Assembly (NCBI RefSeq): GCF_024296685.1
Contig: NZ_CP100763.1
Location: 3,038,001 to 3,102,000 of the forward strand
Origin: Natrinema marinum
Lineage (GTDB): Archaea; Halobacteriota; Halobacteria; Halobacteriales; Natrialbaceae
Reading direction: 5' to 3'
DNA length: 64,000 nucleotides
The translations under genes were made by a program, and so were the position numbers. The notes under the pieces are model-generated. The model ran no database searches. It was not told the DNA's origin and was given only the letters and a program-made list of their open reading frames with translations. How positions within the stretch are numbered: the first letter of the stretch is position 1; every line of letters begins with the position of its first letter. Shown one piece after another: positions 1 to 64,000 of the stretch.

Positions 1-1053
1 CGCCGACTCGAGTTCCCAGCCCGCGGCCCGCGCCTCCTCGGCCCACGAGCGATCGGAGATCACCACGGCCCGCGGTGCGACCCGGTGAGCCTCGGAGAGC
101 GCGCCCGCGACGAGGTCCTCGAGCCGATGGGTGTCGATCTTCGACTGGCGACCGTAGGGCGCGTCGAAGACGACGCCGTCGACCGCGTCGTCGGCGATGG
201 GCAGTCGGGTCCCGTCACCCCGGCCGACGTGCCAGGTCCCCCGTGAAACGCCGGTCGGCGAGGGCGCGTCTCGCTCGAGGAAGTGCCGCAGATTCGTCCG
301 CGCTCCGGCTGCCATCTTCGCCTGCGCGTCGGTGCCGACCACGTCCGCGCCGACGAGACCGGCCTCGACGAGGACGCCGCCGGTGCCACACATCGGGTCC
401 AAGATCGTCGTGCCCGGCCGCGCGCCGGCGACGTTCGCGACGGCGCGGGCGAGCAGCGGGTCCATGCTCCCGGGCTGGAAGAAGGGTTTGTCCGTCGGCG
501 CGCGGCTCCCGAAGTCCCGGACGCTCTCGGCCGCGAGCCAGCCGAGCGCGCAGACGGAGACATGTTCGCCCACCGGCTCGTCGCCATCGTCATCGTCTGT
601 GCGCTCGAGCGGGTCGTCGTCCGCAGGTCGCTCGAGCACGTCACCCCCGCTGGCCTCGAGTCGCCCCTCCGAAAACGCGACCCGCAGGACGTGGTCGGGT
701 TCCTCGAGATCCACCGAAAAGCCCCGATCGACCAGAATTTGCCCGAGTTCGCGTTCCGCTTGCCCGGTACTCACGCCACTCGAGCCCTGGACGTCGGTCG
801 CGCGCACGGCAACCGACCCCTCGCGGTCGATCGAGGCGGCCTCGAGGACGGCGCGGGCGCTCGCGAGGTCGGCGTCGCCCCGGCCCAGCAGGTCGCTGGC
901 GCGGTGGGTGTAGACGAGCCCGCGGACGCGCTCGGGGCTGACGGCGTTCGCGACGGCGAGGCCGGGGGCGATCCGTTCGACGCCGCTGGCGGCGCTCTCA
1001 GCTTCGCGGGCCGCGAACGCGTCGTCCTCGCCGCCTAACTCGAGCAGGTACAC
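1..1053 (-). CDS. tRNA (guanine-N2)-type SAM methyltransferase (TIGR01177/Trm-G10 like), C-terminus cut by window edge
   Basis: The reading frame opens at a GTG (1051-1053) giving a start like VYLLELGGED and stays open to the left edge, so about 350 residues are visible and the C-terminus is missing. The first half is divergent and fits a THUMP-like RNA-binding region. The catalytic half has a SAM-binding motif DPMCGTGG near residue 219 and a DAPYG motif near residue 293, the archaeal form of the (N/D)PPY motif of amino-methyltransferases acting on RNA. The family makes N2-methyl or N2,N2-dimethylguanosine at position 10 of tRNA. The acidic insert DDDPLERTDDDDGDEP around residue 145 is a typical halophilic loop. 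The GTG start was chosen because it gives the conserved N-terminus; no ATG lies further upstream in a sensible context. The exact tRNA target is inferred from family only. Confidence 0.85.
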   Translation of the reverse strand, partial: MYLLELGGEDDAFAAREAESAASGVERIAPGLAVANAVSPERVRGLVYTHRASDLLGRGDADLASARAVLEAASIDREGSVAVRATDVQGSSGVSTGQAERELGQILVDRGFSVDLEEPDHVLRVAFSEGRLEASGGDVLERPADDDPLERTDDDDGDEPVGEHVSVCALGWLAAESVRDFGSRAPTDKPFFQPGSMDPLLARAVANVAGARPGTTILDPMCGTGGVLVEAGLVGADVVGTDAQAKMAAGARTNLRHFLERDAPSPTGVSRGTWHVGRGDGTRLPIADDAVDGVVFDAPYGRQSKIDTHRLEDLVAGALSEAHRVAPRAVVISDRSWAEEARAAGWELESA

Positions 1054-1558
1054 GATCGATGGTGACGGGGCCTCGGGTATGAGGCTGCCGTTTTTCGGGA
1101 ATCAGTTGCGGGACGACTGGCCAGTCGCCTCACTTCGTCGACTGCGGATTTGAGACCGGTGTCGTCGGAAGCGAGCGTCCTGCTAGCGTGGCGACGGGGA
1201 ATTGCCACGGCCTCCCCAACCGATTTCTCTTCACGGGCGCTGCGAGACGGTGAAACCGTCCCGACAGTCGCGGCGCATTGTGCCGCGCACTGCCCGTTTG
1301 CATGGTATACGGGACCTCCGGTCCCGCACTATTCGCGAAGACCTCCCACGCCGTCGACCGCCAGTTCGCTGGTCGCTCACTGGCGCTCAGCGTGCGCCAC
1401 CGCAATCGATCGGTAGTCCCGGGGCGAGACCCCACCGTTGCGCATGCAAGCAACCGGAAACCGGCAATGTTCGCGGCTCGGCCCCGCCGTATATACCGGA
1501 TATATCAGGTGGCGGTACCAACCTTTATAAATCTTAAATACGTCCTTTTAAGCGACTA
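1054..1558. other. 505-bp gene-free stretch upstream of tbp
   Basis: No reading frame here has haloarchaeal character: the open frames are arginine/serine-rich and poor in acidic residues on both strands. A small hairpin, CGGGACC-tc-GGTCCCG, lies around 1310-1326. The last 70 bases become AT-rich and contain the tbp promoter elements described separately. The rest has no feature I recognise. Confidence 0.6.
1490..1540 (+). promoter_or_regulatory. tbp promoter with several TATA-like elements
   Basis: TTTATAAA at 1524-1531 sits about 30 nt before the tbp ATG, predicting a transcript start within about 6 nt of the ATG. A second AT-rich run, CTTAAATA, follows at 1533-1540. Further upstream (1491-1505) two ATATA blocks are separated by CCGG. 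The extra TATA-like blocks upstream of the gene for the TATA-binding protein itself suggest self-regulation, which is inference. Confidence 0.6.
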
Positions 1559-2119
1559 ATGACGGATCCGAAGGACACCATCAACATCGAAAACGTGGTG
1601 GCGTCGACCGGTATCGGGCAAGAACTCGACCTCCAGAGTGTCGCGATGGACCTCGAGGGGGCCGACTACGACCCCGAGCAGTTCCCCGGTCTCGTCTACC
1701 GAACCCAGAATCCCAAGTCCGCCGCCCTGATCTTCCGCTCGGGGAAGATCGTCTGTACCGGCGCGAAGAGCACCGACGATGTCCACGAGAGCCTGCGCAT
1801 CGTCTTCGACAAGCTCCGCGAGCTCCAGATTCAGGTCAACGAGGACCCCGAGATCGTCGTCCAGAACATCGTCACCTCGGCCGACCTCGGCCGCAACCTC
1901 AACCTGAACGCGATCGCGATCGGGCTGGGCCTGGAGAACATCGAGTACGAGCCCGAGCAGTTCCCCGGTCTCGTCTACCGCCTCGACGAGCCCGAAGTGG
2001 TGGCCCTGTTGTTCGGCTCCGGGAAGCTCGTCATCACCGGCGGCAAGAAGCCCGAAGACGCCGAACACGCCGTCGACAAGATCGTCTCCCGGCTCGAGGA
2101 TCTGGGCCTGCTCGAGTAA
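1559..2119 (+). CDS. tbp: TATA-box-binding protein (TBP)
   Basis: A 186-residue protein made of two imperfect direct repeats of about 90 residues, the saddle fold of TBP. The repeat signature EQFPGLVYR occurs at about residues 40-48 and again near 131-139, and each half has the strand pattern NIVAS/NIVTSADLG, LIFRSGKIVCTGAKS and LLFGSGKLVITGGKK that forms the DNA-binding sheet. TBP binds the TATA box and, with TFB, recruits RNA polymerase. Length and repeat structure match full-length archaeal TBP. The ATG is supported by a TATA element about 30 nt upstream. Many haloarchaea carry several tbp genes; whether this is the only or major copy cannot be told from this window. No TFB gene is adjacent. 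Confidence 0.98.
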   Translation: MTDPKDTINIENVVASTGIGQELDLQSVAMDLEGADYDPEQFPGLVYRTQNPKSAALIFRSGKIVCTGAKSTDDVHESLRIVFDKLRELQIQVNEDPEIVVQNIVTSADLGRNLNLNAIAIGLGLENIEYEPEQFPGLVYRLDEPEVVALLFGSGKLVITGGKKPEDAEHAVDKIVSRLEDLGLLE

Positions 2120-2446
2120 CGCCGTCGCCGGTTCGCCGCTCGAGCGACCGCCGACGCCACCGGCTCGCGCTCCGGCGCTCGATCCGATCGTGACCGCCGA
2201 CGCGATCGTTCTCACGGGTCAGTCGCAGCCAGTCGCGATCGATTCGACCCGATTGCCGTTCGTCCGTCCCTACTCGAGAGTCAATCAGTGCTTACCGGCC
2301 GCCGAGCGAACCGTTCGCGTCGCTTGGGCCGGCTTGTCGACCGTTCAATTCCGCCGGAACGCGGCCCAACCGGCTGAATCGGCACTGATTCGTCCGAACG
2401 ACTGACCCCGTTTATTCGGCCTCGCATCCCCGACTCTCACGTTCCC
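2120..2446. other. 327-bp gene-free stretch between tbp and the DUF7344 gene
   Basis: Short open frames here lack acidic haloarchaeal composition, so I call none. A TATA-like TTTATT at 2411-2416 lies about 33 nt before the ATG at 2447 and is a reasonable promoter for the downstream gene. Nothing else is recognised. Confidence 0.5.
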
Positions 2447-2866
2447 ATGACGATCCATCCAGACCGAACGACGGCCGCTTCCGCCCCGCTGTTCCCCGGA
2501 CGCGACGACGCGCTCGGTCGTCGGTCACTCCCGCAGGAGACGGTCTCCCGCGTGCTGGACAGCGATCGCCGGCGCGAGGTGCTCCGCTGTGTCCTCGCCG
2601 CGGACGGTCCGATCGCGGTGCGGACGCTGGTCGGCCGCCTCGCCGACGCCGAACACGACGCGACCCTCGAGACGACGATCCACCAGCTCCGCCAGCGGAT
2701 CCACGTCTCTCTGTGCCGGACCCACCTCCCGCTGCTCGCGGACCACGACATCGTGAGTTACGACCGAGTGCGAAGCCTCGTCGGGCCGGCGGCGAACCTC
2801 GCCGCGTTCGACGCCGAACTCGAGATCGAGTCGCTCGAGCGGCCGATCACGGCCCGACTGGAGTGA
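2447..2866 (+). CDS. DUF7344-type winged-helix protein
   Basis: A 139-residue soluble protein. Residues from about 29 to 110 (LPQETVSRVLDSDRRREVLRC onward) show the haloarchaeal DUF7344 pattern: a helix ending in RRREVLRCVLA, then a helix-turn-helix with TLVGRLADAE and a long helix LETTIHQLRQRIHVSLCRTHLPLL, closing with DHDIVSYDRVRSLV, which resembles the wing. Such proteins are presumed transcription regulators, but no member's target is known to me. It ends 14 bp before the convergent hisG stop codon, so the two genes share a terminator region. A TATA-like element at 2411-2416 supports the start. Confidence 0.75.
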   Translation: MTIHPDRTTAASAPLFPGRDDALGRRSLPQETVSRVLDSDRRREVLRCVLAADGPIAVRTLVGRLADAEHDATLETTIHQLRQRIHVSLCRTHLPLLADHDIVSYDRVRSLVGPAANLAAFDAELEIESLERPITARLE

Positions 2867-2880
2867 GAGACCGCCCGTAG

Positions 2881-3741
2881 CTATTCGACGAGTCGCTCGA
2901 TTTCGGTTACCAAAATATCGCTCGCGCCGGCCTTTTTGACCTCGGTGATCGTCTCGAAGACGTCGCTCTCGTCGACGACCGCATGGACCGCCACCTTCGC
3001 CTCGTCGTCGTTCTCGTCGGCGATATCCATGATCGTCGGTCCGCCCAGCCCCGGAATGACGTCGCGGACGTCCTCGAGTCGCTCCTGTGGCACGTTCATC
3101 ATCAGGTAGCGTTTCCCTTCGGCGTGTTTGACCGAGGACAGCGCCGTTCGAACTTCTTCGACTTTCGGCTCCGCGAGCACGTCGTCGCGGCCGAACAGCC
3201 GGACGGAACTGGCGAGCACCTCCTCGACGATGGCCAGCCGGTTCATCTTGAGCGTCGTGCCGGTGCTGGTGATGTCGACGATGGCGTCGGCCATCTCGAC
3301 GTGGGGGGTCAGCTCCGTCGCACCCGACACCTCGACGATATCGGGCTCGACGCCGGTGTCGGCGAAGAAGTCCTCGGTGATGTTCGGGAACTCGGTGGCG
3401 ACGATCTTGCCCGCCAGATCGTCGACGGACTCGATGTCGCCGTCCTCGGGCGCGGCGAGAACCAGCCGGCAGCGCCCGAACTCGAGGTCGAGCAGTTCGG
3501 AGACGTTGTCGACGCGGGCCTCGCAGACCTGATCGAAGCCGGTGATGCCGAGGTCGGCCGCGCCGTCGGCGACGTACTCCGGGATGTCGGCCGCGCGGGC
3601 GAACAGCACGGTCACGTCGGGGTCGACGGTGTCGGCGTAGAGTTTGCGGTCGGCACCGTTCTCGAGGTGGAGCCCCGCCCGCTCTAAGAGGTCGATCGTC
3701 GGCTCGTGCAGGCGGCCCTTGTTGGGAACGGCGATTCGCAT
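2881..3741 (-). CDS. hisG: ATP phosphoribosyltransferase (HisG, long form)
   Basis: This 286-residue enzyme catalyses the first step of histidine synthesis, joining ATP and PRPP. The start [11 protein letters not shown] is the family N-terminus, so I use the ATG at 3739-3741 rather than one eight codons upstream. The periplasmic-binding-protein-like catalytic part contains [10 protein letters not shown] and the phosphate-binding stretch [14 protein letters not shown] near residues 155-168. The C-terminal 80 residues ([11 protein letters not shown] through VTEIERLVE) form the ACT-like regulatory domain of long HisG, which gives histidine feedback inhibition and makes a separate HisZ unnecessary. 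No other his genes are nearby, so the pathway is scattered, as is usual in haloarchaea. It is divergent from the copB-type gene. Confidence 0.97.
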
Positions 3742-3861
3742 ATAGCGGGGTTTGGGCGGCAGCAAGGAATTGTCTTTTCATCCGGGCGAGTGTCCGCCTC
3801 GGCCCGTTTCGGCGATCGCCGGCCCGTGTTTCCTTGGTTCTCGAGCGCGTATTCGGTCGCG

Positions 3862-6246
3862 ATGGACGACCGCGACCACCGATCCGAGGCCGGCGAGGAC
3901 TCGACGGATATCGACCGCGACGACGGCGAGCGGTCGGACCGGGTCGAGGAGTCGCTGCTTGAGGACGAGGTCGACGACGCCGAGCGGGGACGAGCGGCGA
4001 TTCGAGACCGGCAGGAACACGGGGACCACGTCGGACACGAGCACGGCGACGACCGCGGGAGCGGTCACGGCGACGAGGGGACACACGGCGCTGGCGGCCG
4101 CGATCACGACGGTCGTGGCGACGGTCACGACGATCACGGCGGCGGAATGCACGAGGGCCACGAGGCGATGTTCCGGCGGCGCTTTTTCGTCTCGACGCTG
4201 CTCTCGATCCCCGTCCTGTTGTACAGCGAGACGCTTCAGGCGTGGCTCGGCTTCTCGGTCCCCGCGTTCCCCGGCAGCGACTGGCTCACCCCCGTCTTCG
4301 CGGTGATCGTCTTCGCCTACGGCGGGGTCCCCTTCCTCGAGATGGCCGTCCCCGAACTGCGCGAGCGCGCGCCGGGGATGATGACGCTCATCTCGATGGC
4401 GATCACCGTCGCGTTCGTCTACAGCCTCGCGAGCGTCGTCGTCCCCACGGAGGCGGCGTTCTTCTGGGAGCTCGTCACGCTGATCGACATCATGCTGCTG
4501 GGCCACTGGATCGAGATGCGCTCCGTCCGGCGGGCCTCGAGCGCGTTGGACGAACTGGCAAAGCTGATGCCCGACACCGCCGAGCGGATCGCCGAGGGCG
4601 GCGAAACCGAGGAGGTTCCGGCGACCGACCTCGAGGAGGGGGACCTCGTGCTCGTTCGGCCCGGCGCGAGCGTGCCCGCGGACGGCGTCGTCGAGGAGGG
4701 CGACTCGGCGGTCAACGAGTCGATGATCACCGGCGAGTCGACGGCGGTCTCGAAGGAGCCGGGCGACGAGGTGATCGGCGGCACGGTCAACGGCGACGGC
4801 AGCCTCCGGGTGCGGATCAGCGCGACGGGCGAGGAGACGACGCTGGCCGGCATCATGCGGCTGGTCGAGGAGGCCCAGTCGAGCGAGTCGAAAACGCAGG
4901 CGCTGGCCGACCGCGCCGCGGGCTGGCTGTTCTACGTCGCGCTCGGCGCGGCCGTCATCACGGCGATCGCGTGGACGATCGCGACGGGCTTCGACGCGGC
5001 GGTGATCGAGCGGGTCGTCACCGTCCTGGTCATCGCCTGCCCGCACGCGCTCGGGCTGGCGATCCCGCTGGTCGTCGCGATCAACACCTCGCTGGCCGCG
5101 CGCAACGGGATGCTCGTCCGCGACCGGATCGCCATGGAGGAAGCCCGGACCCTCGACACCGTTGTCTTCGACAAGACCGGGACGCTCACCGAGGGCGAGC
5201 AGGGCGTCGTCGATGTCGCGACCGTCGACGGCGTCTCAGAGGACGAGGCCCTCGCGCTCGCCGCGACCGTCGAGGGCGACTCGGAGCACATGATCGCCCG
5301 GGCGATCCGCGAGGCGGCCGACGAACGCGGCCTCGAGACGGGTTCGGCCACCGACTTCGAGGCGCTGAAAGGGAGGGGCGTTCGTGCGACGGTCGACGGG
5401 ACGGCGCTTCGCGCCGCCGGGCTGTCTGGCGGCGACGAGCCGCGAGACGGCGAGCGCGTTTACGTCGGCGGGCCGAACCTGCTTGCGGAACTCGAGGGCG
5501 ACGTGCCGGGGGCGCTCGAACGGTTCGCAGAGCGAGCCGGCGAGAACGCGCGGACGGTCGTGTATCTCGTTCGCGAGGGCGAGCGTAGCGAGCCCTCGGA
5601 CCGAACGAGCGGCGAACCGGTCGCCGCGTTCGCGCTCGCGGACGTGATCCGCGAGGAGAGCTACCGCGTGGTCGACGCGCTCCACGAGCTCGGGCTCGAG
5701 GTGGCGATGTTGACCGGCGACTCCGAGGACGTGGCCCGCGCGGTCGCGGCCGATCTCGGGATCGACACGGTCTTCGCCGAGGTGCTGCCCGAGGACAAGG
5801 ACGCGAAGATTACGGAGCTACAGGAGCAGGGGAAATCGGTCGCGATGGTCGGCGACGGGGTCAACGACGCGCCGGCGCTCACCAGAGCCGACATCGGGAT
5901 CGCGATCGGGAGCGGGACGGATGTCGCCGTCCAGTCGGCGGACATCATCCTGGTCCAGAACAACCCGATGGACGTGGTCCGGCTCGTGAAACTGAGCCGG
6001 GCGAGCTACCGGAAGATGCAACAGAACCTCGTCTGGGCCGCGGGCTACAACGTCTTCGCGCTCCCGCTGGCGGCCGGGATCCTCGCGCCGATCGGCGTTC
6101 TCCTCTCGCCGGCGGTCGGCGCTTTGCTCATGTCGCTCAGCACGGTGATCGTCGCGATCAACGCGCAGTTCCTCCGGCGCGTCGACCTTTCCGTACCGAG
6201 TCTGCCGGGGGGCTCCGCACCGGGGGAGGCGCGGCCCGCAGACTGA
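3862..6246 (+). CDS. copB: P1B-type heavy-metal ATPase with CPH motif (CopB-like copper exporter)
   Basis: A 794-residue membrane ATPase. Residues 1-110 are rich in histidine and acidic residues ([25 protein letters not shown]), a likely metal-binding tail in place of HMA domains. Visible core motifs are TGES (290-293, actuator), CPH in transmembrane helix 6 (393-395), the phosphorylation site DKTGT (437-441) and GDGVNDAP (664-671). CPH defines the P1B-3/CopB class, usually linked to copper export and sometimes silver. The nucleotide domain has SEHMIA (474-479) where most P1B pumps have SEHP. The ATG at 3862 was preferred to an upstream in-frame GTG/ATG because the extension overlaps the divergent hisG start and is not acidic. 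It heads the copper island. Confidence 0.92.
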
Positions 6247-6272
6247 GCTCCGACCGTCTCGGACCGGGGGAG

Positions 6273-6959
6273 TCAGCCGCCGTCCGGCGCTCGAGCGCGT
6301 CGGAGCGCCGCGTATCCCGCCGGGAGACCGAGCGGGAACGCCAGCACGCCGAACACGCCGAGAAGCGCGGTCGCTGCCCGCAAACGCCCGCGACGGATCG
6401 CGAGCAGCGTCGCGCCGACGCCCAGCGCGGCGACGCCGTACGCGGCGTTGCTCCAGATCGGGTCGTACGAGGAACAGTACAGCCAGCAGACGAGGGTGTA
6501 GGAGGGCGCGTTCCACGTCGGCGGCTGCAGTTTCGGCCAGAGGAACCGACAGTAGGTCGTCCAGCCGAGCATCGCGAGCGACGGGAGCCCGGCGAGCCAC
6601 AGCGCGACACTGCGTCGGTCGCTCGAGCCCCACCGGCGGTAGCCCGCGAGAAACAGCGCCGGGAAGCCGGCGACCCAGAGCCAGATGCCGATCGTGTACG
6701 TCACCGGCCAGTGCTCGATCCGCGGCTGTTGGATCGGGAGCCGGAGCGCCGGCGGGAGCGTCGCCCACGGGAACGACGGATCGGGGACCGGATTCGTGAA
6801 CAGCGCCGCGAGACAGAGTACCGTTCCGACCCCGAGCCCGTAGATCCCGTTGGTCGCGTACCGATCGAGCCACCGCGGGAACGCGGGTCTGTCGGAAGCG
6901 GGGCCCGATGCGGGCTCGCCGACTGTCGCTCGAGACGCGCCGGACCGACGCGGCGTCAT
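6273..6959 (-). CDS. Polytopic membrane protein coupled to the SHOCT gene
   Basis: A 228-residue protein that I do not recognise by family. After a polar N-terminus of about 35 residues there are roughly five or six hydrophobic segments, the clearest being GIYGLGVGTVLCLAALF, YTIGIWLWVAGFPALFLAGY, SVALWLAGLPSLAMLGW, YGVAALGVGATLLAI and ALLGVFGVLAFPLGLPAG. A tryptophan/proline-rich loop (WPKLQPPTWNAP) and CWLYCSSYDPIW lie between segments four and five. The ATG overlaps the stop codon of the upstream SHOCT gene by 4 bp (ATGA), so the two are translationally coupled. Its stop lies 26 bp from the convergent copB stop. A link to copper is suggested only by position. Confidence 0.75.
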   Translation of the reverse strand: MTPRRSGASRATVGEPASGPASDRPAFPRWLDRYATNGIYGLGVGTVLCLAALFTNPVPDPSFPWATLPPALRLPIQQPRIEHWPVTYTIGIWLWVAGFPALFLAGYRRWGSSDRRSVALWLAGLPSLAMLGWTTYCRFLWPKLQPPTWNAPSYTLVCWLYCSSYDPIWSNAAYGVAALGVGATLLAIRRGRLRAATALLGVFGVLAFPLGLPAGYAALRRARAPDGG

Positions 6960-7324
6960 CGGTCGCGCTCGAGGGCGTTCCGGCGTGTCTCGTACTCCTC
7001 CTCGCTCAGTTCGCCGCGGGCGTACGCGACGCGCAGTTCCTCGAGTGCCCGGTCGTCTCCGTCCGAGCCGCTGATCGCGCGGTAAAGGAGGTAGCCGCCG
7101 CCGACGATCGCGACGAGGAACGCTAACTGCATGACGAGGGCGACGAGCGCCATCCAACCGGCCCCGGTTCCGCTTCCCCACATTCCGTGTCCCCACGTGC
7201 CGCCCATCATCGGGCCGAAGCCCATCATTCCGAATCCCATGAACATCATCGGGAGTACGATGAGAGCGCCGATGGCGATGAGGACGGCCGTGGCGAGTCG
7301 GGTGTCGCGTGTATCTGTTGTCAT
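6956..7324 (-). CDS. SHOCT-domain small membrane protein
   Basis: A 122-residue protein with two hydrophobic segments: residues about 11-45 (a methionine/glycine-rich stretch with MMFMGFGMMGFGPMMGG) and 58-80. The C-terminal 30 residues (RALEELRVAYARGELSEEEYETRRNAL) are a SHOCT domain, a short helical module that ends many bacterial and archaeal membrane proteins. The dense methionines and the HGMWG motif between the membrane segments could bind Cu(I); that is inference from composition and from the copper neighbours. It overlaps the next gene by 4 bp and may itself be overlapped by a candidate gene upstream. Confidence 0.85.
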   Translation of the reverse strand: MTTDTRDTRLATAVLIAIGALIVLPMMFMGFGMMGFGPMMGGTWGHGMWGSGTGAGWMALVALVMQLAFLVAIVGGGYLLYRAISGSDGDDRALEELRVAYARGELSEEEYETRRNALERDR

Positions 7325-7605
7325 GAGTGCTCACCGGTGACGGGTCGTCCGTCTCCAGCTAAAAGTACGGTCTCCGTATTCAATGCGATTCTCCCTTCGA
7401 ATCCAATGTCTCCGCACAGTTCTCCTTTGATGAACACAGCTCCGAGCGACTCGACGACCGAGTTCGAACGCGGACTTGCCGAGGCCACGCTCCGGTCGGC
7501 AACAACTCGCTCGATACCGATCTCGACGCGATCCTCTCCGCTCGAAGACCGTTCCGAGCGGCCTCTGGCCGAGGTGCCGTCACTGCATCCGGTACCGATA
7601 CACAC
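7321..7605 (-). CDS. Candidate cysteine-containing protein overlapping the SHOCT gene (uncertain)
   Basis: A frame read from a GTG at 7603-7605 gives 94 residues and stops at TGA 7321-7323, overlapping the SHOCT ATG in the same 4-bp ATGA fashion as the SHOCT/membrane pair. The start region reads VCIGTGCSDG and a later stretch reads FIKGELCGDIGFEGR. The composition (many Glu, Val, Gly, Ile, few rare residues) looks more like protein than the antisense frames elsewhere, but GC is lower than in neighbouring genes. The frame is also open upstream into the antisense of the permease, which weakens the case because antisense frames are often open in this genome. I do not recognise a family. It could be a real small gene, a decayed one, or a chance frame in a 392-bp gap. 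Confidence 0.3.
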   Translation of the reverse strand: MCIGTGCSDGTSARGRSERSSSGEDRVEIGIERVVADRSVASASPRSNSVVESLGAVFIKGELCGDIGFEGRIALNTETVLLAGDGRPVTGEHS

Positions 7606-7716
7606 CGCGATCTTAGTTTCACAGCCCCGTTCACTTTCGAACGCTACTTCTGTCGGCTGAAAATCCAGTGGATCCGAAGGGCAACCGCAATAGCCGATTC
7701 CTCCGATAGAGGACGT
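7325..7716. other. 392-bp gap between divergent SHOCT and permease genes
   Basis: The stretch is less GC-rich than its flanks. It holds the uncertain frame 7321-7605, the SHOCT-proximal palindrome, and a symmetrical AT-rich run GCTGAAAATCC near 7657-7667 that could serve as a TATA element on either strand: for the permease (ATG 7717) on the plus strand or for the candidate gene on the minus strand. Nothing else is recognised. Confidence 0.5.
7331..7340. promoter_or_regulatory. Palindrome TCACCGGTGA at the SHOCT start
   Basis: A perfect 10-bp palindrome lies 7 bp upstream of the SHOCT start codon. A TATA-like TACTTTTA on the minus strand (7358-7366) would place the transcript start close to this palindrome, so a repressor bound there could block initiation. 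Function is inferred; the palindrome is short enough to be chance. Confidence 0.35.
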
Positions 7717-9105
7717 ATGGAGGCGACACTCATTGAGGGGGTTCTCGAGTCGCTCCGGATCGGCTTCGGGTTTCTCTGGACGGCGGCGTGGGCGATCATC
7801 ATGGGACTGACCATCACGAGCCTCGTGCAGGTATACGTCTCGAAGGAGCGAATGGCGCGGGTTCTCGGGGAGAGTTCCCTCTCGAGCCTCGCGAAGGCGA
7901 CGGCGTTCGGCGCGGCGAGCAGCGGCTGTAGCTTCGGTGCCGTCGCCATCGGACGGGGCCTCTTCGCGAAGGGCGCACACGCGGTGAATTTCCTCGCGTT
8001 CATGTTCGCGTCGACGAACCTCATCGTCGAACTCGGGCTGATGATCCTGATTCTGCTCGGCTGGGAGTTCCTCGTCGCGGAACTCCTCGGCGGACTCGTT
8101 CTGATCGCCGTGATGGCGCTCATCGTCCGATTCACGCTCCCGGAAGCGCTGTTCGACGACGTTCGCGCGGAACTCGACCGGCACGGTCACGGCGGGATGA
8201 CGGATCCGACCTGTGGGATGGAGGGGACGGACGAACACGCCATCGTGACCGACGGCGGCGAGACGCTGACGTTCTGTTCGGAGGGGTGTCTCGAGACCTA
8301 TCGCCAGCGGGCGGCGAGCGGCGGTGCGTGGCACGACGAACTCCGGTCGTGGGGCGGCTGGTACAAGATCGGGAACCAGTACCGAAAGGAGTGGTCGATG
8401 ATCTGGAAGGACGTCGTCGCGGGCTTTCTCGTCTCGGGGTTCGTCATCGTGTTCGTCCCGCAGCGGGTCTGGAACGCGCTGTTCATTCAGGGTGACGGGA
8501 TCCTCGTGACCGCCGAAAACGCGATCATGGGCGTCGCGATCGCCGTTATCAGCTTCGTCGGGAGCATGGGAAACGTCCCGTTCGCGGTCGCCCTCTGGGG
8601 CGGTGGGATCAGCTTCGCCGGCGTCATCGCCTTCGTTTACGCCGATCTCATCACGATCCCGGTGTTGAACGTCTACCGGAAGTACTACGGCTGGAAGGTC
8701 ATGCTCTATATCCTCGCCGTCTTCTTCGTGACGATGGCCTTCACCGGCTTTCTCATGGAACTGCTCTTCGACGCGCTCGGCATCGTTCCGAACTTGGCCG
8801 GCGGCGAGACGGCGACCGAGCGGACGTATTTCGAACTGAACTACACGTTCTACCTGAACCTCGTCGCGGTCGCGTTCTCGGGCTTTCTGCTGTACGTGTA
8901 CCGTCGCGGGCTGGGCGCACCCGGCCGGTACCGCGATCCGGTCTGCGGGATGCGAACGGACGACGACGGTCCGTCTGCGACCCACGACGGCGACACCTAC
9001 TATTTCTGCTCGACCGCCTGCGAGCGGGCGTTCGAAGCGTCGCCCGCCGAATTCGCATCGGCATCGCCGCGCGTTTCAGAGGCCGGAGATCACGAGCACC
9101 ATTAA
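7717..9105 (+). CDS. DUF318 (YraQ/ArsP-type) permease with two TRASH/YHS metal-binding modules
   Basis: A 462-residue membrane protein. Each half carries a DUF318 permease signature: SSGCSFGAVAIGR (68-80) and GSMGNVPFAVALW (282-294). About eight membrane segments are visible (13-38, 93-115, 117-137, 232-250, 268-296, 302-318, 326-352, 374-393). The loop between halves carries a TRASH/YHS module DPTCGM...FCSEGC (C166, C187, C191), and a second module DPVCGM...FCSTAC (C410, C431, C435) follows the last membrane segment, before a His tail (DHEHH). TRASH/YHS modules bind soft metals such as copper through these cysteines. DUF318 proteins include organoarsenical/metal permeases such as ArsP. Placement beside copZ, a TRASH regulator and copA suggests metal-gated export of copper, which is inference. 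Confidence 0.9.
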   Translation: MEATLIEGVLESLRIGFGFLWTAAWAIIMGLTITSLVQVYVSKERMARVLGESSLSSLAKATAFGAASSGCSFGAVAIGRGLFAKGAHAVNFLAFMFASTNLIVELGLMILILLGWEFLVAELLGGLVLIAVMALIVRFTLPEALFDDVRAELDRHGHGGMTDPTCGMEGTDEHAIVTDGGETLTFCSEGCLETYRQRAASGGAWHDELRSWGGWYKIGNQYRKEWSMIWKDVVAGFLVSGFVIVFVPQRVWNALFIQGDGILVTAENAIMGVAIAVISFVGSMGNVPFAVALWGGGISFAGVIAFVYADLITIPVLNVYRKYYGWKVMLYILAVFFVTMAFTGFLMELLFDALGIVPNLAGGETATERTYFELNYTFYLNLVAVAFSGFLLYVYRRGLGAPGRYRDPVCGMRTDDDGPSATHDGDTYYFCSTACERAFEASPAEFASASPRVSEAGDHEHH

Positions 9106-9165
9106 CCGCTGCGGTCCGCTCTGTCGGCTCTCGACCCGGTTCGAACGCTGGAAAAGGGGCTTCGA

Positions 9166-9363
9166 TTACGCCGACGCCTCGTAGCCGGCCTCGTCGACCG
9201 CTTCGACGAGGGCCGTCGTCTCCGCGTCGCCCTCGACGGTCGCTCGCTCCGCGTCGCGGTCGACGTTTACCGTCTCGACGCCGTCGACGCCCTCGAGCGC
9301 TTCTTCGACGGTCTGTTCGCAGTGTTCGCAGGACATGCCTTCGACGGTGATCGTCTGACTCAT
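9166..9363 (-). CDS. copZ: CopZ-like copper chaperone (HMA domain)
   Basis: A 65-residue single-domain protein with the ferredoxin-like HMA fold. The metal site is GMSCEHC (cysteines at 12 and 15), followed by the usual helix EQTVEEALEGVDGVETVNVDRDAERATVEG and ending in VDEAGYEA. It binds Cu(I) in the cytoplasm and hands it to P1B ATPases and regulators. The extra histidine between the cysteines (CEHC) is a known variant. The gene faces away from the regulator gene that follows and converges on the permease. The equivalent trio of chaperone, TRASH regulator and ATPase is documented in Halobacterium salinarum (VNG0702H, VNG0703H, VNG0700G). Confidence 0.93.
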   Translation of the reverse strand: MSQTITVEGMSCEHCEQTVEEALEGVDGVETVNVDRDAERATVEGDAETTALVEAVDEAGYEASA

Positions 9364-9365
9364 AG

Positions 9366-9375
9366 ATACGCGTAT
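9366..9375. promoter_or_regulatory. Palindrome ATACGCGTAT at the copZ start
   Basis: A perfect 10-bp palindrome begins 3 bp before the copZ start codon, on the upstream side. In a near-leaderless gene this position covers the transcript start, so it is a natural operator site. No protein has been shown to bind it. Confidence 0.35.
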
Positions 9376-9490
9376 GGACTGGTGCTCTTTGTACGTTGCT
9401 CCTTCTGATCCGAAGCCTGAATCCGTTCTCGCTTTCTCATCGAAAGCGGTCGGCGCTACTCTCTTTGTTCCCGAGCCCGAACGACCTGGT

Positions 9491-10078
9491 ATGCGCGACC
9501 TCGACGAGACCGATATGGAAATTCTGCGGCTGCTGGGCGAGGACGCCCGTCGGCCTTACAGCGAGATCGCCCAGCACGTCGGCCTCTCCGGGCCGGCCGT
9601 CTCGGACCGAGTCGACCGCCTCGAGGAAGCGGGGGTCATCGAGGGCTTCACCGTCGACGTGGATCAGTCACAGCTCCGCGCGGGAATTCCGGTGTTCGTG
9701 CGGGCGACCGTTCCACAGCGCGCCGTCGACGACTGCAGGGCGGCGGTCGCGGACGCCGACGCCGTCGAGCACGTGTTCGTCACCGCCGACGGCGAACTCT
9801 GGTTTTACGCGCGTGCACAGGTCCAGCGGGTCCGCGAGTGGCTCGACGGAATCTTTCCCGCTGACGGCGTCGATTACGCGGTGACGCTGCTTGACGACGC
9901 CGAGTGGACGCCGTCGCTCGACGGCACCTCCTTCGCGCTCACCTGCGCGGAGTGTGGCAACACCGTCGACAGCGAGGGCGAGTCGACCCGCATCGACGGC
10001 GAGGTGTACCACTTCTGCTGTCCCTCCTGCTCGAGCCGGTTCGAAACCCGATACGAGCGACTCGAGGAGGGTGCCTGA
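9491..10078 (+). CDS. Lrp/AsnC-type regulator with C-terminal TRASH metal-sensing domain
   Basis: A 195-residue protein. Residues 4-50 are an AsnC winged helix (DETDMEILRLLGEDARRPYSEIAQHVGLSGPAVSDRV as two blocks), residues 60-135 resemble a RAM-type effector domain, and the C-terminus is a TRASH module with CAEC (152-155) and FCCPSC (175-180), cysteine pairs suited to Cu(I). The ATG at 9491 is chosen because it begins the conserved MRDLDETDMEIL; the upstream extension is uncharged and non-conserved. The Halobacterium homologue VNG0703H is a copper-responsive regulator needed for induction of the copper ATPase (established work on that organism). Here it probably controls copA, 84 bp downstream, and copZ, divergent from it. 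Confidence 0.9.
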   Translation: MRDLDETDMEILRLLGEDARRPYSEIAQHVGLSGPAVSDRVDRLEEAGVIEGFTVDVDQSQLRAGIPVFVRATVPQRAVDDCRAAVADADAVEHVFVTADGELWFYARAQVQRVREWLDGIFPADGVDYAVTLLDDAEWTPSLDGTSFALTCAECGNTVDSEGESTRIDGEVYHFCCPSCSSRFETRYERLEEGA

Positions 10079-10125
10079 CCTTTCATTTCTAAGTTCCACT
10101 GCCGATCGGCTTTGGATTCTGGTCA

Positions 10126-10143
10126 GTAAAGCCGGTAAAGCCG
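10126..10143 (+). promoter_or_regulatory. Tandem 9-mer GTAAAGCCG before copA
   Basis: GTAAAGCCG is repeated back to back (10126-10134 and 10135-10143), 19 bp before the copA ATG at 10163. The TAAAG parts may double as TATA-like sequence, so a regulator bound here would interfere with or assist TBP. The adjacent TRASH regulator is the obvious candidate to bind; this is inference from position. Confidence 0.45.
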
Positions 10144-10162
10144 GATCCCCTAGAACTCGGTA

Positions 10163-12760
10163 ATGAGTGTCAGGACTGCACACCTCGACATCCGGGGCAT
10201 GAGTTGTGCGAACTGTTCGCAGACGATCACCGATGCCCTAGAATCCCTCGACGGCGTGCGCGAGGCCACCGTCAACTTCGCCACAGACGAGGGGACCGTC
10301 GAGTACGACCCCGAGGCGGTATCGCTCGCCGATATTTACGCCGCGATCGAGGACGCCGGCTACGAGGCCGACCGCGAGAAGCGTTCGATCGGCATCACCG
10401 ACATGTCCTGTGCGAACTGCGCTGAAACCAACGAGTCGGCCCTCGAGGACACCCCCGGCGTCATCGACGCGGACGTGAACTACGCGACCGACGAGGCGGC
10501 CGTCGAGTACAATCCGGCCAACACTTCGCTGTCGGCGCTCTACGAGGCCATCGAGGAGGCCGGGTACACGCCCGTCCGCGACGAGGGCGGCGACGAGTCG
10601 GAGGGAGAGCGACGCGACGCGGCCCGACGGGAGGAGATCCGCAAACAGCGCCGACTGACGATCTTCGGCGCGGTGCTGTCGGCCCCGTTCCTGTTCTTCC
10701 TCGCCGACAAGTTCCTGCTCGAGGGCGCGTACGTTCCGGAGACGATCTTCGGCGTCTCGTTCGGCTGGGTCGAATTCCTGCTCGCGACGCCGGTCTACGT
10801 CCTGCTGGGACGTGAGTTCCTCGAGAACTCCTACACGGCGCTCGCGAAGAACCGGTCGGCCAACATGGACGTGCTGATCGCGCTGGGCTCGTCGACGGCG
10901 TATTTCTACAGCGTCGTCGTCCTGCTTGACCTGCTCGCGGGGAGTCTCTACTTCGACACCGCCGCGATGATCCTCGTGTTCATCACGCTGGGCAACTACC
11001 TCGAGGCCCGCTCGAAGGGACAGGCCGGCGAGGCACTGCGGAAACTGCTCGAGATGGAGGCCGAGACGGCCACTGTGGTCGACGACGAGGGGAACGAAGC
11101 GGAGATTCCACTCGAGGAGGTCGCGGTCGGCGACCGGATGAAGGTCCGGCCGGGCGAGAAGGTGCCGACCGACGGCGTCGTCGTCGACGGCCAGTCGGCG
11201 GTCGACGAGTCGATGGTGACCGGCGAGTCGGTCCCGGTCGAGAAAGAGTCGGGCGACGAAGTCGTCGGCTCGACGGTCAACGAGAACGGCGTGCTCGTCG
11301 TCGAGGCGACGAAGGTCGGGAAAGACACGGCGCTCCAGCAGATCGTCCGGACGGTCAAGGAAGCCCAGGCGCGCCAGCCGGAGATCCAGAACCTCGCCGA
11401 CCGCATCTCGGCGTACTTCGTCCCCGCGGTCATTCTGAACGCGATCTTCTGGGGGCTGGTCTGGTTTCTCTTCCCGAAAGCGCTCGCTGGCTTCGTCGGC
11501 TCGCTCCCGCTGTGGGGGCTGGTCGGCGGCGGCCCGGCCGCGCTCTCGACGTTCGAGTTCGCGGTCGTCGTCTTCGCCTCCGCGGTGCTGATCGCCTGTC
11601 CCTGTGCGCTGGGGCTGGCGACGCCCGCGGCGACGATGGTCGGCTCCACGCTGGGCGCTCAGAACGGCGTCCTGTTCAAGGGCGGGGACGTCTTGGAGCG
11701 CGCGAAGGACGTCGACACCGTCGTCTTCGACAAGACCGGCACGCTGACGACCGGCGAGATGACGCTGACCGACGTGGTCGCGCTCGAGGGCGACGGTGAG
11801 ACGGCGGCCGCTGACGGCGGTGAACCGGCCGCCGACGGTGGCGCGCTCGCGGCTCGAGCCGGCCTCGACCAAAACGAAGTGCTTCGCCTCGCGGCCAGCG
11901 CCGAGCGCAACAGCGAACACCCGCTCGCGCAGGCCATCGTCGAGGGAGCCGAGGAACGCGGCCTCGAGCCGACCGACCCCGACGGGTTCGAGAACGTCCC
12001 CGGCCAGGGCGTTCGGGCGACTGTCGACGACCGCGAGGTGCTGGTCGGCAACCGGCGGCTGCTCGAGGACGCTGGCGTCGACCCCGCGCCCGCCGAGTCG
12101 GCGATGGAACGGCTCGAGCGCGAGGGCAAGACCGCGATGCTGGTGGCCGTCGACGGCGCGGTCGCGGGCGTGGTCGCGGATGCCGACACGGTCAAAGAGA
12201 GCTCGGCCGACGCGGTCGCCGCTCTCCGAGAGCGCGGCCTCGACGTGATGCTAATCACGGGCGACAACGAGCGGACGGCCCGCGCCGTCGCCGAGCGCGT
12301 GGGGATCGACCCCGAGAACGTCCGCGCGGGCGTCCTGCCGGAGGATAAGGCCGACGCCGTCGAGGAGATCCAGTCGTCTGGCCGCAAGGCGATGATGGTC
12401 GGGGACGGGGTCAACGACGCGCCCGCGCTCGCGGTCGCCTCCGTCGGCACGGCCATCGGCTCCGGGACGGACGTGGCCATCGAAGCCGCGGACGTGACGC
12501 TGATGCGCGACGATCCGCTGGACGTGGTGAAGGCGATTCGGATCTCCGAGGCCACCCTCCAGAAGATCAAGCAGAACCTCGTCTGGGCGCTGGGCTACAA
12601 CACCGCGATGATCCCGCTGGCCTCGCTCGGGCTGCTCCAGCCCGTCCTCGCGGCCGGCGCGATGGCGCTGTCGTCGGTCTCGGTCCTCTCGAACAGCCTG
12701 CTGTTCCGCCGGTACACGCCCGACCGGGACTACCGACTGCTCGGTCGGCTCCGTCGATAA
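10163..12760 (+). CDS. copA: Cu(I)-exporting P1B-1 ATPase (CopA)
   Basis: An 865-residue pump exporting Cu(I). Two N-terminal HMA domains carry GMSCANC (12-18) and DMSCANC (80-86). The core has TGES (353-356), the CPC metal site in the membrane (479-481), phosphorylation motif DKTGT (523-527), SEHPLAQ in the nucleotide domain and GDGVNDAP near the end. CPC with two HMA domains places it in class P1B-1, unlike the CPH pump at 3862-6246, so the island encodes two chemically distinct exporters. An acidic alanine/glycine-rich insert (about residues 545-570) just after the phosphorylation site is probably a halophilic loop. It lies downstream of the TRASH regulator and is the probable ATPase partner of the CopZ-like chaperone. 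Confidence 0.97.
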
Positions 12761-12812
12761 GCGTCGGTGAACGGGGATCGACCCGCTCGAGAAGTAGCGC
12801 TCGCGTTCCGCG

Positions 12813-13688
12813 TCAGTTCTCTCGGGGCTTTTCTTTGGCTTTTCCGTCGCCGTTTCCGCCGGAGTTGCCCGTCTCGCCGTCCGCTTTTTCGTCGTCCTGC
12901 TCTTTCTCTACGTCGCGGATCTCGACGTCGTCACCCGTTCCGCTCTGACTGATCACCGGCCTGAGGACGTACTTGCCGCTCTTGCCGGCCTTGTGGGGCG
13001 CGATGTCGTAGACGAAGTCGACCGACTCGTTGTTGCCGACGGTAAACGTCGTGTGGAGTTTGAGCTTGTTGCTGGGCAGTTTCACCTGCGTCGTGCTTCC
13101 GTCGGTCAGGACGCCCTCGGTGTCGCTGACGTAGATGAAGACGGTCTCGTACTCGCCGGCCGGTAGCTCGAACTCGTCGATCATCGACGCGTTCGCACCC
13201 TTCAACTCGGTGAGGTCGACCGTCGTCTCGTTGACGTCGTACTCGATCCACCCCGCTTCTGGCGCGCCGCCGTCGCCGTCTTTCGCCTCTTCGTCGGCGT
13301 CCGTCTCGTTGCCCGCGTCGTCGGCGTCCGTCTCGTTGCCGGTGTCGGTTTCGTTACCCTCGTCGGCTGCCGTTTCGTTCCCCGACTCGGAACCGTCGGA
13401 TTCGGTTCCGCCGTCGTCGGTTTCGTTCCCGTCACCGTCGCTCGCGCTGCCGGCTTTCTTGAAGCCGACCTTCGTGATCGTCACGTTGAGGTGCTCGAAG
13501 TCGTCGATCACGTTCGGTTCGTCGCTCACGTAGAACGCCGCCGTGCCGACGCCGCCGTCGCTCGAGCCCATCGTCTCTCCGTCGTCGTTCGTCGCTTGCT
13601 GTGCTGGCTCCCCACCCATGCCACCGGCACAGCCGGCGATGGCGACCAGCGCCGCCACGAGTACCAGTTGGATCGCGCGTCTGTTCAT
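12813..13688 (-). CDS. DUF4382 lipoprotein with acidic NET-repeat linker
   Basis: A 291-residue exported protein. Its signal MNRRAIQLVLVAALVAIAGC ends in a lipobox cysteine at 20, so it should be lipid-anchored outside the cell. The DUF4382 domain is recognisable from TAAFYVSDEPNVIDDFEHLNVTITKVGF, the phrase VDLTELKGANASMIDEFELPAGEYETVFIYV, and the later KLPSNKLKLHTTFTV. It is interrupted after about residue 80 by an acidic insert in which GNET or GNETD recurs five or six times, each offering an N-X-T glycosylation sequon. The C-terminal tail is Lys/Glu/Gly-rich. DUF4382 function is unknown. A TATA-like AAAAGG near 13713-13718 fits a leaderless start at 13688. Confidence 0.85.
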   Translation of the reverse strand: MNRRAIQLVLVAALVAIAGCAGGMGGEPAQQATNDDGETMGSSDGGVGTAAFYVSDEPNVIDDFEHLNVTITKVGFKKAGSASDGDGNETDDGGTESDGSESGNETAADEGNETDTGNETDADDAGNETDADEEAKDGDGGAPEAGWIEYDVNETTVDLTELKGANASMIDEFELPAGEYETVFIYVSDTEGVLTDGSTTQVKLPSNKLKLHTTFTVGNNESVDFVYDIAPHKAGKSGKYVLRPVISQSGTGDDVEIRDVEKEQDDEKADGETGNSGGNGDGKAKEKPREN

Positions 13689-13793
13689 ATCCGCCGAAAG
13701 TAATCTGAATGAGGAAAAGGGGGGAGACGATACACGCCGTTCAGAACAGTTCAGCGCCGTGAACTGATCGAAACCGTAACCGAGCGTCGTCGC

Positions 13794-14465
13794 TCAGGGT
13801 GCGGCGCTCGCGCCCTCGAGTTGCCCGGCGAACAGCGTCTCGAGCAGGGCGGGCGTGACGAACGCCTCGACGAGGGCGGCGACGAGCAGCAAAAGCCAGG
13901 CGGCGAGAACGAGGACGGCGGTCCGATAGACGTAGGCTTTCGTGAAGATTGCGTCGCGCGAGCCGCGGACGCGCTGACCGGCGCGGTAGAGCAGTCGGAA
14001 GCCGACGCCGGCGGCGACGAACAGCGCCGGGAGTTCGAAGATCCCGTGGGGGAGCAGGCCGACGACGATGTAGCCGATCCCGACCTCGCTGGCGATGTAC
14101 GCGCCGATGTTGCCGACGATGACGCCGTTGAACAGCATCGCCCAGGCCGTCAGGAGGCCGAGCGTGAGCGCGCCGAGGATCGAGAGGATGAACGCCCGGC
14201 TGTTGTTCAGGAGTAGGAACTGCGCCAGTTCGGCCCTGCTCTGGCCGCTGATGTCCGGGAACAGCGGCTGTCCGAGCGCCTCCTGAATGATCTCGAGGAG
14301 GTTGTAGCCGGCGGCCATCAACGCGATGCCGATGAGGATGCCGACCGCGAACAGGCCGGCGGCGAACCCGACGTAGCGGCGGTGTTCGTCCCACGCGTCC
14401 GCGAGCGCGGCCCGAGGCGGATAGCTGCCGGAGGGTGGACGCTCCCCTCGAGTCTGGGTATCCAT
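13794..14465 (-). CDS. SpoIIM-family (stage II sporulation protein M-like) membrane protein
   Basis: A 223-residue membrane protein of the DUF95/SpoIIM family. Five hydrophobic segments are visible: FAAGLFAVGILIGIALMAAGY, AFILSILGALTLGLLTAWAM, VIVGNIGAYIASEVGIGYIVVGLLPHG, LFVAAGVGFRLLY and TAVLVLAAWLLLLVAALVEAF. The family core NNSRAF...GLLPHGIFELPA is clear. Archaea do not sporulate; the role of these homologues is unknown, with general membrane organisation or transport proposed. The ATG at 14463-14465 is favoured because TATA-like TTTATGGTTTATT lies 18-33 nt upstream on the minus strand and the upstream extension is not acidic. Divergent from the amidohydrolase gene. Confidence 0.85.
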   Translation of the reverse strand: MDTQTRGERPPSGSYPPRAALADAWDEHRRYVGFAAGLFAVGILIGIALMAAGYNLLEIIQEALGQPLFPDISGQSRAELAQFLLLNNSRAFILSILGALTLGLLTAWAMLFNGVIVGNIGAYIASEVGIGYIVVGLLPHGIFELPALFVAAGVGFRLLYRAGQRVRGSRDAIFTKAYVYRTAVLVLAAWLLLLVAALVEAFVTPALLETLFAGQLEGASAAP

Positions 14466-14559
14466 ACTGGTATCTCTTCGAAATAAACCATAAAGGCCGC
14501 GACTCGGTTCGCGGCGGGCCATCGACAGGCTAAGGCGGCCCGACGAGAACCTCCATCCG

Positions 14560-15858
14560 ATGACGACGCTTGCGATCACCGACGGGCGGGTCCTTCGGTC
14601 CGACCAGTCGGTGACGACTGCCGACGTACTGGTCGATCGGGAGGGCGGCGAGATCCTCGAGATCGGACCCAATCTCGGAGACGACGCCGACGAGACGCTC
14701 GACGCCGCGGACTCGCTGGTCACGCCGGGGTTCGTCAACGGTCACTGCCACGTCGCGATGACGCTGCTTCGGGGGTACGCCGACGACAAACCTCTCGACG
14801 CGTGGCTGCAGGAGGATATCTGGCCCGCGGAGGGTGAACTGACCCCCCAAGACGTTCGCGTCGGTGCCGAACTGGGCCTGCTCGAGTTGATCAAGGCCGG
14901 CACGACCGCGTTCGCGGACATGTACTTCCACGTCCCCGAGGTCGCCGCCGCGGTCGAGGACGCCGGCGTGCGAGCCCGGCTCGGCCACGGGATCGTCACC
15001 GTCGGCAAGGACGGCGAGACCGCACGCGAGGACGCACAAACGAGCCTCGAGATCGCCCGCGAGTACGACGGCGCGGCCGACGGCCGGATTTCGACGGCCT
15101 TTATGCCCCACTCGCTGACGACCGTCGGGAGCGAGTATCTCGCGGAGTTCGTCCCCGAGGCCCGCGAGGCGGGCGTGCCGGTCCACTACCACGCCAACGA
15201 GACCGCAGACGAGGTCGCCCCGATCGTCGACGAACACGGTCAGCGCCCCCTCGAGTACGCCGCCGACCGGGGACTGCTCGAGCCCGAGGACTTCCTCGCC
15301 CACGGCGTCCACATAGACGAGACGGAGATCGACCTGCTCGCCGACGCCGGAACGGGCGTGATCCACTGCCCGGCGTCGAACATGAAACTCGCCAGCGGGA
15401 TGGCCCCCGTCGAACGCATGCTCGAGGCCGGGGTCACCGTCGGGCTGGGAACCGACGGCGCGGCCTCGAACAACGATCTCTCGATGTTGGACGAGGCCCG
15501 CGACGCGGCCATGCTCGGCAAGCTCGCCGCCGACGACGCGAGCGCGGTGCCCGCCGAGGCGGTCGTCGAGCTGGCGACGCGGGGCAGCGCCGCGGCGATC
15601 GGCCTCGAGTCGGGGCGGCTCGAGGAAGGCGCGCCGGCCGACCTCGCGGTGATCGACCTCGATAAACCGCACCTGACGCCGCCCCACGACCTCGTGAGTC
15701 ATCTCGCGTACGCGGCCGCGGCGGCCGACGTGCGCCATACCGTCTGCGACGGGCGGGTCCTCATGCGCGACCGCGAGGTGTTGACGCTGGACGAGGCGGC
15801 GGTTCGGGAACGGGCGCTCGAGGCGGCCGAGTCGCTGGCCGCTCGCGCCGACGGGTAG
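14560..15858 (+). CDS. Amidohydrolase: 5'-deoxyadenosine / MTA / S-adenosylhomocysteine deaminase type
   Basis: A 432-residue metal-dependent hydrolase of the TIM-barrel amidohydrolase superfamily. Metal-binding residues are suggested by NGHCH (H62, H64), HYHANET, AHGVHIDETE and the terminal aspartate in GLGTDGAASNND. An N-terminal and C-terminal strand set forms the composite beta domain (LAITDGRVLRSD; DLAVIDLDKPHLTP). This subgroup deaminates methylthioadenosine, 5'-deoxyadenosine or S-adenosylhomocysteine to inosine analogues. The adenosylhomocysteinase gene two genes downstream supports a role in clearing by-products of SAM chemistry. The exact substrate cannot be set from sequence; DadD, MtaD and SahD activities overlap. 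Confidence 0.88.
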   Translation: MTTLAITDGRVLRSDQSVTTADVLVDREGGEILEIGPNLGDDADETLDAADSLVTPGFVNGHCHVAMTLLRGYADDKPLDAWLQEDIWPAEGELTPQDVRVGAELGLLELIKAGTTAFADMYFHVPEVAAAVEDAGVRARLGHGIVTVGKDGETAREDAQTSLEIAREYDGAADGRISTAFMPHSLTTVGSEYLAEFVPEAREAGVPVHYHANETADEVAPIVDEHGQRPLEYAADRGLLEPEDFLAHGVHIDETEIDLLADAGTGVIHCPASNMKLASGMAPVERMLEAGVTVGLGTDGAASNNDLSMLDEARDAAMLGKLAADDASAVPAEAVVELATRGSAAAIGLESGRLEEGAPADLAVIDLDKPHLTPPHDLVSHLAYAAAAADVRHTVCDGRVLMRDREVLTLDEAAVRERALEAAESLAARADG

Positions 15859-15985
15859 GCGCGGTCTCGAGCCTCTTGACGGGGATGGGCGTTACGGAAA
15901 GTAAACGCTCAGCGCTGCGGATAAACTCCCAAAACGATTCTCGTGGCGTTTTGACCTGCAACAAACCTCGAGAACTGCCGGCCGG

Positions 15986-15995
15986 CTTTATCTAA
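15986..15995 (+). promoter_or_regulatory. TATA-like element before the secreted-protein gene
   Basis: CTTTATCTAA lies about 30 nt before the ATG at 16022, fitting a near-leaderless transcript and supporting that start. Confidence 0.5.
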
Positions 15996-16021
15996 TAATC
16001 CCTGAAAGTCACGCTCGGAAG

Positions 16022-16702
16022 ATGAAGAACCGACTGCTGACGACGGCACTCGTCGCCGTCATGATCGTGTCCGTGTTCGCATCGGCGGGCACGGTGGCTG
16101 CACAGGAAAGCGGGGGCGATCTGTCGGTGGCCGCCGATGGGACCGTCGTCACCGTGACGTCGAACGGTACTGCGGTCGACGGCGCGGCCGTCTCCGTCGC
16201 GACGACGGATGAGAACGCCTCGTACGCGGGAACCGGCGACTACGCGACCGACGCGAACGGAACGGTCGATCTCCCCGCACCCGAGGGGAACGTGACCGTC
16301 TCGATCACCGCGACGGCCGATAACGCGTCCGCGACGACCACGACGACGCTGACGGCCGACGCGGCCGGGAACGAGTCCGACGACGAATCCGCGACGAACT
16401 TCGGCGCGATCGTCTCCCAGTTCGTCGAGGAACAGCAAAACGAGACGAACGGCTCGATCGGCCTCGCGGTCGCGAACTTCGTCGTCGAGAACAACCCCGG
16501 CAACGCGCCGGACCACGCCGGCCCGCCCGGCCACGCCGGTCCGCCCGGTAGCGACGACGGCAACGAGAGCGACGGCAAACAGGGGCCGCCGGCCCACGCC
16601 GGTGGGCCGAGCGAAGACGGGGACAACGGCAAACAAGGTGGCGGCCCGCCGAGCCACGCCGGTCCGCCGAGTGACGGCGACGATGCCGACAGCGAGGAGT
16701 AA
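16022..16702 (+). CDS. Secreted protein with Pro/Gly/His (GPPxHAGPP) repeats
   Basis: A 226-residue exported protein. Residues 1-28 are a Sec signal peptide ending ...GTVAAQ. The middle resembles a small Ig-like or carboxypeptidase-regulatory fold (TVVTVTSNGTAVDGAAVSVATTDE...TDANGTVDLPAPEGNVTVSI), with many N-X-S/T sequons for glycosylation. The C-terminal 70 residues hold a repeat of the type HAGPPGHAGPPG / PPAHAGGPSEDG / PPSHAGPPSDG. The repeat resembles collagen-like low complexity but is not strict Gly-X-Y. No membrane anchor follows. I do not recognise a named family. It lies between two genes of SAM by-product recycling, on the same strand, with its own promoter-like TATA, so a functional link is not implied. 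Confidence 0.75.
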   Translation: MKNRLLTTALVAVMIVSVFASAGTVAAQESGGDLSVAADGTVVTVTSNGTAVDGAAVSVATTDENASYAGTGDYATDANGTVDLPAPEGNVTVSITATADNASATTTTTLTADAAGNESDDESATNFGAIVSQFVEEQQNETNGSIGLAVANFVVENNPGNAPDHAGPPGHAGPPGSDDGNESDGKQGPPAHAGGPSEDGDNGKQGGGPPSHAGPPSDGDDADSEE

Positions 16703-16878
16703 CGCATCGTAGTCCCGTTCGATCGACGAGGCACGTAGCATTCGAACCCACCACCACCAGATTTCGCGGTTCGTTTTTCGGCCGACTCACTGATGACTCG
16801 AGCGGCCGCGCCGCCGTTCTTCTGTCACCGTCGGCTCGGTTCGGTACCGTTTTTGCCTCGGTCCCACTCAGTCGACCC

Positions 16879-18168
16879 ATGACCGACGCCGAGTATCCCC
16901 CGATCAGCGAGCAACTCGAGGAACTCGAGTCCGCTCGCGAAGAGGGTCGCCGGAAGATGGACTGGGCCGCCCAACACATGCCGATCTTGGAGCACGTTCG
17001 CGAGGAGTTCGTCGCCGAGCGCCCCTTCGAGGGCGAGCGCATCGGGATGGCGATGCACGTCGAGGCCAAGACGGCGATCCTCGTGGAGACGCTCGCGGAG
17101 GGCGGCGCCGAAGTCGCAGTCACCGGCTGCAATCCACTCTCGACCCACGACGACGTGTCGGCGGCGCTGGATACCCACGAGAACATCACCAGCTACGCCA
17201 AGCGCGGCGTCGACGACGAGGAGTACTACGACGCGATCGAGGCCGTCATCGCCCACGAACCCACGATTACCGTCGACGATGGGATGGACCTCGTCGCCGC
17301 GATCCACGAGGACTACCCCGAGCTGATCGACGGCATCGTCGGCGGTGCCGAGGAGACGACGACGGGCGTCCACCGCCTGCGCGCGATGGACGACGACGGC
17401 GCCTTAGAGTACCCCGTCTTCGCGGTCAACGATACCCCCATGAAGCGGCTGTTCGACAACGTCCACGGCACCGGCGAGTCATCGCTGGCGTCGATCGCCA
17501 TGACCACGAACCTCTCGTGGGCCGGGAAGAACGTCGTCGTCGCGGGCTACGGCTACTGCGGGAAAGGCGTCGCACAGAAAGCGTCGGGCCAGAACGCCAA
17601 CGTCATCGTCACCGAAGTCGAGCCTCGGCGCGCCCTTGAGGCCCACATGGAGGGCTACGAGGTCATGCCGATGGACGAGGCCGCCGAAGTGGGCGACGTC
17701 TTCCTGACGACGACGGGCAACCGCGACGTCATCGTCGAGGAGCACTTCGAGAAGATGGGCGACGGCGTCTTGCTCGCCAACGCGGGCCACTTCGACATCG
17801 AGATCGATCTCGAGGCGCTCGACGACCTCGCGGTCGACCGCTACGAGGCCCGCGACGGCGTCGAGGCCTACGAACTCGCGGACGGCCGTCGACTGAACGT
17901 CATCGCCGAGGGCCGACTGGTCAACCTCGCCGCGCCCGTCTCGTTAGGTCACCCCGTCGAGGTCATGGATCAGTCGTTCGGTATTCAGGCCGTCTGCGTG
18001 CGCGAGATGCTGGAAAACGGCGACGCGTACGACGCCGGCGTCCACGACGTTCCCGACGAACTCGACACGGAGATCGCGGAGATCAAACTCGAGGCCGAGG
18101 GCGTCGACTTCGACTCGCTGACCGACACCCAGCGCGAGTACATGGGGAGCTGGGACCACGGGACCTGA
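16879..18168 (+). CDS. ahcY: Adenosylhomocysteinase
   Basis: A 429-residue NAD-dependent enzyme that reversibly splits S-adenosylhomocysteine to adenosine and homocysteine, relieving product inhibition of methyltransferases. Recognisable blocks are the substrate domain (GMAMHVEAKTAILVETLAEGGAEV and TGCNPLSTHDDV), the NAD-binding Rossmann motif VAGYGYCGKGVAQKASG (about residues 219-235), TTTGNRDVI and NAGHFDIEID, and the C-terminal LGHPVEVMDQSFGIQ with GSWDHGT. The length matches the shorter archaeal form. The preceding amidohydrolase may deaminate the same substrate, giving two routes for its removal. It converges on a PAS gene 15 bp away. Confidence 0.97.
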   Translation: MTDAEYPPISEQLEELESAREEGRRKMDWAAQHMPILEHVREEFVAERPFEGERIGMAMHVEAKTAILVETLAEGGAEVAVTGCNPLSTHDDVSAALDTHENITSYAKRGVDDEEYYDAIEAVIAHEPTITVDDGMDLVAAIHEDYPELIDGIVGGAEETTTGVHRLRAMDDDGALEYPVFAVNDTPMKRLFDNVHGTGESSLASIAMTTNLSWAGKNVVVAGYGYCGKGVAQKASGQNANVIVTEVEPRRALEAHMEGYEVMPMDEAAEVGDVFLTTTGNRDVIVEEHFEKMGDGVLLANAGHFDIEIDLEALDDLAVDRYEARDGVEAYELADGRRLNVIAEGRLVNLAAPVSLGHPVEVMDQSFGIQAVCVREMLENGDAYDAGVHDVPDELDTEIAEIKLEAEGVDFDSLTDTQREYMGSWDHGT

Positions 18169-18183
18169 ACCGGTCGCCGCAGG

Positions 18184-19005
18184 TCACTCCTCGCGTTCCC
18201 GTTCTTCGGCCGTTTCGGCCGCTTCGACCACGAACACGAGACTCCCGTCCTCGAGGCCGCCGAGCCGGAGTCGGACCGGGAACGGCTCGCCGGTCGTCCG
18301 CCGGGCGGTACAGCCGCCGGTCCACCGCCAGCCGTCCGCGACGGTCGGCAGCGCCGTCGACTCGAGGCGGGCGACCGTCTCGTCGGTGAACAGCGCCTGC
18401 CAGGGAGTGCCAGAGAGTGCGTCGCGGTCCGCATCGAACTGCATCGCGAACGGGCGGCTCGCGAACTGGATCTCGTCGTCGGGGCCGATGATCGCGACCG
18501 CCCCGCCGGCAAACTCCAGGCCGGCGAGCGACCGGCGCGACAGCACGGCCAGCCGGCGGTGCTCGACGAGTTCCCGGACGCGGTTGGCGAGCCGTTCGGG
18601 GGTCGCGTCCCGTTCGACGACGGCGGTCCACTCGTGGGACCGTACTGCGTCCGCGAGGGCCGGGGTCCGCTCGTCGACTAGGGTGACGACCGGGAGGTCG
18701 GGCGCGTCGCCTCTGACCGACTCGAGGAGGTCGTCGACCGCCGCGTGGGCGTCCCCTGCCTCATCGTCGCCGCCGTCGCTCGCGATCACGTGCAGCGAGA
18801 CGAGGAGACAGTCGATCTCGTCGAATCGTCCGCGCGCGTTCGGGAGTTCCGTCGCCGTCTCGAGAACGAACTCACGCCCGTCGTCGAACGCGGGTTCGAG
18901 CTGTTCGCGTCGCTGCTCGTCGGCGACGAGCAACAGCCGCGTTTCCGCGGGCGGCGTTCGATCGGTCGGTGCTGGGGCTGATGGCGGAATCAGCATCGGA
19001 TCCAT
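18184..19005 (-). CDS. PAS-domain signalling protein with receiver-like N-terminal domain
   Basis: A 273-residue soluble protein. Residues 20-125 have a receiver-like alpha/beta layout (TRLLLVADEQRREQLEPAF, CLLVSLHVIAS, DLPVVTLVDE, WTAVVERDA) but the phospho-acceptor aspartate is not obvious: the usual position reads CLLVSLH. Residues 155-265 are a PAS domain (FAGGAVAIIGPDDEIQFASRPFAMQFD through SLVFVVEAAE). No kinase or HTH output is present, so it may be an adaptor in a phosphorelay or a ligand sensor acting on partner proteins. A HalOD1 gene follows upstream on the same strand 106 bp away, and a multi-PAS regulator is divergent from that, making a small signalling neighbourhood. Confidence 0.7.
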   Translation of the reverse strand: MDPMLIPPSAPAPTDRTPPAETRLLLVADEQRREQLEPAFDDGREFVLETATELPNARGRFDEIDCLLVSLHVIASDGGDDEAGDAHAAVDDLLESVRGDAPDLPVVTLVDERTPALADAVRSHEWTAVVERDATPERLANRVRELVEHRRLAVLSRRSLAGLEFAGGAVAIIGPDDEIQFASRPFAMQFDADRDALSGTPWQALFTDETVARLESTALPTVADGWRWTGGCTARRTTGEPFPVRLRLGGLEDGSLVFVVEAAETAEEREREE

Positions 19006-19110
19006 ACTCGTTCTCCGGCGGGGCGGTGGTGTGCAGGCGAATCTCCGTCGATGGACCGTCGGCTCGTGGGTCTCGAACGCGGCGTAGTGGGCGTGTCACT
19101 GCGGGGACGT

Positions 19111-19368
19111 TCACTCGGTGCCATGGACCGTTCCATCGATCGCGACGGTGCCGTCGCTTCGAACTTCGACCAGTGAGCCGTGGTATCCGAACTCGACGCT
19201 CACGTCGGCGCTCGAGTCGGACTGGAAGAGCTGGTCGAGCGCCTCGGGGTCGATCGCGTGGTACAGCGGCTCGAGTTCGGAGGGGTCAGTGTCGGTCGCG
19301 GCTGCGAGCGCTTCGACGACGCGGAGACTGATAGAGTCGCTATGATAATCCAGGGTCGTGCTGGTCAT
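19111..19368 (-). CDS. HalOD1 output-domain protein
   Basis: An 85-residue single-domain protein. It shows the HalOD1 pattern: a helix SLRVVEALAAATDTDPSELEPLYHAIDPEALDQLF and a beta hairpin VSVEFGYHGSLVEVRSDGTVAI. HalOD1 is a haloarchaea-specific module defined from its occurrence at the C-terminus of response regulators; stand-alone copies like this are common and their partners are unknown. A TATA-like GCATATAAGG on the minus strand (about 19409-19418) lies 42-50 nt before the ATG. A second HalOD1 gene occurs at 31859-32173. Confidence 0.88.
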   Translation of the reverse strand: MTSTTLDYHSDSISLRVVEALAAATDTDPSELEPLYHAIDPEALDQLFQSDSSADVSVEFGYHGSLVEVRSDGTVAIDGTVHGTE

Positions 19369-19436
19369 GCTGTTTCTCGATTAGGGACCTGACGGTATCC
19401 GCCTACCCCTTATATGCGTAATTCCAGCAGCGAATC

Positions 19437-19456
19437 GACACTACGTGTATAGTGTC
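19437..19456. promoter_or_regulatory. 20-bp inverted repeat between divergent signalling genes
   Basis: GACACTACGTGTATAGTGTC has perfect 7-bp arms (GACACTA / TAGTGTC) around a 6-bp centre. It lies 68 bp upstream of the HalOD1 start and 185 bp upstream of the multi-PAS regulator start. It has operator-like geometry for a dimeric regulator; no binding evidence exists. Confidence 0.4.
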
Positions 19457-19606
19457 TCGTGGAAACCGGACGCGAGCGCCGTCATCGGCCGCAATGATGG
19501 GGTGTGAGGACGGGGTCCGGAGCGAACGCCGGTCGGCGAGTATTCGCGGGGAATCTCTCGGTTGCGATCCTCACTGAATCGTGACCTGTATTCAGGAAAG
19601 TAACCG

Positions 19607-19614
19607 CATAAATC
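19607..19614 (+). promoter_or_regulatory. TATA-like element of the multi-PAS regulator gene
   Basis: CATAAATC lies 28-35 nt before the ATG at 19642, the spacing expected for a transcript starting within a few bases of the ATG. Confidence 0.5.
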
Positions 19615-19641
19615 ATTGCACGTCGGCGTCTAGACGGGCGT

Positions 19642-22600
19642 ATGGTCGTCGCCGCGGTTCAGATCAGGACACACGTGACCGTCCGACAGGTGGCGCTCGC
19701 GATACTGCTCGGCGTGCTCGGTGGAGCGCTCGTCACCGGCATCGGCGGCCCGGTTGCGGGCCTCAGTGCGCTCGAGCCGACCGTCAATCCGGGACCGGGG
19801 GTGCTTCTGGTAGGCCTCGCCGCCCGGAGCGGATCGGACCGGACGGGTGATATCGAACGACTCACCGACGAAGTCCGTCAGTTCGTCACACGAATCGACA
19901 GCGACGCGACGCCGTCGGACGGCGAAGAACTCGAACTCGTCGACGCCGGCGAACGGACTGATTTCACGATCGACCGTGACGACGAGGTCGGTCGACTGTC
20001 GGAGGTGATCGACGAGTTGGCGGTGGCGGTCCGGGAGCGCGAACGTCGACGCACGGAGAGCGAGCGCCGCCTCGAGCGGGCACAGGCGTTCACCGACGAC
20101 ATGCTCGACGCCGTCGACGACGTCGTCTATCTGCTCGACGAGAACGGCGACCTCCGGCGGTGGAACGAGAGCCTCTGTGCGGTGACGGGCTATACGGACG
20201 CCGAGATCGAATCGATGCACACGCTGGATTTCTTCGACAAATCCGACCACGACCTGATCACGGACACGATAGCGGAGGTCTTCGACGAAGGGGCCGCATG
20301 CGTCGAAGTGGCCCTGCGGACGAAATCGGGCGATCGGATCCCCTACGAGTTCGTCGCGTCGACGGTCGAGAACCCGGCGGGAGAGGAGATCATCGCGGGT
20401 GTCGGCCGCGACGTCAGCGAACGGAAGGCCAAAGAGCACCATCTCGAGCGGTACAAGGAGTTCACGAACGACGTGCTAGACGCGCTGGACGACGTCTTCT
20501 ACATCCTCGACGAGGACGGCGACCTCCGACGGTGGAACGAGAGCCTCTGTGCGGTGACGGGCTATACGGACGCCGAGGTCGAGTCGATGCATGCGCTGGA
20601 CTTCTTCGACGAATCGAGTCGAGGTGCGATACGCGACTCGATCGAGGAGGCGTTCGAGACCGGTGAGACCCGCGTCGAAGCCGACCTGCGGACGAAGTCG
20701 GGCGATCGGATTCCCTACGAGTTCATCGCGTCGGTGCTCGAGGCGCCCGACGGCCGGCCGGTCGAGGTCGGTATCGGCCGAGACATCACCGAACGCGAGG
20801 AGCGAGAGCGCCGACTCCGCGAGCGCGAGGCGCGTCTCGAGCGGACCACGCACATGCTCGAGCAGTCCCAGCGGCTGGCAAACGTCGGTGCCTGGGAACT
20901 CGACCTGTCCACCGAGCCGGTCGATCTCCGGTTGACCGCAGAGGTCCGCCGAATACACGGCATCGCCGCCGATCGGTCGGTCGGGCTGGAAGAGGCACTC
21001 GAATTCTACCACCCCGACGACCGCCCGCAGATCCGCGAGGCGATCGACCGCGCGATCGAGGACGGCGAGCCGTACGATCTCGAACTCCGAATCGTCACGA
21101 ACGACGACGAAGTACGGTGGGTCAGGACGATCGGCGAACCGGTCTACGAGAACGGAGCGGAGTCAGCCGACGGCGAGGTCGTCACGCTCCGCGGATCGTT
21201 TCAGGACATCACCGACCGCAAGGAGCGCGAGCGCGAACTCGAGCGCAGCGAGACCATCATTCAGGCCCTGGGCGAAATGGTGTACTCGCTGGACGAGGAG
21301 GGGGATTTCCAGTTCGCCAACGATGCGATCACGTCGATCATCGGTTACGAACCGGCCGACCTCATCGACGAACACGTCTCGACGGTGATGACGCCGGAGG
21401 ATCTCGAGATCGCCCGAGACCGGATCCGTGACCTGCTTCGGGCCGACGAGGTCTCTCGGACGTTCGAGATGGACCTGGAGACCGCCGACGGCGAAGTGAT
21501 CGAGGCGGAAAACCACATGGCGCTGTTGCCGATGCCCGACGGGGAGTTCGCCGGGGCGGCGGGCGTCGTCCGCGACATCACCGAACGAAAGGAGCGCGAG
21601 CGCCGGCTCCGAACGACGAGCGCACGGCTCGAAGCGCTCTTCGAGAACTCGCCGGACATGATCAACGTGCTCGATACCGGTGGGACGATCGTCGACGCGA
21701 ACCGACGGCTCGCCGAGGAACTGGGCTACGCCGCGGACGAACTGCTCGGCACGAAGATCTGGGAGCACGATCGCCTGGTCGACGCGGACGACGCGGCGAC
21801 CTTGCTCGAGGGGATGTCGGTCGGCGAGCGACGGAAGTTCGAAGGGGAGTATCAGCGCTGCGACGGGTCGACGTTCCCCGTCGAAGTGCACCTGATTCAC
21901 ATCGACCTCGAGAACGAGAACCGTTTTATCGCGATCAGCCGGGACATCACGGAGCGAAAAGAGCGCGAGCGGGATCTCAGGGAGACGAAACGCCGCCTCG
22001 AACTCGCGCTCGAAGGGACGAACACGGGTGTCTGGGAGTGGGATCTCGAGACGGACAGGGTCGACTGGAACGAGACCTACGAGGGGCTGTTGGGGCTCGA
22101 GCCGGGGGCGTTCGGCGGCACGTTCGACGCCTTCGAGCAGCGCGTCCATCCCGACGACGTGGCCCGCGTCAGAGAGGAGGTCGGCCGGGCGATCGAGAAC
22201 GACGAGCTGTTCCAGACGGAGTTTCGGCTCCGACACGAGGACGGGAGCTGGACCTGGGTCGGCTCCCGCGGTCGTGTCGTCCACGACGAGGACGGGAGCG
22301 ACCGCATGGTTGGCATCAACAACGACATCACCCAACGCAAGGAACAGGAACGCGAACTCGAGCGGACGACCGAACTGCTCGAACAGGCCGAGCGGATCGC
22401 CGGCATCGGCGGCTGGGAGTTCGACGTGAGCGCCGACCCCCCCGAGGTGACGCTGACCGATGGGTTGCGTCGGCTCTACAACCTGCCACAGGACGTAGAC
22501 ATCAGCCCGGAACTGGCGTCGTCGTTCCCCCATCCGGACGACGAAGCGCTGGTCCGCGACACCGTCGATGCGGCGCTCGAGGAGGGGAAAAGCTACGAGA

Positions 22601-24501
22601 TCGAACACCGCATGCAGACGGCCGAGGGCGACGAGCGCTGGGTCCGATCGCTCGGCGAACCGGTCTATCGGAACGGTCACGAGGAGCCGGTCGCTGGCAC
22701 TCGGGACCGACCGCAACCGTCCGACGACATCGTCGGGGTCCGCGGGACGATTCAGGACGTGTCCGACCGCAAGGAGCACGAACTGGCGCTCGAGGCGCTT
22801 CACAGCGCCGCGCGCGACCTGCTCGGTACCGAGACCGAACGGGAGGTCGCGGAACTGGTCGTCGACACGGCTGACGACATCCTCGAGGCTTCCGGGATGG
22901 CCGTCTATCACCTCGATCCCGCCGTCAACCGGCTCGAGCCCGTCGCAGCTACCGACGCGTTCGCGTCGCTCTGTGACGACGCCCCAGGGATCGCCGTCGG
23001 CGACGGCGACTCCGCCCTCTGGAACGCGTACGTGACGGGGGCCGCGACGGTCGTCGACGACCCCGCGTCGGTCGATCGGTCGCGCGTCTTCGGGCCGACC
23101 GTCGAGAGCGTCGTCGTCGTTCCGATCGGCGACCACGGCGTCTTCGTCGTCGCGTCGGCGGACGAGCCGATCGACGCCGCGGCCCGGCGACTGATCGAGA
23201 CGCTCGTCGCGACGACCGAGGCCGCGTTCGACCGCCTCGAGAGCGAGGCCAGCCTCCGCGAGCGGGAGGCGGAACTCGAGGAGCGAAACCGGCGGCTCAA
23301 CCGCCAGATAGCGATCACCCAGCTCATCAGGCGGATCGATCAGTCGATCATCGGAGCCGACAGCCGCGAGGAGATCGAACGGACCGTCCCCGAGCGGCTG
23401 CTCGAGGCCGACGCCGTCACGTTCGCGTGGATCGGCGAACTCGACGCCACCGGGACGCGACTCGAGCCCCGCGCCTGGGCCGGCTCGAGACAGGAGTATC
23501 TCGACGATGTCGGCTTGGGCTACGACGCCGCGACCGAACCGGCCGTCCGCACCGCGCGCTCCGACGCGCCGACCGTCGTCTCGAACGTCGTCGAGGGGCT
23601 CCAGGACGAGGACTGGCGGCGTCACGCCCTCGATCGGGGCTTCCAGTCGGTCATCAGCGTCCCGCTGTCGTACGCCGAGTACTCCTACGGCGTGCTCACG
23701 GTGTACGCCGACGAGCCGGACGCGTTCGAGGACCTCGAGCGGACAGTCGTCACGGAACTCGGCGAGGGGATCGCGAACGCGATCACCGCCGTCAAAACCC
23801 GCGAAGCGCTCCACGCGGAGACGCTGCTCGAACTCTCGCTCCGGATCGAGGGGCCGGACGACCTCCTCTCCCGGATCACGTCGATGACGGGGGCCCACGT
23901 CGAATACGAAGGGCTCGGTACGCACGCCGGCGACGAGACGCTGCTATTCTTCGAGACCAGCGGCGCGCCGGCCGACGACGTTCGCGCGGCCCTCGAGGAG
24001 ACCGTCTCGGTGACCGACTACCGGCTCATCGGCGACGCCGACGGCGACTGCCGATTCGAGGCGACCGTCACCGGCGACGTCATCGCGTCGCATCTGGTTC
24101 GTCACGGCGGCAGTCCCCGCTCGATGCACGCCGACGAGACCGGGACGGAGGTCACCGTCGACGTCCCTCCGGGGACCGACGTTCGGGAGTTCGTCGACAT
24201 GCTACAGGAGCGGTACGCGTCCGTCGAACTGCAGGCCCGCAGACACGTCGAGCGGTCGATGCAGACGCGACACGAACTCGTGACCTCGCTGCTCGAGGCG
24301 CTGACCGACCGCCAGCGCGAGGTGTTGCGGACGGCCTACTTCGCCGGCTTCTTCGACTGGCCCCGCGGCAGCACCGGCGAAGAGATCGCCGACATGCTCG
24401 GGGTAAGCCAGCCGACGGTCAACCGGCACCTGCGGGTCGGCCAGCAGCGGCTGCTGGCGGCGTTGTTCGAGGACGAGTCCCTCGTCGCCGTCGGAGAGTA
24501 A
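19642..24501 (+). CDS. Giant one-component regulator: seven PAS, two GAF, bacterioopsin-activator domain and HTH_10
   Basis: A 1619-residue protein. A hydrophobic segment (about 14-42) and a second shorter one precede a coiled region, then seven PAS modules starting near residues 150, 274, 405, 535, 655, 785 and 915, each ending in phrases such as DITERKERE. Two GAF domains follow (about 1050-1195 and 1215-1390), then the bacterioopsin-activator-associated domain and the HTH_10 helix-turn-helix LTDRQREVLRTAYFAGFFDWPRGSTGEEIADMLG... (in segments near 1555-1605). No histidine kinase domain is present, so signals should pass directly to DNA binding, as in Bat. PAS1 and PAS2 are near-identical tandem copies. 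The start is backed by a TATA-like CATAAATC at 19607-19614, 28-35 nt upstream. Target genes are unknown. Confidence 0.93.
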   Translation: MVVAAVQIRTHVTVRQVALAILLGVLGGALVTGIGGPVAGLSALEPTVNPGPGVLLVGLAARSGSDRTGDIERLTDEVRQFVTRIDSDATPSDGEELELVDAGERTDFTIDRDDEVGRLSEVIDELAVAVRERERRRTESERRLERAQAFTDDMLDAVDDVVYLLDENGDLRRWNESLCAVTGYTDAEIESMHTLDFFDKSDHDLITDTIAEVFDEGAACVEVALRTKSGDRIPYEFVASTVENPAGEEIIAGVGRDVSERKAKEHHLERYKEFTNDVLDALDDVFYILDEDGDLRRWNESLCAVTGYTDAEVESMHALDFFDESSRGAIRDSIEEAFETGETRVEADLRTKSGDRIPYEFIASVLEAPDGRPVEVGIGRDITEREERERRLREREARLERTTHMLEQSQRLANVGAWELDLSTEPVDLRLTAEVRRIHGIAADRSVGLEEALEFYHPDDRPQIREAIDRAIEDGEPYDLELRIVTNDDEVRWVRTIGEPVYENGAESADGEVVTLRGSFQDITDRKERERELERSETIIQALGEMVYSLDEEGDFQFANDAITSIIGYEPADLIDEHVSTVMTPEDLEIARDRIRDLLRADEVSRTFEMDLETADGEVIEAENHMALLPMPDGEFAGAAGVVRDITERKERERRLRTTSARLEALFENSPDMINVLDTGGTIVDANRRLAEELGYAADELLGTKIWEHDRLVDADDAATLLEGMSVGERRKFEGEYQRCDGSTFPVEVHLIHIDLENENRFIAISRDITERKERERDLRETKRRLELALEGTNTGVWEWDLETDRVDWNETYEGLLGLEPGAFGGTFDAFEQRVHPDDVARVREEVGRAIENDELFQTEFRLRHEDGSWTWVGSRGRVVHDEDGSDRMVGINNDITQRKEQERELERTTELLEQAERIAGIGGWEFDVSADPPEVTLTDGLRRLYNLPQDVDISPELASSFPHPDDEALVRDTVDAALEEGKSYEIEHRMQTAEGDERWVRSLGEPVYRNGHEEPVAGTRDRPQPSDDIVGVRGTIQDVSDRKEHELALEALHSAARDLLGTETEREVAELVVDTADDILEASGMAVYHLDPAVNRLEPVAATDAFASLCDDAPGIAVGDGDSALWNAYVTGAATVVDDPASVDRSRVFGPTVESVVVVPIGDHGVFVVASADEPIDAAARRLIETLVATTEAAFDRLESEASLREREAELEERNRRLNRQIAITQLIRRIDQSIIGADSREEIERTVPERLLEADAVTFAWIGELDATGTRLEPRAWAGSRQEYLDDVGLGYDAATEPAVRTARSDAPTVVSNVVEGLQDEDWRRHALDRGFQSVISVPLSYAEYSYGVLTVYADEPDAFEDLERTVVTELGEGIANAITAVKTREALHAETLLELSLRIEGPDDLLSRITSMTGAHVEYEGLGTHAGDETLLFFETSGAPADDVRAALEETVSVTDYRLIGDADGDCRFEATVTGDVIASHLVRHGGSPRSMHADETGTEVTVDVPPGTDVREFVDMLQERYASVELQARRHVERSMQTRHELVTSLLEALTDRQREVLRTAYFAGFFDWPRGSTGEEIADMLGVSQPTVNRHLRVGQQRLLAALFEDESLVAVGE
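20153..20620 (+). repeat. Tandem duplication encoding PAS1 and PAS2
   Basis: The bases around 20161-20210 reappear almost unchanged at 20533-20582, an offset of 372 bp or 124 codons, exactly one PAS module plus linker. In both copies the encoded segment begins RRWNESLCAVTGYTDAE. The high base-level identity (including third positions) marks a recent duplication or ongoing gene conversion within the gene. Confidence 0.8.
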
Positions 24502-24591
24502 GCGAGTTCGTGGCTGCGTTGCTTCGGCTCGACCGCGGGTGGGAATTCCTCGAGAGGAACGCACAAGGACGTGGTTCCCGTAGGCTGGTGC

Positions 24592-25401
24592 ATGGCGACG
24601 ACCTCGCAGCAACGAGAGGACGGCCCGATTCGATCGACGATGGTCGCGGTCGGGCTGGCGGCGTTTGGCATTCTCGCCAGTCAGTTTACCGTTCTCCCTG
24701 CCCTGCTGCTCGATCCGGCAGTGATCACCTCACCGCTCGATGCATCGATCGCGAGCCGAACGCTGTTGCTGACCCTGAATTTCGTCGGCTTCGTGCTCGC
24801 CGGCGCGATCTATCTCGCCGCGACCGATCGCGGCTGGTCGTACGTCGATCTCCGTCCCCCGACGAAACAGGGCTGGCTGTACATACTCGCGGGCGTTCTC
24901 GGCAGCATCGTCTTCTACGTCCTCGTCAGCGTGATCGTTCAGTTGCTCTCCCTGCCGTCCGCGGGAAACTCGGTGATGACCTACATCGGTGACGATCAGA
25001 CGATGGTCCTCGTCATGATCGCGATCGTCTTCTTCTTCAACGCGCCGGCCGAGGAGTTCCTCTTCCGAAATATCGTCCAGAAGCGGCTCTACGATGCGTT
25101 CTCCCGCGTGCAAGCGGTCGTCATCGCCAGCGCCATCTTCGCGCTGATTCACGTCGTCTCGTATGCGGTCTCCGAATCGCTGCTCGCGACCGTCGTCCCG
25201 GTCGTGGTCGTCTTTGGCGGTTCGCTCATCTTCGGCCTGCTCTACGCGAAGACGGACAACCTCTTCGTGCCGATCGCCGCTCACGCCTCGTTCAACGCCC
25301 TCCAGTTCGGCCTGATCTACATCGCCCTCGAGTACGACCTCGAGGCCGCCGACTCGTCCGCGGCGCTGCTGGTCGACCTCGCGGCGGCCGTCCCGCTGTA
25401 G
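24592..25401 (+). CDS. CPBP-family intramembrane metalloprotease
   Basis: A 269-residue polytopic membrane protein of the CPBP (CAAX protease and bacteriocin-processing, ABI) family. The active-site signatures are all present: EEFLFRN near residues 154-160, H in LIHVVSY near 186, and [10 protein letters not shown] near 231. About seven hydrophobic segments are visible. The family includes type II CAAX prenyl proteases and others of unknown substrate; halophilic members are numerous and mostly uncharacterised. The ATG at 24592 was chosen over the GTG at 24571 because [12 protein letters not shown] is the more typical polar N-terminus. The gene starts 90 bp after the multi-PAS regulator on the same strand. 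Confidence 0.88.
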
Positions 25402-25495
25402 CCGCGTCGGCGACCGCCGTGCCGGAGCCGCGCCGATCGGTCGCGGTCGCCGCGTCGTCCGTTCTTTTATTAGCACCGGCGGGCGAGGAAGGGGT

Positions 25496-26020
25496 ATGTC
25501 TCAGGCGAAGGGCGACCGCCGCGAACGCGAACTCGTCAACGCGCTCGACGAGGCCGGCTTCGCGGTGATGCGGGCGCCCGCCAGCGGCTCCGCGACCGAA
25601 CGCGAACTCCCCGACGTATTGGCCGGCGACGGCGAGCGCTTCTACGCGATCGAGGCGAAATCGAGCGCCGGCGACCCGATCTATCTCACCGGCGAGGAAG
25701 TCGAGGCGCTCATCTACTTCGCGCAGAACTTCGGTGCGAAGCCCCGCATCGGCGTCCGCTTCGACCGCGAGGACTGGTACTTCTTCCACCCCGGCGACCT
25801 CCACGTCACCGACGGCGGGAACTACCGCGTCAAGAAGGAAACTGCCCTCGCCGACGGCACCGACTTCGCCGAGTTCACCGGCCGCTCCGAGAAGGTCACT
25901 CTCGAGGAGGCCGCGGCGGCCGGCGGCGACGACGGCCCCGACGAAGACACCCTCCGCGTGCTCGACGCCGTCGCACAGGGCGTGATGGATGTCGAGGAGG
26001 CCGCGGAGTTGCTCGAGTAG
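25496..26020 (+). CDS. hjc: Holliday junction resolvase Hjc
   Basis: A 174-residue nuclease that cuts four-way DNA junctions in archaeal recombination. The nuclease fold appears in [48 protein letters not shown] and [26 protein letters not shown]: glutamate near residue 11, aspartate in LPDVL and the E-x-K pair in IEAKS are the metal site of the PD-(D/E)XK-like core. The C-terminal 55 residues ([13 protein letters not shown]... [10 protein letters not shown]) are a helical acidic extension not found in the shortest Hjc proteins. A TATA-like TTTTATTAG lies at about 25463-25471, within 35 nt of the ATG. Confidence 0.93.
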
Positions 26021-26057
26021 CCGAGCAGGTCTCCCACACCGGTCGGCCGACCGGCGT

Positions 26058-27896
26058 TCAGTCGTCGGCCGGCGCCGCTTCGGAGAGCGTCTCGGGATCG
26101 ACCGGCGCGTGGTGGACGATCGGCTCGAACGCCTCGAGGACGGACCGGTCGCCGCCGGTAATCCCCCGTGCCTCACGGGTTTCGAGTGCTGTCGCGACGA
26201 ACCGCCGCGCGACCAACGCCGTCCGGCCGTCGCCGTCCTCGAGGTCGGCTTGGGCTTCCGCGAGCAACAGCGCGGCGGTGAACACCTCGAAGACGTAGTG
26301 AGCGAGCCGCTTGGCCGAGAGCTGGGCGTACTCCGAGTCTTCGCCGGCCAGCGCGACCAGCGCCTCGGTCAGCTCCTCGTACTCCGCGGCGACGGTTTCG
26401 GCCGCGTCCGCGAGCGCGGGGTGGGTGACGGCCTCGAGTCGCGCCTCGACCGCCGCCGCGAACGGCTCGAAAGCGTCCTCGCGCTCTAGGGCGCGGACCA
26501 CGTCCAGCGAGAGGACGTTCTCGGTCCCCTCCCAGATCGGCAGCACCTGCGCGTCCCGCAGTAAGCGATTGGTGACGAAGTCGTCGACGTAGCCGTTTCC
26601 GCCCTGGATCTCCATCGCATACGACGCGGTGTCGACGGCCATCCGTCCCGTGCGGAGCTTGGCGATCGGGATCAACAGCCGAAGCAGCCGGTACTCGTCG
26701 TCGACGTCGTCGCTCGAGTCCCCGTTGCGCCGCGCCCGCTCGCGCTCGGAGAACAGCCGGCCGACCTCGTGGACGTACGCCGTCGCGGCCTCGTAGTCGA
26801 CGGTCATGTCGACTAAGTCCTCCCGCATCAGCGGAAACTCGTCGATCGTCTTGCCGAACGCTTCGCGCGTGGCGGCCTGAACCTTGCTCTCGAGCAGCGC
26901 CCGGCCCATGACCCCGCAGGAGGCGGCGGCGTTGGCGAGCCGCTCTAGGTTGAGCATCTCGGTCATCTGTTTGAAACCGGCTTCCTGCTCACCGACGAGG
27001 TATGCTTTCGTCTCCTCGAACTCGACTTCACCGGTCGGGACGGCGATCGTGCCGAGCTTGTCCTTCAGCCGGCGGTACAGTTGGTCGTTGAGCGCCTCGC
27101 CGGGCGGCGCCCCCTCGAAGTCCCGGCGATCACCCTTGGTCAGTACCCCCTCGTCGGGATCGCCGTGGGGGACGAGGAACATCGAGAGCCCGCCGGTTCC
27201 CGCCGGCGCGTCCTCGGTCCGGGCGAGCGCGAGCGTCCCTTCAGCGTCGATGTTGGAACAGAACCACTTCTCGCCGGTGAGCCGCCAGCAGCCGGCGTCC
27301 TCGTCGTACCGCGCCGTCGTCTCGTTGGCCCCCACGTCGCTGCCGCCCTGTTCCTCCGTGAGGAACATCGCGCCCTCGATCAGGTCGTCGTAGTCGCGGC
27401 TGACTAGGCCCCGATAGTAGGGCTCGAGATTCCCGTCGTCGAACCGTTCGAGGACCAGCGCCGAGCCGGCGGTCATCGCGACGGGACAGCCGAAGCCGGC
27501 GTCGGCGTACGACAACAGCTGTAACATCGCGAGGGAGTGACTGATCGGCATCGGTTCCTCGCGGCCGGGCGGGGCCTCGAACGCGTCGGCCACGATGCCC
27601 GCTTCGTAGGCCAGTTCGTCGTTTGCGAGCTGTTCGGCCGGGTACCGGACGAAATTTTGCACGTCGCCGTACCTGTCGTACGTCTCGAGCTCCGGCCCGT
27701 GGTCGTCGACGTAATCGGCGTTGTCGGCGACGGTGTGGCCGATCACCTCGCCGAAGTCGGCGAGCCGAGGCTCGGCCCACTCGAACTCGTCGGCGTCGTA
27801 CACCCGACGCAGTTCACGCTGGAGCGTGCGGTCGAGCTCCCAGTAGTTCACGTGCCGTCCCGCCTCGAACGCGCCGTACTCGATGCCCGCGCCCAT
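26058..27896 (-). CDS. AidB-like acyl-CoA dehydrogenase
   Basis: A 612-residue flavoprotein of the acyl-CoA dehydrogenase superfamily, long form. Features are MTAGSALVLERF, the flavin-site phrase FLTEEQGGSDVGANETTA (residues about 179-196), WFCSNIDAEGTLALAR, and the C-terminal dehydrogenase block IQGGNGYVDDFVTNRLLRDAQVLPIWEGTENVLSLD, followed by an extra 150-residue helical domain. The extra domain and the RDAQVLPIWEGTENV form are those of AidB and its relatives, which in bacteria act in the alkylation response; in archaea the substrate is unknown, and simple fatty or branched acyl-CoA oxidation is possible. No beta-oxidation genes are near. It is in tandem with, and downstream of, the SWIM gene. 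Confidence 0.88.
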   Translation of the reverse strand: MGAGIEYGAFEAGRHVNYWELDRTLQRELRRVYDADEFEWAEPRLADFGEVIGHTVADNADYVDDHGPELETYDRYGDVQNFVRYPAEQLANDELAYEAGIVADAFEAPPGREEPMPISHSLAMLQLLSYADAGFGCPVAMTAGSALVLERFDDGNLEPYYRGLVSRDYDDLIEGAMFLTEEQGGSDVGANETTARYDEDAGCWRLTGEKWFCSNIDAEGTLALARTEDAPAGTGGLSMFLVPHGDPDEGVLTKGDRRDFEGAPPGEALNDQLYRRLKDKLGTIAVPTGEVEFEETKAYLVGEQEAGFKQMTEMLNLERLANAAASCGVMGRALLESKVQAATREAFGKTIDEFPLMREDLVDMTVDYEAATAYVHEVGRLFSERERARRNGDSSDDVDDEYRLLRLLIPIAKLRTGRMAVDTASYAMEIQGGNGYVDDFVTNRLLRDAQVLPIWEGTENVLSLDVVRALEREDAFEPFAAAVEARLEAVTHPALADAAETVAAEYEELTEALVALAGEDSEYAQLSAKRLAHYVFEVFTAALLLAEAQADLEDGDGRTALVARRFVATALETREARGITGGDRSVLEAFEPIVHHAPVDPETLSEAAPADD

Positions 27897-28073
27897 GGCT
27901 CGCTAGTCGCTGTCAGGGCACAAGAAAACGGGCGATGGCAATGCGATGTGCGTTGCAAACCGTTGTCGTCCTTCGAGACGCCGGTCTCGCACTGTTCGCG
28001 CCGCGTTCGCGTCAGGCTCGCGCCTCGCGCTTGCGGTTCGTTCCTCACCGCTCGTTACGCCACTGCGCTCAGA

Positions 28074-28703
28074 TCAACTTCGCGCCGCGCGCTCGAGGCG
28101 CGTCCGCGGGAAGACGTACACTCGCAGCGACGAGGGAACGACGCCGTTGCGGGCGACCCTGGCGTGGGGATAGACCGCGCCGACGACGGGCACGTCGCCG
28201 GCGTACCCCTCGTTGGTCTCGTACTCGGCGACGGTCGTGTCGACCGCACCGATCTCGACGGCGTCGGCCCGCAGTTCGGAGACGTCGACGACGGTGAGCC
28301 GATCGCCGGTCTCGCGGTCGACGACGGCGTCGCCCGGATAGATCGCGTGGGTCTCGCAGTAGAACGGTGCGGACTCGTCCTCGTCGACGAAGATCGTCTC
28401 GCCGCAGTCGTGGCAGTCGACGGCGACCTCGCCCGGCGGCGGGGTTCGGCCCTCCGTGATCTCGATCGCGACGCGGCGGATGTGCTTGCAGCGGGCCTCG
28501 CGGAAGACGTGATCCGGACAGGTACACCGACCGCCCTCGAGATCGACGAGGTAGGTGTGGTCGCTCGCAGACTCGATCTCGTAGAGGCCGTCGCCCAGCG
28601 GCAACACCGACATCGGCTCGGTGCGGGCGCGCCGCGATCGCTCCGCGAGGTGGTCGGAAGACGGTACTGGAAGCGGTGCTTTCGGTGACGCTGTTGTTTT
28701 CAT
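28074..28703 (-). CDS. SWIM zinc-finger protein with additional zinc ribbon
   Basis: A 209-residue protein. After a polar N-terminus, residues 40-90 contain a SWIM finger CTCPDHVFREARCKH (C-x-C, then C-x-H), preceded by the expected strand YEIESASDHTYLVDLEGG. A second cysteine/histidine set follows (CHDCGE... FYCETH). The C-terminal half is an uncharacterised beta-rich segment with VYPHARV and SLRVYVFPRTR. SWIM domains bind DNA or proteins and are found in transposases, kinases and helicase partners; stand-alone haloarchaeal forms like this have no known role. The ATG at 28703 was chosen because the upstream extension is not acidic and overlaps the promoter region of the divergent gene. Confidence 0.8.
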   Translation of the reverse strand: MKTTASPKAPLPVPSSDHLAERSRRARTEPMSVLPLGDGLYEIESASDHTYLVDLEGGRCTCPDHVFREARCKHIRRVAIEITEGRTPPPGEVAVDCHDCGETIFVDEDESAPFYCETHAIYPGDAVVDRETGDRLTVVDVSELRADAVEIGAVDTTVAEYETNEGYAGDVPVVGAVYPHARVARNGVVPSSLRVYVFPRTRLERAARS

Positions 28704-28900
28704 AGGTGCGTCGAAGGTGGACTCGCTGGTCGGCTGGCTATTCGAAACAAATAGGGGCTCGAGCGAAATAACGGGCTCGCTTGCACCCTCAGGGCCGCGA
28801 TTTATACGCTGAATTCGCGCGCTCGCGGCCGCCACGGGGACTCGCCGTCCGACGCCCCCTTCGAAGCGCTTTTCACCCGGCCGACGAAACCGATCCGACA

Positions 28901-29167
28901 ATGCTCGACCGCGAACAGGTCATCGAAATCGGCGTCTCCATCGCTGCCGTCGTTCTGATGCTGGCGGGGATGCTCGGCGTCGCCTCCACCTACGGCAACG
29001 GCAACGGTACCCTCTCGACCGAAGGTGGCTGGATGCTCGTCTGGGTCATCGTCGGCTTCATCGTCGTACTCACCGCGGTCGGGATCGGGCTGGCCTTCCT
29101 GCTGAACGATCCCGAGGACGACCTCGAGACGAACGACGACGACGAGACGGACGCTCGAGGAATCTAG
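28901..29167 (+). CDS. Small two-helix membrane protein
   Basis: An 88-residue protein with two transmembrane helices, IGVSIAAVVLMLAGMLGVAS (about 9-28) and MLVWVIVGFIVVLTAVGIGLAFLL (about 45-68), joined by a Gly/Asn loop and followed by an acidic tail DPEDDLETNDDDETDARGI. No family is recognised beyond similarity in layout to haloarchaeal proteins of unknown function. A TATA-like GCTTTTCACC near 28868-28877 supports the ATG. It is 42 bp from the next gene, on the same strand, and the two may be one unit. Confidence 0.7.
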   Translation: MLDREQVIEIGVSIAAVVLMLAGMLGVASTYGNGNGTLSTEGGWMLVWVIVGFIVVLTAVGIGLAFLLNDPEDDLETNDDDETDARGI

Positions 29168-29209
29168 ACGCGTCGACACGCTTTTCATCTTGTCCGGCTG
29201 ACATCCGGT

Positions 29210-29599
29210 ATGCGCCCCGACGATAGCGCCGATCGATCGACGAGCAGTCGGATCGCCGCCCTCCTCACGCTTGTCCTGCTCAGCGCATCGGTACTCGGTC
29301 TCGCGACGACCGTCCTCGATCCGGTCGTTGCCGTCGGTGCCGTCGCCGTTCTCGTCGGATTCGCGCTCTTCCGTCGCTGGCGCTGGGCCGTCCCGTCGCC
29401 CCGATCGCCGCCGGACGACGGACCGAGCGAGCGCACGCGCGAGGACGATGCCTCGAGCGTCTGGAACGCGATTCCGACCTGGCAGTACGACGGTCGACAC
29501 GTCGAAGCCGGCGGGATGACTCGCGGCGAACAGGAACAGGCGGTACGGGAAATACACCAACGGGCCGATGAACTGACCGAGGAGCCGCGACGACAGTAA
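29210..29599 (+). CDS. Membrane protein of unknown function
   Basis: A 129-residue protein with two hydrophobic segments (IAALLTLVLLSASVLGLATTVL and VVAVGAVAVLVGFALF) followed by a basic WRW stretch and a cytoplasmic C-terminus containing WNAIPTWQYDGRHVEAGGMTRGEQEQAVREIHQRADELTEE, which looks like a conserved soluble helix hairpin. No family is recognised. It follows the two-helix protein closely and converges on priL, whose stop lies 6 bp away. Confidence 0.65.
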   Translation: MRPDDSADRSTSSRIAALLTLVLLSASVLGLATTVLDPVVAVGAVAVLVGFALFRRWRWAVPSPRSPPDDGPSERTREDDASSVWNAIPTWQYDGRHVEAGGMTRGEQEQAVREIHQRADELTEEPRRQ

Positions 29600-29604
29600 C
29601 GCGG

Positions 29605-30690
29605 TCAGTCGCCGCGTGCGGCTTCGTTTTCGCCGTCGGTTCGCTCCCGCCAGTCCTCGAGGTCGTCGTCGTCGGCGTCGTCGATCCGCTCCTCGTAGTA
29701 GGCCATCGGGTGGGGAATGCGCTCGCAGAGGTCGTCTTTGTTGACGCAGTCGCCGTAGGACTGCATCGTCGCACAGGACGGCGGCGAGTACTCCGTCGGC
29801 GAGGTCTCGCCGCGGATGTGGTCGGTCTGGTAGCGGGTCATCTCCTCGCCGAACGAGGAGTTCACCCGATAGAGGTCGACGATCTCGTCGGTCGTCATCC
29901 CGATGCTCGCGAGGAAGGCGGTGATCGCAAAGCGGGAGTGATGTGGCAGGTGTTCGCCCTTCTGAATCTGGTCGAGCAGTGCCTTCATACACGGCGGGAA
30001 CAGGTCCGGGACGACGGTGTCGATCTCGCGAGTGAGGTCGAGGTCGGCGAGCACTTCGCGGATCTCGGCGGCGTCGTCCTCGAGCGCGGTCGTGATGGCG
30101 TCGGGGACCTCGAAGGGGAGGCCGTCCTCGATGCGGCTCCGGATCGCCTCCCGGACGAGCGCGAGCAGTTCGTCCTCGTCGACGGGCACCTCGCCGGCCG
30201 AGAGCGGGCGGTTGACGAGTCGCCACGTGTCGTCCCACAGATCCTCGGCCAATGGCAGGTACGTACCGACGTCGAGCCGGTAGCCGTCGCCGTCCTCGCG
30301 GACCGCTCCTTGCAGGTCGAACTCGGCGAGCAGGTCCGCGAGTGCCAGCCCCGTCGACTCCACGCTCTTGAGTTCGGTCGTGTCCGCCATGTCGGCGGTA
30401 AACCGGTCGTAGGCCGTCTCGGACTCGGCACGAGCGTACTTGCGGACGAGCACCTGTTCTTCGACCAGCGAGACGAGAACGCGCGCGACGGGATAGGAGA
30501 GGAGTTCGACTCTGGCCTCGCGGTGTGGCTCGCCGGTCTCGCCCGCCTCGAGCGCGGCGATCACGCGTTGGCGCGCGCGGTCGACGACCGCCCGGTCCTG
30601 CTCGACGACGGTCGCGAGATCGACCGCTTCCGTCGCGACGGACTCGCGCGCGGCCTCGAGAAACGGGTACCGGGCGTGGCGTCGCTGCAT
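29605..30690 (-). CDS. priL: DNA primase large subunit (PriL)
   Basis: A 361-residue subunit of archaeal primase. The N-terminal part (HARYPFLEAARESV and DRFTADMADTTELKSVESTG) matches PriL; the C-terminal domain contains the four cysteines that hold a [4Fe-4S] cluster: one in PPCMKAL and three in PPSCATMQSYGDCVNKDDLC. The cluster domain helps PriS start RNA primers. PriS is not in this window. The ATG at 30690 is supported by a minus-strand TATA-like GTTTATC at 30716-30722, making the gene almost leaderless. A perfect inverted repeat (30693-30707) lies between TATA and ATG. Confidence 0.95.
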   Translation of the reverse strand: MQRRHARYPFLEAARESVATEAVDLATVVEQDRAVVDRARQRVIAALEAGETGEPHREARVELLSYPVARVLVSLVEEQVLVRKYARAESETAYDRFTADMADTTELKSVESTGLALADLLAEFDLQGAVREDGDGYRLDVGTYLPLAEDLWDDTWRLVNRPLSAGEVPVDEDELLALVREAIRSRIEDGLPFEVPDAITTALEDDAAEIREVLADLDLTREIDTVVPDLFPPCMKALLDQIQKGEHLPHHSRFAITAFLASIGMTTDEIVDLYRVNSSFGEEMTRYQTDHIRGETSPTEYSPPSCATMQSYGDCVNKDDLCERIPHPMAYYEERIDDADDDDLEDWRERTDGENEAARGD

Positions 30691-30692
30691 CG

Positions 30693-30722
30693 GTAAAACG
30701 ATTTTACTCCGGCGGGATAAAC
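30693..30722 (-). promoter_or_regulatory. priL promoter with inverted repeat over the start site
   Basis: GTAAAACGATTTTAC (30693-30707) has perfect 6-bp arms and touches the predicted transcript start of priL. The TATA-like GTTTATC (30716-30722, minus strand) stands 26-32 nt upstream of the ATG. A protein bound to the repeat would block initiation. Another inverted repeat, GGTTCCT at 30728-30734 with AGGAACC at 30751-30757, lies just upstream of the TATA. Confidence 0.5.
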
Positions 30723-30944
30723 GCGCTGGTTCCTCCAATCATCTTTTATCAGGAACCGTCCGTTTCGGCGGGTATTTCCCGACGATTTATTGCCGGTGCC
30801 ACTGCGCCGACTCGAGGCTCGCGGCGGCGGTAAGACGCTGTTACCGGCGGCCGGCGGGCGGGCGGCGACCGCTGTCGCTCGACGCCGCCGGTCGCGTCCG
30901 CCGCGAGGATCGATTTCAAGGGCGTTCGACACGTCACCTCGGAT

Positions 30945-31814
30945 ATGCCACAGGCGACGAGAGACGGCGTGTCGATCTACTACGAGCGCGAGGAGGGAGC
31001 CGGCGACCGGACCGCGCCGGTCGTCTTCGTCCAAGGGTTGGGCTTCGGGCGGTGGATGTGGCGATGGCAGCGCGAGGCCGTCGCTCCCGAGTACGAGGTC
31101 GTGGCCCCCGACAACAGGGGGACCGGCCGCTCGGACGTCGGTCTTCCCCCGCTGGTCCCGCGGCTACCGGGCACACTCCGTGCGCTCGTCATCCTCAAAC
31201 TGGCCGGCTACTCGATCGGCGGGCTGGCAGCCGACCTCGAGGCCGTCCTCGACGACGCGGGGATCTACGACGCTCACATCGTCGGCGCGAGCATGGGCGG
31301 GATGATCGCCCAGCGCTACGCACTCGAGTACAACCGGACGAAGTCGCTGACGCTGCTCTGTACGAGCCACGGCGGCCCCGACGCGGCGCCGGTCCCCGAC
31401 GAGACGCAGGAGCACATGTTCGATACTCCCGACGGCGCGAGCGAGCGGGAGACGCTCCGCCATCGCATGCGGCCCGCGTTCAACGACCGGTTCACCAATC
31501 GGAACCCCCATCTGATGGATCAGATCCTCGAGTGGCGACTCGAGCAGGACGCGGGCGATCCCGCCCGCGAAGCACAGGCGACCGCCGTCCAGAACTTCGA
31601 CGTGAGCGACCGCCTCGACGGCCTCCGCGTGCCGACGCTGATCCTCCACGGGACGAACGATCGGGTCGTTCCCGTGACGAACGCGCGGCTGCTCGAGGAG
31701 AAGATCGCCGACAGCCGCCTCGAACTCGTCGATGGCGGCTCCCATCTCTTTTTCATCGAGGATGACGACGCCGTGAACGAGCAACTGCTCGCGTTCCTCG
31801 AAGAGCAGGACTGA
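30945..31814 (+). CDS. Alpha/beta-hydrolase
   Basis: A 289-residue enzyme of the alpha/beta-hydrolase fold. The nucleophile elbow GASMGG (serine near residue 117), the oxyanion-hole region VFVQGLGFGRWMW, the acid in ILHGTNDRVVPV and the final histidine in DGGSHLFF make a complete Ser-Asp-His triad. The best general resemblance is to small-molecule esterases or the 3-oxoadipate enol-lactonase group; a Gly-Tyr-Ser loop after residue 85 is a small insertion. Substrate unknown. It stands alone between priL (divergent) and a convergent HalOD1 gene. Confidence 0.85.
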   Translation: MPQATRDGVSIYYEREEGAGDRTAPVVFVQGLGFGRWMWRWQREAVAPEYEVVAPDNRGTGRSDVGLPPLVPRLPGTLRALVILKLAGYSIGGLAADLEAVLDDAGIYDAHIVGASMGGMIAQRYALEYNRTKSLTLLCTSHGGPDAAPVPDETQEHMFDTPDGASERETLRHRMRPAFNDRFTNRNPHLMDQILEWRLEQDAGDPAREAQATAVQNFDVSDRLDGLRVPTLILHGTNDRVVPVTNARLLEEKIADSRLELVDGGSHLFFIEDDDAVNEQLLAFLEEQD

Positions 31815-31858
31815 GAGACGACGCTGCGGTCGCGTCGATGCCGACTGAGACGGCGTCG

Positions 31859-32173
31859 TTAGCTGGCCGCGGTGGCGTCTCGAATCCGGATCTGGCCGTC
31901 GCTTCGGACGCCAACGTCGAGTCCCTCGTAGGTGAACCAGATCAGATGCGTTCCGTTCGTCCCGGCCCGTTGGGCGTGGTCGACCAGCGAATTGAGCGCG
32001 TCCGGATCGACGATGTCGTACAGCGGCGACAGCGTCTCCGGCTCGGCCTCGAGAACCGCTGCGACGGCGGTGACGACGGCTTCGCTCGGCCGCTCGTCCG
32101 CGGGGTCGAACGTCGTGACGTACCGTTGGTCGCGTGACTCGGGCTCGTCCGGCGAATCGCTCGTGGAGGGCAT
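31859..32173 (-). CDS. HalOD1 output-domain protein
   Basis: A 104-residue protein. After a disordered acidic N-terminus of about 25 residues, the HalOD1 pattern appears: SEAVVTAVAAVLEAEPETLSPLYDIVDPDALNSLV and the hairpin HLIWFTYEGLDVGVRSDGQIRI. As with the copy at 19111-19368, it is stand-alone with unknown partner. A TATA-like TTTAAAAG (about 32226-32234, minus strand) is 53-61 nt upstream, leaving a leader of roughly 30 nt. Confidence 0.85.
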   Translation of the reverse strand: MPSTSDSPDEPESRDQRYVTTFDPADERPSEAVVTAVAAVLEAEPETLSPLYDIVDPDALNSLVDHAQRAGTNGTHLIWFTYEGLDVGVRSDGQIRIRDATAAS

Positions 32174-32280
32174 GCGCTACCACAGGGCCGCCCGCCCGGT
32201 AGCCGCTGCCCTGCCTATGTTCTTCTTTTAAACGACGAAAACGAGTTGGCGAAACGAGTCTCCTGGCGACGGCCAGCCGG

Positions 32281-33024
32281 TCAGTCGCTCTGGATGCGCG
32301 GCGCGAGCATATAGGTGACCTGTCCCTGTCCCTCCGCGAAGCCGAAGTAGATCTTGACGGGGAACTCCTCGCCGAGATCGAGCGTGACCTCGGTGTCCTT
32401 GGGGATCGCCTTGTTCATGTCCTTGAGATAGTCCAGCGAGAACAGCGAGTGAGCGGGACCGACCTGCAGGTCGATCAGGTCCTCTTGGGTGAGCTCGAGG
32501 TGGACGTCGTCGGTGTCGCCCTCCGCGTCGACGTAAAAGTACTCGTCGGCCTCGTCGACGCCCAGCGCGATGTGGTCCGAGACCATGTCGGCGGCCGTCA
32601 CCGAGCGGTTGACGTCTTTGCCCTCGAGGACGACCTCCGCGGGCAGATCGAGGTCCGGGATGTCGGGTTCCTGGCGGATCGAGTCGGGGTCGATGAGCGC
32701 GAGCGTGTACTCGAGGCCGTCGATCTGGATGTGGAGCTTGCGGGTCTCCTCGTCGAGTTCGAGCTGGATAAGCTGGCCGGAGTCGGCCATGCCGGCGATG
32801 TCTTCGAGTCGCGAGAGGTCGACGCCGATCAGCCCGCCGTCCGCCTCGTAGGATTCGAACGCAGCCGCATCGAGCGAGAGGTCGACCATCCCGACGTTCG
32901 CGGGGTCGACGGCCCGGATTTCGAGGCCGTCCTCCTCGAGGTGGATCTTGCACTCGTCGACCAGCACGCTCACCGAGTCGAGCGCGCTGGTGAGCGTTTC
33001 GGCGCTCACGATGGCCTTGAACAT
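32281..33024 (-). CDS. pcn: DNA polymerase sliding clamp (PCNA)
   Basis: A 247-residue clamp subunit that forms a homotrimer around DNA and tethers polymerase, ligase and other partners. Family phrases include [22 protein letters not shown], the repeat-like second half [16 protein letters not shown], and the C-terminal [10 protein letters not shown]. It is very acidic, as in other halophilic PCNAs. The start at 33022-33024 is preferred to in-frame ATGs upstream because TATA-like CTTTTTAT lies 26-33 nt before it (33050-33057), giving a leaderless gene, and because MFKAIV is the conserved N-terminus. Divergent from rlmE. Confidence 0.97.
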
Positions 33025-33049
33025 ATAGGTCGCCGTACGGACGGTTGCC

Positions 33050-33057
33050 ATAAAAAG
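33050..33057 (-). promoter_or_regulatory. TATA-like element of the PCNA gene
   Basis: CTTTTTAT on the minus strand, 26-33 nt before the chosen ATG, fixes the leaderless start of the clamp gene. Confidence 0.6.
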
Positions 33058-33178
33058 CCACCCTTTACGCGCGGGCGGGCCCGGGTCGCGCCGCCGCTCG
33101 AACTGCCTGCCCACGCCGTTTCGCCGCGGTCACCGGTGAACGACACGCGTATCCCCCTCGAACCGCTATCTGGCCCAA

Positions 33179-33955
33179 ATGAGTCGCAAGGACCACTACT
33201 ACAACAAGGCCAAGCAGGAGGGCTATCGCTCTCGAGCGGCCTACAAGCTCAAACAGCTCGACGACTTGGAGAACGTCCTCGATCGGGGCGACACGGTCGT
33301 CGACCTCGGGGCCGCGCCGGGCGGCTGGCTCGAGGTCGCCGCCGAGGCCGTCGGCCCGCAGGGGAACGTGATCGGGGTCGACTTCCAGCGGATCAAGGAC
33401 TTCGACGACCACGACAACGTCGAGACGCTCCGTGGCGACATGATCGAGGAGAAGACTCGCGACCGGGTCATCGACGCCGCCGGCGGCTCGGTCGACGCCG
33501 TACTCTCGGACATGGCACCCAACATGTCCGGCGAGTACTCGCTCGATCAGGCCCGCTCGCTCCATCTGGCGCGACAGGCATTCGAGACCGCCCTCGAGTT
33601 GCTCGACAGCGGCGGCGACTTCGTCGTGAAGGTCTTCGAGGGGCCGGACGTCGACGACTTCCGGGCCGACGTCGAGGCGGAGTTCCAGTACGTCCGCGCG
33701 ACCTCGCCGAAGGCAAGCCGCGACGAGTCCTCCGAGGTCTATTTCATTGGGAAGGGGCGACTGACTGCGTCTGTCCGACCGGGCGACGAACTCGAGGTGG
33801 AGATCGAAGACGTGGGCGGCGAGGGCGACGGCATCGCCTCGGTTGAGGGCTACCGGCTGTTCGTGCCCGATACCGAGGTCGGCGAGACCGTAACGGTCCG
33901 CGTCGAGGACGTGAAGCCGAACTTCGGGTTCGCACAGCGTCTCGACGGCGAGTAA
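33179..33955 (+). CDS. rlmE: 23S rRNA 2'-O-methyltransferase RlmE (FtsJ/RrmJ) with TRAM domain
   Basis: A 258-residue enzyme. Residues 1-195 are the FtsJ Rossmann methyltransferase: SAM motif DLGAAPGGW (42-50) and the catalytic tetrad K23, D111 (SDMAPNMSG), K151 (VVKVFEG) and E186 (SSEVYFIGKG). It methylates the ribose of a uridine in the A-loop of 23S rRNA. Residues 198-258 are a TRAM domain (GDELEVEIEDVGGEGDGIASVEGYRLFV...GETVTVRVE), an RNA-binding module that bacterial RlmE lacks and haloarchaeal forms commonly carry. Confidence 0.95.
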   Translation: MSRKDHYYNKAKQEGYRSRAAYKLKQLDDLENVLDRGDTVVDLGAAPGGWLEVAAEAVGPQGNVIGVDFQRIKDFDDHDNVETLRGDMIEEKTRDRVIDAAGGSVDAVLSDMAPNMSGEYSLDQARSLHLARQAFETALELLDSGGDFVVKVFEGPDVDDFRADVEAEFQYVRATSPKASRDESSEVYFIGKGRLTASVRPGDELEVEIEDVGGEGDGIASVEGYRLFVPDTEVGETVTVRVEDVKPNFGFAQRLDGE

Positions 33956-33964
33956 GCCGCGCCG

Positions 33965-34141
33965 TTACTCGTCGCTCTCGAGGCGGTCGTGGCGCTCGTC
34001 GATCTCGTCTAGAATATCCAGGGTCTTGCGGATCGAGGCACGGATCGCGTCGCTGCGGTTGACGAACTTGCCGTCGTCGCCGACGTGGTCATCGAGGTCC
34101 TCGAGGAGTTCCTGCGGGATTTCGACGCTGATCTTGGGCAT
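33965..34141 (-). CDS. Ribbon-helix-helix (CopG-type) protein
   Basis: A 58-residue protein read from the ATG at 34139-34141. The strand KISVEIPQELLEDLDDHV and helix pair FVNRSDAIRASIRKTLDILDEID form a ribbon-helix-helix DNA-binding fold (the phrase RSDAIR is typical of CopG/NikR-type). The acidic ending ERHDRLESDE is halophilic. A TATA-like CCTTAAG (about 34170-34177, minus strand) is 29-36 nt upstream. No toxin gene is adjacent, so it is probably a stand-alone regulator. It converges on rlmE, whose stop is 9 bp away. Confidence 0.85.
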   Translation of the reverse strand: MPKISVEIPQELLEDLDDHVGDDGKFVNRSDAIRASIRKTLDILDEIDERHDRLESDE

Positions 34142-34233
34142 CAGTTAGGTAGCCGTTCGCACGTCCCTGACTTAAGGGTAGTTGGTGGACGGGGCTCCGT
34201 CGCCGCGGACTCGAGCCGATACGCTCACCAGCG

Positions 34234-34264
34234 CGTCGGGCAGTCCCGTCGCGGGACGGGCTGC
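34234..34264. terminator. Imperfect hairpin after the zinc-protein gene
   Basis: GGGCAGTCCCG, a 3-base loop and CGGGACGGGCTGCC can fold with TCCCG/CGGGA and CAG/CTG pairs. It lies just past the stop (34270) of the minus-strand DUF7576-type gene. No T-run follows, so as a terminator it is weak. Confidence 0.25.
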
Positions 34265-34269
34265 CGTGG

Positions 34270-34491
34270 TCAACAGCACCCGCCGTCGTCGGGCGACCAC
34301 TCGCATGCATCGCCCGTCGTCAGGTCGTTCTCGTCTACGTACGCAGAGAGACACGCGTAGTTACAGAAGTACGCGGGCGATCCACAGTCGTCGGTGCAGT
34401 CGCGGACGCAGATCGGGTCGTGATCGAAGATCCGCGAGCCACAGTACGCACAGGTCTCGTCCGCGTCGGGCGTCTCGATGGTGGTCGACAT
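34270..34491 (-). CDS. Small cysteine-rich zinc-binding protein (DUF7576-like)
   Basis: A 73-residue protein packed with cysteines: CAYC near residue 14, CVRDCTDDC, YFCNYACLS and a terminal GGCC. This layout matches small haloarchaeal zinc-finger proteins of unknown function (DUF7576). The ATG at 34489-34491 gives the usual polar N-terminus MSTTIETPDADET. The TatCt gene upstream on the same strand stops 49 bp before it. Function unknown; binding of zinc is inferred from the cysteine pairs. Confidence 0.8.
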   Translation of the reverse strand: MSTTIETPDADETCAYCGSRIFDHDPICVRDCTDDCGSPAYFCNYACLSAYVDENDLTTGDACEWSPDDGGCC

Positions 34492-34540
34492 ACCCGTGCT
34501 AGGAGTGGGGCCGACGAAAGCGTTTCCCGGCGTGCCGTCG

Positions 34541-36880
34541 TCACTTCGCCGCGGCGTCTTCGGCGTCCGGTTGCGCGGTCGTTCCACCGCCGCCGCCGTC
34601 GAACAGCCGTCCGCCGGCGGTGAGGACGTAGAGCACGGCCAGCCCGATCAGGTAGGTAACCGAGATCGGGATGGCAAAGAGCAACATCATGAGGATGCCC
34701 TCGGGGCTGAAGAAGGCCGCGAGGGCGAAGATCGCGACGACGACCGGCCGCCAGCGCTCGAGCATCATGCGGTAGCTGATGATGCCACCGACGTGGAACA
34801 GCGCCATCGTGACGATGATGTTGAACAGGAAGCCGATGCCGACGGTCGTGAAGATGACGAGCCAGAAGAAGCTCTTGATCCGGTAGGAGATCTCCATCCC
34901 GTTGGCGAGCGCGTCCGAGATCAGATACGAGATGATCGACGGCGCGACCCAGAAGAACCCGAGGTAGGTCCCGACGGCGAAGCCGGCCAGCAGGCCGCCG
35001 CCCCAGAAGATGAACGTTCGCCGGTCGCCGTAGACCAGACCGCGCTCTTTGGCGGCCGGCCAGGCGTAGTACAGTACCAGTGGAAGGGTCGCCACGAGAC
35101 CGGCGAGCGCGCTCACTTTCGCCTCGAAGATGAGCACCTCGACGGGGTGCAGTGCGACGACGATGTCCAGTTCGTTGATGAGCACGTCGAGGCCCTCGGC
35201 GGAACTCAGTTCGGACAGATCGACGCCGTCACCGACGACCTCGACGAGCACGTCTCGAGGCACTCGGCTGAGGAAGAGCTCGAGGATCCTCCTGATCCCG
35301 CCCGAGTAGAGCCAGAAGAAGGAACCGCCCATGACGAGCATAAACAGCCCGACGATGCGGAACACCTTCGAGGTGAGGCTGTTGAAGATAAAGGCGATGT
35401 CGTAGGCGTAGCCGCCGATGTCGTCCTCGGTCGTCTCGTCCTCGGTGAAGGGGTCGAGCATCCCTGCGGCGGTGTTGGCAAAGAGGCTCTCGTCCCCGCC
35501 ACCGCCGCCCCCACCACCGCTCGCCGCGGCGGTTGCCGCTCCGCCCGCGGCCGAGCCATCGCTCTCGGCTGCCGCCTCGAGGGAGTCGAACCGGTCGAGG
35601 ATGGCCTGGGCCTTGTCCCGATCGTCGTCGTACATCGCCTGTCGGGAGTACTCGAGGGCCTGGTCTTCGCTCATGCTCAGGAAGACCTGCGTCGAGATAT
35701 CGGAGATGTCCTCGGCCTCGAGCGTCTCCCAGTCGATGTCCTCGTGGGTGTCGGCGCGCCGGATGTCGTCCTCGCGCGGATAGACCGGCCCCTGCAGGAC
35801 GCGGATCGTATAGCCGAGCAGGACGACGAAGCCGGCGACGAGACTGACGATGGTCCCGACCGCGACCGCGCCGGCGAGGCCGTGGGTGTCCGCCGTCGTC
35901 TCGAGGCCGAGCGGTTCCGTGGGACGGATCAGGTCGGGGAACGCGGGGAAGACCGTCTGGTGGAGGTAGTCGAAGGCCCCCTGCTCGACGGCGACGGTGG
36001 CCGCGGCCGCGACGACCGCTAAGATGGCGCCGAACTGGAGCAGTCGCCATTTGACGTGTCCAGTCCCCGACCCGCCGGATTTCGCGGCCCCGCGCCGCCG
36101 GGCGTTGGAGACGACTTTGGCCAGTCCGAGACTGAACACGTAGAGGACGACCATCGGCGTTGCCCACATGACCTGCGTGAACGGGTCCGGCGGCGAGAAG
36201 ACGGCGCCGAAGATCACGATCGCGACGACGGCGTGTCGCCACTTGTCGCGGAACGTCTCGTAGGGGATGATCTCGGTGTAGGAGAGGACGCCCATGATCA
36301 GCGGCAGTTGGGCGGCGAGCCCGAACGACAGCGTCAGCAGCGCCATGAACTCGGTGAACTCGGTGATACCGAAGCTGGGCTTGATACCGGCGCTGACGGC
36401 GTTGCCCGCGAGGAACGCGAACGCGAAGGGGAAGAAGACGCTGTAGGCGTAGAAGACGCCGAGCGCGAACAACACCAGCGACATCGTCACGAAGCCGGCG
36501 ATGTACCCCTTCGAGATCGGAACGACGCTGTCGTAGCCGCGTCGACGGATCGCCTTGCGGGTGAAAAAGAGAAGTGCGGGAATCGCGACGATGATACCGG
36601 TGATGATCCCGATCTTCGCCTGCAGGAGGATCACTTCGAACGGCGTCCGGGTGATGACGTCGGTCGAGGCGACGACGTTGTCGCTCATCTGCGACGTCGC
36701 GGTCGCCTCGAGGAAGTCCCAGATGACGACGCGAAGCGCGTAAAAGGAGCCGACGAACCCGATGAGGAAGACGATGAACACCTTCTGGAGGTGCTGCTGG
36801 GCACCCGAGAGGAGCGTGCCGATCGTTTCCCGGCCGGTGTTTAGGGCGCGGGCGGTGTCCTCGTCGAGGGCAGAACTCAT
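34541..36880 (-). CDS. tatCt: Double-domain Tat translocase subunit TatC (TatCt)
   Basis: A 779-residue protein made of two TatC domains. The first (about 15-270) contains LLSGAQQHLQKVFIVFLIGFVGSFYALRV and FSPPDPFTQVMWATPMVVLYVF; the second (about 480-750) contains PVEVLIFEAKVSALAGLVATLP and FSPEGILMMLLFAIPISVTYLIGLAVLYVL. Between them lie two more hydrophobic segments and a soluble linker with a Gly-rich run. This fused TatCt, paired with a single-domain TatCo, is a known peculiarity of haloarchaea, which send most secreted proteins by the Tat route. TATA-like GTTGATAAC at about 36903-36910 (minus strand) makes the ATG leaderless. No tatA gene is nearby. Confidence 0.95.
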   Translation of the reverse strand: MSSALDEDTARALNTGRETIGTLLSGAQQHLQKVFIVFLIGFVGSFYALRVVIWDFLEATATSQMSDNVVASTDVITRTPFEVILLQAKIGIITGIIVAIPALLFFTRKAIRRRGYDSVVPISKGYIAGFVTMSLVLFALGVFYAYSVFFPFAFAFLAGNAVSAGIKPSFGITEFTEFMALLTLSFGLAAQLPLIMGVLSYTEIIPYETFRDKWRHAVVAIVIFGAVFSPPDPFTQVMWATPMVVLYVFSLGLAKVVSNARRRGAAKSGGSGTGHVKWRLLQFGAILAVVAAAATVAVEQGAFDYLHQTVFPAFPDLIRPTEPLGLETTADTHGLAGAVAVGTIVSLVAGFVVLLGYTIRVLQGPVYPREDDIRRADTHEDIDWETLEAEDISDISTQVFLSMSEDQALEYSRQAMYDDDRDKAQAILDRFDSLEAAAESDGSAAGGAATAAASGGGGGGGGDESLFANTAAGMLDPFTEDETTEDDIGGYAYDIAFIFNSLTSKVFRIVGLFMLVMGGSFFWLYSGGIRRILELFLSRVPRDVLVEVVGDGVDLSELSSAEGLDVLINELDIVVALHPVEVLIFEAKVSALAGLVATLPLVLYYAWPAAKERGLVYGDRRTFIFWGGGLLAGFAVGTYLGFFWVAPSIISYLISDALANGMEISYRIKSFFWLVIFTTVGIGFLFNIIVTMALFHVGGIISYRMMLERWRPVVVAIFALAAFFSPEGILMMLLFAIPISVTYLIGLAVLYVLTAGGRLFDGGGGGTTAQPDAEDAAAK

Positions 36881-36985
36881 TGGGTTGGGGTAACTGACAT
36901 CCAGTTATCAACCTTTCGAGTGGATACGGGGGGTGAGGGTCGATCGAACGGGCTTCTCACTCTCCGCGGGGGGTCGTAAGAAAAA

Positions 36986-37006
36986 GGCCTATAACCGGTG
37001 GCCTAT
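36986..37006. promoter_or_regulatory. tatCo promoter with repeated GGCCTAT
   Basis: GGCCTAT occurs at 36986-36992 and again at 37000-37006. CCTATAAC (36988-36995) acts as a TATA-like element 25-32 nt before the tatCo ATG (37020), so the repeats overlap the promoter core. Function of the repeat is not known. Confidence 0.45.
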
Positions 37007-37019
37007 CACTAACCCCTAG

Positions 37020-38000
37020 ATGTCGGACGAGCCGGCCGATGGACGCGACGTCGAGGGCCCCGACGAGCCACAGGACGCCCCTGACGAGCGACAGCCAGCG
37101 CCCGCCGACGCCGCCGGATCCGATCCCGAGTTCGACGGGGCTGACCACCTTACTGAGGCCGAACGCGAGGACTTTCCGGACCTCGAGACCGACGGCGAGG
37201 GCGTCGTCGGCGATCGGCCAAACCCCGAACCGACGTATCCCGATCCCGACGACGACATCGGCGGCATCTCGACGCCGCCGGACGACGAGGAGATGCCGCT
37301 GGCCGACCACATCGAGGAGATGGTCCTCCGGCTGGCGGTCGTCCTCCTGTTCGGGGCCGGCGGGACGGCGATCGGCCTGCTGTGGGCGTCCGACGCCATC
37401 CAGTTCGTCTGGGACAACGTCTTCCCCTACGCCGACGGCGAGGTGCCGCCGCCGCACGTCTACCACCCGCTCGAGCTCTGGCTGACCCGGATCAAGATCT
37501 CGTCGCTGCTGGGTATCATGATCGCGCTGCCGGCGTTCGTCTACGAGTGTTACCTGTTCATGCGCCCGGGGCTGTACCCCAACGAGCGCAAGTACTACCT
37601 CGCGGCCGTCCCGACCAGCGTCGTGCTGGCGGCGATCGGGATGGTGTTCTCCTACATCCTCGTCCTGCCGGTTCTGTTCAGGTACTTCACCTACTACGCC
37701 GAGGGGAGCGCGGAGATCGCGTACGCGCTCGGCGAGACGTTCAACCTGATCATCACGCTGACGGGCTTTCTCGCGGTCGTCTTCCAGATTCCGCTCTTTA
37801 TCATGCTGGCGATCATGATGGGCGTGACGACCCGCCGCTGGCTCGCCCAGAAGCGGCTGTACTTCTGGGCGGCGTTCGCCGGTCTGGCGTTCATGTTCGC
37901 GTTCGACCCGACGGGGATGGCCCCCGTCATCGTCGCGGTCACGATGATCCTGCTCTTCGAAGGGACGCTGCTCGTCCTGAAGTGGGTCGGCGTCGACTAG
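37020..38000 (+). CDS. tatCo: Single-domain Tat translocase subunit TatC (TatCo)
   Basis: A 326-residue protein. The first 95 residues are an acidic proline-rich cytoplasmic extension; the TatC core follows with MPLADHIEEMVLRLAVVLLFG, PHVYHPLELWLTRIKISSLLGIMIALPAFVYECYLFMRPGLYPNERKYY and the final FDPTGMAPVIVAVTMILLFEGTLL. Six membrane helices are visible. It recognises twin-arginine signal peptides and forms the translocon together with TatA; TatCo is the essential partner in haloarchaea studied. The multicopper oxidase and DUF4397 proteins in this window carry Tat signals and should be clients. Divergent from tatCt with a shared 139-bp promoter region. Confidence 0.95.
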   Translation: MSDEPADGRDVEGPDEPQDAPDERQPAPADAAGSDPEFDGADHLTEAEREDFPDLETDGEGVVGDRPNPEPTYPDPDDDIGGISTPPDDEEMPLADHIEEMVLRLAVVLLFGAGGTAIGLLWASDAIQFVWDNVFPYADGEVPPPHVYHPLELWLTRIKISSLLGIMIALPAFVYECYLFMRPGLYPNERKYYLAAVPTSVVLAAIGMVFSYILVLPVLFRYFTYYAEGSAEIAYALGETFNLIITLTGFLAVVFQIPLFIMLAIMMGVTTRRWLAQKRLYFWAAFAGLAFMFAFDPTGMAPVIVAVTMILLFEGTLLVLKWVGVD

Positions 38001-38320
38001 ACCGACTCGAGTCGCGATCCGGGCTGTGCCGTTTTGCTCGCGAGTAGTGGCATCCATCGTCGGCCCGTGCCCATTCGGTCGGTCGCCCCGCCCGGCCCAC
38101 CGTCGTATACTGTCCTTATATTCTTCTTATCCGTTCGCATATTGCGGATTCCAGACGATTCGAGAGAGAAAACACACGGTTCGTAAACGATCATCGTTTA
38201 GTAGCTGCATATGTTCTTCTGGAGCGTGAACATCTGAATGATGGCGAGGGAATCTCTCTCAGATTGGCGAGATTGTAAATCGTGTGGACTCGCTCGCTCC
38301 GATTCCGCGGGGTGGGAGCC
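38001..38320. other. 320-bp gene-free stretch upstream of nasA
   Basis: No credible coding frame is seen. The stretch contains the inverted repeat CGCA-TAT-TGCG at 38136-38146 and the 17-bp palindrome at 38184-38200 described separately, both in AT-rich sequence, so it is best seen as a long regulatory region for nasA. Confidence 0.6.
38184..38200. promoter_or_regulatory. Perfect palindrome TAAACGATCATCGTTTA upstream of nasA
   Basis: Eight-base arms surround a single central base. It lies 120 bp before the chosen nasA start. A related sequence, TAAACGGTTACTGTTAT, is found upstream of nirA (41083-41099), sharing the left arm. A shared operator for nitrate-assimilation control is the likely explanation; the regulator is unknown. 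Confidence 0.6.
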
Positions 38321-40462
38321 GTGACCGACCTCGTGCCGACCACGTGTATGCGGTGTGCGGTCGGCTGCGGTCACGTCCAGCAGGCCCCCGAGCGGGGCTA
38401 CGGCCTCGAGACAGTCCGCGGCGACGCCGCCCATCCGGTCAATCAGGGACTGGCCTGCCAGCGCGGCGTCAGCGAGACCGCCGATCCCGACGGTGAGTGG
38501 CTGACCCGTCCGCTCGTGCGTAAGGACGGCGATCTCGTCCCGACGACGATGGAGTCGGCCCTCGAGCGCGCCGCCGAGGGGCTCGGCACCGCACTCGAAA
38601 GCGACGGTGACGGCGTGGCGGTGCTGGGCAGCGGCCAGCAGACCAACGAGGCCGCCTACGCGCTGGGCAAACTCGCCCGCGGCGGCTTCGGGACGCGGTA
38701 CTACGACGCGAACACGACACTCTGTATGGCGAGCGCGGTGACGGCCTACTACGATGCCTTCGGCAGCGACGCGCCGCCGCCGACCTACGACGACATTCCC
38801 GAGGCCCGGAGCCACGTCGTCTGGGGGGCGAATCCGGCGGCCGCCCACCCAGTTATGTTCCGCTGGATCCGTCAGTCGGCCGACGACGACGATTCGGAAC
38901 TGATCGTCGTCGATCCCGTCCACAGCGAGACGGCCGAGGTGGCCGACCACCACGTTCCGCTCGAGCCCGGCGGCGACCTCGCGCTCGCACGAGCGATTCT
39001 CGCTCGCGTGGTCGAGACCGATCGCGTCGACGAATCGTTCGTCGCCGAGGCGACGACCGGCTTCGACGAACTCCGCGCGGAACTACCCGACGCGGCCGAG
39101 GCCGCCGAGATGGCGGGCGTCTCGATGGCCGATGTCGACAAACTCGCCAACGCACTCGAGGATCCCACCCTGCTGTACTGGGGGATGGGCATCAACCAGA
39201 GCGTCAACGGAACCGCGGCCGCGGGTGCGCTCATCGATTGCTGTCTCGCGACCGGCAACCTCCGGCCGGGCTCGGGACCGTTCTCGTTGACCGGCCAGGC
39301 CAACTCGATGGGGACCCGCGTCTGCTCTTCGAAGGGGTCCTGGCCCGGACACCGGCCGTTCGCCGATCCCGACCACCGCCGTGAGGTAGCCGAGACGTGG
39401 GAGGTGCCGGTCTCGCGGTTCCCCGACGATCCCGGTCCGGGACCGGTCGGCATCGTCAACGCGATCGGCGACGAGGTCGAGGCCGTTTACGCCGTCGCGA
39501 CCAACCCCGTCGCGGGCATGCCCGACGCGACGCGCGTTCGCGAGAAACTCGAGGACGCGTTCCTCGTCGTGCAGGATGCCTTCCGCAGCGAGACGGTCGA
39601 GTATGCCGACGTGGTCCTCCCCGCCGCCACGTGGGGCGAGTCCGAGGGGACGACGACCAACATGGAGCGGACGATCTCCCGCGTTCGCGCGGCGACGGAG
39701 ACGCCAAGTGGCGTCCGCACGGACCTCGAGCTGATCGGTGGTCTCGCCGACCGTATCGTCCCGGACCTGTTCGACGAAGTGCTCGAGCCCGCGGCCGTCT
39801 TCGACGAGTTCGCTGCGCTGACCGCCGGCACTCCCGCGGACTGTTCGGGAATCAGCTACGAGCGCCTCGAGGCCGAGCGCGCGGTCCGCTGGCCGGCACC
39901 CGCACCGGACGTCGCGGCGGGGTACCGCTACTACGACGCCACGACGGATGGCGGCGAATCGGCGGAGGCCGAGCCGACCGACGAATCGTGGTCGTTCCCC
40001 ACTGGCTCCGGCCGCGCGCGGTTCTCGAGCGGCGAGGCCCGTCCGCTTCCGGAGCCGACCGACGAGTCCTACCCGCTGACGCTGACGACCGCGCGCCGCC
40101 CGGACGCCTACAACACCGGCGTGCGGACCCGCGAGGACGAGCCGCCGACGGCGCGGGTCAGCCCGGCGACGGCTGCCGCGCTCGCGGACGAACTCGAGGC
40201 CCCCGTCGACGCCTCCGAGGACGCGGACGCCCGGTACGGCCGCGTCGTCTCCCGGCGGGCGTCGGTTACGGTCCGCGTCGAGACCGACGAGGCGATCCCC
40301 GACGGGGTCGTCTGGCTCCCGATCCACCATCCCGACGTGAACGACCTTACGCTGCCGGACGTCGATCCCCGCTCGAACGAGCCCAACTTCAAGCAGTGTG
40401 CGGTCCGCCTCGAGCCACCCCGTGAGCGAGACATCGGCGCGGTCGCCGAAGCGAGCGCCTGA
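38321..40462 (+). CDS. nasA: Assimilatory nitrate reductase (molybdopterin oxidoreductase, NasA)
   Basis: A 713-residue cytoplasmic enzyme that reduces nitrate to nitrite with ferredoxin. The N-terminus has the [4Fe-4S] cysteines CMRCAVGC plus the fourth in LACQRGVS. Molybdopterin-guanine dinucleotide domains follow with NTTLCMASAV, WGANPAAAHPV, GMGINQSVNGT, TGNLRPGSGPFSLTGQANSMG and a C-terminal dimethylsulfoxide-reductase barrel (LTTARRPDAYNTG, LPIHHPDVNDLT). I take the GTG at 38321 (GTGACCGACCTC) as start since MTDLVPTTCMRC is conserved; another GTG lies 13 codons upstream. nirA follows on the same strand after a small opposite-strand gene. No nitrate transporter is present in the interval. 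Confidence 0.93.
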   Translation: MTDLVPTTCMRCAVGCGHVQQAPERGYGLETVRGDAAHPVNQGLACQRGVSETADPDGEWLTRPLVRKDGDLVPTTMESALERAAEGLGTALESDGDGVAVLGSGQQTNEAAYALGKLARGGFGTRYYDANTTLCMASAVTAYYDAFGSDAPPPTYDDIPEARSHVVWGANPAAAHPVMFRWIRQSADDDDSELIVVDPVHSETAEVADHHVPLEPGGDLALARAILARVVETDRVDESFVAEATTGFDELRAELPDAAEAAEMAGVSMADVDKLANALEDPTLLYWGMGINQSVNGTAAAGALIDCCLATGNLRPGSGPFSLTGQANSMGTRVCSSKGSWPGHRPFADPDHRREVAETWEVPVSRFPDDPGPGPVGIVNAIGDEVEAVYAVATNPVAGMPDATRVREKLEDAFLVVQDAFRSETVEYADVVLPAATWGESEGTTTNMERTISRVRAATETPSGVRTDLELIGGLADRIVPDLFDEVLEPAAVFDEFAALTAGTPADCSGISYERLEAERAVRWPAPAPDVAAGYRYYDATTDGGESAEAEPTDESWSFPTGSGRARFSSGEARPLPEPTDESYPLTLTTARRPDAYNTGVRTREDEPPTARVSPATAAALADELEAPVDASEDADARYGRVVSRRASVTVRVETDEAIPDGVVWLPIHHPDVNDLTLPDVDPRSNEPNFKQCAVRLEPPRERDIGAVAEASA

Positions 40463-40601
40463 CGCTCTCCTCGCCGACCCGGCGGGCGACGGCTCGAGGG
40501 AATCCGCGATACGAAGCTCCACGACGCAGGGCTTCGCCGGCGCGGTTGTGACGAGCCCGCCGCGACCGAACTCGAGCGTCTCTCGCTCGATAGTTCGTTC
40601 C

Positions 40602-40871
40602 TCACGCGCGCTCGCGCTCCGTCCACTTCGTATAGAACGCGAGTACCGACGCAACTGCCGCCACGAGTGTCAGGCCGGCGGCGACGTGTTTCCCGGCTCG
40701 AAACGCGTACGCGCCCAGCAGAACGAACGCGATCACCGATAGCCCGGTGCTCGTCGCCGTTCTCCCCCGTTTGCGGTACGCAAAGAGGCCCGAAAGCGCC
40801 GCCAGTAGCGACACCAGTACGAGCAGACCGCTCGCATCAGTGAGCGGCTGTCCGAGCACTTCGATCGCCAT
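40602..40871 (-). CDS. Small membrane protein between nasA and nirA
   Basis: An 89-residue protein with three hydrophobic segments: LLVLVSLLAALSGLFAY, TGLSVIAFVLLGAYAF and AAGLTLVAAVASVLAFY. No family is recognised. The ATG at 40869-40871 was chosen over an upstream TTG. It sits on the opposite strand between the two nitrate genes. Whether it belongs to nitrogen metabolism is unclear. Confidence 0.6.
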   Translation of the reverse strand: MAIEVLGQPLTDASGLLVLVSLLAALSGLFAYRKRGRTATSTGLSVIAFVLLGAYAFRAGKHVAAGLTLVAAVASVLAFYTKWTERERA

Positions 40872-41198
40872 CTGGCCTGATTTTATCGGACGAGTCAATG
40901 TATCTACTGGTCCGCTCGAGAAACCAGCCGGCTCCGGTCGTCACTCGATCCGCTTCCGTGCCGAACGCGTTTGCATTCGCTCATTCTCTTCCCTGTCACG
41001 CGCGACATACGTCCTAATATAGATCATATTCCATTGGAGATACTACGTCCGGGCCCGAACGCGCGGGAAAAACAGATGTTTGTAAACGGTTACTGTTATA
41101 TGGTTTAGAACCATGTTGCTGAAACGTGAATTACGACATGTTCGATGAGGAAATTCGAAGTTTCGAGTCCGATCGTTCGGTCAGTGGGGTGAGGGTCG
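40872..41198. other. 327-bp regulatory stretch upstream of nirA
   Basis: No gene is seen. From 41020 onward the sequence is AT-rich and contains TAAACGGTTACTGTTAT (41083-41099) and, touching it, the perfect inverted repeat ATGGTT-TAG-AACCAT (41100-41114). Both lie 85-116 bp before the nirA ATG. Confidence 0.6.
41083..41114. promoter_or_regulatory. nirA upstream elements: TAAACG half-site and ATGGTTTAGAACCAT palindrome
   Basis: TAAACGGTTACTGTTAT (41083-41099) shares its left arm with the perfect palindrome upstream of nasA and is followed at once by ATGGTTTAGAACCAT, with 6-bp arms. Two adjacent dyads suggest binding of one or two regulators. TATA-like TTATATGG overlaps the junction, so binding would compete with TBP if this is the promoter. 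Confidence 0.5.
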
Positions 41199-42968
41199 AT
41201 GGTGCATAAGAAAGAGGAACTCAAGGAGGGCTGTTACGGCGACGACGTCCGCGAACATCTCCTCGAGTTCGCGGAAAACGGTGGCTACGAGGCGATTCCG
41301 GAGGACGAACACGAGAAGTGGTTCACCCGGTTCAAGTTCTGGGGGCTGTTCCACCAGCGCTCGGGGCAGGAATCGTACTTCATGATGCGACTGACCAACG
41401 CCAGTGGCATCTTAGAGCCCGACCAGTTGCGAACCATCGGCGAGGTCGCCCGCGAGTACGCGAAAGGCCCCGTCGAGAACCCCGAGTTCGGCAACGGCTG
41501 GATCGACCTGACGACTCGCCAGTCGGTACAACTCCACTGGCTCAAACTCGAGGATGTCCCCGAAGTGTGGGAGAAACTCGAGTCGGTCGGCGTCCACTCG
41601 CGCTCGTCGGGCGGGGACACGATGCGCAACATTTCGGGCTGTCCGCTCCACGGCAAAGCCGAGGAGTTCGTCGAGTCCGGCCCGCTCCTCGAGCGTTTCG
41701 AGGAGGAACTTCGCAAGGACGACGCGCTGGCGAACATGCCCCGAAAGTTCAATATCAGCGTCTCGGGCTGTACGGTCGGCTGCGCCCAGGATTCGATCAA
41801 CGACATCGGGTTCGAGCCGGCGACCAAGGAGATCGACGGCGAGGAGGTCCGCGGCTTCAACGTACGTATCGGTGGCGGCCTCGGCGGTCGTCAGCCCCGC
41901 GCCGCGACGCCGCTTGATGTCTTCGTCCGGCCCGAGAACGCCTACGAGGTCGGCCGCGGGTTCGTCGAACTCTACCACGACTACGGCAACCGACAGAACC
42001 GCTCGAAGAACCGCGCGCGGTTCTTCGCCGAGGACTGGGGCATGGAGAAGATTCGCGAGACCCTACAGGACGAATACGTCGACTTCGAGATGCACACAGC
42101 CGGGGAGGACTTCCGCTCCGAGTACACCTACAACGCCGGCCGCCCCGTCGCGGACGGCCAGCACGACCACGTCGGCGTCGGCGATCAGCAGGACGGGCAA
42201 AACTACGTCGGGCTGAGCGTCCCGGTCGGCCGCCTGCCCGCCGAGGACGCCATCGAACTGGCCGATCTGGCCGACGAGTACGGCTCCGGCGAAGTTCGGC
42301 TGACCCGTCGGCAGAACCCCGTCGTCGTCGACGTGGCCGACGACGACCTCGAGGAGCTGCTCGCCGAACCGCTGCTCTCCGAGTACCCGCCGAAACCGAG
42401 CCCGTTCGAGCGCGGCGCGATGGCCTGCACCGGCACCGAGTTCTGCTCGATCGCGCTGACCGAGACGAAAGGCCGGATGGCCCGCATGCTGCGCTGGCTC
42501 AACAAGAACGTCGACCTCCCCGAAGACGTCGGCAAGATCAAGATGCATTATTCGGGCTGTACGGCCGACTGCGGCCAGGCGATGACCGCCGACATCGGCC
42601 TGCAGGGAATGCGCGCCCGCAAGAACGGCGAGATGGTCGAGGCCTTCGACATCGGCGTCGGCGGCGGCGTCGGCGAGAACCCCTCCTTTATCGACTGGGT
42701 CCAACAGCGCGTTCCGGCCGACGAGGCCCCCGGTGCGATCCGGAACTTACTCGAGGCCTACGCCGCTCACCGTTCCGAGGGCCAGACGTTCCGCCAATGG
42801 GTCGAGGCGACGGCCGAGGAACAGCTCGTCGAGTTCTGTACGCCCGAGGAGACCGACTTCGAGGCGCCGTACATGGACGACGCCAAGCAGTCGTGGTACC
42901 CGTTCGCGGAGAGCGAGTCCGCGGCGGCCGCGACGGCCGACGAATCCACAGTGCCATCGGACGACTGA
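41199..42968 (+). CDS. nirA: Ferredoxin-nitrite reductase (NirA)
   Basis: A 589-residue siroheme enzyme reducing nitrite to ammonia. It has the duplicated sulfite/nitrite-reductase layout: two ferredoxin-like halves (WIDLTTRQSVQLHWL and GEVRLTRRQNPVVVDV) and two siroheme/Fe-S domains. The [4Fe-4S]-siroheme cysteines are ACTGTEFC and SGCTADCGQ in the second half; the first half keeps SGCPLHG and SGCTVGCAQ. The end is an acidic/alanine tail. The short ferredoxin-dependent type agrees with NasA. Reading from the ATG at 41199 gives MVHKKEELKEGCYGDDVREH, the family N-terminus. T-rich TCTTTTCGTCTTTCC (42988-43002) downstream may be its terminator. Confidence 0.94.
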   Translation: MVHKKEELKEGCYGDDVREHLLEFAENGGYEAIPEDEHEKWFTRFKFWGLFHQRSGQESYFMMRLTNASGILEPDQLRTIGEVAREYAKGPVENPEFGNGWIDLTTRQSVQLHWLKLEDVPEVWEKLESVGVHSRSSGGDTMRNISGCPLHGKAEEFVESGPLLERFEEELRKDDALANMPRKFNISVSGCTVGCAQDSINDIGFEPATKEIDGEEVRGFNVRIGGGLGGRQPRAATPLDVFVRPENAYEVGRGFVELYHDYGNRQNRSKNRARFFAEDWGMEKIRETLQDEYVDFEMHTAGEDFRSEYTYNAGRPVADGQHDHVGVGDQQDGQNYVGLSVPVGRLPAEDAIELADLADEYGSGEVRLTRRQNPVVVDVADDDLEELLAEPLLSEYPPKPSPFERGAMACTGTEFCSIALTETKGRMARMLRWLNKNVDLPEDVGKIKMHYSGCTADCGQAMTADIGLQGMRARKNGEMVEAFDIGVGGGVGENPSFIDWVQQRVPADEAPGAIRNLLEAYAAHRSEGQTFRQWVEATAEEQLVEFCTPEETDFEAPYMDDAKQSWYPFAESESAAAATADESTVPSDD

Positions 42969-43052
42969 CGGAAACCACCCGCGATCGCTCTTTTCGTCTT
43001 TCCGCCGCGTGCTCGCACACTACTTATCAGCTCGCGGAACGTACGGGGGTGT

Positions 43053-43337
43053 ATGCCGGAAGAAGTACTCTTCAAATCCGAAAGCAAGCACAGCCGGTCC
43101 GAGATCGCGTCGCTGCTCCGTCGCGTGGCGGACAATCTCGATGACGGCGAAGCAATCTCCCTCAAGGCCGGCTCCGAGTCCGTCACCCTCGAGCCGCCGG
43201 CTCACCCGACGTTCGAAGTCAAAGCCGAGCGCGAGGGGCCGGCGGACGCGCCCGGCGAACTCAGCGTCGAGTTCGAACTCGAGTGGGACGAAGCCGGCGA
43301 GGACGGCGGCGACGGTGGAAGTCTGGAAATCGAGTGA
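43053..43337 (+). CDS. Amphi-Trp domain protein
   Basis: A 94-residue acidic protein. It shows the amphi-Trp pattern EEVLFKSESKHSRSEIASLLRRVADNL followed by a strand-rich part VTLEPPAHPTFEVKAERE and FELEWDE. The domain is named from bacterial and archaeal proteins and its function is unknown. TATA-like TACTTATCAG at 43021-43030 lies 23-32 nt before the ATG, so the gene is leaderless. Convergent stop codons of this gene and its neighbour are 1 bp apart. Confidence 0.85.
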   Translation: MPEEVLFKSESKHSRSEIASLLRRVADNLDDGEAISLKAGSESVTLEPPAHPTFEVKAEREGPADAPGELSVEFELEWDEAGEDGGDGGSLEIE

Positions 43338-43338
43338 A

Positions 43339-43695
43339 TCAGCGGTGGTCGCGGGTCCGTTCGTAGGCGTAGTCGAGTGCGTCCTCGAGCGATCCGGGGC
43401 CGTCGTAGCTCGCCGAAAACAGATCCATGAACTCGCCGGCGATCCGTTCGCAGCGTTCGAACGTCAGAACGGTCCTGACGCGTATCGTCTCCGAGAGGTC
43501 CAGCCCGGGATAGCTCGTCGCCGTCAGCGTGTATCCCGGGTGGTCCTCGCCGTCGAGCGAGGCCGGCGCGACCTTCAATCGCAGATCGCCCGATTCGTGG
43601 AGATACGTCCGATACTGCATTTCCCGATCCGTGTCTGCCGGGGTGTAGGCCCGTGACTCTTCGGTGGTCCACTCGAGCGGCGCGTCGGCGTCCAT
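43339..43695 (-). CDS. Hypothetical acidic protein
   Basis: A 118-residue soluble protein with a beta-rich middle (MQYRTYLHESGDLRLKVAPASL, YTLTATSYPGLDLSETIRVRTV) and a C-terminal helix ALDYAYERTRDHR. No family is recognised. Its acidic composition and haloarchaeal codon bias indicate a real gene. It converges with the amphi-Trp gene. Confidence 0.65.
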   Translation of the reverse strand: MDADAPLEWTTEESRAYTPADTDREMQYRTYLHESGDLRLKVAPASLDGEDHPGYTLTATSYPGLDLSETIRVRTVLTFERCERIAGEFMDLFSASYDGPGSLEDALDYAYERTRDHR

Positions 43696-43884
43696 CGATC
43701 ACTGATACCAACTCAAGCGCTACGTTCGTATCGCAATACGCAATATTACCGGACGTTAGTACAGAACTGCAAACAACGGCGGATACTCCCGCGAGATGCG
43801 GTTATATTTTCTACGAACGGTCACTGAACGCGGTGAAACGAGGACGAACGACGAATGTATTCCCCGGCAAGGGGTGGTTTTCGC

Positions 43885-44733
43885 TCACGTCTGCCGATCG
43901 CCGACCGGCTCGCCGGCTCGTTCGTCGCCCTCGGGGCTGACGCTACCGGTCCGGTAGCCGTGGAGGTCGAGCGTGACGTGGTCGAACCCCAGTTTCGAGA
44001 GCTCGGCTCGGACCGTCTCGACGAACTCCCGCTCCAGCGCGCGCTCGAGTTCGTCGGGCGCCACCTCGATGCGGGCGAGGCCGTCGTGGTCGCGGACGCG
44101 GAACTGATCGAACCCCCACTGGCGAAGCAGGGCCTCGGCACGCTCGATTCGGGTCAGCCGGTCGTCGGTGACCGCGAGTCCGGTCGGGATGCGCGAGGAG
44201 AGACAGGCCATCGAAGGCTTGTCGGCGACCGACAGGTCGTAGCGGGCGGCGATCTGACGGACCTCGTCTTTCGCGATGTCGTGGGCCAACAGCGGCGAGT
44301 GAACGTCCAGTTCCTCGACGGCTTGCAGACCGGGCCGGTGGCCTGCGCCCGGATCGTCGGCGTTCGTCCCGTCGCAGACCGTGCCGATCCCGAGGTCGCG
44401 GGCGGTCTCTATCATTTCGCCCAAGCGCATCGTCCGGCAGTGATAGCAGCGCTCGTCGTCGTTCTCGACGAACGCGTCGCTCTCGAGTTCGGAGAAGGAG
44501 ACGATCTCGTGGCGAATGCCGATCTCGCTCGCGACCCGCTTTGCGTCCTCGAGTTCGGCCGCCGGCAGGGTCTCGCTTTTGGCGGTGCAGGCGACCGCGT
44601 CCGAACCGAGCGCGTCGTGGGCGAGCGCGGCCACCGCGCTCGAGTCGACGCCGCCGGAGAAGGCCACGAGGACCCCGTCGCGGGCCGCCAGATCGTCGCG
44701 GGCGGCCTCGAGTTTCGCCTCGACCGTTGTCAT
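43885..44733 (-). CDS. larE: LarE-like ATP-dependent sulfur transferase (PP-loop)
   Basis: A 282-residue PP-loop ATPase. The nucleotide motif SGGVDSS lies at 26-32. Cysteines at 96 and 99 (CYHC) and 177 (ACLSSRIPTG) match the three-cysteine form of the family, proposed to hold an Fe-S cluster, rather than the single sacrificial-cysteine form. LarE inserts sulfur into the nickel-pincer cofactor precursor of lactate racemase-type enzymes. No larA, larB or larC is visible here, so the acceptor may lie elsewhere or the protein may serve another thiolation. The ATG at 44731-44733 is used since the nine-residue extension is basic and not conserved. Confidence 0.85.
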   Translation of the reverse strand: MTTVEAKLEAARDDLAARDGVLVAFSGGVDSSAVAALAHDALGSDAVACTAKSETLPAAELEDAKRVASEIGIRHEIVSFSELESDAFVENDDERCYHCRTMRLGEMIETARDLGIGTVCDGTNADDPGAGHRPGLQAVEELDVHSPLLAHDIAKDEVRQIAARYDLSVADKPSMACLSSRIPTGLAVTDDRLTRIERAEALLRQWGFDQFRVRDHDGLARIEVAPDELERALEREFVETVRAELSKLGFDHVTLDLHGYRTGSVSPEGDERAGEPVGDRQT

Positions 44734-44826
44734 GGCCCGTGATTCGAACCGGACGGGCAAAAGCGCGTTGCGTCGGGCCGTCGCCGGTCGCCGCCCGTTC
44801 GTCGCTCGCTCTCGCGATACCGGCTT

Positions 44827-45840
44827 CTACTCCTGGGGCCTGATGACCAGCTTTCCGACCAGATCGCGGGCCTCCATGTCTCGGACCGCCGCCGCGGTTT
44901 CGGCGAGCGGATACTGCTCGCCGACGACCGGCTCGAGGCGGCCGTCCGCGACGAACTCGATCAGTTGCTCGAGGTCCGATTGGGTACCGAGCGTGCTGCC
45001 GAGGATGCGCTTGTGGCCGAAGTAGAGGTCGCGGGCGTCGAACTCGGGGAACTGGCCGGCCGTTCGGCCGCAGATGACCATCGCGCCGTCGGTTCGCAGG
45101 ACTTCTGCGCCGACGTGAGTGTAGGGGCCGCCGAGGTGGTTGATCGTCGCGTCGACCGCGCCGAGCTCCGCGACGGCCGTCCGCATCGCGTCGGGGTCGG
45201 CGGTGTGGATCGCGTGGTCGAGCCCCTCCTGTTCGACGCGCTCGAGTTTCTCGGCGGACGACGACGTGCCGACGGTCTCGGCACCGATGAGATCGGCGAG
45301 CTGTACCGCGGCGATGCCGACGCCGCCGGTCGCGCCGGGGACGAAGACACGGTCGCCCGCGGAGACGTCGCCGCGCTGGAGCATCCGGTAGGCGGTCACG
45401 TAGGCGATCGGCAGCGCCGCGGCGTCGACGACCGAGACCGAGTCGGGGAGCGCCACGAGGCGGCTCGCGTCGACGAGCGCCCGTTCGGCGAACGCGCCGT
45501 CGTAGCTGTCGTAGTTCTCGCACATGTTTTCGGGACCGTCCCGACACGGCCGGCACTCGCCGCAGGTCAGGAGCGGACAGAGGACGACGCGGTCTCCCTC
45601 AGCGACGTTCGAGACGCCGTCACCCGTTTTGGCGACGGTGCCGGCGAGGTCACCGCCGGGGACGAACGGCAGGTCCTCGTGTGTGAGTCGGCCATCCTCG
45701 AGCTTCCAGAGGTCGCGGTGGTTGAGCGACGCCGCGTCGACGCGGACGACCGCCTCGCCGGGTCCGGGCGTCGGATCGGGGCGGTTCGCGACGGCGATCG
45801 CGGACGGGTCCTCGAGGCTGGTCGCGGCTGCGACGCGCAT
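44827..45840 (-). CDS. Zinc-containing alcohol dehydrogenase family protein
   Basis: A 337-residue medium-chain dehydrogenase/reductase. The N-terminal GroES-like domain has the catalytic phrase SLNHRDLWKLEDG and the structural zinc cysteines LTCGECRPCRDGPENMC (C-x2-C-x2-C-x7-C pattern). The Rossmann motif is FVPGATGGVGIAAVQLA. The catalytic-zinc ligand region PGGDLAGTV lacks the usual GHE motif (reads GGD), which is seen in quinone-reductase-like and some haloarchaeal members, so the substrate may be an aldehyde, alcohol or quinone. Start taken at MRVAAATSLED. No pathway neighbour clarifies the substrate. Confidence 0.85.
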   Translation of the reverse strand: MRVAAATSLEDPSAIAVANRPDPTPGPGEAVVRVDAASLNHRDLWKLEDGRLTHEDLPFVPGGDLAGTVAKTGDGVSNVAEGDRVVLCPLLTCGECRPCRDGPENMCENYDSYDGAFAERALVDASRLVALPDSVSVVDAAALPIAYVTAYRMLQRGDVSAGDRVFVPGATGGVGIAAVQLADLIGAETVGTSSSAEKLERVEQEGLDHAIHTADPDAMRTAVAELGAVDATINHLGGPYTHVGAEVLRTDGAMVICGRTAGQFPEFDARDLYFGHKRILGSTLGTQSDLEQLIEFVADGRLEPVVGEQYPLAETAAAVRDMEARDLVGKLVIRPQE

Positions 45841-45967
45841 ACGCCGCTTGTCGCGGGGAGCGCCCATAGCTCTGGTCCCCGGGATTCGGGACGGCGACCG
45901 CCGAATGCCGTAATCCGCGTGCCGGGCGGTTAAGACAGTGTCTACAGTAGGTCGCCTCGAGACTACT

Positions 45968-46537
45968 ATGGCCGTATCAGATCACCTGTCGCGGTTGCGC
46001 TCGATCACCGAGACGGAGGGCCACACCGAAGACGTCGACGAACGCCCCCGCGAGGAGCACGTCGCCGACGCGGTGTTGCGCGGGATCCAGGGCGGGTTCG
46101 TCGCGACGCTAATCATGTCCGCGTTCCGGTTGCCGCTCCTGCGATCGCTGCCGCCGTCGGCCAACCTCTGGTCGCAGTACGTCGCCGGTGACGACCCCAG
46201 AAAGCACTCGGTCGCCGCCATCGCGTTCCACCTCCTCTACGGCATCAGTGCCGGGGCCCTCTTCGGCGTGCTGTTCTCGATCTACGACGCGGGGCGCTCC
46301 ATCGAGCCCGAACAGCGCGGGCTCGTCTGGGGAGCGGTCTACGGGATGGCCCTGTCGGCCGTCGGCGTGCAGGTCGTCCTGCAGGACCTGCTCGGCATCC
46401 GCCTCGAGGCCGACGAGCTCGCGTTTTTCCACGCCGGCCACCTCGTCTACGGGCTCTCGCTCGGCGCCTGGGTCGGCTCGCGGACGGAGGGCGTCGAGGA
46501 TCCCGAGGCGGAGTACGAGTATCAGGGCGGCAACTGA
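45968..46537 (+). CDS. DUF6789-like membrane protein
   Basis: A 189-residue protein with about four hydrophobic segments (GIQGGFVATLIMSAF, AIAFHLLYGISAGALFGVLFSIY, LVWGAVYGMALSAVGVQVVL, FFHAGHLVYGLSLGAWVG). The arrangement resembles the haloarchaeal DUF6789 group of unknown function. The ATG at 45968 is preferred to one ten codons upstream. It is divergent from the dehydrogenase and convergent with the ligase gene 26 bp away. Confidence 0.75.
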   Translation: MAVSDHLSRLRSITETEGHTEDVDERPREEHVADAVLRGIQGGFVATLIMSAFRLPLLRSLPPSANLWSQYVAGDDPRKHSVAAIAFHLLYGISAGALFGVLFSIYDAGRSIEPEQRGLVWGAVYGMALSAVGVQVVLQDLLGIRLEADELAFFHAGHLVYGLSLGAWVGSRTEGVEDPEAEYEYQGGN

Positions 46538-46563
46538 CGGGCGAGTATCGGGCGGCGACAGAG

Positions 46564-47739
46564 CTACGACCGCGCCAGCTCCGCGACGTCCTCCTCGAGC
46601 AGATTCGCGTACTCGAGTCGCAGGTCGCGGGCGTCGGCTTTCGTGACGTACTGGCGCCCGTCGATCCGGGCCGCGATCGGGTGGTAGTCGCTGACCGAGA
46701 ACCCCATTCGCTCGAGGTAGCCCGCGACGGCCGGCGACTCGAGGCCGTCGTGGATCGCCGATTCGGCGAGGTCGCAGACGGTCTCGAACGCTGGAAGGGC
46801 GATCCCCTCGTCGGTGACGTGGCCGGGGCGGGCGGTCGGCCCGTCCTCGCCGTCGGGTCGGTCGTAGCCGCTGGGATCGCTGCCACCCACGGTGTCGCGA
46901 CCGGTGTCTCGGTCCCGCCGCTCGGTGCTCCCGCCGTCAATCCGAACGGTGGTCTCGGGGACCAGTTCCATCACGGTCCGGAGGTCGTCGGCCAGCCGGA
47001 GCAGCTGGCTGGGCAGGGCGGCGTCCGGCGAGCGCCACTCGACGGTGGGCATCGAATCCCGCAGCCGGACGGGCGTCCAGACCACGTCGTCGGGCGAGAA
47101 GTGTTCCTTGACCACCGCGGCGTCGATCCCCGCGTCGACGGCCGCCGCTTCGAACTCCTCGTAGCGGTGCTCGAGTCGCCGGTGCCACTCGCCGACGGTC
47201 TCGACGTAGCGCCAGAGCTGGCCGTGTTTCGGGAACTCCGCGTAGCTCTTCTTCCGGTAGCAGTACGGTCTGGCACCGTTGGCGATCCGTTCCCCCTGAA
47301 AGTACGGCGAGGAGGAGACCAGCGCGAGCGCCGGGTCCAGCGCGATGAGCGCGTTGAGCTGATCGGTTACGTTGCGCTTCTCGAGGTGAACGTGGGTGCC
47401 GGCACAGTACTTCGCGTAGTCCAAGTTCGTTCCGATCGCCGCCTTCTGAATGCGACCCCGCTCGTCCGGCCGGCGGTCGATCGCGTCGCAGTTGATCGGC
47501 GTGCCGAACGGAACGAGGTGTCTGTCCGTTTCCGCCGCCCTCGAGAGCACGTCCTCGAGTTCACCCACGAGCGCCGTCCGAAGCTCGGAAATCGTCTCGC
47601 ACGGTGGCGTCTTCACCTCGAACAGCGGCTCGACGAACTCCCGCTCGGTCTGGCTCGAGACGTCCGCGAGCGGTCCCGGTTCGGTGAGATTCCCATCGCT
47701 GTCGACGACCCAGTACTCGACTTCGATGCTCGTGTTCAT
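46564..47739 (-). CDS. gshA: Glutamate-cysteine ligase (GCS2/YbdK-type)
   Basis: A 391-residue ATP-grasp-like ligase of the carboxylate-amine/GCS2 family. Phrases include VEYWVVDSDGNLTEPGPL, FEVKTPPCETISELR, the active-site block CAGTHVHLEK and the later PTVEWRSPDAALPSQLL. In Haloferax volcanii the related GshA makes gamma-glutamylcysteine, the main thiol of halophiles, which protects against oxidants and binds soft metals. The family also includes amine ligases of unknown substrate, so the assignment is probable. A disordered acidic insert (about residues 280-320) interrupts the C-terminal part. Start at MNTSIEVEYWV. Confidence 0.82.
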   Translation of the reverse strand: MNTSIEVEYWVVDSDGNLTEPGPLADVSSQTEREFVEPLFEVKTPPCETISELRTALVGELEDVLSRAAETDRHLVPFGTPINCDAIDRRPDERGRIQKAAIGTNLDYAKYCAGTHVHLEKRNVTDQLNALIALDPALALVSSSPYFQGERIANGARPYCYRKKSYAEFPKHGQLWRYVETVGEWHRRLEHRYEEFEAAAVDAGIDAAVVKEHFSPDDVVWTPVRLRDSMPTVEWRSPDAALPSQLLRLADDLRTVMELVPETTVRIDGGSTERRDRDTGRDTVGGSDPSGYDRPDGEDGPTARPGHVTDEGIALPAFETVCDLAESAIHDGLESPAVAGYLERMGFSVSDYHPIAARIDGRQYVTKADARDLRLEYANLLEEDVAELARS

Positions 47740-47922
47740 GCTCGAGATTCCGTCGGTCCCGTCGGTCTGCCCCGCGGGGAGCGTTGATTCGGACGACCCG
47801 GTTCCGCTCGCCGATCGGCTCGTTGCCCTCGTTGCTACGCTATGGTTGGTCAACTCTCCTGATATGAGCGTGCCCTGCAGCCGCCTGCCGCCGCCGTCGT
47901 TCGTGGACGTGCGCGAACCGGA

Positions 47923-48882
47923 TCACTCCGGTTCGAAGCCGCCGACGAGGTACTCGAGGCCGAACAGTGCGATCGCACCGACGACAGCCCACCCGGCGGT
48001 CAGCGCGATCGTTTCCGTCGTCCACGCGTGCGACTGGCTGATGTTCGTCAGCGGGGCGGGGACCGAGCCGGCGACGAGGCTCACGAGGAAAATGAGCGTC
48101 AGCTCACGGCGGCGTGCCATCGCCGCGCGGACGAGACGGGCGATAGAGAGCAGCCCGACGACGCCGCCGACGAGGAACAAGGCGACGGTCGTTCCCGGAT
48201 CGACGACGGCCGCGAGCGAGCCGCCGCCGAGGAGGTCGCCGATAGCGCCGACGAACGCAGTCAGTTCGTCGGAGAGGAAGACGTACTGGCCGAGCAGGAT
48301 CAGGATCAGCGAGCCGGAGATCCCCGGCAGGATCATCGCACTGACCGCGATCGCGCCCGCGACGAGGATCACGACCGGGCCGCTCCCCGGCAGCGTGACC
48401 AGGTCGGCGGCGACCAACAGCGCGAGTCCCGCGCCCACGATCGCGGTCCCGGCGTGGACGGGCGTGGTGAAGGTGAGATTCCGGCCGAGCGTGATCGCCG
48501 AGGCGGCGATCAGCCCGGTGAAGAAGCCGAACATCGCGACCGGATGCGTCTTCGCGAGCGACGAGACGATGTCTGCGATGAGCACGACCGCGGTGGCCAT
48601 GCCGACGCCCAGCGGGAGCAGAAAGCCGAGATCCAGCTCGAGCAACGCTTCGCGGGCCCGCGTGCGCTGCTCCGGTCGGTAGCCCCGGAGGATGGCCGCG
48701 GCTCGCCACGGCGTAAACGCCGTCACGGCGGCGATCAGCCGCCCGTAGAAGCCAAGCAGGAGTGCAACGGTGCCGCCGGAGACGCCGGGGAGGGCGTCGG
48801 CGGTCCCCATACAGAGCCCGTAGCCGTAGGCCCGGAGCAACTCGAGGCGGTCGACGACCACGTCAGGGGTGTTATACTCCAT
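47923..48882 (-). CDS. DUF368 membrane protein (PopT-type polyprenyl-phosphate transporter)
   Basis: A 319-residue protein with about eight membrane segments. The DUF368 signature GTADALPGVSGGTVALLLGFYGRLI is at about residues 26-50 and its second-half partner AMILPGISGSLILILLGQY is clear. Recent bacterial work shows DUF368 (PopT) and DedA (UptA) proteins translocate undecaprenyl phosphate; in archaea the natural lipid would be dolichyl phosphate, used for protein N-glycosylation. That extension to archaea is inference. It is divergent from the MutS-like gene. Confidence 0.88.
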   Translation of the reverse strand: MEYNTPDVVVDRLELLRAYGYGLCMGTADALPGVSGGTVALLLGFYGRLIAAVTAFTPWRAAAILRGYRPEQRTRAREALLELDLGFLLPLGVGMATAVVLIADIVSSLAKTHPVAMFGFFTGLIAASAITLGRNLTFTTPVHAGTAIVGAGLALLVAADLVTLPGSGPVVILVAGAIAVSAMILPGISGSLILILLGQYVFLSDELTAFVGAIGDLLGGGSLAAVVDPGTTVALFLVGGVVGLLSIARLVRAAMARRRELTLIFLVSLVAGSVPAPLTNISQSHAWTTETIALTAGWAVVGAIALFGLEYLVGGFEPE

Positions 48883-49002
48883 TCGTTCGGTCTCGGCGTC
48901 CGCGACTCGGGTGCTGGGTCGACAGCGTGCGATGCCACCGCCTCGCGTCCGACGGAGCGGGCCGCCGTGTCGGCTGCATACTCGAGTGGGCGACGCGCGG
49001 CC

Positions 49003-49010
49003 GTATAAAA
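49003..49010. promoter_or_regulatory. Strong TATA-like GTATAAAA between divergent genes
   Basis: GTATAAAA lies 121 bp upstream of the DUF368 start and 115 bp upstream of the MutS-like start, too far from either for the usual leaderless spacing. It may drive a longer leader or a non-coding transcript. AACTTTTTC at 49086-49094 is the nearer candidate for the MutS-like gene. Confidence 0.35.
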
Positions 49011-49124
49011 GTGCACACCGTCGTCAACGCGTGCTACCTCGGCGCATCCCGGCAATCCACGCCGGTCGGGGCTCGTCCGGGCGGGAACTTTTTCTCGCTC
49101 CGGTTTGTTACGCCGCTCGAGAAC

Positions 49125-51158
49125 ATGGACCTCGAGTCGATTCCGGGCGTCGGCGAGAAGACGGCCCGAGCGCTGGCCGAACTCGACGATCCCGAACGCG
49201 CGCTCCGGGCGGGCGACGTGGCGGCGATCGCGGCCGCGCCGGGGATCACCCAGGGCCGGGCCGCCCGCATCGCGCGAGGGGCGATCCGGCTCGAGCACGA
49301 CGATCCCGGCGGCTTTCTGGCGACCGACCGTGCGCGAGAGGTCTACCGGCAGGTGCTGGGCCTGCTCAAGGAGCGCACCGTCACCGACTACGCCGCCCAG
49401 CGCCTCGAGACGATCTATCCGAGCCCGAAGCGCTCGCGCATCGAGGAGGTCCAGGCGTTCGCGGCCGCGGCCGTAGAGCGCGAGCCGAGCCCGGAGGTTC
49501 TCGGAGCACTCGAGGGCGTCGAACCCCTCCGAGAGCCCGGCGACGTGAAAGTCCGCGAGCGCTGTCTGGCGACGACCGACGCCGAACGCTACTCGGAGGC
49601 GCGCGAGGCGATCCCGGAGCTCTCCGTCGAAATCGTCGAGGACGCCCAAGGGCTGGCCGAACTCGCGCGGGGGTATTCGACGGTGATCGCCCTCGACGAG
49701 TCCTTCGCGGGCGTCACGCTCGAGGGCGACGTGCAGGTTCGCCCGGACGCCCTCGAGACGCCGGCCGAGGTCGTCCCCGAGCGACCGCTGGCCTTCTTCG
49801 CGCGCAACCGGGACCGCCTGCGGGCGGCCGCCGCGGTCCACCGGGCCGCCGACCTCGAGCCGCCCTGTGATCTCGAGGCGCTCGAGGACGGCCTCTCGCG
49901 GCTGGCCGAGGACGGCACGGTCGCGGGCGACGACGAACTCGACCGGCTGACGACGGCGGTCGACGACCTCGACGCGGCGGCGGGCACGGCCGAAAACGTC
50001 GCCAACGACCGATTGCGGGAGGCGATCCGCGAACAAGACGTGACGATCGAGGGCGCGGACCTGCTCTCGCTGGTCGAGCGCGGGGCCGGCGTCGACTCCC
50101 TGCTCTCGCGGGAACTCGCCGACGAGTACGCGGAGGCGGTCGCGGCCGCCCGCGACCACCTCGTCGACGCGCTCGACTTGGATCAGGGCGAAGCCGAGAT
50201 CGCCCGGCGGGCGTTCGGCGACGAGCCGACGTTTCCCGTCGAGCGCGACGAGGACGCCGTCGGGCGGCTGCGCGAGGAGCTGACGGCCGCGAAGGAGCGC
50301 CGCGCCGGCCGACTCAAGCGCGAGCTCGCGGCCGATCTGGCCGACCAGCGCGAGGGCGCTCGCCAGCTCGTCCGGGACGCCCTCGAGTTAGACGTCGAAC
50401 TCGCCGTCGCCAGATTCGCCCGGGAGTTCGAGTGTACGATGCCGGAGTTCGCGGGGTCCACGGCCGACGTGGGGTTCGACATCGAGGGCGGCCGCTCGCC
50501 GCTGCTCGACGAGCCCCTCGAGGCGATCGACCCCGTCGACTACGCCGTCTCCGGCGTGGCACTGCTCTCGGGGGTCAACAGCGGCGGGAAGACCTCCATG
50601 CTGGATCTAGTCGCGAGCGTGGTGGTGCTGGCTCACATGGGGCTGCCCGTCCCCGGCGAGCGCGTCCGATTGCGGCGGTTCGACGACCTGCACTACCACG
50701 CGAAGACGCAGGGGACGCTGGACGCCGGGGCCTTCGAGTCGACCGTCCGCGAGTTCGCCGACCTCGCACAGGGTGGCGAGGGCTCGCTGGTGTTGGTCGA
50801 CGAACTCGAGAGCATCACCGAGCCCGGGGCGTCGGCGAAGATCATCGCCGGCATCTTGGAGGCGCTGTCGGACAACGCCGCGACGGCGGTGTTCGTCTCG
50901 CATCTCGCGGGCGAGATCCGCGAGATGGCCGACTTCGACGTGACCGTCGACGGCATCGAGGCCGTGGGGCTGGTCGACGGCGAACTCGAGGTGAACCGCT
51001 CGCCGGTCAAAGACCACCTCGCGCGGTCGACGCCGGAACTGATCGTCGAGAAACTGGCCGACGAGTCGCGGGCGGCGACGAACGGGGGTGTACACTCGTC
51101 GGGCGAGGGTGGGTCCGAACCGCTGTTTTACGACCGGCTGCTCGAGAAGTTCGACTGA
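49125..51158 (+). CDS. MutS-like ATPase with N-terminal helix-hairpin-helix domain
   Basis: A 677-residue protein. Residues 1-55 have two helix-hairpin-helix turns (ESIPGVGEKTARALAEL; AIAAAPGITQGRAARIARGAI). A long helical core resembling MutS lever domains follows, then the ABC-type ATPase of MutS: Walker A GVNSGGKTS (about 483-491), YHAKTQGTLDAGAFESTV, Walker B LVLVDELESITEPG and a switch histidine in VSHLAGEI. The mismatch-recognition domain (F-x-E) and the MutS2 Smr nuclease tail are absent. HhH would bind DNA junctions or backbone. Related haloarchaeal proteins are annotated as MutS-related; their role may be recombination control. Start chosen at MDLESIPGVGEKT, with upstream frame non-coding. 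Confidence 0.85.
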   Translation: MDLESIPGVGEKTARALAELDDPERALRAGDVAAIAAAPGITQGRAARIARGAIRLEHDDPGGFLATDRAREVYRQVLGLLKERTVTDYAAQRLETIYPSPKRSRIEEVQAFAAAAVEREPSPEVLGALEGVEPLREPGDVKVRERCLATTDAERYSEAREAIPELSVEIVEDAQGLAELARGYSTVIALDESFAGVTLEGDVQVRPDALETPAEVVPERPLAFFARNRDRLRAAAAVHRAADLEPPCDLEALEDGLSRLAEDGTVAGDDELDRLTTAVDDLDAAAGTAENVANDRLREAIREQDVTIEGADLLSLVERGAGVDSLLSRELADEYAEAVAAARDHLVDALDLDQGEAEIARRAFGDEPTFPVERDEDAVGRLREELTAAKERRAGRLKRELAADLADQREGARQLVRDALELDVELAVARFAREFECTMPEFAGSTADVGFDIEGGRSPLLDEPLEAIDPVDYAVSGVALLSGVNSGGKTSMLDLVASVVVLAHMGLPVPGERVRLRRFDDLHYHAKTQGTLDAGAFESTVREFADLAQGGEGSLVLVDELESITEPGASAKIIAGILEALSDNAATAVFVSHLAGEIREMADFDVTVDGIEAVGLVDGELEVNRSPVKDHLARSTPELIVEKLADESRAATNGGVHSSGEGGSEPLFYDRLLEKFD

Positions 51159-51222
51159 CCGCCGTCCGCCACTGGGGTATGCAAGTACAACACATACCAC
51201 GGGTGGCTGCCTCTACTAGCGC

Positions 51223-51390
51223 ATGCCATACGAGTTCGAGTGCCCCAGGGACGGCTGTTCGTTCGAACTGCGCTGTGACGCCGACCACGAGGCGGCGCGA
51301 CTCGCGCGGGCTCACACGCGAGTCGCCCACCGCAATCGGATCGCCCCGGCCGACCTCGAGCGATGGCTCGAGCGGATCGAGGCCGCCTGA
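51223..51390 (+). CDS. 55-residue Cys/His small protein
   Basis: A protein below the usual length cut-off: MPYEFECPRDGCSFELRCD then HEAARLARAHTRVAH. Cysteines at 7, 12 and 18 and histidines spaced in a helix give a zinc-finger-like C-x4-C...H-x(n)-H layout, similar to but shorter than DUF1059. The composition and the clean stop before the next convergent gene support it. Role unknown. Confidence 0.7.
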   Translation: MPYEFECPRDGCSFELRCDADHEAARLARAHTRVAHRNRIAPADLERWLERIEAA

Positions 51391-51404
51391 GTCCTCCCGT
51401 CGAC

Positions 51405-51728
51405 TCAGCCGCCGTGCCACTCGAGGATCCGCCGGTGGCCCCACTTCTCTTCTTCGTCGCCCGAATCGTCGGTGATCGCCTCGAGCGAGTCGGCTTCGAG
51501 TTCCTCGAGGAAGGCGGCGAGTTCGTCGACGTAGTCCGCGATCGCGGCGAGCGTCTCGTCGTCCTGAAGTGCGAACGACTTTTTCAGCGAATCCGGCATC
51601 CCGTCGGGTGCGACGTACGTGTCCGTTCGAGCGTACTCGCCGACGCCCCGCAGGGTCTCCGGCGAGAGTTCGGCGAACTGCTCGTGCATGAACTCCGGAA
51701 TGGCGTCCGGTGGGTTCGGCATCGTCAT
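51405..51728 (-). CDS. Hypothetical acidic haloarchaeal protein
   Basis: A 107-residue soluble, highly acidic protein beginning MTMPNPPDAIPEFMHEQFAELSPETLRGVGEYA and ending in EEEKWGHRRILEWHGG. No family recognised. The first or third codon (ATG) could be the start. Mostly helical; no obvious metal or nucleotide site. A promoter with AT-rich TTTAATGAATATTAAC (51746-51761) separates it from the Orc gene and could serve both directions. Confidence 0.65.
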   Translation of the reverse strand: MTMPNPPDAIPEFMHEQFAELSPETLRGVGEYARTDTYVAPDGMPDSLKKSFALQDDETLAAIADYVDELAAFLEELEADSLEAITDDSGDEEEKWGHRRILEWHGG

Positions 51729-51859
51729 CGTTATGCCCTAGATCAATTTAATGAATATTAACTATTGTGACTGTGGCACACAGTAACGCATCATTTTCCG
51801 ACACGGCGTGATATCGCGCCACCGAACCATTAAGACGCTGGGGAAGCAGGGTGAAAGTG

Positions 51860-52990
51860 ATGGGAGACGACCCCGACGGGGGGATGTTGTCGTGGGACGA
51901 ATCCGTGTTCAAAAACGAGCACGTCTTCGAAATCGACTACGTCCCCGAGACGTTCAAGCACCGCGAGGGCCAGACCCAGGGCCTGACGTACGCGCTGCGC
52001 CCGGCGGTGCGGGGGTCGCGGCCGCTGAACGTCATGGTCCGGGGGCCGCCGGGCACCGGGAAGACGACGGCGATCCAGAAGCTGTTCGACGAGGTTGGAG
52101 CACAGACGAGCGACGTGCGGACGATCCGGGTCAACTGTCAGGTCAACGCGACCCGGTACTCGGTGTTCTCGCGACTGTTCGAGGGCACGTTCGACTACGA
52201 ACCGCCCTCGTCGGGTATCTCCTTCAAGAAGCTGTTCGGCCAGATCGCCGAGAAGCTCGTCGAGGAGGACCGAGTACTGGTCGTCGCTCTGGACGATGTC
52301 AACTACCTCTTCTACGAGAACGAGGCCTCCGATACCCTGTACTCGCTGCTTCGGGCCCACGAGGAGTATCCCGGCGCGAAGATCGGCGTCATCGTGGTCT
52401 CCTCCGATCCCGCGCTCGACGTGATCGACGAACTCGACTCGCGGGTGCAGAGCGTCTTCCGCCCGGAAGACGTCTACTTCCCGGTGTACGACCAGCCCGA
52501 GATCGCCGACATCCTCGCCGAACGAGTCGAGCGGGGCTTTCACGACGGCGTCATCTCGCGGGAGACCCTCGAGTACGTCGCCGAACTCACCGCCGACAGC
52601 GGCGACCTCCGGGTCGGCATCGACTTGCTCCGCCGGGCCGGGCTCAACGCCGAAATGCGGGCCAGCCGAACCGTCGAGCGCCAAGACGTCGAGGAGGCCT
52701 ACGAGAAGTCCAAATACATCAACCTCTCGCGGTCGCTGTCCGGGCTGACCGACACCGAGCGGACCTTGCTCGAGGTGATCGCCGAGCACGACGGCGACCA
52801 GGCCGGCGAGGTCTACGAGGTCTTTCACGAGCGGTCCGAGCTGGGCTACACGCGCTACTCCGAGATCGTCAACAAGCTCGACCAGCTGGGCCTGATCGAC
52901 GCCGACTACGCCGATGTCGACGGGCGGGGCCGATCGCGCTCGCTCTCGCTGTCCTACGAGAAAGACGCGGTGCTGGATCGGCTCGAGTGA
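51860..52990 (+). CDS. Orc1/Cdc6 replication initiator family ATPase
   Basis: A 376-residue AAA+ protein. The Walker A motif RGPPGTGKTT lies at 61-70; Walker B is VVALDDVNYL (141-150), with DD-V-N rather than DE. A sensor-2 region and a C-terminal winged helix (LSGLTDTERTLLEVIAEHDGDQAGEVYEVFHERSELGYTRYSEIVNKLDQLGLID in segments) complete the family layout. Haloarchaea have many orc paralogues, only some linked to active origins. I looked for origin recognition boxes and an AT-rich unwinding element here; the 120-bp upstream gap is AT-rich but no repeated ORB motif is seen. The ATG at 51860 is used; a GTG nine bases upstream is possible. Confidence 0.9.
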   Translation: MGDDPDGGMLSWDESVFKNEHVFEIDYVPETFKHREGQTQGLTYALRPAVRGSRPLNVMVRGPPGTGKTTAIQKLFDEVGAQTSDVRTIRVNCQVNATRYSVFSRLFEGTFDYEPPSSGISFKKLFGQIAEKLVEEDRVLVVALDDVNYLFYENEASDTLYSLLRAHEEYPGAKIGVIVVSSDPALDVIDELDSRVQSVFRPEDVYFPVYDQPEIADILAERVERGFHDGVISRETLEYVAELTADSGDLRVGIDLLRRAGLNAEMRASRTVERQDVEEAYEKSKYINLSRSLSGLTDTERTLLEVIAEHDGDQAGEVYEVFHERSELGYTRYSEIVNKLDQLGLIDADYADVDGRGRSRSLSLSYEKDAVLDRLE

Positions 52991-53032
52991 CCCGCTGAGA
53001 CGGTATCGGATCGCTGTTTCGCCGCCTCCCCG

Positions 53033-55048
53033 TTAGACTCCCCAGAGGAGGACGATCCCGACCGTCGTGACGACGGCGAGTAGCAACTGCAGCGGTCCGC
53101 CGACCCGCACGAAATCGGTGAACTCGTAGCCGCCGGGACCGTAGACCATCAGGTTCGTCTGGTAGCCCACCGGCGTCATAAACGAGGTCGCGGAGGCGAA
53201 CATCACCGCCAGGAGGAAGGAAAACGGCTCCGCACCGAGAGTTCCCGCAGCGTCGACCGCGATGGGGATCATCAACACCACCGTCGCGACGGGCGTGATG
53301 ACGTTCGCGAGCAGTCCCGTCACGATCGTAAACAGCAGCAAGACTGCCACGAGCGGGAGGAACTCGGCCGTCGCAACCAGCCCGCCCGCGATAACCTGCG
53401 AGCCGCCGGTCGCCTCGAGGGCGATCCCCAGAGGGATCACGCCCGCGAGCAGGAAGACGACGTTCCACGAGACGGCGTCGTAAGCGTCGGTCGTCGACAG
53501 ACAGCCGGTCACGATCATGAGGAAGACGCCGGCCAGCGCCGCGATGACGATCGAGACGAGGCCGAGCGCGGCGGTCCCGACCACGCCGGCCATGATCGCG
53601 AGCGCGAGCGGTGTCTTCGGCGACAGCGGCGCGATCTCCTCGAGTTCGTCCTCGCGGAGCCGATCGATGGCGTCGTCCACGACGAGGAGATCGCCGCTCT
53701 CGGTGAAGTACTCGAGCGTGCTGGGGACTGTCTGGACCAGCAGGAGGTCGCCGGCCGCGAGCCGCACGTCCGCGAGATCGGTCCGAAACAGCTCGCCGTC
53801 GCGGCGGATCGCGAGCACGGTGAGCTGGTACACGTCCCGCAGGTGCGTCTCGGACAGTCGCTCGCCCACGTACGGAGAGGCGTCGGGAACGACGGCCCTG
53901 GCGAGCAGGTCCTCGCTGGTGGCGTCGTCGAACGTGTCTTCGGTCACCGACTCCCGGTGTAGCTGACGCAGTCCCTGGTTCTCGACGAACCGATTGACCG
54001 CCTGCAGGCTGCCATGGACCGTCAACACGTCGCCCTCCCGGATCCGCTGGTCCGTCTCGGCCGCGACGAACGTCTCGCTCGTCTCGCGGTGCTTCGTGAG
54101 GGCGTCAGCGTCGGGTTCCGCGGCGAGTTCCGCGTCGGAGCGAGGCTGTCCGTCGCGGCTCGCCTCGCCGGTTTCTACGGCACGGGCGCGGGTGCTGTCT
54201 CCGTCGTACCGTAACACGTGCTCGGCTTCGTCGTCCCGTTCGCTGCGCTCGCCATCGCGACGGAGTCGGAGGACGCGAACCTTCGCCGCCGTTCTGGCCT
54301 CGAGTTCGTCGACCGTACAGCCGACCGGTGCCGAGTCCGCCCCGACGCGGACCTTCGTGAGGTGGTCCTCGAGGTCGAACTCGGCGACGAGGTCGGCGTC
54401 GACGGGGATCCGCGCTGGGGTCAGCCACCGGCCGACGGTCATGAGGTAGGCGAGGCCGACGAGCAGGATCAGCAGGCCGAGGGGCGTAAACTCGAACATC
54501 CCGATCGGACCGCGGCCGAGCAGTTCGGCGGCAAACTCGCTTGCGAGTAAGTTCGTCGACGTCCCGACGAGCGTCAGAGTACCGCCGAGGATGGCGGCGT
54601 ACGAGAGCGGCAAGAGCAACTTCGACGGCGAGATGCCGGTCTGCTCGGCCAGGTCAGAAATCATCGGGACGAACACCGCGACGACGGGCGTGTTGTTGAT
54701 GAACCCCGCGATCGGCCCGGTCGTTCCGATCGTCGCCGCCAGCGCCCGCGTCTCGTCGCCGTCCGTGAATGTGGCCAGCGAGAGACCCAGCCGCTGGACG
54801 ATACCGGTTTGCTGAATGCCCGCACTGAGCATGTACATCGCGACGATCGTCACCGTCGCGGTGTTGGCAAACCCCGAGATCGCCGCCCGGTGGCCGACGC
54901 CCGTCAGCGGCTCGAGCGCCGCCAGCGAGACGATGATTCCGATCGCGGTGACGTCGTTCGGAACGACTTCGGAGACGAATAGCACGAGGGCGGTGGCGAT
55001 GAGTCCGAACACCACCAGCGCACCCCCGGGAAGCCCCGTCTCGATCAT
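53033..55048 (-). CDS. SLC13-family permease with TrkA-C domains
   Basis: A 671-residue transporter of the CitMHS/SLC13 (divalent anion:sodium) superfamily. Two membrane halves (residues about 1-200 and 490-671) flank a soluble pair of TrkA-C domains (about 205-470: LTKVRVGADSAPVGCTVDELEARTAAKVRVLRLRRDG and LARAVVPDASPYVGERLSE...LLLVQTV). Family hairpins GTTGPIAGFINNTPVVAVFVP and NVITPVATVVLMIPIAVDAAG are present. These proteins often transport sulfate, phosphate or dicarboxylates; TrkA-C modules sense ligands. Start at MIETGLPGG was taken because the 64-residue upstream frame overlaps the intergenic region and is not acidic. Confidence 0.88.
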   Translation of the reverse strand: MIETGLPGGALVVFGLIATALVLFVSEVVPNDVTAIGIIVSLAALEPLTGVGHRAAISGFANTATVTIVAMYMLSAGIQQTGIVQRLGLSLATFTDGDETRALAATIGTTGPIAGFINNTPVVAVFVPMISDLAEQTGISPSKLLLPLSYAAILGGTLTLVGTSTNLLASEFAAELLGRGPIGMFEFTPLGLLILLVGLAYLMTVGRWLTPARIPVDADLVAEFDLEDHLTKVRVGADSAPVGCTVDELEARTAAKVRVLRLRRDGERSERDDEAEHVLRYDGDSTRARAVETGEASRDGQPRSDAELAAEPDADALTKHRETSETFVAAETDQRIREGDVLTVHGSLQAVNRFVENQGLRQLHRESVTEDTFDDATSEDLLARAVVPDASPYVGERLSETHLRDVYQLTVLAIRRDGELFRTDLADVRLAAGDLLLVQTVPSTLEYFTESGDLLVVDDAIDRLREDELEEIAPLSPKTPLALAIMAGVVGTAALGLVSIVIAALAGVFLMIVTGCLSTTDAYDAVSWNVVFLLAGVIPLGIALEATGGSQVIAGGLVATAEFLPLVAVLLLFTIVTGLLANVITPVATVVLMIPIAVDAAGTLGAEPFSFLLAVMFASATSFMTPVGYQTNLMVYGPGGYEFTDFVRVGGPLQLLLAVVTTVGIVLLWGV

Positions 55049-55511
55049 CGGCCACCCCCGGCGGGTCCCTCGTCGGTCATACCCTCGTTTCTGTGAGCTA
55101 TTGACAAATCTATGTTTCGGGTCGGACGCGCCCGGGACGATCGCCGGCCCGTCTCGATCGGCCAGTGGATATATCAAGGTGGGGTTCGTGGCATCTGGCA
55201 CATAGCGAGAATGGCAGGACGGCGGCGCGCCGTCCGCCACTCTATCAGCCCCTCACCAGCGGTTAGATAGTCTTTCCGACACTAGACGACATCCATAATT
55301 TATTTGACAGCGCGTACTAACTCGACGACGGCGTTGCGGTCACGGGCCGACCCAGGCGAATATTTTCGTCCGCTGCTTGCACATCTATCAGCAGTTGGTG
55401 GTGGAAATTGCCATTCTAACGCCGCAGAGGACCGTTTAACCGTTCAAAATAATCAAATAGCTGTTATGTATATCAGAGGATTAATTAAGGATGCAGAATG
55501 ATTGAGGAGGT
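55049..55511. other. 463-bp AT-richer gene-free stretch upstream of the multicopper oxidase
   Basis: No frame here has haloarchaeal composition. The last 70 bases are markedly AT-rich (TATGTATATCAG near 55466-55477 may be the TATA region, then GGATTAATTAAGG) and the oxidase ATG is directly preceded by GAGGAGGT, a Shine-Dalgarno-like run whose spacing to the ATG is too short to be ordinary. The composition differs from neighbours and may mark a transferred segment or a regulated promoter. Confidence 0.55.
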
Positions 55512-57452
55512 ATGACAGAATACGGATTGGACCGGCGGCGGTTCATGAAGGCGGGGACCGCCCTCGGTATGGCGGGGGTACTACCCTGGAATACCGTGGC
55601 GGCCTCGGAATCCACCCCGGAGCTCGAGAAGTTCGTCCAGCCCATGCCGATTCCGGACGTTCTGGAGCCGGACGGCTGGTGGCGCGGCGGGGACTATTAC
55701 GAGATCCCGATGGAGGAAGTCGAGAAGAAGGTCCACCCGGATCTTCCGCCGACGACGATGTGGGGCTTCGACGGACAGGTCCCCGGCCCGGTCATCAAGT
55801 CACACCGCTACGAGCGGATCAACGTCCGCTACGACAACAGCGCCCTTCCCGAGGAGCACATCTTCGAGGTCGACGACATGATCCACGGGACTTCTCCCGA
55901 GGACTACGAGGGCTACGACGGCGCCGTCCCGGAAGTCCGCACGTCGATCCACCAGCACGGCCTCAACGTCGAGCGCTCGAGCGACGGGCAGGCCCGCGCG
56001 TGGGACGCCCCGGACGGGACGAAGGGGCCGCAGTTCGTCAAACACGTCCACGAACTGCCCAACCGCCAGGAGCGGATGATCGGGACGTACCACGACCATG
56101 CGCTCGGGGTCAGCCGTCTCAACAATTACGCCGGCCTGCACGGCTTCTATTTCATCGAGGGCTGGGAGGAAAAGCGACTGAACCTCCCGCGCGGCGAGTA
56201 CGACGTGCCGATCATGCTCGAGGACCGTGCGTTCGAGGAGGACGGGTCGCTCCACTATCCCGACTCGTTCGTCCCGAACTTCGCAGGCGACACCGCGTTC
56301 ATCAACGGCGCAGTGTGGCCGTACATGGAGGTCGAGCCCCGCCGCTACCGGTTCCGGCTGGTCAACCAGTCTAACGGTCGCACGTTCGCCATCGCGCTGG
56401 AAAACGAGGACGGCCACGACGCCCCCGCGATGCACCAGATCGCGCCCGGCCACGGCTTCCTCGAAGACGTCGTCTCCATCGGCCACGAGGGCGACCTCGA
56501 GGAGTTGATCATCTCGCCGTACGAGCGCGCCGAGGTCGTCGTCGACTTCTCGGAGTACGCCGGCGAGACGCTCACCATGACCAACGACGCCGCGTTCCCG
56601 TACGCGGGGCCACACGGCGGCCACGACGGCGGCCACGGCGACGGCGACATGGACATGGGCGGCGACGGCGGCATGGACATGGGTGGCGACGGTGGCATGG
56701 ATATGGGCGGCGACAAGCATTTCCCCGACATTCCGGAACTCATGCAGTTCCGCGTCGCCGACTCCGTCAGCGAGCCGGATCGGAGCGCCGAGCCCGCCGA
56801 ACTGGACCTGCCGAGCTGGCACGGACCCAACGAGAACGCCGTCAAAGAAACGCGCCAGATGACGCTGGGGATGCGGATGAAGATGAACGAGCCCGATCTG
56901 CACGTCCTCAACGGGAAGGCGTCCTTCGAGGGCGGCGAGCATGCCAAGCCCCAACTCGGCTCGACCGAAATCTGGGAGCTCGAGAACACCGGTCATCACT
57001 CCCACCCGATCCACCTGCACCTCGTCAACTTCGAGATCATCGGACGCGGCCCCGACGGGACCCACGAGCCCGCACCGAACGAGCGCGGGCCGAAAGACAT
57101 CGTCCGCGTCGATCCGGGCGAGACCGCTCGCATCCTCGTGAAATTCGAGAACTACACCGGCAAGTATCCGTGGCACTGCCACGTCTTAGAGCACGAAGAA
57201 CACGCGATGATGCGCCAGTTCGAGGTCGTCGGCGGGAAGGGCCGCGGACGGAACCGGGGCCGACGCGACCGGGACCGCGGGCGACGCGACCGGGACCGAG
57301 GGCGACGCGACCGGGACCGGGACCGCGGTGACCGAGATCGAGATCGGGACCGCGACCGAGGCTGGCGCGACCGCTGGGAAGACCAAGACTGGAATCACGG
57401 AAACGGCTGGGGCCGAGACGACGAGGACGACGATGACGACTGGGGCTGGTAA
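55512..57452 (+). CDS. Tat-exported multicopper oxidase with Met/His/Gly insert and Arg/Asp tail
   Basis: A 646-residue enzyme of the laccase/CotA type. Residues 1-32 are a Tat signal (DRRRFMKAGTALGMAG). Copper ligands are HQH (147-149), HDH (194-196), HHSHPIHLH (about 495-503) and the type-1 site block YPWHCHVLEHEEHAMM (about 552-567). Between the copper halves (about 369-405) an insert GGHDGGHGDGDMDMGGDGG repeats the MDMGG unit three times, so it could hold Cu(I). After the last ligand, residues 576-646 form a low-complexity tail of repeated RGRRDRD/RDRD units ending DDDDDWGW. Haloarchaeal laccases (for example LccA of Haloferax) oxidise phenols; oxidation of Cu(I) would fit the Met-rich insert. 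Substrate is inferred. Confidence 0.93.
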   Translation: MTEYGLDRRRFMKAGTALGMAGVLPWNTVAASESTPELEKFVQPMPIPDVLEPDGWWRGGDYYEIPMEEVEKKVHPDLPPTTMWGFDGQVPGPVIKSHRYERINVRYDNSALPEEHIFEVDDMIHGTSPEDYEGYDGAVPEVRTSIHQHGLNVERSSDGQARAWDAPDGTKGPQFVKHVHELPNRQERMIGTYHDHALGVSRLNNYAGLHGFYFIEGWEEKRLNLPRGEYDVPIMLEDRAFEEDGSLHYPDSFVPNFAGDTAFINGAVWPYMEVEPRRYRFRLVNQSNGRTFAIALENEDGHDAPAMHQIAPGHGFLEDVVSIGHEGDLEELIISPYERAEVVVDFSEYAGETLTMTNDAAFPYAGPHGGHDGGHGDGDMDMGGDGGMDMGGDGGMDMGGDKHFPDIPELMQFRVADSVSEPDRSAEPAELDLPSWHGPNENAVKETRQMTLGMRMKMNEPDLHVLNGKASFEGGEHAKPQLGSTEIWELENTGHHSHPIHLHLVNFEIIGRGPDGTHEPAPNERGPKDIVRVDPGETARILVKFENYTGKYPWHCHVLEHEEHAMMRQFEVVGGKGRGRNRGRRDRDRGRRDRDRGRRDRDRDRGDRDRDRDRDRGWRDRWEDQDWNHGNGWGRDDEDDDDDWGW

Positions 57453-57521
57453 TGGCTACCGCTCCCTGACACGTCGGTAGCTGACCGGCACTCCCATTCT
57501 GTCTCGAGGCCGCGGATCGTC

Positions 57522-57791
57522 TCAGGCCTGTTCGATACCTTCGCGGTACTCCTCGACTGACTCGATCGCCGACTCGACTTTGTCCTCGGTGGTACCGTCC
57601 GATCGCTCCTTGATTTGTCGGAGCGTGTTGAGCCGCTCGTCTACGAGGGCGTGGTCCGGCTCGGTATCGCCCATCGCGTAGTCGGCGAACGCGTCCGCCG
57701 TCTCGCGGATGTCCTCGCGAATGTCGCTGTCGTCGGCGGATTTCTCCGCCTGCTCGAGGTCGTCTCGCGCCTGTTGGAGGTGCTCCGTCAT
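57522..57791 (-). CDS. DUF7553-like small helical protein
   Basis: An 89-residue acidic, all-helical protein: MTEHLQQARDDLEQAEKSADDSDIREDIRETADAF in its first half and LRQIKERSDGTTEDKVESAIESVEEYREGIEQA in its second. This layout matches the haloarchaeal DUF7553 group, whose function is unknown. The ATG at 57791 gives the usual N-terminus; ATGs further upstream (57818, 57920) would add non-conserved residues. Convergent to the oxidase gene. Confidence 0.75.
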   Translation of the reverse strand: MTEHLQQARDDLEQAEKSADDSDIREDIRETADAFADYAMGDTEPDHALVDERLNTLRQIKERSDGTTEDKVESAIESVEEYREGIEQA

Positions 57792-58064
57792 GGCCGGATC
57801 GACGGCGAGCCGAGTCATAACGGTTGGGCGAGCAATGGCCACGTCGTGCTCGCTCCTCCGCGCCGCGGCGTCGTCCCAGTCCGTCCGGTCGGTGGAGGGC
57901 CGAACGAGTGTAGTCTCCACCTTCTTCGGCTCCCGCGTAGGCTACGGTCTTCCTTCCGGCGGCAGGGTGGGCATATCGAAGCGGCTCGCGGCGGAAACGT
58001 CGGGACTACTCGGGATACTAACTGACCGCTTTTTTCCGACTTAGCCCTCCGACTCGGTCGCATC

Positions 58065-58808
58065 ATGCCAGTATCACGACGAACGGCCCTGAAGACGATG
58101 GGTGTCGCGGGCGGGCTGACTGCAGCGAGCGCTTCCGTGTTGGCCGGCGGTGAACACGAACACGACGAACGATCGACTAAAGACGAATCGAAAGACGTGG
58201 GCGGTGCGGCCGTCCGAGTCGCGCACTTCTCGCCGGACGCGCCGAACGTCGACGTATACGTCGACGGCGAGCGCGTGCTCGCCGACGTCGCCTACGGCGA
58301 CGTCTCGCCGTACCTCGAGCTCACGCCGGGGAGCTACACCGTGACGATCACGGCCGCGGGCGATCCGGAGACGGTCGCGTTCGAGGGCGAGGTGACATTC
58401 GGTCCCGCCTTCTACACCGTCGCCGCGATCGGCGAACTCGGGGCCGGAACCTTCCAGCCGGCGGTCCTGCTCGACGCGGGCTCGGCGCTGGTTCGGCTCG
58501 TCCACGCCTCGCCGGACGCTCCCGCGGTCGACGTCTACGCCGACGGCGAGCTGGTCTTCGAAGACGTGGCGTTCACCGATTCGACCGATTACGTTCCGGT
58601 CCCGGCCGGCGCACGCACCGTCTCCGTCCGGCCGGCCGGCGGTGACGAAGCCGTCGCCTCCTTCGACGTGACCCTCGAGCGGGGCACCGCCTCCACCGCC
58701 TACGCGATCGGCTATCTCGAGCCACCGACCGCGGACGCTCCCGCGTTCACCGTCAAGCCGACGATCGACGGTCCGATGGCCGACGCCGCGGCGGACGACG
58801 ACTGCTAA
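58065..58808 (+). CDS. Tat-exported protein with two DUF4397 domains
   Basis: A 247-residue secreted protein. The N-terminus [26 protein letters not shown] is a twin-arginine signal. Two repeats follow: [37 protein letters not shown] and [37 protein letters not shown], each the start of a DUF4397 domain of about 85 residues. Such domains are common in surface proteins of bacteria and archaea; function is unknown, adhesion or matrix being suggested. TATA-like CGCTTTTTTCC (58027-58037) 28-38 nt before the ATG supports the start. Confidence 0.88.
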
Positions 58809-58986
58809 TCCGTCTCGGGAGGCTGACCACGACAAAGCGGCCGGCGGCCCCGTCGGCCCCGCCACGGATCGTCGGCCCTCGTCACCTCCCTGCTCCGTCG
58901 AATCGCGCCGTCGTCGAGCGGCCGTCTCGGAGATCGACCGCTCGAGCGCGGCGGTCTCCCGTGTCGCTCGTCGACCATGCGAGCGC

Positions 58987-58993
58987 GTAAAGT
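58987..58993 (+). promoter_or_regulatory. TATA-like element of uvrB
   Basis: GTAAAGT lies 24-30 nt before the uvrB ATG (59017), consistent with a leaderless transcript. Confidence 0.45.
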
Positions 58994-59016
58994 GGCTCGA
59001 GCCCCTGACTCCGCTA

Positions 59017-61074
59017 ATGAGCGACGCACAAGGTCCCCTCCAGCCGGACCGGCCGGACGTCGATCGGTCGTTCGAGGTCGACGCGCCCTTCGAGCCCGCG
59101 GGCGACCAGCCCGAGGCGATCGAGGAACTGGTCGACGGCTTCCGGCAGGGAATGGACAAACAGACCCTGCTGGGCGTGACCGGCTCGGGGAAGACCAACA
59201 CCGTCTCGTGGGTCGTCGAGGAGATCGAGAAGCCGACGCTGGTGATCGCCCACAACAAGACGCTGGCGGCCCAGCTCTACGAGGAGTTCCGGAACCTCTT
59301 CCCGGACAACGCCGTCGAGTACTTCGTCTCCTACTACGACTACTACCAACCCGAGGCCTACGTCGAGCAGACCGACACCTACATCGACAAGGACGCCTCG
59401 ATCAACGACGAGATCGACCGACTGCGCCACTCCGCGACCCGGTCGCTGCTGACTCGCGAGGATGTCATCGTCGTCGCGAGCGTCTCGGCGATCTACGGCC
59501 TCGGTGACCCGCGCAACTACGTCGATATGTCGTTGCGACTCGAGGTCGGCGAGGAGATCGGCCGCGACGAACTCCTGGCCCAACTCGTGGATCTGAACTA
59601 CGAGCGCAACGACGTCGACTTCACGCAGGGCACATTCCGCGTCCGGGGCGACACCATCGAGATCTACCCGATGTACGGCCGGTATGCCGTTCGCGTCGAA
59701 CTCTGGGGCGACGAGATCGACCGCATGATCAAGGTCGACCCGCTCGAGGGGGAGACGAAAAACGAACAGCAGGCCGTCCTCGTCCACCCCGCGGAGCACT
59801 ACTCCATTCCGGAGACGACCCTCGAGCAGGCGATGGACGAGATCCGCGACGATCTGGACTCGCGGATTTCCTACTTCGAGCGCAAAGGCGACCTGATCGC
59901 GGCCCAGCGCATCGAGGAGCGGACGACGTTCGACCTCGAGATGATGCAGGAGACGGGCTACTGTTCGGGGATCGAGAACTACTCGGTCTACCTCTCCGAT
60001 CGAGAGTCCGGCGAGGCACCATACACGCTGCTCGACTACTTCCCCGACGACTTCCTGACCGTGGTCGACGAGTCCCACGTCACTCTCCCCCAGATCCGGG
60101 GCCAGTACGCCGGCGACAAGTCCCGCAAGGACTCGCTGGTCGAGAACGGCTTCCGGCTCCCCACCGCGTACGACAACCGGCCGCTGACCTTCGAGGAGTT
60201 CGAGGAGAAAACGGACCAGACGCTGTACGTCTCCGCGACGCCGAGCGACTACGAGTACGAGGAAAGCGAGCAGGTGGTCGAACAGATCGTCCGGCCCACC
60301 CACCTCGTCGACCCAAAAGTCGAGGTCTCGGACGCGACGGGACAGGTCGACGACCTCATGGACCGCATCGACGAGCGCATCGCGCGCGACGAGCGCACCC
60401 TCGTGACGACGCTCACGAAGCGGATGGCCGAAGACCTGACCGAGTATCTCGAGGAATCGGGCGTCGACGTGGCCTACATGCACGACGAGACCGATACCTT
60501 AGAGCGCCACGAGATCATCCGCTCCCTGCGACTGGGCGAGATCGACGTGCTCGTCGGGATCAACCTCTTGCGGGAGGGGCTGGACATCCCCGAGGTCTCG
60601 CTCGTGGCGATTCTCGACGCCGACCAGGAGGGATTCCTCCGCTCGGAGACGACGCTCGTCCAGACGATGGGTCGCGCGGCGCGAAACGTCAACGGCGAGG
60701 TCGTCCTCTACGCCGACGAGCCCTCGAGCGCGATGGAGTCCGCCATCGAGGAAACGCAGCGCCGCCGCGAGATCCAACAGGAGTTCAACGAAGAGCACGG
60801 CCACGAGCCGACGACGATCGAGAAGGAGGTCGGCGAGACGAACCTTCCGGGGAGCAAGACCGACACCACCGAGGTCTCCGGTCGCACGCTCGAGGACGAA
60901 GACGACGCCGCGCGGTACGTCGACGAACTCGAGGATCGGATGCAGGAGGCCGCGAGCAACCTCGAGTTCGAGTTAGCGGCCGATATCCGTGATCGGATTC
61001 GGGAAGTGCGCGAGGAGTTCGACCTCGACGGTGGCGAGGACGATGGGATCGCGCCGCCGGCCGAGGAGTTCTGA
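59017..61074 (+). CDS. uvrB: Excinuclease ABC subunit B (UvrB)
   Basis: A 685-residue helicase-like subunit of bacterial-type nucleotide excision repair. Walker A GVTGSGKT is at 53-60, the beta-hairpin [11 protein letters not shown] inserts into DNA next to the lesion, helicase motifs [10 protein letters not shown] and [16 protein letters not shown] are clear, and the C-terminus has the UVR domain ([30 protein letters not shown]). UvrB is absent from most archaea and was gained by haloarchaea, presumably because of sun exposure. uvrA and uvrC are not in this window. The 5' part encodes an N-terminal acidic extension [17 protein letters not shown]. Confidence 0.98.
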
Positions 61075-61120
61075 ACGGATTGCCACCGACCGATCCGTTT
61101 CAGCGCCTCTCTTCCTCTGG

Positions 61121-61129
61121 GTTTATTAT
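61121..61129 (+). promoter_or_regulatory. TATA-like element of the propeller lipoprotein gene
   Basis: GTTTATTAT lies 23-31 nt before the ATG at 61152, giving a leaderless transcript start. Confidence 0.5.
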
Positions 61130-61151
61130 TCTCTGCTGAACTGTACGGTGC

Positions 61152-62354
61152 ATGAATGCTTCGAGGCGACGATTTCTGACGGTTACGACGAGTACAACGG
61201 CACTGAGCGCCGGTGCCGGCTGTACGAGCCTGCTCGACGAGACGTCCGACGAGAAGAGGGACGCGGATGAGGGCAACGGCGGCGACGGAGATCGAGATAC
61301 CAACGAGTCGACCAGCGGGCTCGCACCCGATGACTGGCCGTCGTTCCAGCGAACGGCACGCAACGACGGCTATTCCCCGTCGACGGCACCGACGGACGAG
61401 CCCACCGAACGCTGGTCGACGACGCTTTCCGGTACGATCGATGAGCAGGTCGCGGTCGTCGACGGGACCGTTTACGCCGCGACTGACGACGGAATCGTCC
61501 ACGCGCTCGATGCAGCGTCGGGTGACAAGCAGTGGACCGAATCGCTCGAGGGCGGCCGTTCGCAGTGTCCGTGTTTCGTAAACGGATTGGTCGTCGTCGG
61601 CACCGACACGGGCGAACTCGTCGCCCTGAGCGCGACCGATGGCACGCGGGAGTGGACGGCCCAACTGGCCGGTCCCGTTTCGGGACCGACCGCGGCTGGG
61701 GGGACCGTCTACGTCGGAACGGGGGAAGAACCGACCGCGGCCGCTATCGACGCCGCTACCGGCGACGAACTGTGGTCGACCCCGTTGGCCGTCGACGCCG
61801 ACGATTACCCCGCCGTCGACGGTGCCGGCGTCTACGTCGGTGCCCAAGACGGCTGGGACGGGCGGGTGTACGCCCTTGAGGCGGCCGACGGCTCCGATCG
61901 GTGGGAGTACGACGGAACCCGAATGCAGCCACCCACTGTCGCCGAGAGTGGGGTTCTGGCTCCCTTTTCAACGATCGAAGTTCTGCCGAGAGACGACGGC
62001 TCTCGTCGGCAGATCGGAATAACGGGTGAGGTCCTCGCGTCACCGGCCGCGACGCCGGATCTGACCGTCTACGGAACCGATCTCGGCTTCGTCGGCGCTG
62101 TCAGTCACGAACGTGACGGAAGCGACGCGGGCTGGGGCCGCTCGGTCGGTCAGTACGCAATCTCGGCACCCGCCGTCACCGACGCGGCCGTCTACGTGAC
62201 TATGATCGGCCCGGAACTGTTCGCGCTGGACGTCGAAGTCGGCACCGTCCTGTGGTCTCGCTCGCTTGAGGGCACTACTGCGACCGCGCCGACGGTCGCC
62301 GACGGGGCAGTCTTCGTCGGCACCGACGAAGGCCGGCTCGTCGCGCTCGAGTGA
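61152..62354 (+). CDS. PQQ-type beta-propeller lipoprotein
   Basis: A 400-residue exported protein. The N-terminus MNASRRRFLTVTTSTTALSAGAGC is a Tat-like signal with a lipobox cysteine near 24, so the protein is likely anchored to the outer face of the membrane. After an acidic linker there are about seven repeats of the propeller-blade pattern, for example VYAATDDGIVHALDAASGDKQW, VVVGTDTGELVALSATDGTREW and VFVGTDEGRLVALE. This is the PQQ-repeat fold without evident PQQ-binding residues; in haloarchaea such proteins may be assembly or surface scaffolds. Convergent with the exporter gene, stop to stop 3 bp apart. Confidence 0.88.
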   Translation: MNASRRRFLTVTTSTTALSAGAGCTSLLDETSDEKRDADEGNGGDGDRDTNESTSGLAPDDWPSFQRTARNDGYSPSTAPTDEPTERWSTTLSGTIDEQVAVVDGTVYAATDDGIVHALDAASGDKQWTESLEGGRSQCPCFVNGLVVVGTDTGELVALSATDGTREWTAQLAGPVSGPTAAGGTVYVGTGEEPTAAAIDAATGDELWSTPLAVDADDYPAVDGAGVYVGAQDGWDGRVYALEAADGSDRWEYDGTRMQPPTVAESGVLAPFSTIEVLPRDDGSRRQIGITGEVLASPAATPDLTVYGTDLGFVGAVSHERDGSDAGWGRSVGQYAISAPAVTDAAVYVTMIGPELFALDVEVGTVLWSRSLEGTTATAPTVADGAVFVGTDEGRLVALE

Positions 62355-62357
62355 CGA

Positions 62358-63584
62358 TCACAACACCCCAAACCCGAACTCCGCCATCCCGAACACCGGC
62401 CCCCACAGGAGGTGGAGGGCGACGCCGACGACGACGGCGGGCAGGAAGTTGTAGATCGTCGCGACGATGGCGGCTTTGGCGTCGACGGCCAGCAGCGGAA
62501 ACAGCGCATCGCCGTCCTGTGCGATCGCGTTGGCGGTCAGCGCGGAGAACGGCAGCCCACCCTCGGCGTAGACGCTGGCCAGCAGGATCTGGGGGCCACA
62601 GCCGGGGATCACCCCGACGATCGCACCGCCGATCGGGGCCAGCACGCCGGCCGCGGCGGCGACGGTGGCGACGTTCACCCCCGTAAAGAGGACGGCGTAC
62701 TCGTAGACGAGGAAGGCCACGAGCACCCAGACGGTGACGAAACTGGTCTCCATCGCCGCGTGGGTGAGCGTGTCGTAAGCCGACGCGAAGGAGTCTCGAG
62801 CGCGGGCGATCTCCCCCTCACCGACGTAGTGGCGGCCGACGGCGTAGAGGTACAGCGAGAGCACTGCGCCGGCGATGCCGAAGACGGTGAAGAGCCCGTC
62901 GAACCCGAAGCCGAGCGTGAGCGCGACTTCGGGGCCGCCTCGAAGCAGGTAGAGCACGCCGAGGACGAGGCCGGCGACGGCGGTCACCCACCACGCGACG
63001 TGTGCGCCGTGTGAGAGGGGTGTGAGCACTCGAGAGCGCCGATCCGGCCCGGACTCGTGGGCGTGGGTGGGTGCCGGGCCGCCGTAGTCGTGGGTGGGAT
63101 TCGGCCCGACGCCGCCGCGGACGACGGTGCCGCCGTCCGGCGTCGCGGCGGGCGAAAGCCGCGCGACGGCGGCGTCGACCCGCGAGACGCCGAGGCCGAC
63201 GGAGTCGACGAGGTAGCCGGTCGCGACGCTCGCGACGAAGGCGATGGCGTAGGCGTACAGCGCGGCTTCGGGCGCGAGCGCGAGGATGACGAACGCGGAG
63301 TCGCCGGCGGTCGCGCCCAGCGTCGCGACGACGGTCCCGAAGCTGACGGTGCCGCGGACGTACAACGGCATGACGACGATCGCGCCGCCACAGCCCGGCG
63401 TCAGCCCGAGCAACCCGCCGAACAGCACCTGAAGCCGTTCGTTGTTCTCGATCGCGCCGACGACGGCCCCGTCGGTCCAGTACTGGAGCAGACCGAACGC
63501 TAACACCGTCACCGCGACGAACGCGCTCACTTGGACGTAGCCGTCCCGGAGCGACGCGAACAGTACGTCTATCACCTCGTTCAT
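62358..63584 (-). CDS. Ten-TM heavy-metal exporter-like permease (ArsP_2 type)
   Basis: A 408-residue membrane protein. Two homologous halves each contain a PGCG signature: LTPGCGGAIVVMPLYVRG (about residues 61-78) and VIPGCGPQILLASVY in the second half. Such proteins are described as putative 10TM heavy-metal exporters (ArsP_2/manganese-type). The central cytoplasmic loop (about residues 150-185) has a His-bearing stretch, THDYGGPAPTHAHESG, suited to metal binding. Four to five helices flank it on each side. A minus-strand TATA-like CTATTTTTAG (63632-63641) is 48-57 nt upstream. The metal is not fixed; Mn, Co or As are options. Confidence 0.85.
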   Translation of the reverse strand: MNEVIDVLFASLRDGYVQVSAFVAVTVLAFGLLQYWTDGAVVGAIENNERLQVLFGGLLGLTPGCGGAIVVMPLYVRGTVSFGTVVATLGATAGDSAFVILALAPEAALYAYAIAFVASVATGYLVDSVGLGVSRVDAAVARLSPAATPDGGTVVRGGVGPNPTHDYGGPAPTHAHESGPDRRSRVLTPLSHGAHVAWWVTAVAGLVLGVLYLLRGGPEVALTLGFGFDGLFTVFGIAGAVLSLYLYAVGRHYVGEGEIARARDSFASAYDTLTHAAMETSFVTVWVLVAFLVYEYAVLFTGVNVATVAAAAGVLAPIGGAIVGVIPGCGPQILLASVYAEGGLPFSALTANAIAQDGDALFPLLAVDAKAAIVATIYNFLPAVVVGVALHLLWGPVFGMAEFGFGVL

Positions 63585-63771
63585 GCCGTCTCACTCGCAA
63601 CGAACGGACTGACGAACCGAAGATTAGACATCTCTAAAAATAGGTTTAGCGCCATGAGGTAAATAGCTGCTGGTGACCGCTCTCGTCGAACCGGGTCTCG
63701 AGCGATCGACGGACTCGCGGCCCGCCGTTCGTCGATCGCGCGAAAAAGGTGACAGCGTGGCGTTGGTCGCG

Positions 63772-64000
63772 TTACTCGCGTTCGTGCTCGTCGCGGAGGT
63801 GTTCGATCGCGTGGAGCTCGACGACGGGGACGAGCTTGGCGACGGTGAGGAAGAACAGACAGACCATGCCGATCGTCCCGATGATCGAGGCGATTTCGAT
63901 CAGGCTCGGGATGTAGACGCCCGGCACCGCGGCGTAGATATCGAAGGTGGGGTGGAGGAACCCTTCGACGACGAACAGCACCTTCTCGAGGATCGTCGCG
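63772..64000 (-). CDS. C-terminal fragment of an NrfD-like membrane subunit
   Basis: The frame is open to the right edge, reading ATILEKVLFVVEGFLHPTFDIYAAVPGVYIPSLIEIASIIGTIGMVCLFFLTVAKLVPVVELHAIEHLRDEHERE in overlapping pieces. Two hydrophobic stretches and the phrase YIPSLIEIASIIGTIGM...KLVPVVELHAIEHL match the C-terminal part of NrfD/PsrC quinol-interacting subunits of molybdopterin or hydrogenase-type complexes. The N-terminal helices lie beyond the window. Which complex it serves cannot be said from this fragment. Confidence 0.6.
   Translation of the reverse strand, partial: ATILEKVLFVVEGFLHPTFDIYAAVPGVYIPSLIEIASIIGTIGMVCLFFLTVAKLVPVVELHAIEHLRDEHERE

Follow-up and report, generated by a model that had tools for sequence, protein, structure and literature searches.

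A haloarchaeal ArsP_1-fold permease with two YHS modules among the copper genes of Natrinema marinum

The relatives with known phenotypes of the permease described here, ArsP and the distant relative SO_0444, both act in efflux (PMC3219624, PMC4435449). A C(S/T)C motif has been reported for all surveyed ArsP proteins (PMC4435449), and SO_0444, whose family has a UxC/CxC pore motif with UxC given for the selenoprotein form (PMC13188914), is required for growth under Cu or Zn stress (PMC3219624). An internal 4+4 repeat is a property of the whole permease family (PMC7176098). Regarding YHS domains, an Asp plus three Cys has been proposed as the ligand set of the module that makes an adenylyl cyclase of Mycobacterium phlei copper-responsive, and the YHS of toluene hydroxylase is without any known metal role (PMC4626032). 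YHS modules in haloarchaeal permeases are not new, since that of the Halovivax ruber protein AGB15007.1 has already been aligned, as one row of Fig. 1B of the same work (PMC4626032); its likeness to our protein is taken from that description, a haloarchaeal permease with YHS/TRASH. In Halobacterium, a gene for a copper P1B-ATPase is under positive control of an Lrp-family protein with a TRASH domain (reviewed in PMC3600143), and in Haloferax alexandrinus a COG0701 permease, possibly an orthologue of the one studied here, rises by 3.49 log2 with 0.5 mM Ag (PMC10694973). The literature searched held no paper on our permease, no experiment on it or on a close relative, and no description of its two-module architecture, the invariance of that architecture, the separate origins of the modules or the copper setting.

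The permease is encoded in a stretch of 64,000 nucleotides of the Natrinema marinum genome (contig NZ_CP100763.1, positions 3,038,001 to 3,102,000), hereafter the window. The genes to the left of the permease are, in order, TBP, one resembling HisG (named by eye), a CPH-type P1B-ATPase and, in minus orientation, a SHOCT protein; to its right follow CopZ, also in minus orientation, an Lrp-TRASH regulator, CopA and, at some distance, a SpoIIM-type protein. The features are listed below in window coordinates.

3706..6246, plus strand: P1B-ATPase with His-rich N-terminus and CPH motif (CopB-like); start probably near 3862
6956..7324, minus strand: Met-rich membrane protein with a SHOCT tail (Pfam SHOCT), divergent from the permease
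7717..9105, plus strand: ArsP_1 (DUF318) permease with two YHS modules (ORF, translation, Pfam ArsP_1 and YHS)
7912..7950, plus strand: first-half pore motif AASSGCSFGAVAI, residues 66-78, including the invariant C71
8203..8325, plus strand: mid-loop YHS (YHS1), residues 163-203, with D163, C166, C187 and C191 (Pfam, conservation, model, fold search)
8548..8604, plus strand: pore motif of the second half, ISFVGSMGNVPFAVALWGG, residues 278-296; it corresponds to the C71 motif
8935..9063, plus strand: C-terminal YHS (YHS2), residues 407-449, with D407, C410, C431 and C435 (Pfam above cut-off; invariant Cys)
9088..9102, plus strand: His-containing tail DHEHH (His count in the last 12 residues)
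9166..9363, minus strand: CopZ-type copper chaperone with an HMA domain (Pfam HMA 3e-20; NCBIfam CopZ_AFE_1862, 86.2 bits, cut-off 85)
9374..10078, plus strand: Lrp/AsnC regulator with C-terminal TRASH (Pfam HTH_AsnC, TRASH_HVO_1752_C); true start probably the ATG at 9491
10163..12760, plus strand: CopA, a Cu+ P1B-ATPase with two HMA domains and a CPC motif

The permease ORF runs from the ATG at 7717 to a stop ending at 9105 and encodes 462 amino acids with no internal stops. Pfam ArsP_1 (PF03773) covers residues 17-348 (E 6.3e-54, 183.6 bits against a cut-off of 32.3), Pfam YHS matches two stretches (E 3.2e-14 for the whole protein), and the permease halves are related as an internal repeat (hhalign probability 78%; blastp E 5e-5 with composition correction switched off). 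A sequence search of the PDB gave no homologue of the protein. It contains exactly seven cysteines (71, 166, 187, 191, 410, 431 and 435), six of which belong to the two TRASH/YHS modules, one behind each permease half, precisely where the original prediction had placed them. The seventh, C71, which that prediction did not mention, lies in the pore motif SSGCSFG and is invariant in the haloarchaeal sequences and in every archaeal or bacterial relative in the alignment. Residues 71-73 read CSF in all orthologues, so that Phe replaces the second Cys of the ArsP motif, and no aligned archaeal or bacterial relative has a Cys at the third place of C(S/T)C.

With the ArsP family (TC 2.A.119) the permease shares the Pfam domain, the two-half internal repeat and a hydrophilic mid-loop, but it lacks C(S/T)C, carries two YHS modules and has copper instead of ars neighbours; a strict ArsP organoarsenical exporter was rejected on the absence of the motif. 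The SO_0444 Cu/Zn efflux family (NF033936) is the best NCBIfam match, over nearly the whole permease, and has the Cu link in common; our protein differs from it in having CSF at the position of UxC/CxC and in the added YHS modules, and membership was rejected because it scores 62.6 bits, the cut-off being 300. The haloarchaeal one-YHS paralogues (about 34-44% identity), among them the genome's own L002, likewise have a mid-loop YHS and the pore motifs, but none has a C-terminal YHS, they carry a Cys in the second pore motif (CSVGNVPF), and the mid-loop module of L002 is of the CxxC type.

When scored alone in the genome, YHS2 reaches 39.3 bits, above the PF04945 cut-off of 30.3, and YHS1 22.0 bits (E 7e-4), below it. 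An AlphaFold2 model of isolated YHS1 (pLDDT 81) has a strand-strand-helix arrangement whose nearest solved folds, at the level of weak matches (Foldseek E >0.1, Z 3 to 4.4), are TRASH domains of the L24e/RLP24 type and the toluene/o-xylene monooxygenase YHS, and a profile search of solved structures ranked the phenol hydroxylase YHS first and then L24e. The D, C, C and C of the module are invariant across a 52-sequence module alignment. Given this invariance and the isolated fold model, the mid-loop YHS is credible despite its sub-cut-off score and we regard it as a real module; the E-values, and cysteines that do not vary at about 80% overall identity, rule out chance. Both modules carry the Asp plus three Cys ligand set of metal-type YHS/TRASH domains and, by analogy with the characterised ones, would bind metal.

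A search of other genomes for the same two-module architecture, as had been proposed, returned orthologues (full-length matches at 73% identity or more) in 66 of the 195 genomes of the order, or about one third of haloarchaea. Orthologues were found on many plasmids and in 80 named loci across many genera, which together with the window make a set of 81 sequences. The expected conservation of the module cysteines was borne out: all seven cysteines, the six of the modules and C71, are invariant in 81/81 haloarchaeal sequences, with a mean identity to the query of 70-72% in the YHS regions against 86-90% in the membrane halves. The last 12 residues hold two to four His in every member of the set, and ArsP_1 plus YHS was detected in all 34 members scanned. 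No relative was present in the viral contigs scanned. A near-full-length copy, 72% identical, occurs in a small genome of another family of the same phylum (G221:C19:58076-59419), where it represents either recent transfer or contamination.

The architecture is also unusual for ArsP-type permeases, as had been claimed, since no YHS was found in those bacterial relatives from plasmids that were read. A further part of the original prediction, that sensor and pore had been duplicated in register, had to be given up, because the repeat is family-wide, the paralogues have the mid-loop YHS only, the bacteria have none and YHS2 is nearer to the YHS of ATPases than to YHS1. The mean pairwise score of YHS2 is 104 with the ATPase YHS, 98 with the paralogue mid-loop YHS and 70 with YHS1, and YHS1 is closest to the paralogue mid-loop YHS (77). 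In tblastn searches of 72,556 plasmid records with the mid-loop or the tail segment, no bacterial permease with the segment was among the 60 matches listed for each, and the matches listed for the tail segment included the YHS of heavy-metal P-type ATPases. The YHS of copper P1B-ATPases (e.g. the Rhizobium type, D-P-V-C-G-M...FCS..C) is the closest to the C-terminal module in the compared set, although there it is fused to an ATP-driven pump and not to a permease. In a small, divergent archaeal group (L116, L117 and L119) the mid-loop YHS is accompanied by a C-terminal YHS-like stretch from which the metal cysteines are missing. From these comparisons the two modules seem to have been added separately, neither being a copy of the other, and in the simplest reading the mid-loop module was acquired first and the C-terminal module later. 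In a tree of the core, the YHS permeases are not all grouped: the orthologues stand with a Nitratireductor protein that has no YHS (support 100). A single origin of all YHS permeases lies outside the best tree, but the AU test does not reject it (AU p 0.087).

In some bacterial relatives both module places are taken by Met/His-rich stretches, GSMEGHAAMDMS in the loop and MLRMMGG plus His-rich tails at the end. Five YHS-less bacterial permeases (L137-L139, L145 and L146) share the conserved mid-loop motif GSMEGHAAM(D/S)MS, most of them with Met- or His-rich tails, and the mid-loop motif and tails are possible Cu(I) sites. We tentatively consider, as a rather speculative idea, that the mid-loop and the C-terminal tail might each serve as a cytosolic site for metal loading, and that different modules came to occupy the two independently: Met/His-rich stretches in some bacteria, a single YHS in most archaeal copies and, here, two YHS of different origin.

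The genome encodes seven P1B-ATPases above cut-off, two of them no further than 6 kb from the permease, against about 0.02 expected by chance, and the adjoining Lrp-TRASH regulator is the genome's top match to TRASH_HVO_1752_C. At the other loci, the commonest neighbour is a SHOCT homologue (69 of 80), followed by an ORF of the P1B-ATPase family within about 8 kb (51/80) and an Lrp-TRASH homologue (30/80), counts which are not independent because one island is common to many plasmids. Several distinct gene arrangements occur among the loci, and most of the local gene order of the window is retained in twelve of Natrinema/Haloterrigena type. The permease lies near a copper ATPase, a multicopper oxidase, an HMA protein, DUF302 and DoxX on a Halalkalicoccus plasmid, and near a P-type ATPase, an HMA protein and a plastocyanin-type protein on a Haloplanus plasmid. 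One YHS-less bacterial relative adjoins a P1B-ATPase, CueR, DUF305 and SCO, and another a P1B-ATPase and a multicopper oxidase, which suggests that the copper link of the permease group is independent of the YHS modules. Relatives without copper neighbours are those of Nitratireductor, Streptomyces and Frondihabitans and the genome's own L002. The copper-gene neighbours at the window and elsewhere agree with the metal role that had been predicted, and no characterised non-metal permease with both modules was found. Since DUF302, DoxX, SHOCT and universal stress proteins also recur, the cluster may serve wider metal or thiol stress.

Some further observations concern the genes of these clusters. 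The stretch MMGFGPMMGG..WGHGMWG of the Met-rich SHOCT-tail protein suggests a Cu(I) ligand role. In a plasmid island copied in many haloarchaea (L051:3312-5450), the N-terminus of a P-type ATPase reads as frameshifted and its membrane motif is CPG, not CPC/CPH. In the window, a 127-bp divergent region (9364-9490) is left if the Lrp-TRASH ORF starts at 9491, and the palindrome CGCTTTCTCATCGAAAGCG (CGCTTTC and GAAAGCG about TCATC, 9430-9448), upstream of the regulator and partly conserved in Natrinema relatives, is a possible operator. An operator shared by regulator and permease was rejected, as this palindrome is conserved only in part and the permease promoter has no such palindrome. Upstream of the permease (7617-7716), two stretches are kept in Natrinema relatives, ACTTTCGA and, closer to the start, GAAGGGCAAYCGCAATAG; a sigma-70 promoter scan of this archaeal host gave nothing useful.

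Of the structural modelling that had been suggested, only the part concerning the isolated mid-loop module succeeded, the full-length AlphaFold2 model being unusable (pLDDT 48.6), and the topology given here therefore rests on charge counts. Lys/Arg counts are high on both sides of the first motif (from TM1 up to it and again behind it), on either flank of the mid-loop module, in the TM7-TM8 loop and immediately ahead of YHS2, with values near zero in most other loops; the pattern is present in orthologues and weaker in relatives. The positive charges by the mid-loop and before YHS2 suggest that both YHS modules face the cytosol, and the charge pattern would fit two inverted repeats with re-entrant pore motifs. 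A conflict of parity would arise if every hydrophobic stretch of the second half were counted as crossing: YHS2 would then lie outside, unless one of them is a re-entrant hairpin.

On balance, we think it probable that the protein is an ArsP_1-fold metal permease of copper (possibly also silver) homeostasis, most likely exporting cytosolic metal, with cytosolic YHS modules that load or gate the pore. Its core would consist of two repeats, probably in inverted orientation, with one conserved pore motif apiece (SSGCSFG and SMGNVPF), C71 being a likely thiol ligand in the transport path. Each cytosolic YHS would bind one soft metal ion via its Asp and three Cys, and the modules would either hand metal on to the pore, so serving as the permease's own docking site for CopZ-borne metal, or alter the state of the pore at high metal. 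The metal entry or gating at two sites of the original prediction likewise stands as a hypothesis. This loading or gating role is favoured because the ligand set matches that proposed for the copper-responsive cyclase YHS, and we infer export rather than import from the neighbours and from SO_0444 and ArsP.

The opposite direction, in which copper is brought in or moved for cuproprotein assembly and the cytosolic YHS close the permease when the cell is copper-replete, seems unlikely to us: some homologues do adjoin SCO, CcdA, TlpA and DsbE (cuproenzyme assembly) or a plastocyanin-type protein, and feedback closure would fit cytosolic sensing modules, but the genes nearest to it in the window serve export and detoxification, and the two relatives with known phenotypes act in efflux. 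Somewhat less likely still is an exporter of other soft cargo (Zn, Cd, an organoarsenical or a metal-thiol complex) in a general metal island, with YHS that sense several metals. The breadth of the ArsP_1 fold, which covers an organoarsenical exporter and a Cu/Zn exporter, and the many copies on plasmid islands with several stress genes would agree with such a cargo; against it, the permease is without the ArsP C(S/T)C motif and its recurrent partners are copper-specific genes. That the modules are structural Zn-binding domains, which stabilise the protein or bind a partner and have no part in transport, is improbable, for although YHS/TRASH folds are known as structural modules (L24e, toluene hydroxylase), a related archaeal group retains a C-terminal YHS-like stretch whose cysteines are lost and bacterial relatives manage without modules, none of the six cysteines changes in modules that are otherwise variable, and Met/His-rich stretches stand at the same two places in some bacterial relatives.

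Haloarchaeal copper resistance has so far been described mainly in terms of a P1B-ATPase, CopZ and a TRASH regulator, and a conserved, mobile, non-ATPase permease in copper clusters, such as the exporter favoured here, would mean a second transport route. It would offer a testable case of metal-binding modules added onto an ArsP_1 pore and, if the two sites have been filled independently, a two-site metal hand-over transporter made by convergent module replacement. It would also assign a function to many genes labelled just 'permease', including the bacterial ones beside CueR and multicopper oxidases.

Follow-up and report, generated by a model that had tools for sequence, protein, structure and literature searches.

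The sites that precede nasA and nirA in the stretch of Natrinema marinum DNA analysed here (64,000 nucleotides, hereafter the window) prove, on comparison with relatives, to form the central part of an extended promoter with rigid spacing and not free-standing operators. The joint reading, to which we assign a probability of about two in three, is that a composite promoter serves nitrogen-scavenging genes, that it is read by a multi-site regulator, most likely of the Lrp/AsnC family, and that translation of its targets is coupled to a short leader. The composite would switch on nasA, nirA and amtB (together with narK in some relatives), acting by activation and not by repression. The regulator would occupy the distal block and repeated sites, the last of them being the proximal box beside BRE and TATA, and would aid the assembly of TBP and TFB, with the rigid 68-69 bp geometry presumably reflecting one nucleoprotein complex. 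The mRNA is predicted to begin near a short leader ORF that ends in a stop codon overlapping the nasA, nirA or amtB start.

The available text of three reports describes the switch governing nitrate, nitrite and ammonium uptake in non-methanogenic haloarchaea as unknown or poorly understood (PMC3831643, PMC6801745, PMC8143581). The composite may offer a direct route to this switch for haloarchaeal nitrogen use: out of the whole genome it picks exactly nasA, nirA and amtB, it is found again across the order and it precedes amtB-glnK-lrp operons. It also names targets, bases to mutate and a candidate regulator, all readily testable in Haloferax. In a literature search, no described haloarchaeal nitrogen regulon motif was recognised; a different AT-rich motif, AAAGACTAART, is linked to the alanine response in the part of the source available (PMC6801745).

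Composite promoter before nasA and nirA

The same composite promoter lies before nasA (38114-38203) and nirA (41013-41102), and its parts are listed in Table 1. A distal block opening with CCTWATA is followed, at exactly 69 bp, by GTAAACG with a BRE-like tail, and the TATA box stands at +14, as it does in amtB. In all three promoters the proximal box occupies -14 to -4 from the TATA box, a constrained position just upstream of BRE/TATA. The last part of the nasA proximal box is its likely BRE, and the nasA TATA box holds the same position as the TTATATG of nirA and amtB. When no gap was preset and any distance from 55 to 95 bp was allowed, the distal block and GTAAACG were 68-69 bp apart in 42 of 45 nasA upstream regions and 68-70 bp apart in 52 of 65 nirA upstream regions. 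The distal columns are conserved in 43/45 (nasA, columns -69 to -40) and 50/65 (nirA) of these regions; of the approximately 35 bp separating the blocks, only the length is conserved. Six of the 74 chosen sites are omitted from alignment A1 (nasA of L057, L065 and L074; nirA of L065, L070 and L083), and the spacing counts of one site set, that of the GACn4GTC symmetry comparison, are conditioned by a gap preset to 61-63 and at most two substitutions.

Table 1. Parts of the nasA and nirA loci, numbered from the first letter of the window.
Feature	Position	Strand	Remarks
nasA distal element: CCTTATA 38114-38120, TATCC 38128-38132, ATATTG 38139-38144	38114..38144	+	conserved columns
nasA promoter A-tract	38169..38172	+	columns -14 to -11 conserved
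nasA proximal box TTCGTAAACGATCA	38180..38193	+	columns -3 to +10 near-invariant; used in palindrome test; includes left arm of palindrome
17-bp palindrome TAAACGATCATCGTTTA	38184..38200	+	proximal box and start of TATA box; perfect in 3/49 nasA promoters
nasA TATA box TTTAGTA	38197..38203	+	position +14, TTT invariant
CGTGAA, predicted nasA transcription start region	38225..38230	+	28 nt past TATA-box start; conserved
nasA leader ORF, 28 codons	38238..38324	+	stop TGA overlaps nasA GTG start
nasA, assimilatory nitrate reductase, start GTG 38321	38321..40462	+	NF041323 Nitr_red_NasA_Halo, 1254 bits, cut-off 1000
nirA distal element: CCTAATA 41013-41019, TATTCC 41027-41032	41013..41052	+	conserved columns
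nirA distal element, continued: ATTGGAGAT 41033-41041, ACGTCCGG 41045-41052		+	conserved columns
nirA promoter A-tract	41068..41072	+	columns -14 to -11 conserved
nirA proximal box TTTGTAAACGGTTA, BRE-like tail	41079..41092	+	columns -3 to +10 near-invariant
nirA TATA box TTATATG	41096..41102	+	position +14
Second dyad ATGGTTTAGAACCAT	41100..41114	+	overlaps nirA TATA box; perfect arms in 2/55 nirA promoters
CGTGAA, predicted nirA transcription start region	41125..41130	+	column conservation
nirA leader ORF, 23 codons	41138..41209	+	crosses nirA ATG; stop TAA 41207-41209
nirA, ferredoxin-nitrite reductase family	41199..42968	+	Pfam NIR_SIR; top-scoring NCBIfam model NF007125 (ferredoxin-nitrite reductase) at 409 bits, under cut-off 594

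A preliminary description of the locus had read these sites through their symmetry, with a palindrome as the operator of a common regulator of nitrate assimilation and an adjacent dyad as that of a second, nirA-specific one. The sequences exist as it described them: a perfect 17-bp dyad before nasA, a related site before nirA (TAAACGGTTACTGTTAT, 41083-41099) that has the left arm in common with it and departs from the described pattern by three mismatches, and the second dyad directly 3' of the latter. In this second dyad a 3-base spacer, TAG, separates perfect arms of 6 bases; its symmetry is incomplete, as a seventh pair would be T-G. Taken alone, the nasA palindrome is weak evidence, since the window holds 11 perfect dyads with a half-length of at least 8, and first-order Markov simulations of both intergenic regions (623 nt) gave at least one dyad of that size in 2.9% of cases and at least one of half-length 7 in 9.9%. 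It is the comparison with relatives, not the palindrome itself, that carries the weight of evidence.

All targets have the left arm in common. Among relatives both promoters conserve it, and the dyad symmetry is not kept as it would be in a palindromic operator at nasA, nirA or amtB. The right arm is the TATA box, and nirA and amtB retain the left arm with TTATAT as their TATA box. The 17-bp palindrome is perfect in 3/49 nasA, 0/55 nirA and 0/43 amtB promoters, and no compensating changes were seen in its paired columns in these three sets. Similarly, the region of the second dyad keeps its sequence in part (ATG..TTTAG...CATG) and loses its symmetry. A whole-genome scan with the palindromic pattern, allowing up to two mismatches, returned four sites, three of which, besides the original, fall inside long open frames. 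Although both sequences are present and symmetry is highest around position 9.0 in each of nasA, nirA and amtB, the palindromic-operator reading is very improbable in view of these results and already largely refuted. What survives of the proposed common regulator is one control element at nasA and nirA, preserved together with the left arm in related species, whereas the palindrome as its operator is rejected, as is the nirA-specific regulator. That description had overlooked the distal element, which lies 69 bp upstream, as well as amtB as a target and the leader ORFs.

Targets in the genome and across the order

A search of the 3.77-Mb genome with a profile of the composite found three places, namely nirA, nasA and amtB, with E values from 1e-13 to 1e-18, the next match being at 0.26. 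An exact scan of 125 genomes of the family gave 117 sites, versus 11 with the reversed pattern, and 40 fetched sites located outside known nasA/nirA clusters lay before amtB (26), nasA (6), NarK-type transporters (4) or none of these (4). At the level of Halobacteriales, the composite was matched in 245 of 313 genomes (E<=0.1). Reading of 30 loci in eight other families, taken from the listed sites of 33 genomes themselves picked among the order-scan matches, placed 29 of them before amtB, nirA, narK or nasA. In Haloferax, 8 of the 12 genomes with nasA carry the composite at both nasA and nirA, and 4/12 nasA loci are without it. These distributions point to a promoter of nitrate, nitrite and ammonium uptake genes in haloarchaea, with narK as a target in some relatives.

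It could be argued that the promoters are alike because they were copied along with their genes, nasA being a neighbour of nirA, and not kept alike by a common regulator. This is the least credible of the alternatives considered, given that two of the targets, amtB and narK, are unrelated to these genes and lie elsewhere, that the stretch between the blocks has lost its sequence while keeping its length, and that the pattern persists in nine families, that of the window included.

Candidate regulator

As the preliminary description had pointed out, no regulator gene was seen among the cluster proteins scanned. The linkage that points to an Lrp/AsnC-family regulator comes from relatives: in one family (f4), the order composite-amtB-glnK-lrp occurs in 13 operons of 11 genomes and six genera, nine of these genomes having been picked for a nearby Lrp and the other two, G206 and G356, having been added from one of the genera already represented, both proving positive. 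In addition, the order in genome G087 is composite-nasA-lrp. A glutamine synthetase adjoining lrp was recognised by signature match alone. The most likely regulator would be NF041396, the haloarchaeal Lrp linked to glnA, or one of its paralogs, and the candidate genes in Natrinema marinum are G000:C1:2611277-2611723 or 1697989-1698435.

This candidate agrees with published work in Haloferax mediterranei, where, in the text available, the same genes are under nitrogen control, the nasABC promoter captured an 18-kDa Lrp in an in vitro pull-down (PMC8143581), the Lrp/AsnC regulator concerned being HFX_0246, and a 5-nt TAGAT was required for induction (PMC8143581, PMC8229911). According to the same portions of these reports, Lrp was recovered from nitrate and from ammonium extracts, and its levels do not track the nitrogen source (PMC8143581, PMC8229911). 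No composite, fixed spacing, amtB or narK membership or leader ORF was found in the parts of these reports available (PMC8143581, PMC8229911). The TAGAT of the H. mediterranei promoter found no placement on the composite and does not occur in the nasA promoters of the eight composite-bearing Haloferax genomes; a TAGAT-like part occurs in a minority of composite sites. Genome G288 has an exact match to the lrp primer and has no nasA.

The position of the proximal box also resembles that of the sites of archaeal activator-type Lrps, which bind just upstream of BRE, their sites being two or three helical turns apart. As described in the accessible part of the source, the dimer site of Ptr2, LysM and Ss-LrpB is held to a narrow position a few bp from BRE, on its upstream side, like the candidate site of the composite, and other sites follow at a distance of two or three helical turns (PMC2995911). 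The composite differs from them in its long distal CCTWATA block, set at a constant 68-69 bp, in a nitrogen regulon that spans the order and in having, as its protein, a candidate only. In amtB promoters of several families, two GACn4GTC-like sites, M and P, lie 30 bp apart; among 22 amtB sites, GAC is found in 19 and 12 and GTC in 11 and 13 of M and P, respectively. Within the window's family, nasA and nirA have a degenerate version of the middle site. Because the distal block is unlike the GACn4GTC sites and does not have their symmetry, two different proteins could act on them.

That absence of symmetry, the overlap of the proximal box with BRE and the distribution of Lrp itself would also suit a real composite read by something else, either an unknown helix-turn-helix protein or a TFB/TBP pair recognising an extended BRE, with or without a separate protein for the distal block. 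Presence of the haloarchaeal Lrp failed as a discriminating test, NF041396 being found in all 80 genomes tested (67 with a composite match and 13 without). A non-Lrp regulator is nevertheless rather unlikely, as it leaves unaccounted for the amtB-glnK-lrp and nasA-lrp gene orders under the composite, the repeated similar sites 30 bp apart and the pull-down of Lrp with the nasABC promoter, as far as the latter is described in the text available (PMC8143581). The Lrp/AsnC family stays the preferred assignment.

NrpR is the nitrogen repressor of methanogens, whose archaeal nitrogen regulon includes ammonium transport and whose operator is GGAA-N6-TTCC. This operator was rejected, as it occurs in 0/156 composite promoters.

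Leader reading frames

In nasA, nirA and amtB, a frame-preserved leader ORF overlaps the main start codon. An open leader frame reaching or crossing the next start, as in coupled gene pairs, is present in 53/55 nirA, 48/49 nasA and 35/43 amtB leaders, as against 9.4, 3.2 and 3.4 with shuffled leaders. Stops are rare in the leader frame only (1/55, 6/49 and 4/43, versus 22-42 for the remaining frames), and most differences in leader length are multiples of three. At narK, a leader ORF of this type was found in 3/9. These frames are unusual since 72% of the transcripts of Haloferax volcanii are leaderless, according to the part of the source available (PMC4983044). The main protein of nasA, nirA and amtB is probably made by termination-reinitiation, a process described for H. 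volcanii in the accessible text with overlaps of the ATGA/TGATG type, like those of the leader ORF with nasA and amtB; unlike in those pairs, the upstream partner here is a leader of 20-30 codons and no gene (PMC6728339).

The leaders might instead encode small proteins, or be an accident of conserved DNA sites past the start. The mostly fixed offset of the leader ATG (+55/+56/+62) and the resemblance of part of the nasA leader (GATTGTAAATC-like, 24/49) to a DNA site speak in this direction. We regard it as unlikely, given that stops are avoided in a single frame, that lengths change mostly by whole codons and that the amino-acid sequences are poorly conserved (nonsynonymous/synonymous 1.7-3.8), a ratio on which a conserved leader peptide as such was rejected. 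A conserved RNA family in the leader was likewise rejected, as no Rfam family matched leader or promoter (37900-41400) at E<=1.

Combining coupling with the Lrp candidate, a bolder and rather doubtful proposal is that of a nitrogen-starvation code common to Halobacteriales, in which a fixed-geometry Lrp-type complex on a promoter of about 110 bp and a leader ORF that must be translated on every target mRNA would give two-level control, of transcription through the Lrp complex and of translation through a sequence-free leader frame.

The GTGTGATTGTAAATCACAC hairpin of the nasA leader was rejected as a structure, being imperfect in the window and located within the leader ORF. Its region is kept as a possible DNA site, GATTGTAAAYC being found in 24/49 nasA leaders.

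Architecture and targets of the composite promoter

Upstream regions of nirA (65 distinct) and nasA (45 distinct) were collected from relatives' genomes, and their comparison has revealed a composite promoter common to both genes. Counted from the GTAAACG of the proximal box, TTTGTAAACGATTA, both promoters carry AAAA at -14 and a TATA box at +14, together with a distal block, CCTWATA, with TAT at -54 and a further AT-rich part at around -44; some 35 poorly conserved base pairs lie between the distal and proximal parts. When the distance from CCTWATA to GTAAACG was searched over 55-95 bp, it was found to be 68-69 bp in 42 of the 45 nasA regions (none in 3) and 68-70 bp in 52 of the 65 nirA regions (another distance in 2, none in 11). 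A published study proposes BRE CGAAA and TATA TTWT for haloarchaea (PMC4983044), a rough fit to the CGATTA/CGCTAA tail and TATA box of the composite.

In the genome that contains the window (G000), whose named close relatives include members of Natrinema, Haloterrigena, Natrialba and other genera, the fixed-spacing pattern occurs at five places with up to two mismatches. The nasA and nirA sites are full matches; next comes the amtB promoter, which differs from the pattern by one base, also has its TATA at +14 and carries CGTGA at the same offset as in nirA. A sequence profile built from 68 composite promoters retrieves from the whole genome only nirA (2.3e-18), amtB (1.3e-14) and nasA (1.2e-13), with the next hit at 0.26, all E-values being rough. 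Across 125 genomes of the window's family, the exact pattern has 117 sites versus 11 for a reversed control. Forty sites that do not belong to the known nasA/nirA clusters were retrieved, and these lie before amtB (26), nasA (6), MFS transporters (4) or none of these (4). For the two MFS transporters scanned, the nearest NCBIfam model was NarK nitrate/nitrite, scoring below cut-off; two further NarK-type composite sites (L102 and L018) are located between nasA and nirA.

The exact pattern is present in 80/392 genomes of the order, with 35 sites outside the window's family versus 7 for the control; among the 24 of these that were read, 17 belong to amtB, 2 to nirA, 1 to narK and 4 to none, the latter looking like coding DNA. 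At E<=0.1 (again rough), the profile reaches 245/313 order genomes and 225/274 of those of good quality. Thirty profile loci from eight other families were read, and 29 have amtB, nirA, narK or nasA downstream in the correct direction. The thirtieth, L228, has no amtB behind its site and is bordered on either side by frames that we take to be hemB- and hemL-like; since amtB of G000 sits between such frames, the L228 composite looks like a promoter remaining after loss of its gene. Another composite without amtB behind it, at locus L130, also looks like a relic of gene loss. In Haloferax, the genus being assigned by published lrp primer matches in 15/15 genomes, nasA occurs in 12 of the 15, and the composite precedes both nasA and nirA in 8 of these 12.

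The palindrome and the second dyad

The preliminary description took a perfect 17-bp palindrome before nasA and an imperfect one before nirA as pointing to a common regulator, and an adjacent dyad at nirA as pointing to a second, nirA-specific one. Both palindromic sites and the dyad are present in the window as described. Taken alone, the palindrome is weak evidence, because the window holds 11 perfect dyads of its size and 2.9% of simulated intergenic stretches contain one. At nasA the TATA box, TTTAGTA, begins within its right arm, CGTTTA; nirA and amtB keep an identical or nearly identical left arm but have TTATAT as TATA box, so that the symmetry of the 17-mer is lost there. The perfect 17-mer is found in 3/49 nasA, 0/55 nirA and 0/43 amtB promoters, and no compensating changes between the arms were seen in these promoters. 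With a right arm that is TATA, rare perfection and arms that change without matching change, the palindrome was rejected as the operator. The second dyad has perfect 6-base arms in only 2/55 nirA promoters, those of the window and of locus L057; its symmetry is not kept, which speaks against the nirA-specific site, and the sequence ATG..TTTAG...CATG is partly kept.

An Lrp/AsnC protein as candidate regulator

In one family (f4), an extra Lrp gene lies directly 3' of amtB-glnK under the composite promoter, in 13 operons from 11 genomes and 6 genera. In genome G087, an Lrp gene is found 3' of a composite-driven nasA on the same strand (L289); its product is 80% identical to the glnA-linked Lrp, and a narK2-type transporter adjoins. 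In addition, amtB promoters with 68-bp spacing contain two GACn4GTC-like sites 30 bp apart, one of which is the proximal box. Published work describes archaeal Lrp activators as occupying a constrained position immediately before the BRE, with two or three helical turns separating their sites (PMC2995911), and reports a pull-down in which an Lrp was recovered with the nasABC promoter of H. mediterranei (PMC8143581). On the basis of this linkage, these sites and the published binding pattern and pull-down, an Lrp/AsnC protein ranks first among candidate regulators of the composite promoter, with a probability of about two in three. Ten Lrp/AsnC-domain proteins are encoded in G000; one of them, the haloarchaeal Lrp, NF041396 (274 bits against a cut-off of 190), is divergent from a glutamine-synthetase-like frame; as this family occurs in 80/80 genomes tested, its presence does not discriminate. 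The composite would probably act by activation, given the nitrogen response reported for Haloferax nas and amtB-glnK genes (PMC8143581, PMC3831643).

The whole composite promoter-amtB-glnK-lrp unit is tandemly duplicated in two genomes of one genus (L285, L286).

Leader reading frames and neighbouring genes

A leader frame, its ATG mostly at +55 (nasA), +56 (nirA) or +62 (amtB), extends across the main gene's start codon in 48/49 nasA, 53/55 nirA and 35/43 amtB leaders; shuffled leaders with such a frame number 3.2, 9.4 and 3.4, respectively. In-frame stops occur in 6/49, 1/55 and 4/43 leaders, as against 22 to 42 in the other two frames, and leader lengths fall in one residue class modulo 3 in 37/49, 49/55 and 41/43. 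As the leader sequences are related and these counts are not independent events, the contrast between reading frames within the same leaders is the stronger argument. The peptides show little conservation. In other families, 22/29 loci have such a frame with its end between -12 and +20 relative to the presumed start, start codons being guessed, and for narK such a frame is found in 3/9. Haloferax volcanii is known to couple translation by termination-reinitiation (PMC6728339).

Within the nasA leader ORF, GATTGTAAATC is lengthened to GTGTGATTGTAAATCACAC in many relatives, and is similar to a segment found within the distal element of other families.

Coordinates of features in the window and at other loci
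Feature	Location	Strand	Remark
Window	G000:C1:3038001-3102000		part of a 3.77-Mb haloarchaeal genome
Two-TatC-domain protein	window 34541-36880	-	divergent from single TatC
Single TatC	window 37020-38000	+	
nasA leader ORF	window 38238-38324		overlap with nasA start is GTGA
GATTGTAAATC	window 38270-38280		
98-aa open frame	window 40602-40898	-	in the nasA-nirA interval; divergent from nirA; TauE match sub-threshold
nirA leader ORF	window 41138-41209		
Amphi-Trp domain protein	window 43053-43337		3' of nirA
amtB promoter	G000:C1:2860563-2860638		
amtB of G000	L247:4772-6448		ammonium transporter fused to PII (GlnK) domain, one 558-aa protein
L228 composite site	L228:1501-1576		
L289	G087:C126:6500-12000		

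The single tatC is located upstream of nasA in 16/17 named relatives with haloarchaeal nirA, and the Amphi-Trp domain protein is found 3' of nirA in 4/17 named relatives.
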